Below, one piece after another: positions 1 through 64,000 of a stretch of 64,000 bases of DNA. Origin of the DNA: Dentipellis sp. KUC8613 (Eukaryota > Basidiomycota > Agaricomycetes > Russulales > Hericiaceae); the NCBI GenBank assembly GCA_002286715.1, contig NSJX01000001.1, positions 2,781,929 to 2,845,928 on the forward strand, written 5' to 3'. The notes under the pieces are model-generated. The model saw only the letters and a program-made list of their open reading frames with translations, did not search any database and was not told the DNA's origin. Position 1 is the stretch's first letter, and every line of letters starts with the position of its first letter. The translations under genes were made by a program, and so were the position numbers.

Positions 1-1
1 T

Positions 2-40
2 GCAAAGGGCTACATCGATTATCCCACTGTCGCGGCTTAG
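2..40 (+). CDS. OYE-family enoate reductase, C-terminal end only
   Basis: Only the last 12 codons and the stop of an Old Yellow Enzyme gene are inside the window. They read AKGYIDYPTVAA, nearly identical to the end of the OYE copy at 9084-10370 ([12 protein letters not shown]). This is therefore a fourth paralogue, on the opposite strand to the other three and mostly outside the window. It would be an FMN-dependent NAD(P)H oxidoreductase reducing activated C=C bonds. The call rests on a short but distinctive match. Confidence 0.75.
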   Translation, partial: AKGYIDYPTVAA

Positions 41-260
41 ATTCAGACTGTTGCAATGCTTCATGAGTTCTGGGTTTTCTTGTATAGAGTAGAGACATGT
101 CTTTTTAATTTTACAGTTCTCCTACATCACTATGCGTGCCAGGGCTGCCATATATTGCTCGCCACGTATACAGAGAGCAGAAATGGGTAACAGCAAGTAC
201 AAGCCTCATGATTAAAGGCTTCGTCGCAAGATTAAAAATTTCACTTGCACTCAATTCATT

Positions 261-330
261 GCATTATGGGGGAATCGAACCCCCGGCGGGTCGATGGCAA
301 CGACCCAGGTTACCACTACCCCATTAATGC
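261..330 (-). tRNA. tRNA-Gly(GCC), copy 1
   Basis: The 70-nt cloverleaf folds on the minus strand: acceptor 7, D stem GGGT/ACCT, anticodon stem GGTCG/CGACC with loop TTGCCAT (anticodon GCC), 4-nt variable loop, T stem GGGGG/CCCCC with loop TTCGATT. There is no intron and no encoded CCA. Unlike copies 2 and 3, the last acceptor pair is an A-A mismatch because the 3' arm reads ATAATGC instead of TTAATGC. It lies about 220 bp downstream of the OYE tail and antisense to it. Confidence 0.93.
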
Positions 331-474
331 CATAGTTCAGATCAGTTGATTGATATATATATTATCATAACGATCAGGAAGGTGGCCTCATGCAATGCGA
401 TTGTGGTAAGGCCTGCATACATCTGGATGCTAGAGATAAATGGCAGATTTCTACGAGATCGGTACACATCCGCT

Positions 475-3400
475 TCACATGTTCGCAACGTCCTCTGCAT
501 CTAGGTGGATATAATCCACGTGTCCATTCGGCCTTTCAAGTACTCATGAGTAACACGACAATCCCCAGAGAAAATATGACAACAACTCACCGTCCCGAGC
601 TGCAATTATATGTCCACGACGTCGAGCGCACCTCACGTGGCCGCGGCGTACCCATCGGGTCATCCGTGCAGTACGCCTCCATTTCGGGGTCTTCCGACGT
701 GAACAGATATACGATGGTCGGAACGGGGCCCGCAAATGCACCGTGACTAGCAAATAGCTGATGTTGGTGCGCCTGAGGATGGTGTTGTGTCAGGAGGGGC
801 GGTGGGCCCCAATCGCGAACGGTAAAATTCTGATCAACGGCTGTTCGGGTGACTGCACTCGCACGAGGCTAAGCATGAAAGCGAGGACAGAGAAGACAGG
901 ACATACCTAGCACAAGCTCATGCGGTGCGATATCATGCCTCTCCCCCACCGCGCCCGCATTCTCGAGGAGGTACTCCCACGCATCGTTGACAGATTCGAA
1001 CCGCGCCTGGCGCCACAGAAACACCGTAATATGCGACTGCGGCATCATGGCCAACGGCCACCCTTCAAGTCGTGGTTGGACGAGTATCGGGCGTATCGCC
1101 TCCTGCTTCGTGAACCCTCCCACAAGGCGCGCCTGCGTGCCGCTTGTCTCTTTCACCGTCGCCAGCTTGCAGCAGCGGCCTGCGCTTGCGTCCGACCCTG
1201 TATCCAGATCGAACACGTTTCCGAGCGGCGTGAAATCCTCGAAGTTGTTCGATTCGGGCAGACGCCCAAAGTCGCCGATGCGCAGGCTGTTGTTGGCGGG
1301 TGCGCGGGCGCGCCAGTACTGGTCGTGCCGCTTGCTGCGGAGGCCGACGCGGCGCAGGGCTGTGAGTGGTATAGATGCCGGTCTGTCCTCGTCGAGGAGA
1401 GCTTCGAGGGCAGGCTCGAGCAGCGGGCTTGATGTGCGGTCGGGGAGGAGGGCGCGCACGAGAGGGGCTAGTTGGCGTAATTTCTGGACAGGGTGCACAT
1501 CAGCACCGTTTACAAGGCGTCAGGGAGGGATGTTACATTAGCAAGTTCGGGTGCGATCTTCGTTGAATCGCTGTTGCCTAGGCGTTCAAGCTCGGAGAGA
1601 TACTGCAACAGGTCAAAGGCGATACGAGACGGTATGAGAGACGGCTTACCTTGATCACACGATCGACGATGGTTTCTATTAGGTTGTAGCTGCGGAATGT
1701 GACCCAATTCCCTTCGCGGGGTTTGGGGAGACCTAACAGGACGTTATTTTCGCTGTCGACAGTAAATGTTGCGTGCTAGCAAAATATTTGAGCATTCATC
1801 CCATGGAGTTATCGAATGAGTAGTACTTCGAGAAAATCTTGAGCCTTGCTGTCATCAAGATCGAGTTGTTGCTGGAGGTACAAGGCTGCTGACTATGCAC
1901 CAGATGATAATCAATATCGGCTGCGACAAGAACGTGGCGTCAGCTTACCCTGATGTCCCGATACTGCGATGTAACACAGTCAAAGATGTAATATTTCAGG
2001 AGCGCCGCAAGTTGACCGCACCATTCTCAGAATTGCCATCGCACACCCAGCCAGGTCCTGCGTCTGCAGAACCGACTGCATGTGTAGATTAATGTCCCGA
2101 ACTTGCGCTGCAGAATGATTTTGTGAGGTAGCCGCAAAAGTTGAGTGTCGTGGCTGCATACCAGGTGCAAGAAGGATGAATGGTGTCGATGCTTTGCCAT
2201 CCGAGTACCCCATTAGCTGTGGTATCGATTCGTGACTGCGTATCCGCGTGGCTCAGCTAAAGGTGCTCAAGACGAAGACAAGAAGATCGAGGCCTACTAC
2301 AGATTCCGCAATGTTTTTATGTCCCTCATCCATTGCTATGAAGGAGGTAATACCCGTAAGATTTTGTTCCATTTGCAAGAGAGATACATACCTTCAGCGC
2401 CTGCTCTTTTGGACCGCTATACCGCTTGACCATCATGTTTTGACCGTCGACGTTCGCATGCGACATATCCGAGAACCACCCGATATTTGATCGAACCGCC
2501 TTGCGGAGGACAACCTTCGACTGGTGATACCTGCGAAACTATCACGAGCTCCTGCCTGAGATTAAGTTTATGAGAATACGAAAAGGAGAATACCCCGTAT
2601 TCGTCTTCGGGGCCGGTAGATTCAGCTAGGAAATTGTCCAACTCGGCCTGCGACAGTTGCTGATATGTATCCTCGGCGGTACAGGCGGAAATTGCGAGTG
2701 CTTTCTCCGTATTAAGATTGATCAGAGCTGAGGAAGGTTTGGGTTCGTATTTCGTAATTAATCCGGGTGACGAGAGTGGTGTATCTGTGTAAGGAGCGTC
2801 GGTGATCGCCAGTCGCTGAGGTAGTCTGGTGTTCCCCTGATACGATGAATCTATCTCAGACCCTTCTATCAAGTCGTAACTTTGGCTTATCGTCGTAGTT
2901 CCACGGCTATCCATGCTGCCTATGGCATAGTGGATATCTATGAGCGACGCAATCTGAACAGAAATCAATAACACTCATCCAAAATCCGACCATGGCTCCG
3001 CTTACCTGAAATGAACGCGCGGCGTCTTCGAGAGCAGAATTGAACTCGGCTAGGCTATTCTCGATGCTAGACTTCGATAGCAATCGATTGACCCATTTTG
3101 TTTCGGCCATATCTTGCATAAACTGCTGGATACAGACCAACGTCCTGAAATTGATGGTGAGTACAGACATCTAGTACATCAGCGCTCTGCTGCCTTGACT
3201 TACGTTTGGAATTCGTTCACGTTCTGCAGGAGCGCCTTTGGTGCGTTCTCCCACCTTCCATCCATACGCCTTCCGAGCTCTATCAGGAGGCGAGCCGTTC
3301 TCCTTGCGAGACGCTGGCAATCCTGCTGGCTGCTTTTCACTTCCTACGACGGTAAGGTTCAATGATATTCTTGGCTACATGACGGGCAGCAGTGCGGGAA

Positions 3401-3570
3401 TAACATACCTGGACTGTCTGTAGTATCGTCAACACGATAGATGCTGCTGCCGCTGCTGGTGGAAACGACAGCATGTTTGTCACGTCGGACACTAGCTTAG
3501 CTATCGAAGCTGCGACATCTAAGGCATTGCTCCCTGAAGCTCGCTGTTTGACGGCCCTTACGAAGGCCAT
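475..3570 (-). CDS. MLKL-type four-helix-bundle protein, 14 exons
   Basis: Joining 14 exons at GT..AG sites keeps one frame and gives about 771 residues: 3409-3570, 3204-3343, 3006-3144, 2531-2953, 2392-2424, 2301-2335, 2022-2235, 1949-1963, 1827-1892, 1650-1775, 1537-1602, 907-1483, 591-852, 475-532. Residues 15-150 form an N-terminal helical bundle (QRLARRTARLLIELGRRMDG, then SLAEFNSALEDAARSFQ) like the MLKL N-terminal domain found in many agaricomycete kinases and NLR-like proteins. Residues 290-330 (KQWMRDIKTL..IPQLMGYSD..PFILL) recall the alphaC-beta4 part of a kinase N-lobe, but I see no catalytic loop or DFG, so any kinase fold is degenerate. The last 300 residues are an unrecognised domain. 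The gene looks intact. The start is the first ATG of the bundle exon; a short upstream exon is possible. Function unknown; a membrane or signalling adaptor role is inference. Confidence 0.8.
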
Positions 3571-4173
3571 AGGCTACTTCTCGCGGCTGTTGATAGCCTG
3601 ACTGAATCCTCGTGGTCAGTTGTATGAAGGAATAAACGATATTTCGAACTCATAAGGGACAAGCTCAAAGCCATATTGAGCCAAGTTAGTACATCGAGTT
3701 GACAGATCATCAATACTTCGATAAGCGCCCGCCGGCGACACGCCGGGATCGGCCGGCGCAGGCCGGCTTGTCCGGGACCATCTCCGAACTGAACGGCGGC
3801 CTGCCTCAGGCCTCCTCCTCCTCCCCTCCTCCTCCAGAGGGGCATGCTGTTCACGGCAGTGGCGGCCATCTACTACTTTTTGACGCGGAGACTACTACTT
3901 GCAAGGCACTTCTAGCTGACACTCTAACGATATTCATCTAGTCTTGCACAAAGGGAGCGCTTTGCTGTTCACCATAGAAAAAAAAACCTAATTTCAACCT
4001 GTTCAACGTATTTGCAAGGCCAACATTATCTACCCGAACGGCTTTACTATCGTAATCTATTGATCCTTTCCGAAATTCTGTATCTTTTTCCAGTCAGTAA
4101 GCTGTTCATTGTTGCAGTGGCCTATTTAGTACTCACCCACATCATCTGCTCGCCCACAGCTTCCTTCAAGCAG
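3571..4173. other. intergenic region, GC-rich palindromic patch
   Basis: This is the promoter side of the four-helix-bundle gene and the 3' side of the zinc-finger gene. A GC-rich patch at about 3728-3780 contains several CCGGC/GCCGG inverted units, followed by a CCT-rich run near 3800-3840. No supported gene. Confidence 0.5.
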
Positions 4174-5896
4174 TCACCTCCCGAGGTCGCTATGAAACTT
4201 TTTCATGTGCCTATCCCGCGTATCCTCGCGCGTAAACGAACATTCGCATATGTCGCAAGCGTTCTTCCGGTCAGAATGCGCCAGGGCGGTCTTCATATGG
4301 CGTCTCAGCTCGCTCGAGCGGCCGAATACGGTCCCACAGCACCTGTACGATTCTTTTCCCTTTTTCTTCGTTCTCTTGCCTCTGACAGCGCCACTTTGTA
4401 CTCGGTGCTGGGGTTGGCTGCTTTGCTGCGCCAGTATGGTGTCGCCCGTCTCAGCTGCGGTGGCAGCTACCTCGTCTACTCCTTGGCAATCAGCTGCAGA
4501 CTCGTATATGATGGCTGCATCGGAAGGATTAGTCATTTTCAAGTCTTCTGCGTCTTCACTCCGAGGCGTGGATGCCTTGCTTGCTTGTTCTTCAAGAAGG
4601 TCGGAAAGTGACTCGGCTTTGCCAGCCCTCGGGGACGAATCATGGTCAACGCTTCGCTCAGAATGTCGATTGGATCGAACGTCGGAATAGTCGACGAAGA
4701 TCTCTTCCCGCCATGTCAACCTATCTCCTCGCGGCGGTGAGTGAATAAGTTCCACGTCGAGCCCCGATGCAATGTTTGCCTTCGGGTACAGGTGAGCATT
4801 AATGTTTCACTGTTAAAGATCATCCCGCAATCAAAGGAAATCAGAATGGATACTCACCTCAGATTGGAAATTTGCCATGTCCACACGGTCTCGCTCCGCC
4901 TGATACAGCTGGTCGAAAGGATCTCTCGCGCTATGCTCGTCAAGTTCTAGCTTCGATGCCCCGTCGGACTCGCTGCAGCTACCCTCGATAAATTCGTTGA
5001 TGGCGGCCGTGATTTCCGCAGTGGCGGGTGCTAGTTGGTCGGCGTACATCTCGTCAAGAGATTCCTCGTTGGATTTACAACCAACAAACATCTAAGCAAC
5101 AGCTGAGTCTCGTCATGTATGAAGTGTTCAACATCCGCACTTACGCAGTCTTGGTCGTCCGACCGGCGCGTAATCCTTGCGTCCCACCATTCGGGTGGCT
5201 CAGACGGTCCGATGCCAGTGGCGCGTTCGTCTTGGTCTCCATCCTCGCTGGAAAAGCCCGATAGCTCCCATCGCATCTCCGAAAGTCCATGAAGGAAGTC
5301 TTCAATAGGTGAGAGCCTGCCCGTGTTGTCTGCAATTCCCGTTTGCGATGAGGACGAGCCTAAATTATCTGAGGTTTGGTCTGTCGACGCGACTTGAACG
5401 TCCCCGAGAGGACCGAGATTTGGCCATAGGCCATGTTCCTTGTTTCTTGCTTCCTCGCCACTCGAATATTCACCTTCGAAGTCCATCGCGGATGTCCTGG
5501 AACCGTCGTGCAGTCTTGCGAATGCGGCTTTCGCTGCGAAGTGGCAAGTGGCACAAAATGTCGTTGCACACCCAGTGGCGTGCAACGCTCATTGACATTT
5601 CCTGCATCTCCGGACTTCCGGAGCAAGGCGGTGCGTGGCTCTTCCGTGTCCTTGGAACGTTCTGTAGATCCGCTATCTACTTTCGGCGCAAGACGGGCTG
5701 TGTATCGCTGCGCCTGGTCCACAAGCATAAACTCGCTATTACGTCCTAGGTCTAATGAGACTTCACGTGGACGATGTACCTTGTACATATGATAGGATGT
5801 TCGTTTCTTGGTTTTACGGATCAGTGGCTGGCAGTCAAACCGCGTCAGGCTGGAGTGAGTCCACCATGATTCTGCGTCCGCGTATTTGTGAGTCAT
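4174..5896 (-). CDS. C2H2 zinc-finger protein
   Basis: Four exons (5572-5896, 5145-5533, 4858-5091, 4174-4779) join in frame to about 517 residues starting at ATG 5896. Most of the protein is acidic, Ser-rich and probably disordered. A basic patch (RGKRTKKKGKE) precedes the C-terminal finger pair. The last finger is a standard C-x2-C-x12-H-x4-H (CDIC..HMKKFH). The one before it has adjacent cysteines (RCC) and a long His spacing, so it is degenerate. This layout suggests a nuclear DNA-binding regulator, but targets cannot be inferred. The 38-nt first intron is short for this region and that junction is the weakest part of the model. Confidence 0.75.
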
Positions 5897-6158
5897 AATA
5901 TTCTCTCGTGGGTGACATCGAACCCCGATTCCTCAGAGCGACGACTGCGTATCTTGTAAGGCGCGCCGGCTTGCGCAGTCGCCTCTCCTCGCGGAGGGCA
6001 ATCTGGGTCTTCAAATCTTCCTCTTGCCAACGCTGTGCTCGCGTGGACGTACTCCGATAAGAAATGCAGTGATATCAATTACAGCTGCCTAACATATCTA
6101 TCCATAGACAAATACGTCTGCAAATACACCCCCAATAACCGTGAGTTAAGTAAGGTTC

Positions 6159-7426
<1,268 letters not shown>

Positions 7427-8391
7427 TTCGTGGGGTATGTATTGGGGGGTAAAGGGACGGTGAATGGGAACGAACAGCAAGGGACATTCTGCCTTTTATA
7501 CGGGGTGGGAAGTCTCCCAAGCGACGCGACACGGAAAGAGCAGTCGAGCCAGATTTGCGATAACGGAGCGCGCGACGCTTACACATGCAAGAAAAACAGG
7601 TCTTGTATGTTCTGCCGAACAGATGGTGAGTAAGTGGGTCGGAGGATGTGGCTCGTTCTCGAAGTCTCGGGAGCCCGATTCGGGGATTGTCAACGAATGC
7701 CCATGGCTACGTGGAAACGACGTTACCTCGCACCAGTACATGTGAGTCTTTCTTGCGGGTTGTATGTGAATTATATAGGCACTTCAAGTGGGCTAGAGGA
7801 TAGGAAAAGGCCCTTAAGCTCAACGGAACGAAGATGACATGGTCGTCGACCTTCGTCGACAAGTCAAAATATGTGTGATCGCCCGTCGGCTCGGCGACGA
7901 AGAGTGCCCGAAACCGATCAGTCAAGCGCTCACGTACGTATGTAGATCTGATCTGAAGAGATCTGAGGACCAGATTTACTCAGATTTACCGTTCTCTGGT
8001 GTCTTCGTATTATCTTCGCTAAAATGATACGTAGTGAGCCGGATCCCACAGATGCAGTCAATATCTCAGTATTTGTTTTTGAAAATCACGGAGACCTCGA
8101 AGACTGGATAATTCTTTGTTATCGAATGCTCGGGCGTGCGGCCTGGCGAGCAAAAGATAATCCAGGAATTTCCGGGTATTTTCTTCCCGAGTCGGGGAAC
8201 TCGGCATATATCAAGCTTACCCATCCAACTATCTTCTATGTACGTACGATGGCGTATTGACTACGCCATCCCGGACGCATCAGTTGTGCAGTGCAATAAG
8301 GTGTTCACCGTCAAATGGACTTCTGTTGTAGACTAGACGGCGCCTGCGTTGCACTCACATCGTAGTCATTTAAAATGCAGCAATGTACATG
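7427..8391. other. intergenic region upstream of OYE paralogue 1
   Basis: This holds the promoter of the OYE gene at 6159-7426. Short open frames on both strands have no domain, splice or composition support. I see nothing else in it. Confidence 0.5.
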
Positions 8392-8461
8392 GCATTAATG
8401 GGGTAGTGGTAACCTGGGTCGTTGCCATCGACCCGCCGGGGGTTCGATTCCCCCTTAATGC
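8392..8461 (+). tRNA. tRNA-Gly(GCC), copy 2
   Basis: The 70-nt cloverleaf is identical to the copy at 13217-13286. The acceptor stem GCATTAA/TTAATGC is fully paired, the anticodon loop TTGCCAT gives GCC, and the T arm is GGGGG TTCGATT CCCCC. No intron and no encoded CCA. It sits about 620 bp beyond the stop of OYE paralogue 2 and antisense to it, the same relative arrangement as the OYE tail and tRNA at the window start. A T-rich tract (TTTTTTTTCG) follows about 46 bp downstream. Confidence 0.95.
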
Positions 8462-9083
8462 ACAGCAGATCTGGAAACATATGAGTTTTTTTGGTTTTGT
8501 TGGAGTCATTTTTTTTCGTTGGGACTGTGCGCCTACGGTTGGTGGTGGTGACCAAGTATCTCTTGCAGCTTTTCAACTAATTGCATTTTGTTTCAGAACT
8601 CAGTGTACACTTCTCCATCTCTGAACCAGAGGCGTCGTGCATCTATATCTGGCCGGAATATCAAGCACTTCGTAAAGTAAGTGGAATTCAAATGCGATAT
8701 ACGTCCAAACCTAGCGAGCATGATGCCGTTCAACGTCGCATTTAACCTCGCATCCCACATGTCGAAGCCCATGCTTCAGTATAGGCTTAGCCAGTCTCTT
8801 GATCGCCCCAAGCCAAACGTCAGTCGGTGTACACTCTTGGGTGCCTCGGATCATCCTGACGCTGAGCGACGGCAGAAGATTCATAGCATACTCCAGCGAG
8901 CCCTCAAGAGTGGTTCATCTGGCAGGACGGCTGATTCGACAAGCACCTCTATCGAACACGCCTGATGTATAAGATGGAAAACTAGCATTGATCCCGAGTA
9001 GTGATTGAAAATAACGAAGGCCCGTGATCCTGTTCTATCAGAGGAAATCTATAGCTAATCGAGCAACATAAAGGAGCCTAAAC
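8462..9083. other. intergenic region
   Basis: It lies between tRNA-Gly copy 2 and the 3' end of OYE paralogue 2. A 94-codon open frame at 8681-8965 (+) shows no recognisable domain. T-rich tracts just after the tRNA could serve Pol III termination. No supported gene. Confidence 0.5.
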
Positions 9084-10370
9084 CTATGCTGCAACGGCAG
9101 GATAGTCAATGTAGCCCTCCACAGCCTGAGGGCCGGGTGTGTAGAACGTCTTCCTATCATACTTCCTCAGGGGATAGTCGTGTTGCAAGCGACGCGGCAG
9201 GTCGGGCTGGAAGTCAAACGCATGAGTTTTTGTCCCCCACGCGAAGTCGGGAGAAGTGCTCACGTTAGAAATGAAGTAGCGACCGAACCCAACCAGGACA
9301 TCCCGCTCATCTGCCGCACGCATGGCCTCCTCACGACTGAAGCCGCCAGCGACGATGAACGGCTTCGGCTTCCAGATCTGTCGGAGCGGCTCGTTTGACT
9401 CGACAGACACCTTCTGAAACTCCTCGCCGTTGATGCGGGGCTCGACGACATGCAGGTACGCGAAGTCGGGATACGCGTCGTGGACGCGCCTCACGAATTC
9501 GGTGAAGGTCGGCATTGGGTCGTCCATGCGCTTGGTCACTGTTATAATGTGAGCCAACTTCGCCCCTGGGGTATGCAATCGTGACTGACCTTGCCAGGGA
9601 CTCCAGGGGCTGACACGCAGGCCCGTCTTCTTCTGCCCGACCGCTGCGACGACAGCCTCGACGACCTCCAACCCGAAGCGGATCCGATTCTCAACCGAAC
9701 CGCCGTACTCATCCGTCCGATTGTTGATCGACGGCTGCGAGAACTGGTCGATGAGGTACCCATGCGCACCATGTACCTCGACGCCATCGAAACCAGCGCC
9801 CTCGACCGCATTCTTGGCGGCAGTCGCGTAGAGCTGCACGTACTTCTTTATCTCGGGGATGGTAAGCGGGCGCGGGTCGGGGCGCACGTCACCCCACTCC
9901 GGGCGCTGGTCCCCAATGTTGACGCTGCCGGAGCTGACATAGGGATGTCCGCCCTCCCTGGCGAGCACCTCGGGGTCGGCGAGGCGGCCGATGGCCCATA
10001 GCTGGAGGTAGATGAAGGACCCTTTCGCATGGACGGCGTCGACGATCTGGACGAGAGCAGATGTCAGAAAAATAAACGCGGTGAGACGTGGTTTTCGAGT
10101 ACCCACCTTTTTCCACTGTGATATCTGCGTCGGGGTCCAGATACCAGGGACGTTGGGGAATCCGCCGGCTTCGGCAGCAATGAAGGTTGCCTCGGTGATC
10201 AGGAGCGTCCCGGGAACGCTGGCGCGCTGGGTGTAGTATTCAAGAGCCACGTCTTGCGGCTCGTGTGCGTCGTTGGCTCTATGCCGCGTCAGGGGCGCCA
10301 TGACGATGCGGTTCTGGAGGGTGATATCACCGACTTGAAGAGGCTGGAAGAGTTTGGAGGAGGCAGACAT
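9084..10370 (-). CDS. OYE-family enoate reductase, paralogue 2
   Basis: Start MSASSKLFQPLQVGDITLQN and end [12 protein letters not shown] match the family. The same three introns as in paralogue 1 are present (10047-10106, 9539-9589, 9207-9263). HGAHGYLIDQFSQPSINNR supplies the H-x-x-H substrate-binding motif, and KPKPFIVAGGFSREEA lies in the FMN-binding part. The spliced protein is about 372 residues, an FMN-dependent C=C reductase. Oddly, all three introns (60, 51 and 57 nt) are multiples of three without stops, so the unspliced frame is open for 428 codons. Conserved splice sites and paralogue comparison show these segments are introns. Confidence 0.93.
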   Translation of the reverse strand: MSASSKLFQPLQVGDITLQNRIVMAPLTRHRANDAHEPQDVALEYYTQRASVPGTLLITEATFIAAEAGGFPNVPGIWTPTQISQWKKVGTRKPRLTAFIFLTSALVQIVDAVHAKGSFIYLQLWAIGRLADPEVLAREGGHPYVSSGSVNIGDQRPEWGDVRPDPRPLTIPEIKKYVQLYATAAKNAVEGAGFDGVEVHGAHGYLIDQFSQPSINNRTDEYGGSVENRIRFGLEVVEAVVAAVGQKKTGLRVSPWSPWQGQSRLHTPGAKLAHIITVTKRMDDPMPTFTEFVRRVHDAYPDFAYLHVVEPRINGEEFQKVSVESNEPLRQIWKPKPFIVAGGFSREEAMRAADERDVLVGFGRYFISNVSTSPDFAWGTKTHAFDFQPDLPRRLQHDYPLRKYDRKTFYTPGPQAVEGYIDYPAVAA

Positions 10371-11256
10371 GTCGAGTTAGGAGTGGAACTGGATGAGTAC
10401 TGGGTGTTGGACGAGGAAATTGGATGGCGAAAACGGCCCATGGACGTTTCCATTTTATACGAAGGCACCCGTCCGTATTACATCTGCTGAAGTTGAGAAA
10501 GCAATGGGCGACGCACTTGAAGATGCTACCGGGGAAGGCTAAGCCACCTGCTGACGCATATCGGGCAATGCCTGCTGCACTTTCATCCGGGCGAATACAA
10601 CGACTTCTAATCCCGCCGGAAGAGAAGTGGATTCGGGTTCGAACAAGGTTCTTGCTTCTTTCCGACTCAGAATCGGCGGTCAGAGGGTGGCAGAAGGCAA
10701 GTACTTGGGTCATGACATAATCACCGACTCGGGAGTTATGAAGAAGACCTTCGGTTTGCTTACAAGTCACATATAGGCTTTTCATAGACTCTGACCGGTC
10801 TACTACTGGGCCGGGTCATCATCGCAGCTGCTGCAGCTGTTACTGTGCATGGGAGTCCGAGTCGTACTTCCCCTCGCCGATGCCGGATACTGCGGTCCGT
10901 CATACCCATGCTATGCACCAACTAATAGTGCCTCGTTGCAGCTATGCGCGTTTCACAAATTTCCAGGTCACCTACCATAGGGTCCCCTGCTATGCTCCGC
11001 TATTCGGGGACTCACCTATCAAATTCAAAGCTCCCGCTGCTCTGGTTCCACCCAGTAATCTTTCTTTTTCAACATTTTTTTCTGCCAAGTCCGCGTTCTT
11101 GTGTGGAGGCAGGACGAGACCCGCAGGCTTACTTCTCGCCGAGGATGAGGCAGAATTCGTACTAGGCCGCCTATTGGGATTATCAAAAACCGCTCTAGGC
11201 GAGGAGATACGCTGCGGTAGGCGTGTCCTTGTTCTATTCAATGCAGCCTTATCTAA
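10371..11256. other. intergenic region between OYE paralogues 2 and 3
   Basis: It contains the promoter of OYE paralogue 2 and the 3' flank of paralogue 3. Long antisense frames over 10327-10785 overlap the OYE start and have no domain support. No gene supported. Confidence 0.5.
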
Positions 11257-12515
11257 CTACTCTTTGATGTAAGGAACATAATCGATGTAACCTTCTACAG
11301 CTTGGGGGCCGTGCGTGTAGAGCGTTTCCCTGTTGTATCTCGTCAACGGGTAGTTGTTGAGCAGCCGAAGTGGCAGATCGGGCTAATCAGCGCGCACGTC
11401 AGCTCCTGTTTTCTCAAGCAGGACGCAGCACCCACGTTCGAAATAAATTGTCGACCAAATGCAACAAGGACACCCTTCTCATCCGCGGCGTGAATCGCCT
11501 CTTCGCGGGTGAAGCCGCCTGCGACAATGAAGGGCTTGGGCGTCCATATCTCACGGAGCAGCTCGTTGGATTTGTTGGAGGTGCTTTGGAACTCGCCGCC
11601 GTTGATCCGGGGCTCCACGACGTGCAGGTACGCAAACTCAGGATACGCCTCGCGTACACGCCGCACCAACGCGGCGAAGGTCGGGAGCGGGTCGTCCATT
11701 ACCTTCGTTACTGGTACGACATCAGTGCTGCTTCAGCGATAGAATACAGTTCTTACCGACCTTGCCACGGACTCCAGGGGCTAATGCGCAGGCCCGTCTT
11801 CTTCTGCCCCACCGCCGCAACAACTGCTTCGACGACCTCCAACCCGAAGCGAATCCGGTTTTCGATCGAGCCTCCGTACTCATCCGTGCGGTCATTGATA
11901 GATGGCTGGATGAATTGGTCGATCAGGTACCCGTGCGCGCCGTGCACCTCAACGCCGTCGAAGCCGGCTCTCTCGACTGCGTTCTTCGCCGCTTTCGCGT
12001 ACAGTTGCGGGTACTGTTTGATTTCTTCGAGAGTGAGCGGGCGTGGGGCCGGCCGCTGGTCGTCGATCGGGACGCTGCCAGAGCTGACGTATGGGTAGTC
12101 GCCTTCGCGGGCGAGGACGTCTGGGATTGCCGCACGGCCGAGGGCCCAGAGCTGGAGGAAGATGAAGGAGCCTTTTGCATGGACGGCATCGACGACCTGA
12201 ATAAAGAATTAGAACACTAGAGACGACGAGGCGAGGATATCAGGTCCGTACCTTCTTCCACTGTGCAATCTGCGTCTCACTCCAGATACCGGGGACGTTC
12301 GTATAGCCACTGGCCTGCGGCGCAATGAACGTTGCTTCGGTGATGAGGAGTGTGCCCGGGACGCTCGCGCGCTGGCTGTAATACTCCTCTGCGACCGACT
12401 GCGGCTCGTGAGCATCGTTTGATCTGTAGCGCGTCATGGGAGCCAAGACGATACGGTTCTGGAGCGTGATGTCGCCGAGCTGGAACGGCTGGAAGAGCTT
12501 AGACGAGGATACCAT
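11257..12515 (-). CDS. OYE-family enoate reductase, paralogue 3
   Basis: Start MVSSSKLFQPFQLGDITLQN at 12515; the C-terminus reads VEGYIDYVPYIKE before TAG at 11257. The exon layout follows the other copies, with introns near 12200-12250, 11710-11760 and 11383-11436. HGAHGYLIDQFIQPSINDR carries the substrate His pair. SNKSNELLREIWTPKPF matches the paralogues' region before FIVAGGF. About 365 residues, so full length and apparently intact. It is more diverged at both ends than copies 1 and 2, so it is probably the older duplicate. Same predicted FMN-dependent enoate reductase activity. Confidence 0.92.
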
Positions 12516-13216
12516 GGTGCGTGGATTGGTGTACCAAGAATTGAGCGATGGTATTGATGTTGACAAGAGTTATATCGCATTTTATAGTAGCAGAGAGTGC
12601 TCACTCATCTCGGAAAGGACCTCCTCTACATGAATCGGTTGAGAGCGGCGCGCGATCATGTCTGAAAGACAGTGACTTGACGGCTGCTCGTGCCTTTGGC
12701 AAGGACTCGAACTCTCAGGCTAACTCGTCCGAGGCGGAGTCAAGTGGAAACCAAAGCAGAATTATCAACCTCTGTAGCTCGGTGACTTGCGAGGTCACCG
12801 CAGTCATAGGGGCACGAAGTATCTTTTCCAGCTTACACGGAAACGCATCTTTTCTGACTACACCTGGATAGCTCCCGTTATGATTAGTTGCCGGTTGGAC
12901 CCTTGTGCCTTTTATTGCTGCTGCAAGGAGAAACGGTCCTGGGGCTTGGAGTCTCGGGTCCTCTGCACGCGATGACCCAACCATGCTGGTGAGTTGATAC
13001 CTGCCACACACCTCCCGATTCTACACCATGGCCTAGACAATTTCCCGATCAGAGGTGCAACATGCGTATCTTTTCCGCTGCGGGAGGATGGATGCCCTAG
13101 GCATGCTTATACATTGTGTTGAGCTTTTCCTCAACTTCGAAAGCACCAAATTGTCAGGCTTGTGAGCAACAGAACCGCCACTACGATAGAAGTACCAATC
13201 AAGATTCGCCTGCATC
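12516..13216. other. intergenic region
   Basis: It lies between the start of OYE paralogue 3 and tRNA-Gly copy 3. No gene, repeat or structured RNA is supported. Confidence 0.5.
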
Positions 13217-13286
13217 GCATTAATGGGGTAGTGGTAACCTGGGTCGTTGCCATCGACCCGCCGGGGGTTCGATTCCCCCTTAATGC
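13217..13286 (+). tRNA. tRNA-Gly(GCC), copy 3
   Basis: Identical 70-nt cloverleaf to the copy at 8392-8461, with anticodon GCC and a fully paired acceptor stem. It lies between OYE paralogue 3 (upstream side) and the 3' end of the first SDR gene. No intron and no encoded CCA. Confidence 0.95.
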
Positions 13287-13413
13287 ACTCAGCTTATTGA
13301 AGCTTCCTTTTTGTAGCCCTTAATGCCCATCATATTGAAGCACCCGACGTACACAACAACTTTCATGTGCGCAGCGACATCACACCCATCCTTCACAACC
13401 TCGCCCAGCACCT

Positions 13414-14926
13414 TCACAGCCTGCGGTACCACAAAAATCCTGCACCCGCGGCGACCGAGCTTGCAACAGCGAGAGTACTAGCAGAGGGCAAAACTACCCT
13501 CCCTATATCCTTCAAGAACAATAGGTTCAGCTTCACCGCCTCGATTATTCTTCACGCGAAAACGGGTCAGCAATCGCACACCCGCCGGTTATCTGACGAA
13601 GACAGACGCACCCCGTCGGACGCACGACATGCTTGTTGAGCTGGTCGTACACCCCGACACGCAGGTCCTCCTTCGGCAGCCGGTACACAGGACCGTCGTC
13701 AAGGAGCAGCAACGGGCATCCGCTGCTCGTGCGGTCGGGGTCTACCGCGGCGAAGAATATGGCGCCCGCGATACGTGGGACGGGGACGAGCGGGATGCCT
13801 GCAAGCACAGCCTTCATGAAAGCAGGCAGAATGTTTGTGTCTGTATTCACACAGTTTTAGAACGCAGATGCAGGTATAGACGACATGAAATACGCACCGG
13901 CGTAGAATGGGTGGATCGAGGCTACGCGGATGTCTTGGGCATCGAGCGTGGGGTAGAGCGAACGCATGAAGCCGAGGATAGCATGCTTCGCGGCGGTATA
14001 TTGAGGGCCGCCAGGAATTGGATTCCATGATGCTGTGGTCGAATCATACATGCGAGGAAAAGTCGACAATGAAGACAAGAGACGGACCCATGGAGCCAAT
14101 GAGGACTACGGACTTCCATTGGCCGGCGGTGCGGTTCTTCTTCAGATACCACAGACCGAGATGCACCGCTGCATCCAAATGTCAGTCCAGAGATGGGATG
14201 CAGAGGCACGCCAATACAGACTTTGTATTACAGCCTCCAGATTTATCTGCACTGTGGGCAGCTTCGGGGGGAGAAGTTTCCCATCTTCTCCAGTCGACAC
14301 ATGTCCGGTGCACACTGCGCTGAGCTCGTTAACGCCTGCATTCGGAACCTGTTATGGCCAAGGACATGAATGAGATATTGCTCCCTGTTCATTCTGCAAA
14401 ACGACGAAGCCGTACCACAACGTCCACGGTACCATACTTCGAGATCGCAAGCTCGAACATATCGACCAGATCGTCCCATTTCAGAACGTTGCACGCGACC
14501 GCGATTGCTTCTCTTCACGACCATCACCGTTTTGGCGCACCACAGCGGATCTCAGTCCACAGAAACACATAGTAAACAAGAGATTCTGCACATACCCGCC
14601 GGCCCTCCTGGCTTGCGACGCAACAGCCTCGGCACCTTTGAGGTCGAGGTCTCCGATCACAACCTTCGCACTAGAACATTATCGGCATCAGCCCCTTCGA
14701 CTCGGCATCTAGAAGTAGAAACGATGCAGCCTTACCCGTGTTTCGCAAACAGCAACACAGCTTCCTTTCCTATCCCACTAGCACCGCCTGAAAGTCCGGT
14801 CAAGTTCAGCGCTCGATCAGGGTCGCATGGCGATCTAAAGAAAATGCACGCACCCGTGAGCACCACGACCTTGCCCTTCACGCGATGTGCGTTCTCGACA
14901 AGCTGGGTGTCTGATATCGTCGCCAT
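13414..14926 (-). CDS. short-chain dehydrogenase/reductase, paralogue 1
   Basis: Start MATISDTQLVENAHRVKGKV. Splicing brings VVLTG next to GASGIGKEAVLLFAKHG, giving the classical SDR TGxxxGxG NAD(P)-binding motif. QYTAAKHAILGFMRSLYP holds the catalytic YxxxK, followed by IRVASIHPFYAG. After splicing the last intron the protein ends with the hydrophobic stretch TLAVASSVAAGAGFLWYRRL and TGA at 13414, which looks like a membrane-anchoring tail. Length and tail resemble agaricomycete SDRs annotated as 15-hydroxyprostaglandin-dehydrogenase-like. At least five introns. The paralogue at 15601-17048 has the same order. The substrate is probably a hydrophobic alcohol or ketone (inference). Confidence 0.87.
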
Positions 14927-15600
14927 CGTCTGAAGCCGACCACCTACGTGTTGCTGCGCCCTGGTCCAAGCCGAACCGTAGTCCCGCTAGTGTAATACGG
15001 TAATGTGACTTCGGAAGATGGGCCCTTATGATTACGCTGGCCAGGGTATTTCAGGTAGCAGCTGGTGGAGAATTCGAAGAAGTTATAAACCGTTCCTCTC
15101 CTACAGTACTTATAGTACCAACTGATTGATCACTGGGTAGCCGAATTGTGGACATGTGCGGACCAGTACTGTTCCTTTTACCGGCTTCGACTCGTGCTGA
15201 CCGTGTGTACGCCGAGCATTGGTGCGGTGGCAGCTGATGCACTAGAGCTGCCGATGGACACGATAAGACTCAAGTGTGCGGGGAACCCGTCAGAGGAATG
15301 AATGATGATGAGAGCAAAGGGCCCGGTCTAGTGTGAATTGCGTAGTGTACGGTCCAAACACGTGTTTTCGGACAAACCAGAGTCCGGATGTTGCGATTTG
15401 CCAGCGCCTGAGTGTCAACTGTACCACCTAAATGTCTGTTCAAGCACCATGTCTTCCTAACGTACAGCAAAACTCATATATGAAGTCCGGGCATAATAAA
15501 GGTGCGTAGTTACAGAACGGTGATAGGAGCACCCGCTGTCACGGTAATGAGCTGGCCGGAAGCCGAACTCCGCAGGTTGCGAAATGCGCACCTCCTGCCG
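14927..15600. other. intergenic region between the two SDR genes
   Basis: This holds the promoter of SDR paralogue 1. Small open frames on both strands lack support. Nothing else seen. Confidence 0.5.
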
Positions 15601-17048
15601 TTACGCTTTCTGGAAGACAAAGAACGCCCCGCCCGCGAGGACGGTCGTGAAAAGCGCACCGTGACCAAAGATGCCCCAGAGGTCTTTGAGCGTCGCAGTC
15701 GTTCGGGTGACAGTTTCGGCGAACCTGTCATTCGAATCGAAGTCAGCAATTCTCCACGGGGCAGATGCAGCGAGGCGGGTGGACGCACGACTTCAGGCGT
15801 TCGGTGCGTTTGTCGAGTAGCTCGTACACGCCCGCCCGCAGCTGCTCGCGCTCGAGGCGGAAGACGGGTCCGTCGTCGGGTAGGAGCCACGGCAGACCGT
15901 TCGTTGCTGGGTCGGGGTCGACGCCTGCGCAGAGGATGGCGGCAGCGATTCGGGGCACGGGGGTCAGCGGGACGCCTGCTAATATGACCTTGATAGGGAG
16001 AGGTAGGATGCCCGTGTCTAAATATCCTGATGAGACACCCCAGCGAAAGAAGAGGAAATAAAGGCACGCGTACCTGCGAACCAGGGGTGAATGACGGAGA
16101 TACGGATGTTCTCTGCGTCGACGATGGGATACAGCGAGCGCATCAGCCCTAAGATGCCATGCTTTGACGCGCTGTACTGAGGACCCTTGGGGATCGCTTG
16201 CCACGATGCTGTAGAGGGCATAAACGATCGAACAAAATACGGGTTCAGGGAAAAAACGCGCCCATCGAGCCGATGAGGACGATCGACTTCCATGCATCCT
16301 TGGTCCGGTTGCGCTTGAAGTAATACAGCGCAAGGTGCACAGCTAGCAAGATGGGCGCATCAGCGGTGAGGTTAGGAAGGAGTCGCTAAGCCGCGCGCAC
16401 TGTAGAACACCGCGGTGAGGTTGATGTCCAACGTCAACAGACTCGGTTTGACTGGCCGTCCATCCTCGCCCAATTTGACGTTTCCGTCGCACACTTGGCC
16501 TGCCTCACTGATTCCCGCGCAAGGAATCTGTGAGCAGCAGTTGTGAGGGTGGTCTCGCGGAAACATTGAGTCGCAGTACGCACCACAATATCGACAGCAC
16601 CATACTGCGCAATTGCAAGGTCGAACAAATTCACTTGGTCCTCCCACTTGAGAACGTCACAGCCGATGGAGGTAGCGACCCTGGACGAGACTCGAATGAG
16701 CTCAGTGGGAATTCCGAATAAATACCACCACATACCCTCGTTCGTCTGATATCCTCTCGACCACAGCCTGCGCTCCTTTCACGTCGCGATCCCCGATGAC
16801 GACCTTCGCGCTGCAATGACGGTTTCATGCCACACCTCGGTTGACACTTCAACAATTCCACGCACCCATGCTTCGCGAAAAGTATCGCCGCTTCCTTCCC
16901 GATCCCATTGGCACCACCTGTGAAGAACGTGGTCGAATGAGCACATAGGACGCGCTCGTGTGACGGCGGACGTACCCGTCAAGACGATAACCTTCCCTCG
17001 TGCCCTATCCGCATGCGCAAACAGCTGGTCGTCCAAGATAGTGGTCAT
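15601..17048 (-). CDS. short-chain dehydrogenase/reductase, paralogue 2
   Basis: Start MTTILDDQLFAHADRARGKV. The NAD(P)-binding glycine motif is assembled across an intron (VLTG + GANGIGKEAAILFAKHG). PQYSASKHGILGLMRSLYP carries the YxxxK catalytic pair. The spliced last exon reads KDLWGIFGHGALFTTVLAGG then FFVFQKA before TAA at 15601, again a hydrophobic C-terminal tail. Tandem, same-strand paralogue of the gene at 13414-14926. The shared tail suggests both are anchored to a membrane such as ER or lipid droplet (inference). No disruption seen. Confidence 0.87.
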
Positions 17049-17963
17049 GGCAAGATGACGGAGCGGTACTCGCGAGCGTGCTTATATGGTCAGGGTCTAG
17101 CTCGAAAAAGGGGAACACGTTGTCCGTAGAAGCGAGAAGCGCTGCGGATTCACGCGTTGGCGACCGTACGCGTCACCTCAGGGAGCACTGACAGGAACGT
17201 CTGTAATTCACGAGCTGGAGTAGATCGGCAACCCCAAGGAGCGGGGTGGTATGATCGCAGTTTATGAGGAGAAGATCTCGGGACAAGGTCAGCAGGACGA
17301 TCAATCGCGTTTGGAAAGCTGCGCCGGTGGACCGTGGTCGTGTGAGTGGGTATGGCAGATGAAATAGATGGCGAGTTATCAAAGGACGAAAAAAACTAGA
17401 ACAGCATGATGATGATCTTGGTAGATTCAACGACATCTGAAATCATGACAGGCTTCCATTGGAGGTGTCCACGAGGCGAAATTCTGGGCGTCAATTGGTT
17501 CCCCGACTCGACTTCCCTACCAGTCTGGTCTCCAGCGCTCACAGCATCGTACTCGAGATTCTATACGCCCAAAAATCCATCGACTCTTGTTCTTGAACAT
17601 TTTGGCTCACTCGCCAGAGAAAGGGCAAATTGAAGAATAAAACTATACATTTTTTAGCCTCCACCGGCAGCTCGACTACAAACAGTCCGGCGAAACTCTC
17701 GGATCCGCTGCATAGATTCTGAACTGCAGGTACGGGTGCTAATTCAGCTGCTTAGGATTGGATACACGTACGGCTCTAGCGGTGGTCTCCCTCGACATGT
17801 AAAGTGACGGGAGGCTGATTGTCACACGTAAGGGCGCGTAAGTCACCAATATATGTTGAGTGGCGTTTGTTCTTTGTTCTCTTTGACACCTCTCGGGTAT
17901 AAGACTGCTCGGCGCTCGTCAGGCTCTCCTTGTATCATTCCACCAAGTCCCTAACGAACACCT
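17049..17963. other. divergent intergenic region, SDR2 and dynamin 1
   Basis: A bidirectional promoter region between SDR paralogue 2 (-) and dynamin-like GTPase 1 (+). Open frames at 17173-17633 on both strands are not supported by domains or splice sites. A T-rich stretch (about 17648-17656) and a GGGTATAAGA TATA-like element near 17895 precede the dynamin ATG at 17964. Confidence 0.5.
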
Positions 17964-20900
17964 ATGAAATCCGAGTCCGTCGCCGGCGACAACAGCAAGA
18001 GCAACATGAGGAAACCATCGCAGCTCGCGAAGTATGCGGAGACGAGGAAGGAGCTGCTTCAGCTTGTTCACAAACTAAGGGCCATGGGGTACGCGTTTCT
18101 TGGCTGACGACGCGACGTCCTTGCTCATCTTTTGTAGGGCACAGGCGGTGATTGACGTGCCACGCGTAGTAGTCATCGGAAACCAGTCTGCAGGTGCGCA
18201 TTTCGGGAATGTAAGACCTCGCCACAGCCAATTAATCCGTGTATCGCCTGGTTACTAGGGAAGAGTAGCGTGGTGGAGTCTATCTCTGGGGTGAGTGGTG
18301 GCCGTTAGCTGGATGCTGTGAGACTTACCGATTCGCCGTGCAGCTCAGCGTGCCGCGTGACAGCGGCACTTGTACAAGATGTCCTATGGAGTGTCGGATG
18401 TCCTCAGCAGACGAATGGAGCTGCCAGATATCTATCCGGTGGGAGTATGAAGCTGACAATTTGAAGAAGGTGCGTAGCCACTGCTCTAACACGCCGGATC
18501 CCCTCTGAACCTTTAATATCCGAACAGAAAGACGTGTCGGAGGTGCCCTTTGGCGACCTAATTGCAGACCCCAGAGAGGTTGAGCTGCAACTACGCCGCG
18601 CCCAAGCCGCGGTCCTCAATCCGCACGTCAGGACGCACGACTTCCTGACCATGTCCGCTCACCAAATCAAAGCCGGCGTGAAGTCCAACGTCAAACCGCT
18701 GCTGTTCTCCCGCAACGTGGTCTGCGTCGACCTGCAAGGCCCAGACCTTGTCGACCTTTCTTTCATTGATTTGCCTGGTTCGCGCCACTCGCCACTTCGC
18801 GCAAGACACCCGTTTTGATTGATAATTGTTTCTATCTCAACAGGTCTTATTCAAGTGGCGGATGATCCTATGCTCCTGCAGCTTGTGGAGAAGCTGGTCG
18901 TTGACCATATCGCGGGCAATTCGCTTATCTTAGTAGTAGTCCCTATGTCAGGTACGTCTCCGTTTGGCATTTCGACAGGCTGGCTTACAATACTGCTGTT
19001 TCAAGATGACCTCGACAACCAGCGCGCTTTGACGCTTTCTCGCAATGCTGACCCGGAAGGCAAGAGGACTATCGGTAACACTCCGCGCACCTCAAAGTTT
19101 CTTCCAGTTCGCTAACCTATTCATTCTCCAAGGTGTAATCACCAAGCCGGACGTGGTCGGCAAAGGCTCGAAGTCTCGCGACCTCTACTTGAGCGTTATC
19201 GAAGGCCACTCTAGGACGCTTCTGCATGGATACTTCTGCACACGTCAACCGGACGACGACGACAGAGAGGGAGGTCTCACCCATGCCGAAGCGCGTGAGA
19301 TCGAGGCCCACTACTTTGCGACCGAGAGGCCCTGGTGCGACTCGCAGCACAAGCACCGTTTTGGTATCAAGAACCTTGTGGCGACCTTGAGTCCTCTCCT
19401 TGAGAAGATCATCCGCATAAGGTGCGTGCCCATGGTAGATACGAAAACAGGTAGTCGCGGTTCTGATCTAAGTGCTTGCGCTATTTCAGTCTTCCGACAC
19501 TTCGCGAAGAAACAGCGAAGCAGCTGGAGCAGTGTAGAGCAGAACTCAAGGCTCTTCCAGAAGTTGTAACGACCGAGCCAACGACCCACATGCTAGGGTA
19601 TGGCTAGACTCTTCTCCGAATGCCCTGTATTTACTTACTGCTCTCGTAGTCTCATCACCTCATTCTGCAACGACACGAGTGAACGCATCAAGGGGAGCGA
19701 AGGCTGTGAAGAGCTCATACAGAAGAACCGAGTCACGTATGGCCTGTTCAAGAAGTACATCCATGCCACCGCCCCCAGGTTCAAAGCGGAGGTCCGCCCA
19801 CAGGGTTCGTCTAAGCCCAGGGTCAACGGCACTGCATCTCAGCCCGCCCATGGTGATGAATCTGAATCTGAAGACGAAGACGAAGACGAAGACGAAGACG
19901 AGGAAGACGGCGAATCGGCACAAGAGTCGGAGGCTGAAAGCGACGACACATCGGACGACGAGGACTCCGGCGATGTCCCTACAGACAAATTTGTCTACCT
20001 AGACGACATGCGCATCCGGATCGAGAGGTAAGATGTCATGTCACGAGCGCTTGAGTATCTGTTCTGATGACTCTGACAGGTCCATCACGCGAGAACTACC
20101 CAATAATGTGCCGTTCGCCGTCAAGTCAAGCCTCGTTCGTGAATTCCAAGGACAATGGGCGCATGCGGCGGATATGTGTCTCGATCGTGTGCTGCGGGAC
20201 GTCAATAGTGCGTTGCTCCAGTGCGTCGATCACACTCTGGGCCGATGGGACAGCCTACGGACGCATGCTCGGTAAGTACCGTTATATTCATTCGACCAAT
20301 TAATTAGTAGCTGAACCCGCGGTCACTGCTAGATATTGCGTAGAGCAGCTAATCAAGAAGCGTTACGATTGCTGCGTTCCTTTCATCCAAGCCGCCTTGG
20401 AGATCGAGCGTATGCCATACACGCAAAACCTGCACTATCTGCAATCATGTCAGGAGAAATGGCTCGGGAGATACAAGGACGCTAGGGCGGGAAGGTCTGC
20501 AGTGCCGCCAGCCCAAACCCAGCAACAAGACCCTCATGCTGCTTTCATGCCAACAAGGCCTACGGTCGCGAAAAAGGAGTTTTCCTTCGTGCCAATCCAG
20601 CCTCAGGTTGATCCTATCGCGAAGGCGTTGGCATCTCTGGCCGAAGCCGGGTACACCGGGCTGAGCGCGGATGACCTTGGCCGACTCAATAAGGCTGACG
20701 AGTATGAGACCGAGATGCAAGTCATGGCGGAAGTGCGGAGCTATTTCCAGGTTTCGTACAAGGTGATTATCTTCGAGAATCTGCATAGTACTGTGTCTGG
20801 GAGCTCATGACTATTGACCCTCATAGCGTATTATCGACTCCATTCCTATGTTGATCGATCTCAAATTCGTAAGAGGGTACGTCTTCTCTGTGAATCGTCT

Positions 20901-21131
20901 ACGTCTATTATCTTTTGGTGCTGAATTTGCCACTGCGGTAGCATCATGCAGGACATGCACGACCATCTCATCCGCGAGATGGGCCTCGCCGGGGACGGCG
21001 CTACCGAGAGATGCGCACGATACCTCGCCGAAGACCCTGACGTGGTTGCCCGCCGAGACGAGGCTTTGGCACGCCGCGCGACGCTGGAGAGCGTGCAGAA
21101 GGAGCTGAACAACTTCGAGAATTCATTCTGA
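17964..21131 (+). CDS. dynamin-like large GTPase, paralogue 1
   Basis: More than ten exons. The GTPase domain has VVVIGNQSAGKSS (P-loop, split by introns), LSVPRDSGTCTRCPMECR (switch I region), DLSFIDLPG (DxxG) and VITKPDVVGKG (TKPD). The middle region and C-terminal stalk/GED end with SVQKELNNFENSF and TGA at 21131. The order and the T-R-C-P motif fit Mx-type dynamins of Agaricomycetes. An unusually acidic insertion (Asp/Glu/Ser repeats, about 19855-19970) lies in the middle domain; paralogues 2 and 3 have shorter acidic segments there. It likely self-assembles and hydrolyses GTP on membranes. There is no transmembrane or PH domain, so membrane target and role are unknown. Closest relative in the window is paralogue 3. 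Confidence 0.93.
19860..19950 (+). repeat. GAAGAC-type acidic codon repeat within dynamin 1
   Basis: A run of Glu-Asp codons (GAAGAC units) encodes a poly-ED stretch inside the dynamin middle domain. Codon-level repetition suggests slippage-driven length variation. It is in frame and does not break the gene. Confidence 0.7.
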
Positions 21132-21751
21132 TTAGCGCTCTCGCAACACCCGCACCCCCCGCTGCGAGCATGACATGTCTCGTCTGACTTGATTCAACAG
21201 ACGAACGACAATTATTTCAATAACGTACCTACTGACACGACATCGATGAGATTGGCTATATCTTAGAAGGATGTAATGATATTGACGCCTGACGCTGAAA
21301 TTTACGGAATGTGGTCCATTATGATTCAACGCGATGCTTGATATCTTTCCAGAAGGTGAGAGGCCATGAAGATATCTCACCTACCAAATTGCCGTCGACA
21401 TAGAGGACGACGTGATGATTCGTCGGCACCATGTTGTGGATGGCAGTCGCACCTTACGTGTCCGCAGCGAGGGCTCACGCGAGATATTCACTGGCGATAT
21501 CAAGGGTATCGATTGCGCTGGAAACTCTACATAGATTCTACATCTATCAGTATTCAACTGGGAGGCGAAGTAGATGAAGACATCACTCACTGACTCAAAT
21601 AAAACCAACCAAGATATCCCCATATATATATACACCCGGAAACTGAAGCTTGAGGCCCAGAGCCCTTACCACAGAATATTATATATACACCACAATATAC
21701 GCCTACAATGACTTCCGTCTATCTCCTAAGTAGTATGACCATCCAGAATAC
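21132..21751. other. convergent 3' intergenic region
   Basis: It lies between the 3' ends of dynamin 1 (+) and ALDH paralogue 1 (-). It contains AT-rich TATATATA stretches near 21624-21700, likely UTR or terminator. No gene supported. Confidence 0.5.
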
Positions 21752-23759
21752 CTAGTGAGCAGAGCCATTCGAGGTCTCCGGATCCGCGGGGATCTCCATG
21801 TTCATCCACGAACTTGCTAGTAGATTGACATTCTCGGGCGTGAATGGCGGGTACCGAGGTGCGAAGAACTTTTCCTCCCTATTCGCATGCAAGAAATGAG
21901 TCGTCGCGTGAGTCACGGGAAAATGATTACACGTACTCGAAGGGTATATCCACGGAGCTGCGGAAATGCGAGAACGTCTCGAAGGTATGTTTCATAATTT
22001 GATAACCATCTTCGAGGATGGTTCAGATAATAGCAGGTACGGTGAGGAAAGTGTACTCACAGCCAGACTCGCCCATTCCCACGAGCGGGATCTCATTGAC
22101 TGCAGCCGTATTCATTTAACACCTTCATAGGCACATGTGAGGAGAGAGCGCACCTGCGAGCTGCTGCACAGTGTCGTTAAAGATCAGGTTTCCACTTCGG
22201 GTCCTGTCAATTACTGCAAAATATTCAGCTCTGAAGATAAGACATGATCTCGACGACTTACATGCTTGCTTCACTGCAGGATCCTGAGTGAAGGCGTAGA
22301 GCACTAGCGGATGTGGACTGCGGAGACCTTCAGAGTCGGAATGCGCGTATCCGTTATACAAGACATACCGGGAGTTTACGAATTTGATAGCAGCGTCAAG
22401 GCCGTCAACGGGGACTATAGGTAAGAATGGTCCGAAGATTTCTCTGAGAATAGAGTCAGTAAATTCAGACCCTTCTGAACGGCGAACATACCCCTCGAGT
22501 AAAGAGTCTCCGTCCTCAACATCTTTGATTACGGTGGGCTCGATCCCGAGCGTCGCGGCGTCCAACTTGCCACCAACAGCAATGGTTCCTTTCGTCCGCG
22601 CCAGTAGATCTTGCAGACGGTCGAAATGTCGCTGATTGATAATGCGGCCGTACGAATCTGAGCCGATGGAACCATTTGGGAAGAACTCGTCGTAAGCTTC
22701 TCTGAATGCTTCCACGAGAGCATCCTGTGCTCCTCGGGGAACTAGAAGGTAATCGGGCGACACGCAGACCTTAATTCAGTTTCTGGTTGAGCATCTACAC
22801 TGGTCCAAATAAAGAGAGGATATGTACCTGACCCGCGTTCGTACACCTCCCTTGCAAAATCCGCTTCGCCACAATCTTGAGGTCGGTGCGTTCATCAATG
22901 AAGACGGGGTTCTTTCCTCCCAGTTCGAGCGTGACAGGTATCAGATGCTTCGCAGCAGCAGTCGCGATGATTCTCGCGACGGCACTGTTTCCGATGTAGA
23001 AGACTAGCGTCACGTCAGCTTCGGCTTCCTGCTATGATGAATAGGAACATACTGTGAGCCCACTTCAGCTCAAGCAAGCGGGTCGTTTCTTCTACCCCAC
23101 CATTCACGACGCGATATGCGGACTGATCTAAGTACTTTGGAAGGAGCTCACTCAAGAGCTGCGCATAGTTGGCGCTGATTTCCGACGGCTTGATCACAGC
23201 GGGGCATCCTGCAGCGATTGCGCCAATCAGTGCCTGCAGCGACAGGATCATAGGCGCATTCCACGGCCTGTGTCGACCGTAGCACTCTCAGCCCTGCGTG
23301 ACTCTCTATCCAAGAAGCTTTGCAACACGCACGAAATCAAGAGCACGACGCCCTTCGGCGTCTTGTATCGCACCGCGCCCCACCCCTTCTGCCACTCCTC
23401 CTGCACCTCGACCTTCTCCGGCTTCGCCCACTCCTCAAGCTGCTCCGCGCTCTTCAGGCTGCGCTCGACGATCGGTCCAATCTCCGCAAGCATGAGCTCC
23501 ATGACAGGTTTGCCAAGGTCGGCGTGAATGGCCGCCCCGAACGCATCACGGTTCTCTTTCGCCATGCGTGCGAGCTGGTAGAGCTGATGACGCCGCCATG
23601 CCAGAGGACGTGCGATTCCACTCTCGAAGGTCTGCTGCAGCGCATCATAGATCTTCCCATTGAAGTCGGGCGTTAGTGCGGGGCCGGTCGGTATGGCGAG
23701 GATAAGGTGGGACGTACCGCTGGAAGCTCGCTGATCGGGGTATGTTTGAAGTGAGACAT
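21752..23759 (-). CDS. ALDH3-type aldehyde dehydrogenase, paralogue 1
   Basis: Start MSHFKHTPISELPA. Conserved blocks appear in order: IGPIVERSLKSAEQLEEWAK, KGVVLLIS + PWNAPM (coenzyme pocket), [14 protein letters not shown] (general-base Glu), TNAGQ + VCVSPDYLLVP (catalytic Cys), [51 protein letters not shown]. The end ETSNGSAH precedes TAG at 21752. About 10 introns, several splitting motifs. Spliced length is about 500-540 residues, as in fungal class-3 ALDH. It oxidises aliphatic or aromatic aldehydes to acids with NAD(P)+. There is no clear C-terminal membrane helix. Confidence 0.92.
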
Positions 23760-24480
23760 GGTTTGAAGGGGAAGAGAGAAGTTCAAGGACAGCGTTTAGT
23801 GCTAGGATATATCAGTGATGCCGAGGTGACCGTGTGCCCAGTGTTATAACATCGGCCGTGCGCTACTTACTCTATTCCCGAAACCCCTCAAAGGCTCCCA
23901 TCACGACCCTCCGCAGGAATAGTCAGCCCACCTCAGCCCACCGATGGCCCATTGTGCGGGTCAAGGGGTGGGACTCCACGTTATAAAGAAAAGCGACGGC
24001 TGAATTGAACAAGAGTCGTGGAGATTGAGGTGGATAAGGAGTGATTGCGCTCGTTTGAGCGCAACAGATGCCAATGATGGGGGTGAAGTTTTGGAACAGG
24101 CTTGTACATTAGCTCTCCTTCTTGGTACGTGTTGTTCAGATTGCTTAGTTTGCGCGGACCGGAGACAGCTAAATATGAGGCTGCGCAAGTTTCCCCGGGT
24201 ATAAGTAAGCTGTAGCTGCAGGTCGAGTCGCGCGGGGAACTCCGTTGAACAAGAACGGGTCCGTAGTGTTCGGCAGATGTCCAGATGAAGGCAAAGCATG
24301 GTGCTCTGGCAGCAACTCTTCGCATAGCAGTGCCCACATGAGGCATCAATAAGACGGAATCCCCATAGCCTGGTATACATAATTGAATAAACTATACATC
24401 GGTACCCGCCGTCTCTTCAACGTATCCTTCACAATTTAGTAGGCCCCCGCCAACATCCACAACCACAAATTGATTTCTGT
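23760..24480. other. intergenic region between the two ALDH genes
   Basis: It contains the promoter of ALDH paralogue 1 and the 3' flank of paralogue 2. The open frame at 23961-24380 (-) has no recognisable features. No gene supported. Confidence 0.5.
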
Positions 24481-26570
24481 TTACAATTTATGGTTCCCGT
24501 TAACGGCCGGAGTATCCGGGATTTTCATGTTGAGCGCAGGTCCTGCGAGCAACTCAGCGTTCTCGGCAGTATACGGCAGGTATCTAGCTGCGAATTGCGG
24601 CTCTTGTCTATAGAAAATGAAACACAGTTCATTTTAGCTAAGAAAGGAATGGCATCGTGTAAGAAAGATGACGCACTCCTTAGGGACATGGATAGAGCTG
24701 CGCAGGTGCGTGAAACCATCAAAGGAGTATTTCATGATCTGGTACCCATCTGGAAACCATGGTGTTAGCAGGACCGACAAAATATGAACAGATACAAAAC
24801 TCACATCCAGATTCGCCCATGCCGGAGAAGGGCAGTTCATTCACTGGAGTGCGTCGATCAGACAGGAATTCGAGGTTTTATGTGTAGTCACGAACCAGCA
24901 AGCTGTTGGAACGTATCGTTGAAGATAAGATTGCCGCTCCTTGTTCTATCGATCACTAAATTTATCGTTGTTAATTATTGAAGACAGGATGAGGCAAAGT
25001 ACTGACGCTTCTGCTTGACCTCTGGGTCTTCTGTGAAGCAATAGAGTACTAGCGGGTGGGACCTATGATGAGACGGAGGTGAGTAACTTCGAGAGAATAC
25101 TATAAGTAAACAGATGCCCACCTGTTATTGATGAATTCTACCGCATCATCTATGGTATCGACGGGGACGATAGGCAAGAATGGGCCAAAGATTTCTCTGG
25201 ATCTCTTGTTGGCTTTGTGGTCTCAATATGAAAAAGGAAACCTGACGTACTCTTCTAGCATCGAATCCCCATCCTGAACGTTCTTGATAACTGTAGGCGC
25301 GAAGACTCTCTTTCCGTCGGTCCCGCCGCCAAGGACAATTTCGCCTTTCGTCCGCGCAAGCATACTCTGCAATCGGTCGTAGTGATAGTCGTTGACGATA
25401 TGACCCAACGTCCCCGACCCGAGTGGACCGTTAGGGAAGAACTGGTTATACACCTCCTTCAGGGCTTCGATAAACGCATCCTGTGCGCTGCGTGGGATGA
25501 GAACGTAGTCCGGGCACACGCAGATCTGAGGATCGGGTTAGATCACGATGATCGTGAGCGCTCAAAGAGGTATTGCACTTGCCTGTCCAGCATTCGTGCA
25601 CTTCCCATAGAACGTACGCTTCGCAGCGATCTTGAGATCGTAGTTCGAATCGACTACAACGGGCGATTTTCCGCCGAGTTCGAGGGTGACAGGCGTTAAA
25701 TGCTTTGCCGCCGCAGCGGCGATGATCCTGGCCACGCGCCCGTTACCCGTGTAGAAAACTTGAATCGCGGCATCAACGTGAGGATACGAAGAACAGGTTA
25801 GTGGACATACTGTGATCCCACTTCAACTTCAGTACTTCGGTCGTTTCCTCCACGCCCCCATTGACTACGCGGTATGCCGACGGGTCGAGGTATTTCGGAA
25901 ACAATTCCGCGAGAAGCTGTGAGTAGTGTGAACTGATTTCGGAGGGTTTCACCACTGCACAGCAGCCAGCTGCAATGGCGCCGATAAGGGGTTGAAGGGA
26001 GAGAACCATCGGATAGTTCCAGGGCCTATAGAGCGCACAAACGCGTCGCGCGCAGGGGGATCAGCCATTCAGGAAGAGCATATTCTCCGCATGCTCACGC
26101 GGTCGCACGGCGTAGATCCCACGCATAGAGAGCAAAAGTCACACTCACGCGATAACGAGCACGACGCCGACGGGCGTCTTGTAGAGTGTAGATCCCCACG
26201 ACTGCTGCCACGCCGCCTCGACATGGACAGGCTCTGGCTTCGCCCACTCATCGAGTTGCTCTGCGCTCTTAATACTCCGTTCGACAATGGGTCCGACTTC
26301 GCCAAGCAGGGTCTCAAGCGGGGCCTTGTTGAGGTCCGCCTTGAGCGCAGCGACGAATGCGTCCTTATTCTCCTGCGCCAAGCGGGCGAGCTGGTGTAAC
26401 TGGTGCTTGCGCCAGGCAAGCGGCCGCGCAAGCCCGCTACGGAATGACTTCTGTAGAGTCTCATATATCTGGAAGATTCCCGGTACGGATTAGTGGAGAG
26501 TTTGACTTCGCATGCAAAGAATACGCACCTCCGGCAACGCGCTAATGGGAGTGGGTTGAAAGGGAGTCAT
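24481..26570 (-). CDS. ALDH3-type aldehyde dehydrogenase, paralogue 2
   Basis: Start [14 protein letters not shown], then [27 protein letters not shown] followed across an intron by a PW-x-P motif, [12 protein letters not shown] (Glu), [17 protein letters not shown] (catalytic Cys), [54 protein letters not shown], and [18 protein letters not shown] before TAA at 24481. Intron positions match paralogue 1, so the pair arose by tandem duplication. It should be an NAD(P)+-dependent aldehyde dehydrogenase like its neighbour, with a different substrate or expression window likely but not visible. Confidence 0.92.
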
Positions 26571-27358
26571 CTTGGACGCGAACCAGGAGGGTGAGATGTG
26601 GAGATGTATTGACCGCGATGGGACTTTTATCGAGCCAAGGAAGGATGGCGATGTTTTCGGCTTCCCGTCGTGACGCACCTGACAGATTTGCTGACTTCCA
26701 CCGAGTCCGACTCAAGTCCGTACTAGACCCTAAACATCATTCATCTCTCCAAAAGGCATGATTCTCTTGCAGCTCTCGCCATCGACCTCTACATGGGCTA
26801 GATTGAAGTTCTCTGCGAGGACGAGGGTGGTATTGAATGAAAGGGGGTTCGTCCATATGTCGCAAGACAAACTCGGGGACGCGGGCGAAAAATGGTAACA
26901 AATTATGGCGGAAATTCGGCCAACGGAGGCGCGTTCCTGAACCATTTCGGCCGCATCTTGATCCAAAATCCAGAATTTGTCCCAAGAAACTCGTCCAATC
27001 CGTGCCGGCCGGCCCGGGCCGCGGAGACAAATGCGCTCAGTCGCGGGCTGAAGCGCTGAACATTTCGTTCATCAATTCCCTGCAGTAGACTTGGCGGATA
27101 TGACAAGATGTTCAACACATGATTCTCTTTCCCTAACCACTGACTTTCTCCTATCGTTTTCGCTAATTCCGTGACATAGCTGCCGCAAGAACCGCCTTGA
27201 AGCCGCCTTCGGGGCGCTCATGCCGTACAAACCTGATGCTGAGTACACACTTCCTGAATACGGCACCGTAAACACTCTTTCTTGTAGGCGCGCCGTCGCC
27301 AAAGCAAATCCACATCTACTTTCTATACTCGGGCTCTGAGGCTCCGGAGTCGACGTCC
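26571..27358. other. divergent intergenic region, ALDH2 and WD40-kinase gene
   Basis: A bidirectional promoter region. A short GC-rich palindromic stretch (CCGGCCGGCCCGGGCCGCGG) lies near 27003-27022. No supported gene. Confidence 0.5.
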
Positions 27359-30300
27359 ATGTCGAGCGCAGGTTCGGCGACGAGGGATGATGACGGATCA
27401 AAGGGTGTAGGTGAGCTGGGGCATTCGTCTTTGATTTATGATCCAACTCATATCTCAAGCCAGTCTCCTTTCTACGACTCATCAAAGCTCCTGAGAAGGG
27501 TGTCAGCAACTGGTACCGATCGGTCAAAATCTCTCCCGATGGCAGCACCATTGCGACTGCTGGGGAGAACCATCTGGTACGTATCTGGGATCCCAGCACG
27601 GCAGCCAGCATCGCGACTCTTCGAGGCCATACCGACTGGGTACTCTGTCTCGCATACGCTCCTAATGGCCTCATTCTGACTTCCGGTTCGTACGACGGAA
27701 CCATTCGTGTCTGGGATACTACGACGTGGACGAACGTAGGGGAGCCACTGAAGTCAGATGGTGGGCCCGTTCGTGACATTGCATTCTGCCCCGATGGCAG
27801 CCAGTTCATCTCTTCCAGCTCGACTTCCATCGGCATCACCGTCTGGAGCACGGAGAATTTCTCGCAGGTCGGAGAGCCTATCAAAGGGCACGATAGGCCG
27901 GTTACGACAGTCGACTTTTCCCTCGACGGTTCTTTCTTTGCTTCGGGCTGTGCTGGCGGATCAATTATTCTCTGGGACGCGAGTACGAGAACGATGCTCG
28001 GGAAGCCGCTTCTCGGCCACACGAACGAAGTCCATAGGGTCTTGTTTAGCCAGGACGGTAGCAGGATTGCATCTGCCTCAGAAGACCACACCGTGCGCCT
28101 TTGGGACACTTCCTCGGGTAATCCCTTGGCAGTATTTGAGGGACACAGCGAGGCTGTGCGGTCACTCGTATTCATTCCCTCCACATCAATACTCGTCTCG
28201 GGCTCCGTCGATACAACCTTGCGTCTATGGCACATAGACAAGAAAATGGCCATCGGAGATCCTGTGAAGGACCACACCAGCACCGTCACTGGAGTTGACT
28301 GCTCACGCGACGGGCAGCTCCTAGTATCTTCATCCGTCGATTGCACTGTTCGCATGTGGCATTTCAACCGAAACGTCTTCCCCAGGCCGTATCTCGTGGA
28401 CGTGCCCAGCAATGCAGGCACCCTGCCATTCGGCGCCCTCTATCGCGATGGAATTGTTTCTGCATCTGTACCTAATGCCCCTGGCTTATTCCGTGGCCAC
28501 GCAAATTGGGTCAACGCTGTTGCATTCTCGCCGGACGGAGCCACTGTCGCCTCAGGCGCGGACGACAGGACCGTGCGAATCTGGACAACAGACGGCGACC
28601 ACTCAGAACTCCACTGTTTGGAAACGAATGGTCAAAAAGCACGCGTTCAGTGCGTCGCATTCTCCCCGGATGGGAAAACACTGGCGTCAGCATCTAATGC
28701 GGTATGGCTATGGGACACTACCACCGGAAAATCCACTGGGCGACTCATGTGGAGCCAAGCCGACATCATCTATGCAGTCGTGTTCTCGCACGACGGACTG
28801 AGAGTCCTGGCCGGCGGGAACGATGCGACGGTTAGAGTATGGGACCCAGCCGCAGGTGAGGTCGTTGGCAAAACTTATGAACGTCACAAGGGCACCGTCT
28901 ATTCTTTAGACATCACTGCTGCAGGATTAGTTGCGTCTGCATCGGCGGATGAAACAGTCCACCTATGGGACACCGATCCTTTAGCTGTTGCTCGTGCGCC
29001 TCTGAAGGGTCATAGCGGAGAAGTTCGGGCAGCGAAGTTCACTCCTGACGGAAAGGTCCTCGCATCTGCTTCGGAGGATTGGACTATGCGTCTCTGGGAC
29101 GTCGAATCCGGCACTACTATCGTGATCCTGAAAGGCCATACCAGTGTCGTTCGCTCGATTGCGTTCTCCCCAGAAGGCCGGATCCTGGCTTCTTGCAGCG
29201 TAGACGAAACGGTCCGTCTGTGGGACACGAAACAAGGAACCGCGATCGGTGCTCCGCTTCGACATCCTCCGGGAACCCAGATGATGACATTCGCCGCCTT
29301 GGACATCTCGGCCGATGGGAGAAAGATGGCAGCTGGATCGTGGAACAAGATCGTTTATCTGTGGGACATACAGATATCCGTTGAACACCAACGGCCTTCT
29401 AGACTCGAGCAGTGCGAATTCGACACGGATACGGGAATCTCACATACTATTTCAGTTGAAGAGGTTATGAATACTCCGAGCTCGGCGCTCTATCCCTCAC
29501 CGCTTCCTGTGCGTAGGCAACTCCTTTCTATGACTTCGATTTATTGAAGTAAAAATGCCCAGGTTCACTTGGGAGATTCCTCGACCGCGGGACAGTCTCT
29601 GAGCCCACCCGACACACAACCTAGCACAGCGTCAGTGGCCACCACAGCGACCGAGCCGAGGAGCATAGATGACATAATTCGAAGCCCTCAACCGATTCCG
29701 CAAGAATCAGGTATTATTATTTACGATCATCTCAATTATCTCAATCCTCATTTCGTACCCTAATGTAGCCCAGGATCTACTTTTGAGCGTGCCAGCGCGC
29801 TCAGTCTCTATCTCGCGACGTGCCTCACCAGACCCATTGGGTGGCTCCGCCAGCACGGTCACACCAGTCGCAACCCCTCTAGAGACAGTGGCTAGATTGT
29901 CCGTTGATAGGGTACCGGAGCGATCGCGTCCCGCCTCACGTGGTATCGTGCCTTCCGCGGGCGATTCCTCAAGCCAAGTGGTCATTCGTGAGGACAGGGC
30001 TCGAGGTCAACAGGAGCAAGACCGGTCGCCCTTGACTATATGGTGGAACAATTTTAGCATGCGCAACCGAAGAGAGTCTTTAAGCCCTGCGGCGTCAACC
30101 GTTATGCGGTCTCCAGATCAGTCAGAACGGTTCGTCGAGACACGGCGCGTAAGTCATGCACTAGCCGCCTTCTCCAAATGCTGATGAAATCGAACAGCGC
30201 GTCGTGCGCGCTGCTAATTCCGTACTTGGAACCACCGTTGATCTTGCCCATGACGCTCTTGCATCTGGCGTCGACCTATTGAACCTAGCCCCCGTCCCCG

Positions 30301-32325
30301 GGCTTGCTTCGGCGGGACACATACTGCTTGACATCTGGAATGCATTTCAAAAAGTTCAGGTACATTCTTCGGCTGTATTGATTCCTCGCCGAGCACTGAA
30401 CCCCTCGTCCACTGCAGACTAATCGCTCGGCATGTCAGGAGCTGACAAAACGCTGCGCCGATCTCCTCATTTCCGTCAGAGAAGAGATCGTGGATGCAGG
30501 GCAAGACGTCAGTGAAGAATTGCGCGCGCCGATTGATAAACTGCACGAGTGCGCGTCATAATCTCCGCTGACTTGCTTGTTGCTCACCTGTTGCAGGACG
30601 TTCCAAGAAGTCCTGCTTCTAATGATGAAGCAAGTAGAGCTGCCGTTCTTGAGACGATATCTGGGGCGCGATAAGATCCTGACGGAGATCAATGACTGCG
30701 ACGCTTCGTTGAAGAGAGCCTTAGACATGTTCAGTGTGAGTGGTTATTGTTTTGTTTTTCGGAGACCTTGTTCTAAGCTATGTTCGTCTTCAGCTTTCGG
30801 TCCAAATTAGGACGCTCAAATTAATGCAATCCGGATTGAAATCCAATTTCAGAATCATCGGGAATAGACGAGAATCATTGTCAAGGAACAGGGTAGGCTT
30901 TCACGACCACCTGTAGCTTCTGCAAGAATTCATGCATACTCCTCAGGTGGCGGCAGAACTGCAAACCATCCGAGATCAGCAGAACGAACAAGATCGGATC
31001 CAAGACTTGACACATCTCCGCCAGTTGCTACGCGCGGCCGTCCAGACGAACGATGATCTGACCATGGTGGAGATCCTGCAAATCGGCCGAGATGAAATGC
31101 CAGACGCTATGAATGCCCTCGAACGAACACTTCAAAACTCTGTCTTATCAAGCACAGAGGACGACCGACTACCGCAAGACGAGCGAAGGCGAGATCGCCT
31201 TTTGGCTCGCATCGGACTACGCCGCGAATCGGAGCGCAATACTCCTTCTCCAGCGCCATCAACCGAAAGCATTGATCGCGAATTTGTGCAAAGTGGCGTC
31301 GAGGCACTTCGACGACTCACCCTCCGGCAAGGTGATGTACCTGAACTCCCTAGTTGGACTATCACGCGATTCGAGATCGACATTGAGCGAAGCATCGGGA
31401 TTGGGTCCTTCAGTACCGTTTACAGAGGAACCTGGAGAAATCGTACTGTCGCAATCAAGATGCTGGCCGATGCAACCCCGAAGAACCTCTTCGTAAAGGA
31501 GGCCGAGCTGTGGAAGACATTTTCTCACCCAAATATTGTACCCCTCCTTGGCGCTTCGTCTGCGTCGAGCAACCCTCCGTGGTTCTTCGTCAGCCCGTAC
31601 TACAAACATGGTAATTTAGTCAAGTTTTTGAAGGACCTTCCAGTCGTGCACGAGGCGATTATCCTTCGCTGCATGCAGGAAATTGCTGTGGGCATGGTGT
31701 ATCTACATGAGCACGATATACTCCACGGTGATCTGAAGGTGTGTACTGTCAGCCTTCGTCAGGCGACTCTTATACCCTTTTCTGTCTAGGCCGTCAACGT
31801 CCTTGTTGACGATAACATGGGCTGTGTCATCACGGACTTCGGTCAAAGCGAAATGAGGTCCGAGGTCTTCCGTCTCTCTAGACAGCCGGTGACCCGTACG
31901 AGTTTTTCCGTACCTCTTCCTGCATTGGCGGTACGCTAATGATTGAATAGGGGGTACCTTGCGGTGGCAAGCCCCAGAACTCATGCGAGGGGCAAGCGTC
32001 ATGACGCGGGAAATAGACGTATATGCATATGCAATTACATGTGTCGAGATCCTGTCGAAGGGTGGGCTTCCTTGGCCCCTTCAGGACGACGAAGCCGTAC
32101 GCCATCTAGTGCTTGGTAAGACAATCTTCTACACACGCTGTGCTAAAACTGACATCACATATTATTTCCGAAGTCAAGAATCAAGCACCGCCCATAGTTT
32201 GGGACAATGTTGCTCTGTCAGGGCCTTTGAGCGAGATTCTTGCAGCGTGTTGGAATGCAGATCCCACTCAACGACCATCTTTTGGGCAAGCACTAGAGAA
32301 CCTGCGACAGTTGAGATTACGTTGA
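27359..32325 (+). CDS. WD40 - four-helix bundle - protein kinase fusion protein
   Basis: Twelve exons join in one frame to about 1456 residues: 27359-27410, 27464-29508, 29563-29710, 29769-30148, 30198-30359, 30418-30548, 30597-30735, 30794-30892, 30947-31738, 31790-31895, 31951-32115, 32174-32325. Residues 40-680 hold about 14 WD40 units (VRIWD, IRVWD, IILWD, VRLWD and so on), enough for two seven-bladed propellers. A Ser/Pro-rich linker follows. Residues 880-1045 resemble the MLKL N-terminal helical bundle. A TKL-like kinase is at 1195-1456: GIGSFSTVY P-loop, VAIKML Lys about 1223, HGDLKAVN catalytic Asp about 1314, DFG about 1332, GTLRWQAPELM activation segment; it looks catalytically complete. 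The fusion rests on a phase-0 intron (29509-29562) that removes the TGA ending the WD40 frame, and on no ATG in the downstream frame until about 30058. Otherwise these are two genes, with WD40 ending at 29547. Confidence 0.72.
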
Positions 32326-32473
32326 CGAAAACCTCGTTACGAACTCGAGCATGAGCACATCATATCTTTGAAACTCGCACGGCGCATTTATCACAGGACA
32401 TCGTTGTATTACATTCAAAGACTAGCACGCCACCAAGATACAGTTGTGGTTTTACGGATCAAAGCTCGATAGC

Positions 32474-35400
32474 TCAAAAAGATCGTTCAAAATTGTTGAG
32501 TTCTTTTTGTACGTTCTCCAAAGTCGTGCGGCGGGCAACGACTTCCTCGCGACGACTAACCACGTCCGGATCCTCGGCAAGATACTTGGCACACCGCTCC
32601 GCTGCATCTTGATCGGCCAACTTGAGCTCGCTGATCAAGAATGTGTGGAGGTCCGTCATGACTCTGAGCATATAGACGAAGCAATAACTCAGCGAACGCT
32701 AGAATGCCAGACACTTCAACATACCCTCTGACAAACTTCAGATCAATGAACATCGGGACGTAGTCCGTGATACGCTGTAGAGAAAAGCATCAGAGCTCGA
32801 TCCTATCTGCAAGAGCAGCGTTCACTGACCTTATACGAAACCTGGAAAAAGCTTCGAACCTCCGCCATGATCTGCATCTCGGTCTCGAACTCGTCTGCCT
32901 TGTGCAGCTTTCCTAGGTCGCTAGCCGTCAGGCCAGTGTAGCCTGCTGCCGCGAGGTGCTGCAAAGCGAGTGCAATGGGGTCGGGGGATGGCGTGGCCGC
33001 GCTTGACGCCCTGCTGCCACCTCTGGGCAAAGCCGCAGTAGCTTCCTGTGACACTCTCGTCGAGCCCCTTCCACCGGCAGCACGGCTTTGTTTATACCTT
33101 GTCAACCACTTCTCCTCGCAGGACTGAAGGTAGTGACTATTCTGCGTGTAAGGAGTCCGCTCGGCTTCCAGCGCGGCATCGATGAACGCCCGACAATCAG
33201 CAAAATGTCTTTTCACCAATTCCTCGACGCAGAATCTATTATATAAAGGAGGCGGTGAGCACTTGTCTTGCATATAAGCCACGATACTCACCGAACGTGG
33301 GAGTGAAGGTATTCCCAACGACCGAACTTGACCGCGACGCACTTCAGCAGAATTCTAAGAACATTTCTCTCTACCCGAGTGAAGCAAGCGTCAGCCGCCG
33401 AGGGCCATCGGCCCTGAGACTGAGCGATCAACGTGACTTTGGCCGGGAAGGGGACATTGTTGGGTAGCTCACGGGTAATGGATCTGAGAGTCCAAAATAG
33501 CGTCGACTTATGTGTCTCGAATTACTTGAGCAGCGGCGTACCTTTCTATGTGCTTCTGCATGTCGTCCAGATAGATCGGGTCCATGACCATATCCTCGTC
33601 GATAGCTTCATCCTCGCTGAGTACAAGACTCCCACTTGGGAACGGAGAGAACCCCTCTTTTCTTGTCCGTGCACGGAAGTTTGGAGCCGTCGCGCGTATA
33701 TCGAGCTTGAACCTCAAAAATGCTTCGCGATTCTCCTGGATCAGGTTCTCTCGCCCCTGGTTCCCTTTGACATAGTCATTGACTTCGTCGCAGAATGAAT
33801 TCAAAAGGCTAAGCGATTGATGAACATATGAATCAGTGAAGTGATCACAATTCTTAGAGATCTCCGTTATATGGCTTACCTCAACATATAAGATGCCGGT
33901 TCCGTGGTAATGACCTCTGGGAGACTAGAAAGATCGCGGTTGCACTGCATCAATCGATTCGCGGTCTCTTCACGGAGCTTCGGAAGCCTTGAATGAAGCA
34001 AATTCAGACATATAGTCGGACAAAATATGACAAAAAAATCGCCGACCTCTCGCGAATGATCTTCTCTAAGAGGGGACTTAGAGTCGCAAGGAGGTTCTTG
34101 ACACCGAACCTATTTTTGTGCGTGGAATCACACCATGGTTTGTTCGTATCGAAATATTGCGCTTCGGCACGACGAGCTTCATCATATGTTATTCCCTTCT
34201 CTCGGTCATCGTCGTCGGGCTGGCGGGTGCAGAAGTACCCGTGAAGAAGGGCCTTGTTGCGTCCCTCGATGACATCGAGGTATAGCTCGCGCGACTTCGA
34301 TCCTTTGCCAACGACATCTGGCTTCGTAATTACGCCTTTCCAGCCAAAATGAGAACACTGTTAATTGGACCGAAGGTGAAGGAGAGCTACCTATAGTTCT
34401 CTTCCCTTGAGGGTCAGCATCTCGGGCAAGAGTCAGGGCTCTCTGGTTATCAATATCATCTAATATATATCAGCAGCCAGACAATGTGATAGCAGTGCGG
34501 AAACAGCATACCAGACATCGGGACGGTGACCAAGATAAGCGAGTTTCCCTTGATATGATCGACGACTAGTTGTTCGACGAGGGTCACGAGGGTGGGATCT
34601 TCCGCCACCTGGATGAGACCTTTATGTCGGATTAAATACTGACAGTATTGTAGGAGCGTGGGTTCTGACTCACCGGGCAGATCTATGAAAGACAGGTCGG
34701 TGAGCTTTGGTCCTTCAAGGTCAACGCAGACGACATTGCGCGAAAATAGCAGGGCCTTCGTGTTCGACTTTATTCCTGCTTTGATTTGCTCCGCAGACAT
34801 GTGCAAGAAGTCGTGCGACTGGACACTCGGGTTTAGAACGGCGGCCTGCGCGCGCCGGAGCGCAAGCTCCACCTTCCCGGGATCCGTAATCCGTGGCCCA
34901 AACGGTAATTCAGACACGTCCTTCTGCGACGATATTTCAGTTGATATACATGATAGGAACAACTAGCGAGTCATTACCTTCTTTTGACCGTCGGCCTCAT
35001 ACTCCCAGCGGATTGATATCTGGCAGGACCATTTCTCCGTCGAGGACGACATGCGACATTCCATGGGGCATCTTGTGCAAGTCCCAGCATCACGCGGCAC
35101 GGTAATCTGAGAGGAACATCAAGACACATAACTCGGGAGAGAGATGTTTCGAAGCGCACCTCTGATATAGCTTCTACAACGCTGCTCTTCCCTACAATTT
35201 TCACGAAGGATCGCAATCAGCTGAATTGACAAATCACCTGTAAAGAAAGAACGATGCCTACCGGCTGATTGGTTGCCGATGACCACTACTCGAGGTACGT
35301 CAACTACAGCCTGGGCACTGGGATAATTTCGTTGGTGAGATGACAGTCGATAGAGGAGGAGACGTACCCGATGGCTCTCAACTTCTGCACAAGTTGAAGC

Positions 35401-35498
35401 AGCTCTTTTCTAGTTTCAGCGTACTTCGTGCTCGAGAGTTGAGTCGAGGTCACCCTCGCGGATGGCTTCGGAGGTTTTGAAGGCGTAGTAGAAAACAT
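32474..35498 (-). CDS. dynamin-like large GTPase, paralogue 2
   Basis: Start MFSTTPSKPPKPSARVTSTQ, then YAETRKELLQLVQKLRAIG, the P-loop GNQSAG + KSSVVEAIS, TVPRDAGTCTRCPMECRMSS, DLSFIDLPG, VITKPDVVGKG, the middle domain, FVRG and NVQKELNNFERSF before TGA at 32474. All GTPase motifs are intact. The acidic middle-domain insertion is short (SEDEAIDEDMVMD). It is the most diverged of the three paralogues and is encoded opposite to paralogue 1 but alongside paralogue 3. Its 3' end is 148 bp from the 3' end of the WD40-kinase gene. Predicted membrane-assembling GTPase of Mx/dynamin type; role unknown. Confidence 0.92.
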
Positions 35499-36867
35499 TT
35501 TGACAAGAGGAAAAAGGGACAGGATGCTTGGCACAGGTTCGAGCAGCAGAGACTCGAGGAAAATATGGAGCACGACTCGTGTTCGGGCGAGACCAAAGAA
35601 TTATAAATGGCCATCCAGCGAAAACAGTAGACGTTGCAGATCTGATCCAGAAGCGTAAGAGAATATCGTCACCAGTGGATCATCTGGCGAAGTGTTCAAC
35701 TTCCACAATGACCAACAAGGTGACCAACCGGTGAGGATAGGCTACAAAATGGCAGATCTGTGGAGGCTGCACATCTGTCAGTCTGACTTTATAATGGCAG
35801 ACATAGAGACAGAGATTGCAACCAAGAGTCGTGAGCTCTGAGCTGGAGGAGATATACATTAAGCAAGTAGGGATGAAGGCGTTGGGACTCACAGAGCATT
35901 CCTTCTCAGACTATACTGATTATTGCCACTATTCGAGTATATGAGAGGTGGAGGGCTTCATTCTCTGCGAGGACGATTTCGACAGAAATAGCGAGGATAG
36001 GAAAAGTGTCTCCGAAGCAGCATGTTTCGACTTGAATTTGACGCTAGAACCGTGACGAGGATTTCCAAATTCGAGAAGAGACTGTGCTTGCGGATCTGCA
36101 TTTTCCGGAAACACTGGCAAAGCAGGGAAGCAGTCCAATGAGACGCCTAGTGCTGAATCAAGTCATTCGGCATACGTACTCGTTGGCAACGTATGCTCCC
36201 CTTCGGCACAGATCGCGAACGGTGTGAGTCCTTGAATCCAAAAAGTATCAGTAAGTTGGAGATGGAACGGCAATTTCAACGAGGCGTTCATGAGTATCGT
36301 GCTGCTAGTCGAGTGCCATGACTCTTCGCGGTGTCTGCATGATAGTGGAAGTGGCTCATCGTGGCTTGCGTCGAAGTGTGCAGCCGCTGGCAGCTTCGCT
36401 ATGGCCGCGCTCTCAGTCGCGGCGCTCAGCTTCCTTTTGTGATCCGAGTCACGACAGGTAAAATGCTTCCGGTGGCTTCTGTCGAGCGATGTCCATGTTC
36501 GATGTTCTTGCATCATGTTCGACAGCTAATGATGGGCCAGAAGAGGATATCTAGACGTGCAAGTTGCTTCCTGTCACGGTAACGTTCAAGTTGGTGCTGG
36601 CTGCTTGCCGGAGAAGGCGATGCAGCAATGCTGCCCCCCTCCTCCTCCTCCTCCTCCTCCTCCTCCACTGGCCCATAGTTGGCTCTACCCGATGTGAGGA
36701 ATTGCCAATGGATCTCCTACTAGTAACATCAGCAAGAGTATAGCGAGAATTTTCCCTTTCTAGAACAGCGAATAATAAATCATGTCTGATTTACTTGTAC
36801 ATTTGTACATCACTGGCGCAAGCTGGTGTTAGGACCGCAAAAGGTTGTGAAATAAGGGGGTCGGAAT
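35499..36867. other. intergenic region between dynamins 2 and 3
   Basis: Minus-strand frames at 35929-36138 and 36163-36516 could be two exons of a small gene (joined by a 36-nt GT..AG gap), but they match nothing I know and the intron would be very short. A CCT microsatellite lies at 36638-36666. I do not call a gene. Confidence 0.4.
36638..36666. repeat. (CCT)n trinucleotide microsatellite
   Basis: About ten uninterrupted CCT units in a non-coding stretch upstream of dynamin 2 and downstream of dynamin 3. Confidence 0.9.
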
Positions 36868-39800
36868 CAAAGCGAGGTCTCAAACCGGTTGAGCTCCTTC
36901 TGCACGTTCTCCAGAATCGCGCGTCTTCCCATTGCCTCGTCTCGACGAGCAACCACATCAGGATCCTCAGCAAGGTATCGTGCACATCTCTCCGTAGCGC
37001 CCTCCCCGACTAGGCCCATCTCTTTGATGAGATGGTCGTGCATATCTTTCATGATGCTGAGACGATAATTGACCATGGAAGGAGTCAACACGATTCGCAA
37101 CCAGATATAAGGCGTCAAAGACGTACCCTCGAACGAACTTGAGATCTATTAACATAGGCACGGCATCGATAATGCGCTGAAAGAGCCAGAACTCGTAAGA
37201 TAGTGTGTACGAGGTAGTGTTCTCGAAGGCGAACTACCTTGTATGAAACCTGGAAATAACTCCGAACTTCCGCCATGACCTGCATTTCGTTCTCATATTC
37301 ATCGGCTTTGTTGAGTCTGCCAAGGTCTTCGGCATTCAGGCCCGCGTATCCCGCTTTTGCAAGGGCGGCCAATGCATCCGCGACGGGATCGGATGGCGGG
37401 GCGGAGGCCATCGAACCGTCCCACGACTGTAAGACTGGAGTTTTATTGCGTCTGGAAGTAGGAGGTGTGGGAGGCCTAACTTCTGCTTTCTTCGCTGATT
37501 CTTTAGTCGACTTTCCGGCTCTGATGTCCTTGTATTTCCCAAGCCAGGTCTCCTGACACGTCTGCAGATAATGCAGGTTCTGTGTGTAAGGCATGTGTTC
37601 GCCTTCGAGAGCAGCATCTATGAAAGGGATGCAATTCTCGTATCGCCTTCTCACCAGCTCCTCTACGCATAATCTACCGGTGATCGCGAGTTGAGCATGC
37701 AGCTGGAAGCGATAAACGGACATTGCACAGCTTACCGGGCATGCGTTCGAAGATTGTCCCATCTACCCAGATTACGCTCGACGCAGTCCATCATCACCCT
37801 GTTCACGTCCTGCAGGACGCGGCCGAGACACAGGTTCGCTGCATACGGCCATTTCTCCTGGTATTCGCGGATAAGACTCGACTTCACGGCGAACGGGACA
37901 TTATTGGGCAGTTCGCGGGTGATGGACCTGCCCAATTATTTAATGAGGATGTATTCTCGGGTTATCGCGATGGAACACCTTACTTTTCGATGCGAGTGCG
38001 CATGCCGTCAAGATAAATGGCCTTTGTCTGAGGAGCTTCGTCTGGCTCATTGTCGCCCTCCTCTCCCGACTCATCGTCATCAATGCGAGCTCTTGCGCTG
38101 ACGCCGAAGCTAAAAGTATTCCGCGAAGCGACCGCCGCTCTGAAGTCTGGCGCGGTGGCGCGGATATACCGTCTGAATTTGCCGTATGCCACGCGATTAT
38201 TCTGTATGAGCTCTTCGCGGCCTTCGCATCCCTTTATGCGATCGTTTGTATCATTGCAGAACGTAGTAATCAAGCTACCATTCGAGATAAATGTCCAGCC
38301 AGAGCATTCTGTGCAGACGTTGCGACATACCCTAACATATATGTCGCCGGCTCAGTTGTGACGACCTCTGGCAGGGCTTTCAATTCTTCCCTGCATTGCT
38401 CCAATTGCTTCGACGTCTCGCTCCGAATTGTCGGAAGACTGAAAGGGTACGTGTTATCATATAAGCCACAGATCACCGGGTACATGATGAAGGGCTGCAC
38501 GTACCTTGTCCGAATGATCCTCTCGAGCAAAGGACTCAACGTCGCAACGAGGTTCTTGATACCGAAACGGTTCTTAGCTTGCGAATCGCACCAGGGTTTC
38601 TCTGTGGCGAAATACTGCATCTCAATCTCTCGTGCCTCGGCATGCGTCAGTCCTTTCTCCCTGTCGTCGTCATCGAGTTGTTTTGTGCAGAAGTAGCCGT
38701 GCAGGAGCGTTCTCGAGTGGCCTTCTATGATGTTCAGATAGAGATCGCGAGCTTTCGACCCTTTTCCTACGACGTCCGGCTTCGTGATTACACCTTGCAG
38801 GTCAAACCCAGTGAGAGATCGGGAGAAAGTACTAGGTAAAAGGAAAGTCGTACCAATTGTTCTCTTGCCATCGGGGTCTGCATTTCGAGAGAGCGTCAAG
38901 GCGCGCTGATTATCAAGGTCGTCTTGAACCCACAGTCCTATGAGTCAAACCGCGTGGCTATGAAAAGAATAACGCACCGGACATAGGCACTACTACCAAG
39001 ATAAGTGAATTACCCGCGATGTGATCGACCACCAACTTTTCGACTAGTTGAACGAGCATAGGATCATCGGCGACCTGAATGAGACCTGATAAGATGGGCA
39101 TCAGAGGGTATGTCCTCCGCGTCATACAGGATGCGAATGGAACGGACCTGGCAAGTCGATGAATGAGAGATCCACGAGATCCGGCCCCTGCAGGTCGACG
39201 CAGACCACATTGCGGGAAAAGAGAAGGGGCTTCGCATTGGACTTCACGCCCGCCTTGATCTGTTCCGCGGACATGCCCAGAAACTCGTGTGTATTGACAT
39301 GGGGATTGAGAACTGCGGCTTGTGCGCGACGTAAGGCGAGCTCAACCTTACTTGGGTCCGTAATCTCGTCTCCGAAAGGCACCTCCGTTACGTCCTTCTT
39401 TATTGGGATCTGAGTACAACAAAGACGCGGAACGGCCACAAGACGTGATCTTACCTTCTTCAAGTTATCCGCTTCATACTCCCAGCGAATAGATATTTGA
39501 CAGGTCCATTCAGCCGCGGAAGACATTCGGCACTCCATGGGACATCTCGTGCAAGTGCCACTATCGCGTGGTACGCTGAGCTGCACAATAATCAGTAGAA
39601 TTCGATTGACGTAGTAAATCCACCACTCACTCCCGAAATCGATTCTACTACACTGCTTTTCCCTGATGAAGCGAGCTGTAAGCCACAGATACAGTCGGAC
39701 TTCATGATTCGCAAAAGAAGACTTACCCGCGGATTGATTCCCAATTACTGTGATACGTGGGACATCGATTACTGCTTGAGCTCTACAAGAGGATCGCAAC

Positions 39801-39934
39801 ACAAGTTATCGAGTAGATCAGACAACATACCCCATGCCTCTGAGCTTGTGCACGAGCTGCAACAGTTCTTTCCTCGTTTCAGCATATCCCGCAAGTTGCG
39901 ACGATTTCGCTTTGTCGTCGTCTCTGGCTTTCAT
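36868..39934 (-). CDS. dynamin-like large GTPase, paralogue 3
   Basis: Start MKARDDDKAKSSQLAGYAET, then LVHKLRGMG, VIGNQSAGKSS split by introns, LSVPRDSGTCTRCPMECRMS, DLSFIDLPG, VITKPDVVGKG, SITRELPNNVPFAVKSSLIR, and a GED-like end NVQKELNRFETSL before TGA at 36868. Exon structure and sequence are closest to paralogue 1 at 17964. The middle-domain acidic insertion (DDDESGEEGDNEPDE) is intermediate in length. All nucleotide-binding motifs are intact. The inverted orientation relative to paralogue 1, across the ALDH and WD40-kinase genes, suggests duplication followed by inversion or segmental exchange. Confidence 0.93.
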
Positions 39935-42142
39935 CGTGGCGGTGGTTTCCGGCGGATCGATCGTAGTATGAGATGGTGGAGGATAGCCGTCGATGCAGCT
40001 CGGGACTGCCCGCCACCCTTATGTATCTGTCTTCCACGAGGCCGACTGCGGCATGCGTATGTGGGCAGGAGAAGAAGCCGCACGAGGCACATTGCTTCTC
40101 GCTCGTTTAAGGAGGTGACAACCTGGGGTCAGCCTGGCGTCGGTGCCTGTGAAGATAAGTGAGCTCAACGTCTCCAATTGACCTCCGAAACCTAGTTTGT
40201 AGTCGTGGCTGATATGCTCTCATGAAAGATTGAGAAACAGTCAGAATTGAAAGATGCTCGGAGTCGGAGAACGCATACCACACTTTCCCGGTTGAGAAAG
40301 AGACCGGCAAGGAGCTAGTTCGGACGAAACGTAAATGTGTTCGATAAACTCACTGCATGGCAGCGTCTAAGTGCCCCTCCACAGATGAAATTCCGGGTGT
40401 GAAGGAGAACATTCGAGGCCATGATAAGAGAAGAGGGAAAACTCACTCTGTCCCAGCTCGTTCGAGACGCATAAGGTAAATATCGTGCGAGGGCTTGAGG
40501 CCGGAGTTGTTGAGAGGTAAGTAGTGGCAACCAATTGAGCCCATCTTCTATGCACAGCTCATTCCGAGAACGACATACATAAGCGCCGGCGACCCGGATC
40601 GGTCCGGCAACACTAATATAACTTCGCTCGGCTTCGTTCATGTACATCAGAAAAACGCCCCGAGAATTGCGTGGGCTTGCACGCCGATCGCGATGGGGCA
40701 GAACCCGATACGAGCGACTCGCGAGGGCTCGCGAGGGCTACAAGGGCTCGCAAGCGTCACAATCCGGTAAATCGCTATGGCCTATATTGGAAGGCGGCGA
40801 CGAGGCCCTTGTGGCCTACTCGCAACGGCCTCGCATCGACCTTCTGACCTGGCAGATAGTACATATTCGAGTACAGTAATGTCTTTGGCTACCAGGTTAT
40901 TATTTCACTTTAATTCGAAATTGTATTGAAATTTTCGACGGTCATTGAATTAGTTAGAAAAAGATCTTTTCATTTTGACTACGTTTACATGTCTAGTACA
41001 AGGACCCCAAACAGTAGATACCATGTCCATGCCGCCAAAGGGACGTCTTCAATAAGGCGAGGTAAGCTTCGAAAATGATTAACAACAGGATGGTTACTCA
41101 CTGACCCTCAAGCGATCAGCTACGCACCAGGTAACGTGCATGTTCCCCTATAGCCCAATCGTGATGTTGACCGAAAGCTCCCGAGGAATGACTACATGTA
41201 AGAAGAGAAACTGTCGTGCGGTGAGCGACCAGTGCGAAGGAAGAAACGGAACACGTACGAGCGCAGTACTAGGTACCGCGATGAGCTGTCATGGGTGGCA
41301 CGCTCCTCGCATCGTAAATGACGGGCCCTTGATCAATGCGCATGTGTAAGCTTTAATACTTCAAGAGGACAAGCAAGCGACTGCACATACCATTCACTCT
41401 GGGGGGCTTGCGAGCCATGTTCAACGGCAGCGAAAGGGCTAAATCAAGAAATGGTCAGGTTATAAAAATCAGAGATCGTTAGCAGGATGCGATAGGTAGC
41501 TGTGGTGGTAAGACATGGCGTGAAGTCAATGTTCGTCAGGGCTCTTGAGAGAAATTTTTGAAGCCCAGGCGTCGGGGTTCAAACTGTATGGGTTGCTGCT
41601 GTACGCGTGCGTCGCCATCGCCGAAACGCGTCAAGTCGGCCTTGGGAAATGGAGCTACGAGAGCATCGCGAGTGAATGCAAGTTATGCCCAAGCTCGCGC
41701 TCCACACACAATGCCATCGCAAGATGATGGAAGCTTGTCGGGCTGATACAACCTCGCGCATTGTTGCAGCGGCTGTGCGAGGATGTTGCAAGCACATCGC
41801 GAGCTCTTGCGAGGGGTTCGGGATCTCCCGCCGGCTTGCAACTGACGCAAGCGGTACAATCTGGTACAATCTGCGGTGGGCTTTTGTGATGTACTGGCAA
41901 CACTAGTCTTCTACTCAGTGGTCCGGGGTCTATATCAGATGGCTATCGCTGGTCCTTGCGCTGTCTATACGAAGCTCCGATGTCTTATGCCTCGATATCC
42001 AGCAGAAGAAGAAGAAAGTAGTCACGGATACCGTACGGCTGCTGCCACATCTGACGCGGAGCTCTGAGAATGAGAATGAGATGTGGCAACGGAGTCTCGA
42101 TTGACTCTAGCATAAGTAGGCCCTTAGCTACATCATCACTAA
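39935..42142. other. gene-poor stretch
   Basis: About 2.2 kb with no supported gene. Two patches rich in GCGAG/CTCGC words occur near 40705-40760 and 41765-41850, and a duplicated GGTACAATCTG lies near 41850-41870. Frames at 40315-40647 (-), 41140-41349 (+) and 41579-41906 (both strands) show no domain. It ends at the MITE insertion. Confidence 0.5.
42140..42142. repeat. target-site duplication, left copy (TAA)
   Basis: The three bases TAA flank the element here and again at 42928-42930. A 3-bp TAA/TTA duplication is characteristic of PIF/Harbinger elements. Confidence 0.75.
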
Positions 42143-42188
42143 GGGTCCGTTCGGTAACCGCACCGAAATATAATGTAGCGGTACATAT
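42143..42188 (+). repeat. MITE left terminal inverted repeat
   Basis: 46 bp, a perfect inverted match to 42882-42927. It begins GGGTCCGTTCGG and ends GCGGTACATAT. Confidence 0.9.
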
Positions 42189-42881
42189 TCCCATATATGG
42201 CAACTCTACCGAAAGATTATGTGTGGGAAATTTCCGACAGAAATTTCCGTATGTGCAGTGTACGGAAGCACCAGTGCCTCCAAAATGTGTAGCCTCGGCA
42301 CTGAGCTCCTCTTCCTTCAAGAACAGCCTATAACACATTTATTCCTCATCCCAATGCCTTCTTGGCTACATCTAAAATCATGTTAAATATGAATCTTTCT
42401 ACCCTTCCATTTTTCGTGAGATCCATTGAAGTGATCAAGAGGGAGTTGAATAAAAGTGCCCGAAGCTCAGAATATTGTCTTCGGTGTAGGCATAACATGG
42501 AGAAGTTCTGCGCCACAGCGGAGTTTTGCATGTGCTCCCGGCACGCCGGCATTGGACCTGTCCTTACCAACGGCGCATGCCTGCCGTTGCGGGCTTTTCT
42601 GCGGAGATCGTTTCGGCAGCCTTCGGCGAGGTGCCAGATTGTGGCACTTTCGATAATTTCATTATCCTGCTTCACATACCACATGTATCGCCCCAAAACA
42701 AGGTCGAGCCAAGTGAGACAACAGCAGTATATAATTTCCATAATTTTTGGCCCACTAGCTGCGTTTGTGCTGCTTCAATATTGCATTTACCGTGAAAGCA
42801 AGATTATGTGGTGGCTGTGCGATCCCGCGACAGACCACAACATTATCTGAATGCCAAACTGAAGTCATGTGATAATGTACG

Positions 42882-42927
42882 ATATGTACCGCTACATTAT
42901 ATTTCGGTGCGGTTACCGAACGGACCC
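42882..42927 (-). repeat. MITE right terminal inverted repeat
   Basis: 46 bp, a perfect inverted match to 42143-42188, followed directly by the right TAA duplication at 42928-42930. Confidence 0.9.
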
Positions 42928-42930
42928 TAA

Positions 42931-43403
42931 GCAACTCTCGCCGCTTCTGAGATCAGCGCTCAGCATCAATGTTGACGAAGTTCGCTGTGAAGACGATCGG
43001 AGAACCATGACACGACTTGCCTGTGCTGTATTCGCGCGCTGAACTGCAGTGGTTTGCTTGTCTTGTGAGATATCGTGCAATACCCGGCTCGTCTCATGAT
43101 CAGGGACTAATGCGACGGGGATAAGTTAATCTCTTAGAGTATATCGATGGCTTGCACACTACTTACGTTGTTCCCTTGATGCCCAGGTCATTCGAGATAT
43201 AAGGGGCTGCCAGTGGGCGCCCGACTATCCCTGAAGGTCTCTGCGAATACCGATGAGACATTCAGTTACGGTCTGCTTACTCCACCGCAGAGGTCGCGAT
43301 CCTCAACCGAGATAATAGCGTAGACGGATTCTGACAGATTTTTCTGCGGCTTCTGCAGTCCTCCATAGGGGACTTCAGCGGTCGGTGTCTTCTTCGAGGC
43401 GAT
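42931..43403. other. flank and distal promoter of peptide-precursor gene 1
   Basis: No gene supported. Around 43180-43250 it shares an imperfect block (TGCCCAGG ... TGCCAGTGGGC ... GGTCTC) with 44928-44990 upstream of precursor gene 2, showing that the promoter was duplicated with the gene. Confidence 0.55.
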
Positions 43404-43500
43404 CCCATCATCTCCATAACAGCGCTCCCGGATCACCACAGGCTGAAAGCTACGACCCTTGCATAGCCTACGCCAGTCGACAGGTATAAGTAACAGCGGC
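43404..43500 (+). promoter_or_regulatory. proximal promoter of precursor gene 1
   Basis: It contains CCCATCATCTCCATA (43404-43418), shared with the upstream regions of genes 2 and 3 as CCATCATTTCCATA, and a TATA-like GGTATAAGTAACAGCGGC at 43483-43500, about 50 bp before the ATG. The same pair recurs in the same order upstream of all three genes. Confidence 0.6.
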
Positions 43501-43550
43501 ACTGGGAAATAAGCAAGCGACAAGCCTTCGGTCAAGCCAATTTCTCGACA

Positions 43551-43898
43551 ATGCGATTCTTCGCCACACTCTTATCCCTTTCTGCTGCCGTCGTCGCTGC
43601 TCAAGCCATGCCTAACCAACTGGCGGATCGCAACGGTGAGGCTCGGAATTGTCGACATTGATATACATCTGCTTACTCGGAGCATGTTATTACCATTGCA
43701 GGTGCCGTCGACCGTGGTGTCGACGCTGTGGGGGGTCTTTTTGGCGGGCACAGTCACGACACTGAAGGTGCAAAGCGGGACATCCCATGGATTGGACACA
43801 GTCACCCGCCGCGCGACGATCCTTCTTGGATCGGACATAGTCACCTGCCACGCGAGGACTCTTCTTGGATTGGACATAGTCATTTACCGAGGGAGTGA
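43551..43898 (+). CDS. secreted Kex2-type repeat precursor 1 (WIGHSH repeats)
   Basis: Two exons (43551-43635, 43702-43898) give about 93 residues. MRFFATLLSLSAAVVAAQA is a signal peptide. The intron falls after 28 codons in phase 1, as in the genes at 45350 and 47117. The mature part has an early degenerate unit (FGGHSH), then KR before DIPWIGHSH, PPR before DDPSWIGHSH, and LPR before EDSSWIGHSH; it ends LPRE. Kex2 cleaves after KR and, less well, PR, so three related nonapeptide-like products are predicted. There is no Cys framework and no CaaX box, so it is neither a knottin nor a basidiomycete mating pheromone. Likely a secreted signalling, metal-binding or RiPP-like precursor (inference). 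Confidence 0.72.
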
Positions 43899-45174
43899 AG
43901 CGGGGCGGCGCTGTCACTGGAGGAGGAGGACGCACCTGTCATCCGAAATAAAGGGTCTCTGCGATCACAACCTGCACTTTACAGCTATGTGCAAAAGTAA
44001 AAAATAGTAGGAGCACGTTGACACAACCGACCTGCTCCTGTGAGCTAAGCATGCCATATGCAGACTTCGTCATCCCGGCACCGATGTTCGACGACCCGGT
44101 GTGCTCTGTCCTATGGGGACAATGCCATTGGGCGCCGGCACCGTCACGGCGCGAGCCGCAGGCTTCGGCACGAGGTCAGACCTCGGGCACTTGCTGCGTA
44201 TACCTATACACTTCTGAGGTGTGCAGAAGATCGGTGTGTTGATGCCCCTGTGTGCACTCGTTGAGGCGCCCGAATGACATTGAGGTCGACGAGTTCGAAG
44301 GTAATAGGCCGAGGCACAGATATAGCCCAGCAGCCCCCTGAACTAGCCTTGTCGGTGCAGTCAAAGTGGACGTGGGCACATGCTAGCGGCTGCAGCGATG
44401 AAAAGATGAGCTTGAGCGACTGCAGGGAGCTACGGGGGCAGGGACCATTCAACTGAAAAGATCATATGACTCAGGGTTAGGTTCAATGATCAGCCAATAC
44501 CGGCCAGGGACGGACAGTACGATGGAAGGCGCATGAACTTGAATGAGGCCGCGGAGACGGTTTTCAGAGGCAGAGGCTTAGCATCCCCGCTTTCTCTTCC
44601 TTTTCCTTTTGGGCATGTACACATGAGCGCCGTGGAATTTGACGTTATTCAAAATGTACAGAAATTTGAGTAAAGCGTGAATACAATTTAAATATTCGCC
44701 GCGACTTACATTTTCGCGGAGACTCGCCTTTCAGATCTCAGTGCTACAACCCTGCTCTCCATTTACTGTATGTTAGTAGAAATGACAGCCTGTTACGCCG
44801 AAACCACTCGCGCGGCACTACGGCGTAGGTGAGTTTCTTTTGATGGAAGATATGTGTTGTGCTGATTATTATATCCGTTAGGCTTCTCCCATAGCAGAAG
44901 ACGAATACACGCTACACTGTTCTCTAGTGCCCAGGCGATTTGAGCTACCAAGTGCTTGCCAGTGGGCACCTTGATGCCCCTGAGGTCTCCAGTGAAGACG
45001 AGGGGGGCAATAAGAATACCGCCGGGCTTTGATTCTACCGGGGAAGTCGTCAGTACCAAATCCAGTACTCATGGAACGTACGGACTCTAATGGAGATTGC
45101 TCCTGTCCCTGCACTTTCCCACAGGGATGTCCAGTGTTCGCAATACTTATCATCCTGGGCCGTTCTAGCTGTGC
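43899..45174. other. intergenic region between precursor genes 1 and 2
   Basis: It contains the 3' flank of gene 1 and the distal promoter of gene 2, including the duplicated block at 44928-44990. Minus-strand frames at 44793-45186 overlap this block. AT-rich, T/A-biased sequence lies near 44570-44720. No supported gene. Confidence 0.5.
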
Positions 45175-45299
45175 CATCATTTCCATAGAATGCGTTGCTC
45201 GTTGGGAATCGCGACTATTGAATGCAGCGTCGTCTCAGCAGCCGCATGACCCAGACTGAGAACAGCATATACGAACCGATAGGTATAAGTAGCGGCAGC
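45175..45299 (+). promoter_or_regulatory. proximal promoter of precursor gene 2
   Basis: It contains CCATCATTTCCATA (45175-45188) and GGTATAAGTAGCGGCAGC (45282-45299), matching the elements ahead of genes 1 and 3. The ATG at 45350 is about 50 bp past the TATA-like element. Confidence 0.6.
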
Positions 45300-45349
45300 A
45301 TTGATCAGCGAATGAGCAACTCACCTCTAGGCATACTGAATCCTCAGCA

Positions 45350-45658
45350 ATGCGCTTCCCCGTCACCCTCTTATCTATGGCTGCCATCGTTGTCGCCTCT
45401 CACGCCATGCCTGCCCGACTGGGGGGTCACAACGGTGAGACACGATATCACTCATGTTAATGTGAGTCTACTGACCCGCAGTACCCTGTGACCATATCAG
45501 ATATCGAGCGTACTCCCTCCCTTGAGAGCATGAAGCGGGATGACCCTACCATCGGTCACACTCACGGGACCGTGAGGCGCGACGACCCTGTCATTGGTCA
45601 CACTCACGGTACTGAGAAAAGAGACGACCCCGTCATCGGATATACTCACCCGAAGTGA
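45350..45658 (+). CDS. secreted Kex2-type repeat precursor 2 (DDPxIGHTH repeats)
   Basis: Two exons (45350-45434, 45501-45658) give about 80 residues. The signal peptide is MRFPVTLLSMAAIVVASHA and exon 1 is again 28 codons plus one base. Three units follow dibasic sites: KR-DDPTIGHTHGTV, RR-DDPVIGHTHGTE, KR-DDPVIGYTHPK. The third unit has Tyr in place of the first His and lacks a following dibasic site, so it is the C-terminal product. The acceptor at 45500 was chosen because the alternative at 45481 runs into a stop. Same family as 43551 and 47117. Function unknown. Confidence 0.72.
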
Positions 45659-45729
45659 AGCGGCTGCGCAACAATCATAAGAGGATTCGACAGTAAGTTC
45701 TGTTCAGATAAGATGAGACTTCTACAGAC

Positions 45730-46483
45730 TTACCTCGCATTTGAATATTCTGCCAGCATGTATAACGAGCGCTGTCTATGAAGCGCTATATCTGTGGTGG
45801 GAAGAACGGCTAGATGACTGTGGCCGTTCGAATGAATGTCGTGATGTATAAACCCACATGGGTATTGTAAATGTAACTCTCTTATGCGGTGAATCATATA
45901 TCCCCATGCCAGCGGCGTGTTATTGATATTGAGGACTAAGTACACAACCACGTGGCGTGCTGAGCTGCACGGTGATCAGTCAAATCTTATTTGACATATA
46001 GAATTCAGTCGACCACGCACCCCATAAATTGACTCCTCCGAGATGCCTTCCATTGCTTGATGAAGTGAGCCGTACCGTAGCGCCAGTCTTCTAATAGCGG
46101 ACCATCCTTATCGAGTGCCTTCAGCTGGTCCTCGCGTGTGCATGATGCTAGATCATTATGCCGTCGGTACCCGACAGCGGAAACGACGTAATCACGGGGT
46201 TCACACATATCATCTGACCAAAAACGCGAAAGCATGAGCATATGGCAACGGTCCAGCACAACCTTGCCTTACCTAGAACACTAGTAATCCTCTCCATCGC
46301 GCTGGGGATCAGAGACAATCGCTTGTCTAGATTAGCGATGAGTGGTAGCTCTAGATTAACGATGCAGCCGACTCGTGCCGGCAATGTCTTAGCAACGTCG
46401 ACTAGAATGACTCCGGTGAGCATCGGTGAAACTGTGATCTGCCCTGTACGACTCGCAGCAGCTGATGCTTTGAACGTGAGCAT
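45730..46483 (-). CDS. hypothetical protein, antisense neighbour of precursor 2
   Basis: Three frames on the minus strand join in phase: ATG 46483 (MLTFKASAAASRTGQITVSP) to about 46273, then about 46213-46018 (DDMCEPRDYVVSAVGYRRHN ... RRSQFMG), then about 45960-45730. Donors gtaagg, gtgcgt and gtaagt and matching acceptors are present. No known domain is recognised and the C-terminus is unresolved; the last donor would lead toward the 3' end of precursor gene 2. A smaller antisense frame lies in the same relative place after precursor gene 3 (47693-47929). It may be a real gene or a decayed duplicate. Confidence 0.3.
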
Positions 46484-46922
46484 AGCGTTATGTAGCTTAC
46501 CGGATGAACTGCGCGGAAAGGTGGGTTGCGTGGGTATCCAATTTTTTATTTACACCGGTGCGACGAAAGTCAAAGCAGATTTGCGCACTGCAGAAAATTT
46601 CCCTCGCGAGGCAGACGGTCGCATTATTGAAGGCTTTCCTATGGAGAAAAGTAAGGCTAAGAATATCAGGAAGGGATGAAAATAGACCACGGATTTGATC
46701 TTCAACTTCGCGTCACTGCAGTGTCTACGGGCCTGAACTTGTAACCCTGCGAGCGAAGCTGGTCGCAGTAATAGCTAGTTGAGGATACTCGAGGTTCACA
46801 TGGGCCCTCGTTTCTGCCGGCTTCAGGAGTCTCGGCGCAACGAACGCAATCCTCGCAGCACGTACTAGACTCGTGCTGCCCCTGTAATTCCCACAGCACA
46901 CCTCCCATCCCGTTCGTGGGTT
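46484..46922. other. intergenic region before precursor gene 3
   Basis: The plus-strand frame 46242-46679 and the minus-strand frame 46702-47058 show no domain support. It probably holds promoter sequence. Confidence 0.45.
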
Positions 46923-47068
46923 CCATCATTTCCATACCAGCGTACTCCACAATCCATGAACTCGATGCAACTTGGGGGATTTGGGCCCTGACACATGACA
47001 TTGAGCTCGGCAGTATCAGCCAAACGTCAGCAACGCTCCTGCGAGTCGATGGATACAAGTAGCGGCGG
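46923..47068 (+). promoter_or_regulatory. proximal promoter of precursor gene 3
   Basis: CCATCATTTCCATA lies at 46923-46936 and a weaker TATA-like GGATACAAGTAGCGGCGG at 47051-47068, the same order and spacing class as in genes 1 and 2. The ATG is at 47117. Confidence 0.6.
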
Positions 47069-47116
47069 TTTTAAGAAGCAGATGAGACACTCATCCAGGC
47101 AGCCCCATCCTCTGCA

Positions 47117-47584
47117 ATGCGTTTTTCTTCCACACTCTTATATCTCGCTGCTGTCATCGTAGCTTCGCAGGCCATGCCTGTTCAGCTAGCGGGTCGCAAC
47201 GGTGAGCCTCGAAATGGTTGTCGTGAAGATGCGGCTACTTACCCAATTGTTATCCACCGTCGTGGTTGTGCTCACATTGCAGATGGTGTTCTTGCTGAGC
47301 GCGGTTACGTCGCTGAGGACGTGACTCAGGACGGTCCCATCATTGGGCATACTCACGTCCGAGCGGACGGCGTGAAGAGGGATGGCCCCATCATCGGGCA
47401 TACCCATGGCACGGACGAAGGGGATGTCAAGCGGGATGGTCCTATCATTGGTCACACCCATGTCCGAGCGGACGACCTGAAGAGGGATGGCCCTATTATT
47501 GTGCATACTCACGGCACAGAAGACGAGAAGCGGGACGGCCCCATCATCGGGCATACCCACAGCTCTGAGCGGGCGGAGGCTTGA
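47117..47584 (+). CDS. secreted Kex2-type repeat precursor 3 (DGPIIGHTH x5)
   Basis: The signal peptide is MRFSSTLLYLAAVIVASQA. By comparison with genes 1 and 2, an intron at 47202-47282 (81 nt, GT..AG) lies after codon 28; removing it gives 128 residues. The intron is a multiple of three without stops, so the unspliced frame is also open (155 residues). Five copies of DGPIIGHTH follow; copies 2-5 sit directly after KR, copy 1 is preceded by TQ, and copy 4 reads IIVHTH. Spacers alternate between VRAD(G/D) and GT(D)E types, suggesting doubling of a two-repeat unit. The end is HSSERAEA. Kex2 processing would release several near-identical peptides. No Cys in the spliced mature part and no prenylation box. 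Receptor or target unknown. Confidence 0.78.
   Translation: MRFSSTLLYLAAVIVASQAMPVQLAGRNGEPRNGCREDAATYPIVIHRRGCAHIADGVLAERGYVAEDVTQDGPIIGHTHVRADGVKRDGPIIGHTHGTDEGDVKRDGPIIGHTHVRADDLKRDGPIIVHTHGTEDEKRDGPIIGHTHSSERAEA
47300..47570 (+). repeat. five tandem coding repeats in precursor gene 3
   Basis: Units of about 42-54 bp encode DGPIIGHTH plus an acidic spacer and KR. DNA copies differ at third positions, so selection on the peptide, not only recent duplication, maintains similarity. Confidence 0.85.
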
Positions 47585-48525
47585 CGGCCATTGGAAGCTT
47601 TGGCCACGATTCCCCGAAGTAATGTGGCTGTATAAGGGATATGGGAAATTTTAAGGTGCGTATCACTTATACAAAGAGCGGATCCATCTTACTCACTCAA
47701 AACGCGCTTCTAGATTCCAAGTGACGCGTAGATAGTTGTGGTTGCAGGTGTGAATGACTGTTTGTATCGGGGGAAGAACGGTTACATATGTGCAAGAAAT
47801 TGGTTTCTCGTCGTATATGTCGATCCGCTGCAGGAGATATGCGCGACCGCTGAGAGGCGCCGCGGCATAGTATGCTAGATTATGCGAATGTGAGCGGAGT
47901 CGCAAGAGCGGAAAGGTATCAACGTGCACAATATCGCTTCACAGACCTTGATAAGTTTGAGTGCACATTGCGCGGCCGGAAATGAAGGGTCAAGATACTG
48001 GACTTACAGCAAAACTGACTTGGTCTCATGGAAAGACGCGTTACGGGTACCCGTCACCTTCGTGATGGCTAGGCCTCTACGAAGACACGGACGTTTCGCG
48101 CCGCGAGAAGTTTGGCCTTGATATGTAAATCGCATCTGACCATTTGTTCAACGTGACACGAATGCATCCATTCGATGACGGATATACGCGAAATATTGTC
48201 ATCGGATTTGATAGGGTGGCCAACGAACAGCGCCCGCAGGTATCTTCGACAGAAAATTAGATTCGTGAGTTGACTGGGATAATCAGAAGATTCGCAGCAC
48301 GTACGTCGAGCGCTCAAGACTGAAGTCACAAATAGCATCATCAACAAGTTCTTGACGGACTACGACTCACGGTCCGCGGCCTCGTCCCACAGAGAGCGCA
48401 TCACCATAACCACATTATAAGAGGTGCTGGATGAAGGAACATTGTAGTGAACGTCAGCAGCTATACAGCTATAGAGTGGCCGGGCATCGAAAAGTAGTCC
48501 GCAGTCCTAATTTCTTCTTGCCACA
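47585..48525. other. 3' flank of precursor gene 3
   Basis: The minus-strand frame 47693-47929 shares an A-C-C-G-T-T-C-T-T-C-C-C type block with the 3' flank of gene 2, so the flanks were duplicated too. Frame 48069-48347 (-) has no known domain. No confident gene. Confidence 0.45.
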
Positions 48526-48818
48526 ATGCAATCCTTCAGCGTTCTTCTGTCACTGATTACGATGGCCGTCTATCCAGCTCGGGAGGCACGCTGGTGAGTT
48601 CTGCCGTTGCCAACCGAAAAGACTCAACCTCTTACCGAGGCCCTCGACATATCACTCCAGGTATTTCTCCTCAGCGTAACGAAACACAAGCCAAGCCTCA
48701 CGAATTTTCGGGAGCCGAGGCTGAGTCAGAGTGGGGTTATCGACGAGACGATGGTGACCGCTCCGACCTAGGTGAGGTCACCTCGGACGGTATCAAGGTT
48801 GTGCTCAGCAGCGATTAG
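48526..48818 (+). other. possible decayed member of the secreted-precursor family
   Basis: MQSFSVLLSLITMAVYPARE at 48526 looks like a short signal peptide and meets a gtgagt donor at 48594. A downstream open frame (to TAG at 48818) contains YRRDDGDRSDLGEV with a dibasic RR. No acceptor I tried joins the two in frame, so it may be a pseudogene or have a different structure. Confidence 0.25.
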
Positions 48819-49403
48819 AGCTGAATGTCGACACATGAGTGAAAGAGTCGACGATGTTGAAGGTATCGGACACACGCACACTGTCAAATCCGTATCCGCG
48901 TAACGTTTTGCTTTGCAGGCACAACAATCTATGCTGCCAAATCCAAATCATGTTGACTGTAGAGACCGGAAGGCTGGAAGCTCCTGATTACGATACTGAG
49001 ATATGAAAAGACTGTACAACATACATCAGTGTCAACCATCAGGTCAATAGGAATGCCGAAGCGACCCTCTTTCTTGCGAAGCCAAGACTGTCGTGTCAAA
49101 GATCGAAAAGAGACAATTCGCGCAAAACGATTGAGTGATCGTGAAGGAAGTTTGCACGGCTGAAGGCCACAACCTGTTCAGCACGGTAGTCAAGCCCGAC
49201 TTTCTCAAAACGATGTGAAACGAGAACCATACCATCTATCGGAATTCTGACCCCATCGCAAGCAATGCAAGATGAACACGTTTCCTACGCAACTTGCGGA
49301 GTGAGCAGGTATAAAGTTGCATGCAAGCGAGAAGATGGAAATCAGCCTACCTCGAAAGCATCCCAAACCAAGTACACCCTCGCCGCTGCATCTCATTGCA
49401 ACC
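48819..49403. other. intergenic region
   Basis: No supported gene. It contains the promoter of the small secreted-protein gene at 49404. A T-A-T-A-A-A element (GGTATAAAG) lies near 49310. Confidence 0.5.
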
Positions 49404-49715
49404 ATGCGTTTCTTGGGCACCATCTTGGCACTCGCCGGACTCGTTGTCGCTTCGCAAGCTAGGCTCAGTAGAACTGCGAACCATCCAGGTGAGCGTTACA
49501 TTCTTGACCTGTGACTCAATACGGTCGGTCTTACTTTTGCCGCAGCAGGAACACCTCGTCATCATGCCGTCGACTTAGAAGCTCGCGAGGAGTTGACGGG
49601 AGAGCATAACGCGTTCGAGTGGTTTGATGCTCGTCGGCGTTCCAGGTACATTTTCTTCATGTGGGGGAGAGTTTGTTGCTCAATAAAGACTTACAGAACC
49701 CCAACGACTTTGTGA
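49404..49715 (+). CDS. small secreted protein, exon-1 relative of the precursors
   Basis: Signal peptide MRFLGTILALAGLVVASQA. Exon 1 is 28 codons plus one base and ends at a gtgagc donor, exactly as in the three Kex2-type precursors. Exon 2 (from about 49547) encodes HHAVDLEAREELTGEHNAFE then WFDARRRS; exon 3 ends RTPTTL with TGA at 49713-49715. About 67 residues. It lacks G-H-x-H repeats but keeps a basic ARRRSR site near its end. It is probably an ancestral or diverged member of the same secreted family. Function unknown. Confidence 0.5.
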
Positions 49716-50036
49716 GCGCATGTGCCGAAGCGGAAGTTAAATCGACTGCAATATTGGAGCGGATATTTCTTGGATACGATATCAATTGGTATATATCAGA
49801 GTGTGGGGAGATATGTTGTATAAAATCTGTGTAGACGTCGGGAGCGTAGGTTAGATGCAATTCTATGAAAATTGCTGCGTACTTCTGCTTGGCCGCAAGA
49901 CGGTGCTCGCTCGCCTGCTGATTGCGCGGCCAGACTTTGATTTACATGATGTCGCGCTCCAAGCGTCCTATAGCAATGGCGTACGCAGGCGCTGAGACTG
50001 TGGCGTCTCCCTCTCGCTAAACTTCAACTTTCTGAG
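49716..50036. other. intergenic region
   Basis: The minus-strand frame 49657-49860 has no support. Nothing recognised. Confidence 0.45.
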
Positions 50037-50703
50037 ATGCGGACATCTAGCGCTAAACGCCAGCGCGCATCTCGGTGGCAGATCTTATGGGTAACTGTAA
50101 GCGATCACGAAAGGAGATATCGCATAAAAGCGACAGTTTGTCAGTTGGAGCTCAATTATTCGCGTGGAAGAAGGGCGTGCTCACCAGCATGTTCGCCGTC
50201 GCCAGCCTCAGCAGGATATCGAAGTTGACGCGTACGAGGGCGACCAAGAGTCGAATGGTATACGTCCTTCGCGGAAAGGCTATAAAAGACAATAAGTAGT
50301 AATAAGCGAAAATAAATGATTTATTTGTTCAGCCACGTCCCCAGATACCAGGACGGTGAGCAGACTTGAAGCTGTTCAAGTTGAACAACAAGCTATTCGA
50401 GGAGAGAGGATTCAGAAGCGCCGAAAAGGCGGTGCGCTGACAAAAGCTACAGCAGAATCGGATACGTCCGGTAGCCGACCTCCCGGGCTGCCCCGATCGA
50501 GTCTCTCAGCTCCTGCCAACCAACTGCAGGACAACATATGTAACACAACCAACGATGTATTAACACAACATCTGCAGGAACGAGAACACAGCGATACCAG
50601 CCTAAGACCGACCCCAACAGAGGTGAGGAACCAACCAGTAGTATGGTACCAAGCTCCAGTCGGACGCAGCTACGCCAGCACGTATGTATGTATATGTACG
50701 TAG
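50037..50703 (+). CDS. hypothetical small basic/disordered protein
   Basis: Three exons (50037-50090, 50137-50257, 50333-50703) join in frame at GT..AG sites to about 181 residues. The protein is polar and low in complexity, with an Arg/Gln-rich part (HQHVRRRQPQQDIEVDAYEG) and a basic patch RIQKRRKGG that could be a nuclear localisation signal. No domain is recognised. It is convergent with the UBE2S-type gene, whose stop is at 50892. The model rests on splice phase agreement and composition only. Confidence 0.4.
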
Positions 50704-50891
50704 TAAAACAATGCAAGCGACACAAGGCAGGGAGAAACGGAGATAGAGGAGAAATGATGACAATGATGATGCAGAGCATTTACAGATGAAGACACAAACA
50801 TTGAGAAACACCGGCCCGTCCATTCCATGCACGCCGTGACTTAGCCGCTCCCCCCACCTACCTACGACACTTCACAAACCCACCTACACCT

Positions 50892-52046
50892 CTACAGACG
50901 TTTGAGGGCCTTCTTCCGCTTCTGACCCTCAGCAGCCGGTCCGCTGCCCGCCGTCGCAGCGCGCTTCACGGCCTTGTTCGCCCCGCCGCCACCCATGCCG
51001 GCCACGTTAGAGTCCGCTGTCCCGAGTGGAGCAGGCGACGTCAGCCGCTCCTTGCCCTTTTCCTTCTCCGAGCCCGACAAGGATGACAGGGAAGAAGACG
51101 TCGTCACGGAAAGATTAGAAGGAGAGCACTGCAGCGGCTGGGCGGCGGTGGCAGCAGCAGTGGCCGAGATCGCCATTTTGTGTGCAGGCAGAGGCGGAGG
51201 CGAGGTCAGGGCCGGGGCCGACGGCAGCGACGCCAACGTGGCAGACGTATTGAGATCAGCAGAGGCGGTGGAGGACGACGCAGCAGGCGCAGCGGCATCA
51301 GCAGGGGCCGCGGCCGGCGTCGCGAACTCAGGAGGCGGGACCTGCAGGCACGCGTGACGCGGATCAGCACCCACGTGTTTTGTCGCGCGCGAAAGTGCGG
51401 GGCGAGAAAAAGCCAGACGGCGACGCACCTTGGGTGTGGCATGTACGCTCGTATACATGCACGCGCGTTCGCAATACGAGTTCCAATCCTCCTGCACGAG
51501 CCGACCGGCCTCCTCGTCGAGCGCTGAGTCAGGGTTCGGGTATATGAGAAGGCATTTGACGGTGACGAGGATGTGCCCGATGCCGTATGAGGGATTCCAG
51601 TCTTTCTTGAGAGTGGAGACACAGATGTCGCCCGTAGGCGACACGTTTGGGTGAAAGATCTTCGTGGTGAACCAGCCTAGACGTGATGCGGGTCAGCTAT
51701 CGTGCACGAGGCAAATAGATTGCAACAGCAGGCATAACGACGTACATTTCGGTGGCGCAGCAGGAAACTCGTCGGTGAACTTGAATTTCACTCTGAAGTA
51801 GCCACCTGCGTAAGGGGTGCCCTCTGCAACATGGCGTGTCAGCCGCCTGCGTTTGCAGCGAAGTAGGAAAGGGAACGCACCTGGCCCTTCGATGATTCCC
51901 GTCACGTCAAGCATGTTATCTTCATTCACGGCAACGCGCACGCCTTCGGGTGGGCTCGACCGCAGTTCCGCGAGCTCGCGCATAATCCGGCGCATAACAG
52001 ACGGTGGGACGCTCTGCATCGAGTTCAGCTTCTGTTGGACGACCAT
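50892..52046 (-). CDS. UBE2S: ubiquitin-conjugating enzyme E2, UBE2S type
   Basis: The UBC fold is split over about five exons: [33 protein letters not shown] + [36 protein letters not shown] with the catalytic Cys, then [17 protein letters not shown] long Ala/Ser/Pro-rich tail follows and the protein ends KKALKRL. Human UBE2S, which extends Lys11 chains on APC/C substrates, has the same core blocks and ends in a similar Leu-Arg-rich tail that docks on the APC/C. The fungal tail end therefore suggests the same docking. The start could instead be ATG 52075 spliced by a 41-nt intron to KLNSMQ; I take ATG 52046. Confidence 0.9.
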
Positions 52047-52554
52047 AAGACGAGGAAGAAGGTTAGACTGACCATGGTTGTAGTAGAGATGGGGTGAGAC
52101 GGTGAGGTGTGAGGGAGTTGGGGAGGATTGGAAATTTGAAACAGTTGAAAGTTGAACTTTGGATAGCCGAGCGGAGGCTGGCGTTGAAAGAACGAAGGCG
52201 ACGGCTTCTGACCGAGCCCGATTCCATCTCCGCTCCTCGTGACTTGAAGGCACGTGGCACGTGATGGCGCCACAGACGCGCTTCCGCCACACTAGATCTG
52301 TCGTGAACAACGCCGTGCCTGCTTCATTGCTTTGTATCTCAGCGATTATCATGCAGAATAATGCACAAGCGTTATCTCATTAACCATGAGTCTAATTTTA
52401 GGACTATAACACGCGTTTCAAGATCCGACGCTATCCCATGCATACCGCTGGCAGAAAGACCAGACACAGATGCCGGTACAAGAAATCCTAATAGCAAGTC
52501 AATAACTCATCCGTATACTACCATATTCTGAAAAACTCACATACGCAGAGCTTC
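52047..52554. other. intergenic region
   Basis: Promoter of the UBE2S-type gene and 3' flank of MYND paralogue 1. Pyrimidine-rich on the minus strand just ahead of the UBE2S ATG. No gene. Confidence 0.5.
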
Positions 52555-53406
52555 CTAATCAACTTCATCCTGAAGCTCATCCGAGGCCACCGTCACGGTC
52601 GTCGGATCCAAAGGAAGCAGCGCGGTGTTGATAGTGCGCATGACATCGGCGTCGTAGAATGTGTCATTAACAACATTCTTTACAGTCCAACGCCACTCTG
52701 CCTCGTACACCAGACCGCCAGGACCAGGCAAGCCGAGCTTGAATCGACGAAACCAGAATGCGGTCCCTTGCGGCATGCCCTGGATTTCGAACACCGCAAA
52801 TGCAACGCCGAAGCCTCCTTTGCGCTTGATTTCGGCACTCTCCTGGCGGTCGCTCTCGGAGTAAAGATTGTCCATAGGAAAGTGGGAGGCCATCTCCTCC
52901 ATGGCCATGTAGACCGCGTCGAACATAACGAACGGGCCTGACGAACGTTCTGCAGGGAGACGATCTGAGCGGATCAATCTGAATATCATCCCGTGCGTCG
53001 ATGTCATATTTGGGCCGTCATAACCACCGAGGGCCTGAGCGGATGCCCACTTGAGCTCAGGCTCATGAGTCTGCGATTCGGTAAGATTCATCCGTCACAC
53101 AACAATACCATGATCCATAGCTCACCGAGATCCATGCGCCGATATCGAGAAGTCCTGGTTCCCGACAGACATTTCTGTGCTGCTTCCAATCGGCTTTTTG
53201 GCAGCGCTTGCTCTGGAAAACACGTCAATAAAATTTGCAGTAGCATTCCTCTGCGAACGTACACAATATCGCACTAGTCGGCACTGTGCACAGAGCTTTG
53301 TTCGAGTGGTGCTCTCCTTGCTCCGAGAACAAAAGCGCCAGTAGCAACGCTGCTCCGGTTTCGGATCGCCTAGGATGAGCTTCGACGAAGAGTCTATGAT
53401 AGGCAT
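52555..53406 (-). CDS. MYND zinc-finger protein, paralogue 1
   Basis: Start MPIIDSSSKLILGDPKPEQR. The MYND finger is assembled from two exons: CYWRFC, LCAQCRLVRYC, then after a gtacgt..ccag intron SKRCQKADWKQHRNVC, giving the full C/H set. A conserved downstream part (ELKWASAQALGGYDG, EIQGMPQGTAFWFRRFKLG) follows and the C-terminus is SDELQDEVD. About 250 residues. MYND fingers bind Pro-rich peptides. There is no SET domain, so it is not a methyltransferase; likely a protein-interaction factor. First of three same-strand paralogues. Confidence 0.85.
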
Positions 53407-53982
53407 ACTTCAAGACGGCAAGATGTGGGAGCTGGCGGAAACGGTCTGAAAGGGAGGGCTCGCGACAGCAGCGATCTTTATACCCCATGGCCATGCTTGA
53501 AGTTCGCCGCTCTTTATGTACAATGACTCCATTTCGGATAGGCGCAATGCGGCCGGCTTTCTGCCATTGAAACACGGGGTTGTTCTGGTGGGCTTTTCAA
53601 ATGAGCAACGTCTTCGTTTTCTAGTCTCCGTTGCTGACCTCTATAAGATAGCTATTCGCTTTCCTGTCTATCACAAAAGTCCGGGTGTCACCCGGGAAAG
53701 TGTTCCGGCAAAGTGCTCTGTTAGATGGAACAAGACTATACCTAAATCCGTGGCCTTGTAAGTTATACGAAAACATTTATTGCTGGTCAGCGCTCGTATA
53801 CATGTACACGGAGCGCCCGCCACGCAACGGGCAGACATTCTAATTGAAAATAGCGTCGGACTATTATGTTCCTGAGTCATAAGTCATGAAGTTCCCCGTG
53901 CACGGTCAGAGCTTTTCTGAACCTGTTCAGCAACTTTGACTCTGTCTGAACGAGATACGGGACCTACCAAATCAATACGTCA
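53407..53982. other. intergenic region between MYND paralogues 1 and 2
   Basis: Promoter of paralogue 1 and 3' flank of paralogue 2. Short frames only; nothing else recognised. Confidence 0.5.
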
Positions 53983-54908
53983 CTAATCGACCTCTTGTAT
54001 GACTTCAGAGCCGACATCTGCCGGAAGCTCCCAGTTGTTGATTGAATGCAAGAGCTCAGCGTCGTAAATCTTCTCATTTGCAGCATTCTTTGCCACTTCT
54101 TCCCAGTGTGGAAAGAATCCTCTAGCAGCAGCCGCGGGGGCGGGCCTACGTAGCTCCCATCGACGAAACAACATGACCGTCGTACCTCCCGGCATGCCCT
54201 GGACTGCGAATGTCACGGACGCACATCCAAGGCCCCCATTTCGTCTGAGCTCGGCACACTCCTCATGATACCTGCGTGGCATGTGTCCAGCTAAGAAGAG
54301 GAGAACATAATTGTTCAGAGTTCAGGGTCTCAGAGCTCCTGCAGGCGCTACAACCACGACTTACGAATCATTTTCTTGAGTGGCAGGACCTTCGCACTCA
54401 GCATAACGAACGCTCCCGCTGTGCTTTGCGCAGCGAGTCGGTCTGCTCGGAGCACCGTGATAATTAAGCCGTGCGTGGATATCCTGTTGGCGCCCGAGAA
54501 GCCTCCCAGGGCCTGCGCTGCAGTCCACCTGAACCCAGGTTCGTGTGCCTATGCAAACATAAGTATAGATGTTTTGCTCTCGACTCGCCGACACCAGTGT
54601 GGAAACGCACTGATATCCATCCGTTGATGTCCAGAGCTTGCGGATTTCGACACACTGTCTTGTGCTCGGGCCAATCGGCCACTTGACATTCTTTACTCTA
54701 TTGCAGTTGTTAGATAAAGTGCTATTCCAATAACATCTTTCCAGAGACATACACAATACCTGATCAGTTTGCATCTGCCGCAGGCCTTCATCATGCTACC
54801 TTCCGGGGGCGGGGAGTCGCCATGGTACGGACAGAGACGCCAGGCGCATAAACGATCAGGCTTTCCGTCTTCAATCAATATTCCTAAGTTGGGATCGATG
54901 ATGGGCAT
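53983..54908 (-). CDS. MYND zinc-finger protein, paralogue 2
   Basis: Start MPIIDPNLGILIEDGKPDRL. The finger runs CAWRLC, KACGRCKLIRYC, then across an intron SKECQVADWPEHKTVC. The C-terminal part matches paralogue 1 (AVQGMPGGTTVMLFRRWELR) and ends VGSEVIQEVD. The start was placed at ATG 54908 because all three paralogues begin MPI(I/V)D. An Ala-rich insertion (PAPAAAARG) distinguishes it. Same predicted interaction role. Confidence 0.82.
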
Positions 54909-55527
54909 GTTTGGCACGGGTCACCCGCGATGCAGTGGTGTAGTATACTTATGAGTGTGATACTTGGTGAGTCGACTACGAGTAGGGCGGATCATAGTCA
55001 TGTAAGGGGCTCGATAGGGGAGTCGGAAAGAGGACATATGGTTAGGGTTTCACGGATTGAGCACAGACCGGCAATTGGACTACACGAGTTCAAATGATCA
55101 GGAGCAGAAGATGGAAGACGCGCGGTCTCGAGAATCAGACAGTCAGGCGACATATAATGACATCAATTTTGCCAAGTTCAACATACGCAATAGATACGAT
55201 CCACCATATGCCCCCCCAATTATGGTAACTACTTCTGCAAGCATAAACAGAAAGCCGAGCTGAAGCGAGGACACCCTCAGGACCTGAACAACGCCCAGTT
55301 TGGTATGGCTACAGTCTGCGCAGCGCTGGAGATGCCAGAGCGAAGTCAACGATGCAAAGAAGCCCAAGAATCCACGCAGTAGCCGATGCACAGGCCTGTA
55401 TGGGCTGAGCCATATCAGACGACATTCGATGACTAGGAGCTAGATCTGTATCCATCAGACATGCTCAACAAGAATACGGAACACCATATATCACTCACAT
55501 CTTGTTCGGATGCACGCAGATCGCATC
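54909..55527. other. intergenic region between MYND paralogues 2 and 3
   Basis: Frames 55057-55263 (+) and 55143-55391 (-) overlap and lack support; the minus frame is hydrophobic in part (FLFMLAEVVTIIGGAYGG). I do not call a gene. Confidence 0.45.
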
Positions 55528-56465
55528 CTAATCGACTTCTTCGAGAACATCATCCGTGGCATCAGCTGGTAACAGCGAGTTATTGATAGCATCCAGCAGG
55601 TCGGCATCATAGAACTCGTTGTTCGCCAGGCTCTTCACGATCCACTTCCAATTGGACACGTATCCTCGACTGGCAGATGCAGGCTTGCCTAGCTTGTATT
55701 GCCGAAAGATAAGCGAGCCTGCGCCTCGCTGCATGCCATAGATTTCGAACGAGATGAACGCGGTCCCCAGACCACCGTTGTGTCTGATCCGCGCACTCTC
55801 CTTGAAGTCGTATATCGAATGTAGTTGACCGCTTTGCGAGTGCTCGTCTGTGGGAGACGTAATTACTGTGTCCGCCTAGATCTGAAGCGGCCAGCGTGCG
55901 ATGTGCAGACTCACCGAGGATTATTTCCAGAGGTACGACGTTCACGTCGAGCATAATGAAGGGGTTCTCGGAGCTGTCGGCGGAGGAGCGGTCTGCGCAG
56001 CGCAACGTGAACTTCAACGCGTGCGAGGATGTTCTGTTTGGACCGGAGCCAGAGTAACCACCCAGGGCCTGTGCAGCCGCCCACCGCAGTTCTGGTTCAT
56101 GAACCTAGGTGTCATGTCATCAATTTTCATCGCATTAAACTGGTGCGTTGTCCCGTCTAGACTAGATTGCTCACCGATATCCAGGCGCCAATGTCAACGT
56201 TCTGCGGCTCACGACATACCTCTTTGTGCTTCTTCCAGTCGGCCTTCTGACACGACGAGCTCTAAGAGCTCTCAGCTTCAATAAATTGAAACAGAGATAA
56301 ACCTGACATTCGTAGACGCACACAATATCTGACTAATTTGCATCGGGCACATGCCTTCGTCGTTGCTGCGCTGGCTCTGTCGCGAGGACAATTGCGCCAG
56401 AAACAACGTCGTCTCGGCTTCTTTTCAGGTAGGACAACACCTAGAGATGGGTCGACGATAGGCAT
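55528..56465 (-). CDS. MYND zinc-finger protein, paralogue 3
   Basis: Start MPIVDPSLGVVLPEKKPRRR. The finger runs CFWRNC, KACARCKLVRYC, then across an intron SSSCQKADWKKHKEVC. Then NVDIGAWIS, ELRWAAAQALGGYSG, FEIYGMQRGAGSLIFRQYKL, and the end DDVLEEVD. All zinc ligands are present. Closest in order and intron sites to paralogues 1 and 2. Its start is about 150 bp from the tRNA-Ile gene on the other strand. Confidence 0.84.
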
Positions 56466-56611
56466 TCCAGAGGTGGCTTAGGTATCGAAACTTGTATACT
56501 GGAGAGCGGCTAGAAGGAAATCCTGAGACAACCTGTTGCAGGCGCTCTGCATGAACGGGATGACGGGCATCCCGGTCCGGACCGATTGCCATAAAACGAG
56601 ACAGCATCCAT

Positions 56612-56685
56612 GGCCGACTAGCTCAGCTGGTTAGAGCGTCGTGCTAATAACGCGAAGGTCTTGGGTTCGATCCCCACGTTGGCCA
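56612..56685 (+). tRNA. tRNA-Ile(AAT)
   Basis: A 74-nt cloverleaf including the discriminator A: acceptor GGCCGAC/GTTGGCC, D stem GCTC/GAGC, anticodon stem TCGTG/CGCGA with loop CTAATAA (anticodon AAT, read as IAU after editing), variable AGGTC, T loop TTCGATC. No intron and no encoded CCA. A T-rich tract (TGTTTGTTTTC) follows within about 15 bp. Confidence 0.95.
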
Positions 56686-57060
56686 TGGCTGTTTGTTTTC
56701 GAACCTATTCATTTTTTGCTAAGCTAGACATCCAAAGAGACCCCTCCCACGGGTTCATAGCGATATATCCAGTCCAAATCTAGTTCACACAAGTATGTGA
56801 CTCTTTTTTTATGAATTAGATGCAAGTCTGCACCGAGCAACAGAGAAGGTCCAATTGATACGTCTAGTACAACTCTTGAAGTCATCCACGCAAAAACGTT
56901 CGTGGCAGTGGTCGTCGCGGTGTCATGCTTACCGCGAAGGAGAAAAGAAGAGAACGCTCAAGTGCCGCGAAGGTCGAACAGGACCAACCCGAACATGAAT
57001 GACGCACAGGTCGCGCAACCTATTCATACAGACATCACATCTGTCCGATACACACAACAT
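56686..57060. other. intergenic region
   Basis: 3' flank of the membrane-protein gene and the tRNA-Ile terminator (T-rich, with TTTTTTT near 56803). No gene. Confidence 0.5.
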
Positions 57061-58096
57061 TTACACACTGTCCGTGGCGCCCTCCACCCGCGGGGCACGC
57101 GCCTGCATCTGCACCTGCGCAACGCCGATCTCCACCACCGGCATCGACCCGTCCTCCTCCCCAATCGCCCTCAGATCCGCTTCGCGCAGGCGCGCGCCCT
57201 CCTTCTCCATCGCGATGGTATCAAATGAGGATATGGATATCGTCTTCTCCCGCCTGGCCCCGCGCGGGGTCCCCAAGGGGAGCTGGGTATGCGTGTGCGT
57301 GCGGCCCGGACTGGGCATCGCGATCAGGACGGCGACTTGCGCCTCGGCGTCTTCGGGCAGCTCGTCTGCGGGTGCGTCGTTGCCCTTGGCCTTCGCGCCC
57401 TCGTCGGCGCGCCGTTCTGGCGCCGGGAAGCGCCGGAAGGGGTTGCTGAACCGGAGGAGGGGGTAGTCGGGGAGAGGAAGCGGCGTCGGGGCGCGGGGAG
57501 GCTCCTCGTGCTCGGGGAGCTTGTTGCTACTCAGGGTCGTCGACAGCGGCTGCGGAAGGATAAGTGTGAGAGGGAGCCGAGCGTGGTAATAATGGGTGCG
57601 CACAGATATGGATCCCCACTTGTCGTCACACCCGTACCAGGCCTGGGTGAGCGACACCTCATACATCTTCGGTTTCTCTCCCAGCTTGATGATGCGCCCA
57701 CCCGGGGGCGGGGATGGCGGGACGTAGGTCCCGTTGGCGATGGCTTCGAGCACGGCCTGGCGGTGGCGTCTGCGGATGACCATGGATCGAAAGATGATCA
57801 CACCGGAAACACTCAGAAGCAGGAGAAGAGTTGCTAAGATGATCATGATTCTTCAGAATGGATGCGGGCCATAGTCGGCGGGTAACATACCTAGGAAAGT
57901 GTAGACTGAAACCAAGGCGGTGTTACAGAGTCGTCTCTCTCGGAAGGGGAATGCACGCACGATATAAGGACGATGAACCGGGGGAAGGCCCTGAGCTGCC
58001 TCCACCACCGTCTCCGCCCGATGAGGAGGTAGAGGTAGCGTCAGGCGTAGCACTCGAGAGCGCTGGGGACGAGAAGGACGTAGTAGTAGAAGACAT
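57061..58096 (-). CDS. single-pass membrane protein, fungal-specific
   Basis: ATG 58096 begins a Ser/Thr-rich extracellular-type stretch (MSSTTTSFSSPALSSATPDA), then a very small exon supplies LYTFL, and splicing joins it to ATLLLLLSVSGVIIFRSMVI, a transmembrane helix followed by RRRHRQ. The cytosolic part contains KPKMYEVSLTQAWYG, Pro-rich linkers and ends VEGATDSV before the stop at 57061. This order (Ser/Thr-rich head, one TM helix, basic stop-transfer) recurs in conserved agaricomycete proteins of unknown role. No enzymatic motif seen. Confidence 0.7.
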
Positions 58097-59316
58097 AGCA
58101 GCCGTGATACTCGTTTACAAAACGTGAATGTATATCGTTGAAGGTCTGAAATGCTATACTTCTGTTAGTATTCCGTTGACAGTGACGTGTCACGCACCTC
58201 TAGGACTGGTATCTCAAGACAGCCTCACCGAAGAACCGAGCGTCGCTGACACGAGGATACGAAGACAAGTAACCGGCTAATTCGTTGTTGAGATCATGGA
58301 CGTCATGCAGGTTCGATATTTCGTACCGTGCAGTGTCGCTCGCGTGGTATATCTCGGCCTCGACGCGTCGGCTTGGGCTGCTGAAAAATGTCAGCCGGTT
58401 GCGGATGAGGTGGAAGTCTGGAGGGAACACACCCGATCCAAGTTCCACGGTGAGTTATATACAAATCTTGCACTGGAGAGCGTGAGGGAAAGTGGCTGGG
58501 AGGAGATGGCGACGAGGTACCGACCAATCGGCATCACCCGAATCGACTGCGCAACAGCAGTGCAACATACCCGATTCGCAAAGTTTGGTTCACGGTGTAG
58601 CCTGTCATCTTGTAAAATAGACGAAAACATTCCAAAGCTTCTCTAGACATGACATGAATTTTTTTCGAGCTGGTGCTTTATTACAGTACCATGGACGAGA
58701 TAAGATTGGCTGAGGCTCGGTGTAAAGGACGGCACGATTAGTCATCGCCTTCTACCCGGGCCGGGCCGGGCCGGGCCCCCAGGCTCCGCCGGGTACTCAG
58801 GCCAGTTGTCTGCATGCACATTTTCCGTTCAGCATTGAACAAGATACTGTGATGCACCTGGGTGTGGAATTTTCATATCGCTATCTGGCTGAATCCATGG
58901 ACATACACCGACCTTCAGAGCTCGTCTAGATCTGAACCAGAAAATTTTACTCCTGGTTCCACTAATGTCGGAGCCAAACTGACGACTTTGTGGCCCAGGT
59001 CCCACTGCATGACGACCATCGCTTTTCTGTAAGTCCAAATATTCTGTTTTCAAGCCAGCTGCTTCCCCCTAAAATGTATCCATTGATAGCTCTCGAGTAC
59101 TGAGATAGCATCTTCATAACAGGCGAGTCTCAGGCTTGACAGTGATGATGCGTCCGGTTTGTTTGATGGCAGAGATGCAGAATGTAATTGAATAAAGAGA
59201 CTCGAAATTCCACCAGCCTGAGGCCCATGCCCTACTGGAGAGGAATTCGGCCGGCTGCTTGAAGCAGTCACTGTCACTAGAATGCATCAGCCATTCAAGT
59301 CCGAATCATCACAAAT
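58097..59316. other. gene-poor stretch
   Basis: A minus-strand frame 58200-58448 (PPDFHLIRNRLTFFSSPSRR ...) and a plus-strand frame 58296-58646 overlap; neither has a convincing start or domain. A GGCCC/GGGCC tandem (CCGGGCCGGGCCGGGCC) lies near 58756-58778. The frame 59050-59277 (-) has no ATG. No confident gene. Confidence 0.45.
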
Positions 59317-59978
59317 TCAGAAGGCCCCACCGTGCTTGATCACGGGGTCTCCGACAGGCTCTGACTGAGCAGAGGTGCTCGTATCCTCAGTCAAGGCAGC
59401 CTCGGCTACGCTGATGTGGATGTTTCCCGATACAAAGAGCTCGCCGCGATTTCGACGGAGATTGAAACCCGGCTTCGTCAATCGGCATTGATATTCTGGG
59501 ATCGAGCATTATGTTCGTGAGGTGGGGCGTACAGAAAATCTTGACAACAAACAAACCATCTACGTTGTTGTGCAACAAGACATCCACAGGCACGTCGGTT
59601 TCTCCTAGTAGCATTGTTTCGGAGGTCTTCGAGCTATGGAACACTTGCAGTCGGGTGGTCGACGACCGACTCGGAGATCTGAGGTCAAAGCATCAACTAT
59701 ATGTGCACCAAGTGTAAGATCCTCATTTTACTTGATTACGAAGAGGTCATTCCACTCGGGATTTGGCCCACTGACTGTCACTGTGCGATACAGATGCCTG
59801 CCTTCTGGGGTCACCAGCACGAACGAGTTCACCGAAGACGGCCATAGACGAGGCGAAGATAGGTCGCGAGCACGTATAACTATTGAGTGAGCAGTCAGCA
59901 ACCGAGGCAATATCCCTGGACGTATGGTCAGAGCTTACTCTTGATCTCTATGTCTTGAGCACTGCTCTCAGAAGGCAT
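59317..59978 (-). CDS. small C2-domain protein
   Basis: Exons from ATG 59978 (MPSESSAQDIEIK), then IIRARDLSSPRLWPSSVNSF, VTVSGPNPEWNDLFVIK, VFHSSKTSETMLLGETDVPV and ELFVSGNIHISVAEAALTED join in frame and end DPVIKHGGAF before TGA at 59317. About 160 residues. The order ARDL ... NPEWND ... G-x-x-x-V is the hallmark of a C2 beta-sandwich. The acidic Ca2+-binding loops look poorly conserved (RLWPSSVNS in place of a D-x-D type loop), so binding may be Ca2+-independent. Stand-alone C2 proteins of this size are common in Agaricomycetes. Role unknown. Confidence 0.65.
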
Positions 59979-60492
59979 TAGCTCTCCGACAATATAGATG
60001 CAGAGCGAAGACTCCGACCCGAGACGCACCTATCGCCCATTGCACATGATAAATCAACGTGGACATACACGAGCACACATCGCTGAGTATGTTTAGCGCT
60101 AGAACTTGAGCGCTAACGCCTGCGTATGCCAGTGGTGGGCTCCCAGCTCCTTCGGATCACTGGCCCAAGAACCCAGAAAACAAGAAATGTAGTAGCTGAA
60201 ATACTTCAACATTCTGAGGACGGAGTAGCTTGAAAAACTAATCACAGAGGAGGAGGAGGATGGCAAGCCCGACCGTAGATTGACACCCGATCGCGAGTGG
60301 GCAACTGCAATCAAGATATTCCCACGCGTGCATACCAGCAAACATAATTGGGCAAGGTCAAAAGTTTAGAACTTGATATACTTCAGCAAAGGCCTCTGAT
60401 TTCCCAAGTTACATAGTACATCGTAAAGCAAACAACAGCTATCATTACAACTCAACCTCTGGCTCTCAGGCTGTCGCTCAGCTGAAAAACGA
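59979..60492. other. intergenic region
   Basis: Promoter of the C2 gene and 3' flank of the TFIIIC subunit gene. The frame 60099-60341 (-) has no support. Confidence 0.5.
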
Positions 60493-63400
60493 TTATACGG
60501 ACAGCCAACGGCGATACAAGCCTTCTGCCAAAGGTGTCGCGCCGGTCATGACAAAGATCAAAGACAGGTTGTATGCTGCTTCTCTAGCCAATCCGATATC
60601 CTATATCACACTTGTTAGACTCAAGCTACAGATGGAAAATTGAAGCCGACGTGCCTCGGAATTGATTTTGGTACGCGCCTCCGCAATCTCGAGCACGCGC
60701 TCATAATGTTTCACCGCGAGAGAATGTAGTCCTAGTGGCTCTTGAACATCACGAGATAATACAGCTGACAGAGAAGCTCACCAAGCTGCTGGAACGCCCG
60801 TCCGAAATTGAATTCTACTTCATCTACACCATTGAGGTCTTCTTTTCGCATTTCCCGGTATTTTGATAAAAATGCCATTCCCTGTGACCACAGCATGAAT
60901 GATCTGTCGAAATTCATCCATATGAGTAAACAATTACCTGTGTAATGAAGTGATTCCTGTTGTCCGCTTGTCGCTGCATTGCACGGCCCATGTATGCTAT
61001 CGCAAGGCTCAAACAAATCATGGGGTCGTCTTCACAATAGTCGTACGCGTGTAGGAGATAAACTACAATCTGTGTGAATGTCAGACTGACGGAGCAAGAA
61101 GGAAAGACGTACATATCGCGCTCTGATAGCTCTTCGCTGCCAAAGCAATTTGACCATACATGGTAACCAGAATCGGATTGTGTTTTGTCGGCACCTCAGG
61201 GATTTTTTTCTTCTCTTCCGCCGTATCTCCTTCGCCTTCGTCGTCCTCGTTTGCGTCGTCATCTTCGATAGCTTTTCCCTTGCTAGAGATAACAGATGCC
61301 AAGCCCCACCGTCTTCCGCTCCACCGGATATTGTCTTTGCTCTTTACAGCTGCATCACTCAGGCGAACTTCGCGAAGAAGATGCTTCTGTAATGTGGAAA
61401 CGATAAAGGCATCGGTCGCATGGAACCCACTGGCGAGCGTAGCACTGAGGAGACGCAGAGGCTCGTTGTTGAACTGGTATGGGCCTGCCAATTTGCGATA
61501 CTGCTCGACCACGACATTCCACCTCCGTGCGTGGATCGCGCATGCTGCGATGTGTGCTAAAATGAGAAACAGGGATTTGTTCGGCGAAAACGACCTACTA
61601 ATTATCGCGAAACGGATAGTGTCCTGCATCGCCCGACTCTGATATGCATTCGAGAAGATGACGTGCCGCAACACTTCGTCCGCGACCTCGTACTGCCCGC
61701 GCCTCGTGAGCAGGAACGCATACTGATCTCTGGATCAGCATTTACCGAGGCGAACGAGCTGAATCCACTCAACTTGCATGAAAAGCTCTAGCCAGTCATC
61801 GAAGGAGATAGTACGGAAAACACCGACAGCGCCGTTCTGTGGTCCAGAGCCCTCTTTTCTTGCGCGGTGGACCGCTCTGTCGTGCTCTATTCAGGTTAGA
61901 CATCAGGATGCATTCGAGAACGATCATGACAGCCTACCTAGATCGATATGCAACCGCGTTGCGATATCTTCTTCAGTGGTTTCGATGGCCTTCCTTCTCC
62001 TCCGACCCGGGAACATGCCGCTAAAGGGATTGTTCTAGACACCATGAATGAGGAAGCGTCAAGTACGTTGTAGATGCTTCTTCCAGAACTACTCACCCTT
62101 GTAGTCAAGAAAAGCCTGCGCGTCTCTCTGAACATCTCCACAAGCTTCTCAGTCTCGAGTATCCATTCTTTCTCCGCATTGCCTCCCTCCGTCCCCTCTG
62201 CCTGCTCGGCGAGCACTCGCGGCCACAGGGTCTTCACCCGCGCATATCCTTGCTTCGCTTCTTCCTCTTTCTTCGTCTCCAATTCTTTTATTTGCGCAGG
62301 CGTGAGTCTATTCTGCACCTTTGTGCTCGCTTTCCCTTTCCCCTTTCCTTTCGCCCCTGGGGCCTCTTCAAAAAGCGATGAGGCGGGTGCGTCGGCGGCT
62401 TGGGAGGAGCTGGTCTGCTCGCGAGGCCGACGTTTTCTGGAATGGATGACTGGCCATTGGAGACTCCGTTATCTCCTGGAAAGTTTACGAGATATGTGTA
62501 GCACACCTTGGTAGACGAGCTCCAGCGCCTTCCGAGTTTCGCCAAGAACTTCATAAATTTCGGCAAGCCGCATCTTCGCATCGTTATGCGAAGGATCTGC
62601 TGCTATGACTAGGTGGAAATTATGAGAAAACGGAACTTTGAATGGAATACGACTAACCATGTTCGTAGACCTCCGAAGCGTCTTTCAAGTCGCCAAGCAT
62701 GTGAGCGCAGCGCGCCACTTGTAGTAGGACATACAGACTACTAGTCTGTAGCCGGTGGAACAAAGTACATTTAGTTTTAAGCTTTATTAGAGTATATGCT
62801 ACTTACCGAGACGTCTTGACCAAGAAGCTCATAGATGGGCCTTGCTTGAGCATACATCTCGCGGTCCACATATGCATCTGCGATCTCTCCAAATAGTGGA
62901 GCATAGTCGGCCACGTCCTGTGCCAGCACGATATTGGCATGCATCTGGGTTTCCACAACACCAAGACTGTAGTCAATGTCTACCCAACAGTCAATATACG
63001 GGTTTTGATACTCACAGCTCCTTCGTCGGCATCCCCCATCCGGATCCGCGCGACAGCCAGACGATGCCGAGCATTCACATCAAGTGCATAACCGCCGCCT
63101 TCTCTTCCCTCTCCGGCAGTCCCCGGGACGTCGTATTCACGGTCGTCCTCGACAGCGTCCCAGAACCGCTCGCGTGCACGTCCTTGAAGCCACCGCGTGC
63201 CCGCTCGGACAACATGGACTGCCTTGTCGTATTTACCGATCGCATTGTGCAGGTCTGCAAGCACGAGGAGGTCAAGAGCGCCAAATGTGTTTTGCTTTGA
63301 GTTGTCTGTAATGGGGGCTTGCAAAGCTGGGTCGATGGTCGATAATTCCGCAGATGCTGAGGCCGACTCGGGCGGACCATCGGGATACTGCGACACGTAG

Positions 63401-64000
63401 TGCTCGAATGCAGACTGATAGAGGTCTGCGAGTAGCGTGAGGTCGCCGAGGTCGACAAGGATGGGCCTGAGCTCGGAGAGGACCGTGAGGTCGTGCGGCA
63501 CCCGTTTCAAGAGTGCAAGAAGAGCAATGCGCGCCTAAGATGTTCTGGTCGTAAGAAGCCAAGTAGAAAGAGAGCAGACTACATACGGTGCGTGTGTCGC
63601 CGATCTCCTTTGCTAAAGCAGCCCTGTCCCAAAGCGCTGAGATATTGGTGGGGTCGAGTGATGAAAGTTTAGCATAGCAATACAAGGCTTGTTGATTGAA
63701 GCCAAGAGCCCTGAAAACAGTTGAGCAACGACACGATGTCAGAGAGGAACTTGTCTCGCGGGGGCCAATATTTTCGCCCGTAAGTAGTCTCACTGACCTG
63801 CTTTCTCTTGCGAGCCCTTCCCACTCCTCTGCATCTCCTCGCAGATGTGCACCCATTACCCTGACTCGGAGTGCCTTCTCCTTTTCACCTTGATCATCGA
63901 AGCATTTTGCGAGGACAGCCCACGCAGGCGCAGCTCGCGGTTCAATGCGGATGACTTCCCGAGCAAGTCGGGTGGTCTCGGGGAGATTTGAGTCAATGTA
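60493..64000 (-). CDS. TFC4: TFIIIC subunit, TPR protein (Tfc4/Sfc4/GTF3C3), partial
   Basis: Many short exons encode tetratricopeptide repeats: REVIRIEPRAAPAWAVLAKC, YCYAKLSSLDPTNISALWDR, HNDAKMRLAEIYEVLGETRK, then a charged linker (GKGKGKASTKVQNRLTPAQI). After the linker, FNFGRAFQQLG and the spliced end AREAAYNLSLIFVMTGATPL then AEGLYRRWLSV are the signature C-terminus of the tau131/TFIIIC-102 subunit. TFIIIC binds A and B boxes of tRNA genes and recruits TFIIIB for Pol III. The stop is TAA at 60493; the N-terminus lies beyond the window. No break seen. Confidence 0.9.

Follow-up and report, generated by a model that had tools for sequence, protein, structure and literature searches.

The three neighbouring genes described here most probably constitute a small tandem family of genes for Kex2-processed repeat proteins (KEPs) in Dentipellis, with a secretion, cutting, trimming and role of the products that are predicted from their sequence. 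In the window (i.e. the whole stretch of 64,000 nucleotides of DNA of Dentipellis sp. KUC8613, a wood-rotting basidiomycete tooth fungus, that was analysed), each gene combines a signal-peptide-like first exon with a phase-1 intron and a series of repeats at basic cleavage sites, the core consensus across the three being D-x-P-x-I-G-H-[ST]-H. A sequence-only reading had already placed three genes on one strand here, which was confirmed, the models of genes 1 and 2 being identical to the annotated proteins P0001 and P0002. The gene models and upstream elements are as follows.

43483..43500, + strand: TATA-type promoter element of gene 1 (GGTATAAGTAACAGCGGC)
43551..43635, + strand: gene 1 exon 1, with start, putative signal peptide of ~19 residues and phase-1 end after codon 28 (protein P0001)
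43636..43701, + strand: gene 1 intron, 66 nt, GTGAG...CAG (same splice implied by P0001)
43702..43898, + strand: gene 1 exon 2, comprising the pro-region, three WIGHSH cores and the stop
45282..45299, + strand: TATA-type promoter element of gene 2
45350..45434, + strand: gene 2 exon 1, putative signal peptide, 28 codons + 1 nt (P0002 identical)
45435..45500, + strand: gene 2 intron, 66 nt (same splice implied by P0002)
45501..45658, + strand: gene 2 exon 2, three cores after KR, RR and KR
47052..47069, + strand: TATA-type promoter element of gene 3, 3 mismatches
47117..47201, + strand: gene 3 exon 1, putative signal peptide, 28 codons + 1 nt
47202..47282, + strand: gene 3 putative intron, 81 nt (frame open if unspliced)
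47283..47584, + strand: gene 3 exon 2, five DGPII[GV]HTH cores and four KR sites

Exon 1 measures 85 nt in all three genes (28 codons plus 1 nt, i.e. phase 1) and is followed by GTGAG, so that the proposed phase-1 intron after codon 28 was found in each of them; introns of 66, 66 and 81 nt yield spliced models of 93, 80 and 128 amino acids for genes 1, 2 and 3, respectively. Since the unspliced frame of gene 3 is also open (155 aa), its intron was modelled on the paralogues. Judged by eye, the putative signal peptides of ~19 residues have a basic start, a hydrophobic stretch and a small-residue end (ASQA, AAQA and ASHA in genes 1 to 3). A TATA-type pattern, itself derived from genes 1 and 2, matched three times in the window (with at most 3 mismatches), once before each gene, compared to a mean of 0.18 matches in 100 shuffles, none of which contained three. 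Scanning 43400-43500 for bacterial-type promoters and terminators gave no match, a type of scan that is uninformative for a fungus.

The array contains 11 full cores, three each in genes 1 and 2 and five in gene 3, besides one degenerate copy.

43731..43757, + strand: further, degenerate copy (GGLFGGHSH) within the pro-region of gene 1
43779..43805, + strand: gene 1 core 1, DIPWIGHSH, after KR
43815..43844, + strand: gene 1 core 2, DDPSWIGHSH, after PR
43854..43883, + strand: gene 1 core 3, EDSSWIGHSH, after PR
45539-45565, + strand: gene 2 core DDPTIGHTH, after KR
45581-45607, + strand: gene 2 core DDPVIGHTH, after RR
45623-45649, + strand: gene 2 core DDPVIGYTH, after KR
Starts 47330, 47381, 47435, 47486 and 47534, + strand: gene 3 cores, 27 nt each

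That the repeats are separated by KR, RR or PR was borne out: gene 1 has KR once and PR three times (a single dibasic site), gene 2 has KR, RR and KR, and gene 3 has KR at four places, with TQ instead of a dibasic site ahead of its first core. Kex2 may cut after Pro-Arg in a yeast killer toxin precursor, a cut that literature searches did not confirm. Predicted masses of released peptides are, for example, 1614.811 (DGPIIGHTHVRADDL), 1276.568 (DDPVIGHTHGTE) and 1359.621 (DDPSWIGHSHLP).

The H-x-H end, which had been called the invariant part of the repeat, is slightly less constant than that (10 of the 11 copies, or 12 of 14 when those of Dentipellis fragilis are counted, the exceptions being one GYTH in the array and one GRGH in D. 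fragilis); the final H does hold in all 11, and D, P, I and G are about equally conserved (D 10, P 10, I 11, G 10, first H 10, S/T 11). This bears on a possible role as extracellular chelators or metal carriers, with copper or zinc bound by the H-x-H end of the peptides. G-H-[ST]-H with an acidic N-terminus would make a plausible ligand set, and the final H is present in all 14 copies and the first H in 12. Against this, the first H has become Y or R in two copies, each the last of its precursor, and D, P, I and G, for which metal binding by itself would have no use, vary about as little as the histidines. Metal binding is considered unlikely as the explanation of the array.

The core is under frame-specific selection, clearly in gene 3 and more weakly in genes 1 and 2. 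Among the gene 3 cores (10 pairs), 48 silent differences stand against 4 replacements, and in both shifted frames the relation is reversed (0 vs 46 and 1 vs 45); variable columns fall at codon positions 1, 2 and 3 in 0, 1 and 9 of 9 cases, and amino-acid changes were never so few in 2000 column shuffles. The corresponding counts are 10 silent vs 6 replacement for gene 2 and 10 vs 8 for gene 1. Silent differences at shared residues are as common within gene 3 (47/86) as between genes (28/51, 49/82 and 57/97), and recent copying therefore does not explain the identical peptide. Within these other two genes silent divergence is lower (8/23 and 7/19), which, together with the weaker selection, makes a later expansion of their repeats possible. 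For exon 1, the comparison of genes 1 and 2 gives little silent excess (pS 0.30, pN 0.25).

A chance repeat array, i.e. non-coding tandem DNA that stays open by accident, would fit with the failure of the database search to return gene 3 as a protein and with the decayed look of two adjoining stretches. Against this stand the selection on the frame, the annotated models, the relative in another species and a simulation in which a four-residue word had to occur at least three times with basic sites in between: none of 30 simulated windows had any match, and in the real window the matches were confined to genes 1 and 3, gene 2 being too short for that rule. Taken together, chance is extremely improbable.

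The relative is P0003 of D. fragilis, which, as the sequence-only reading would lead one to expect of a conserved family, retains a signal exon (also signal-peptide-like when judged by eye), KR sites and repeats, of which there are three, two with the core DDPVIGHTH kept and one diverged. A profile of three sequences returned P0001, P0002 and P0003 from the protein database (3 of 427 candidates at E ≤ 10), whereas gene 3 alone gave nothing at E ≤ 1 among 45 candidates and so missed both database-listed paralogues; gene 3 was itself not found there as an annotated protein. No homologue outside Dentipellis was found in the protein searches, the database including Hericium and other Russulales proteins, an absence that weighs little because gene 3 was not found in the same database either. 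Genome searches reported no place beyond the array. The pattern IGHxH matched 38 times genome-wide, 10 times in the array and 28 outside (17 for the reversed control pattern), and none of the 20 outside matches read in frame by eye lay in a KR-flanked series. Pfam assigned no family to the three precursors at E ≤ 10, and a literature search with longer core strings and two locus tags gave no match. In the searches made, the core sequence thus appears only in this genus, while the way of making such peptides is already known in fungi.

Downstream of the three genes, there are further traces that may belong to the family.

48865..48879, + strand: orphan IGHTH lacking KR sites, with a signal-like start upstream of it at 48526
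49404..49488, + strand: candidate exon 1 of a fourth paralogue, with a putative MRF-type signal peptide and a phase-1 donor following codon 28
49549..49715, + strand: candidate exon 2, one of three two-exon models (starts 49546, 49549 and 49579), without GHxH repeats

The orphan IGHTH is probably a relic of a further unit, although no splice model tried (at most 3 introns of 45-110 nt, with the splice patterns used) joins it to the start at 48526. The candidate at 49404 is probably a fourth paralogue without repeats, being the sole place outside genes 1-3 that was reported genome-wide for the D. fragilis relative (a weak match, 54% over 28 aa, E 0.43). At the DNA level, neither 48526 nor 49404 showed a link to genes 1-3; for 49404, protein searches alone gave one, and a weak one. 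Both this candidate and the orphan had been overlooked by the earlier reader, and the stretches 48526-48903 and 49404-49715 look decayed. Two weak matches of the fourth paralogue on other contigs (C22 and C120) showed no similar gene by eye, and its sub-threshold Pfam match (E 0.18) was disregarded. The final 1354 bases of the contig showed no telomere repeat, and a subtelomeric reading was therefore dropped.

The precursor layout, tandem paralogy, core selection and sister-species relative support a Kex2-type precursor family, and the comparison with KEPs made in the sequence-only reading fits. As portrayed in excerpts of PMC6339444, PMC7329392 and PMC9769878 (the last on agaricomycetes), KEPs have, like the genes here, a pro-region and near-identical short repeats at Kex2 sites, together with a signal peptide (here putative) and linear peptides (here predicted). 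Near-identical repeats occur here (3, 3 and 5 cores, and three in P0003), with KR or RR between them at three sites in gene 2 and at four in gene 3; gene 1, with one KR and three PR, lies below the four-fragment rule given in the excerpt of PMC6339444. Particular to the array are the use of mainly PR instead of dibasic sites in gene 1 and the tandem arrangement of diverged paralogues; the main texts of these papers contain neither GHTH nor GHSH. The genome also holds a Kex2 candidate, i.e. one P_proprotein (P-domain) match above cut-off on contig C128, adjoined by frames that by eye contain subtilase-type stretches and a hydrophobic stretch.

Ascomycete alpha-factor-type precursors likewise release a short secreted peptide (here predicted) from repeats at Kex2 sites, and a two-piece DPPIV_N match marks a Ste13-type gene in the genome, so that mating or hyphal-fusion pheromones might be considered, all the more since Basidiomycota KEPs with alpha-type signatures are described in the excerpt of PMC6339444. 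However, none of the 10 cleavage sites that have two residues behind them is followed by a Ste13 dipeptide (X-A or X-P), which speaks against the proposed alpha-factor analogy; the cores lack cysteines and the PCW end mentioned in that excerpt (though W is present in gene 1 cores), and the same excerpt states that sexual pheromones of Basidiomycota are not Kex-cut repeats. A pheromone role is quite improbable.

Still less probable, and indeed very unlikely, are dikaritin-type (ustiloxin-type) RiPP precursors, whose cores are released by Kex2 and then cyclised by UstYa-type oxidases. These have a signal peptide (here putative) and, like the array, Kex2-flanked repeats, the genome has at least 16 UstYa matches, and the W and H side chains of gene 1 cores might be crosslinked. 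Yet none of the 16 UstYa (DUF3328) matches listed is on the contig of the array (C1), only 1 of the 11 cores has a tyrosine, and none of 10 large open frames scanned across the window matched a known RiPP-modifying family (3 of the 10 are without any match), all of which speaks against the suggested analogy. According to the excerpt of PMC7329392, 103 of 1680 Basidiomycota KEPs in one survey lie near a UstYa gene; most have none nearby, and most KEP types are confined to one genus. The 10 frames include an FMN oxidoreductase, more than 33 kb from the array. Among the neighbours of the array are a dynamin-like and an E2 gene.

If the genes are indeed KEP genes, the signal peptide would be taken off at about residue 19, after which the Golgi protease Kex2 would cut after KR and RR, and in gene 1 probably also after the single arginines of PPR and LPR, while a Kex1-type carboxypeptidase would trim the basic ends. 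Several linear peptides of ~10-16 residues per precursor, mostly starting with D-x-P and carrying I-G-H-[ST]-H, would thus be freed outside the cell, and tandem duplication would have led to three diverged ligands (WIGHSH, DDPVIGHTH and DGPIIGHTH). Their most likely role would be that of an extracellular signal or interaction peptide towards other organisms, as authors propose for Coprinopsis KEPs. The Rep1 repellent precursor of Ustilago maydis is also a basidiomycete secreted protein cut into repeated peptides, which control hyphal wall properties according to the excerpt of PMC6339444; as described there, the Rep1 peptides are 37 aa long versus the predicted 10-16 aa here, a distinction by description rather than by sequence. 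More speculatively, and on balance rather unlikely, the array could be a genus-specific extracellular peptide language, in which each of the three tandem precursors sends out its own variant of a core ending in histidine, as diverged ligands and not redundant copies, under selection for a dedicated receptor or metal binding.

KEP surveys that start from annotated proteomes can overlook genes of this sort, as the array illustrates: gene 3 did not turn up as an annotated protein, and the dibasic sites of gene 1 are too few to pass one published filter. According to the abstract of PMC9769878, KEPs occur widely in fungi, with functions that are for the most part unknown, and the array offers a compact test case for them, with three diverged paralogues, predicted peptides, clear core selection in one gene and a relative in a sister species.

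Genes 1-3, which encode the predicted Kex2-type repeat precursors, all lie on the same strand, as the sequence-only reading had claimed, namely the forward one. Its phase-1 intron after 28 codons stands as well, since exon 1 measures 85 nt in all three genes and ends one base past codon 28, immediately before GTGAG. The same splices are implied by the annotated proteins of genes 1 and 2, whereas the intron of gene 3 rests on its paralogues, because the unspliced frame stays open too. Features of the window include:

43551-43898, + strand: gene 1, model identical to DENSPDRAFT_832002
45350-45658, + strand: gene 2, model identical to DENSPDRAFT_832004
47117-47584, + strand: gene 3, intron placed from its paralogues
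9084-10370, − strand: old-yellow-enzyme-type frame, Oxidored_FMN match
6251-7069, − strand: old-yellow-enzyme-type frame, resembling the 9084-10370 frame by eye
260-330, 8392-8463 and 13217-13288: three tRNA-Gly(GCC) genes (ARAGORN), within about 13 kb
56611-56686: tRNA-Ile (ARAGORN)

Two of the four ARAGORN tRNAs are also listed by Rfam at the gathering threshold. The introns of genes 1, 2 and 3 are 66, 66 and 81 nt long, with a between-gene identity of 58-70% (71-75% for aligned exon 1). A TATA-type element precedes each gene (3 window matches at ≤3 mismatches versus a shuffle mean of 0.18, n = 100), a figure that is flattered because the pattern was derived from two of the three tested elements. 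A 793-bp element (42139-42931) lies upstream of gene 1, about 620 bp away. Its terminal inverted repeats are 50 nt long (98% complementary), the genome contains at least 8 near-full-length copies (88-100% identity, window copy included), and it resembles a small DNA transposon.

The 11 full cores of genes 1-3 share D (10), P (10), I (11), G (10), H (10), S/T (11) and the final H (11). With three copies from Dentipellis fragilis (n = 14), the final H is present in 14/14, as had been claimed for the whole H-x-H end, but this claim was slightly overstated: in two precursors the last copy has Y or R in place of the first H (12), and D, P, I and G (13 each) are about equally fixed. The proposed KR/RR/PR sites were found as KR/RR in genes 2 and 3 and as one KR plus three PR in gene 1, except that TQ precedes the first core of gene 3. 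Genes 1 and 2 share an eight-base sequence that begins with their stop codon, TGAAGCGG (43896-43903 and 45656-45663); it is similar to the DNA that encodes VKR in gene 3, in a different frame. Of 30 windows simulated to match the base-step frequencies, 0 contained a comparable array; under the same rule genes 1 and 3 of the real window score and gene 2 does not.

Among the five cores of gene 3, variation falls on the third codon position in 9/9 codons, on the second in one and on the first in none. Their ten pairs differ by 48 silent versus 4 replacement changes (0 versus 46 and 1 versus 45 in the shifted frames), and 0/2000 column shuffles were as low in amino-acid changes. Silent differences at shared residues within gene 3 (47/86) are about as frequent as between genes (28/51, 49/82 and 57/97), and therefore what keeps the gene 3 core peptide constant is selection and not recent copying. 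Genes 1 (10 silent, 8 replacement, excluding an extra S codon in two copies) and 2 (10 and 6) point in the same direction, more weakly; silent differences are lower inside them (7/19 and 8/23), and their cores may have been copied later. Exon 1 shows a silent excess in pairs with gene 3 (pS 0.50 and 0.56 versus pN 0.16 and 0.20) and hardly any between genes 1 and 2 (0.30 versus 0.25). All these pairwise counts are descriptive, as pairs are non-independent. Units 1 and 3 of gene 3 differ by 0 silent changes in the 8 codons of their spacers (47357-47380 and 47462-47485), compared with 6 in the 9 codons of their cores (Fisher p 0.009, post hoc), which suggests separate histories for spacer and core.

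Within the genome (E ≤ 10, among the best candidates scored), the gene 3 protein matched genes 1-3 only, while matches of the D. fragilis relative (EVG20_g9955) were confined to the array and an exon at 49404. This exon, to which the relative matches most weakly (54% over 28 residues, E 0.43), opens a fourth gene; it has a phase-1 donor after codon 28 as in genes 1-3, but the gene carries no GHxH repeats. This gene is likely a paralogue, not a proven one, because DNA comparison with genes 1-3 gave no link. The open stretch around an IGHTH at 48865 has no KR sites, and no splice model joining this motif to the start at 48526 was found; the motif is probably a relic.

Against 5.8 billion protein sequences, a three-precursor profile (E ≤ 10) recovered three proteins, namely those of genes 1 and 2, identical to our models, and EVG20_g9955. 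An old-yellow-enzyme control query matched many Agaricomycetes, Hericium and further Russulales among them, so such proteomes are covered at least in part. Gene 3 was not found as an annotated protein (eligible lengths 0.55-1.75 times its own); small precursors can thus be lacking in annotation, and the restriction of the core family to Dentipellis is provisional. GHTH and GHSH do not occur in the main texts of three papers on KEX2-processed repeat proteins (KEPs; PMC7329392, PMC6339444, PMC9769878), and longer core strings and the two locus tags had no literature match.

A dikaritin reading was rejected: the genome holds at least 16 UstYa matches, with 0 on the contig of the array. Of ten large open frames scanned along the window, those closest to the array belong to a dynamin-like gene and to one for a ubiquitin-conjugating enzyme, the FMN oxidoreductase lies >33 kb away, three have no family match and none matches a known RiPP-modifying family, although smaller or intron-rich genes could escape. 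Ten of the at least 16 UstYa matches form five pairs <6 kb apart (contigs C86, C89, C111, C126 and C161), possibly real dikaritin-type clusters. The alpha-factor reading was likewise rejected, with a Ste13 dipeptide after 0/10 testable cuts.

By analogy with KEPs, the signal peptide would be removed, after which Kex2 cutting and Kex1 trimming would release linear peptides. A Kex2 relative is present on contig C128 (P-domain match, with subtilase-type stretches judged by eye). In a yeast host, KEP products fit cleavage after single arginines (PMC9769878), a precedent that lends plausibility to the cuts predicted at gene 1's PR sites. Possibly, the G-H-x-H of the predicted peptides forms a putative metal-binding motif. 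KEP peptides of agaricomycetes have been detected both in culture fluid and in fruiting bodies. In Coprinopsis cinerea no phenotype resulted from knock-outs of six KEP genes, and the authors propose a role in biotic interaction (PMC9769878). We rate the array as KEP-type, a known kind, with a new core family and clear in-frame selection in one gene; by analogy with C. cinerea, and with low confidence, its peptides may serve in biotic interaction.
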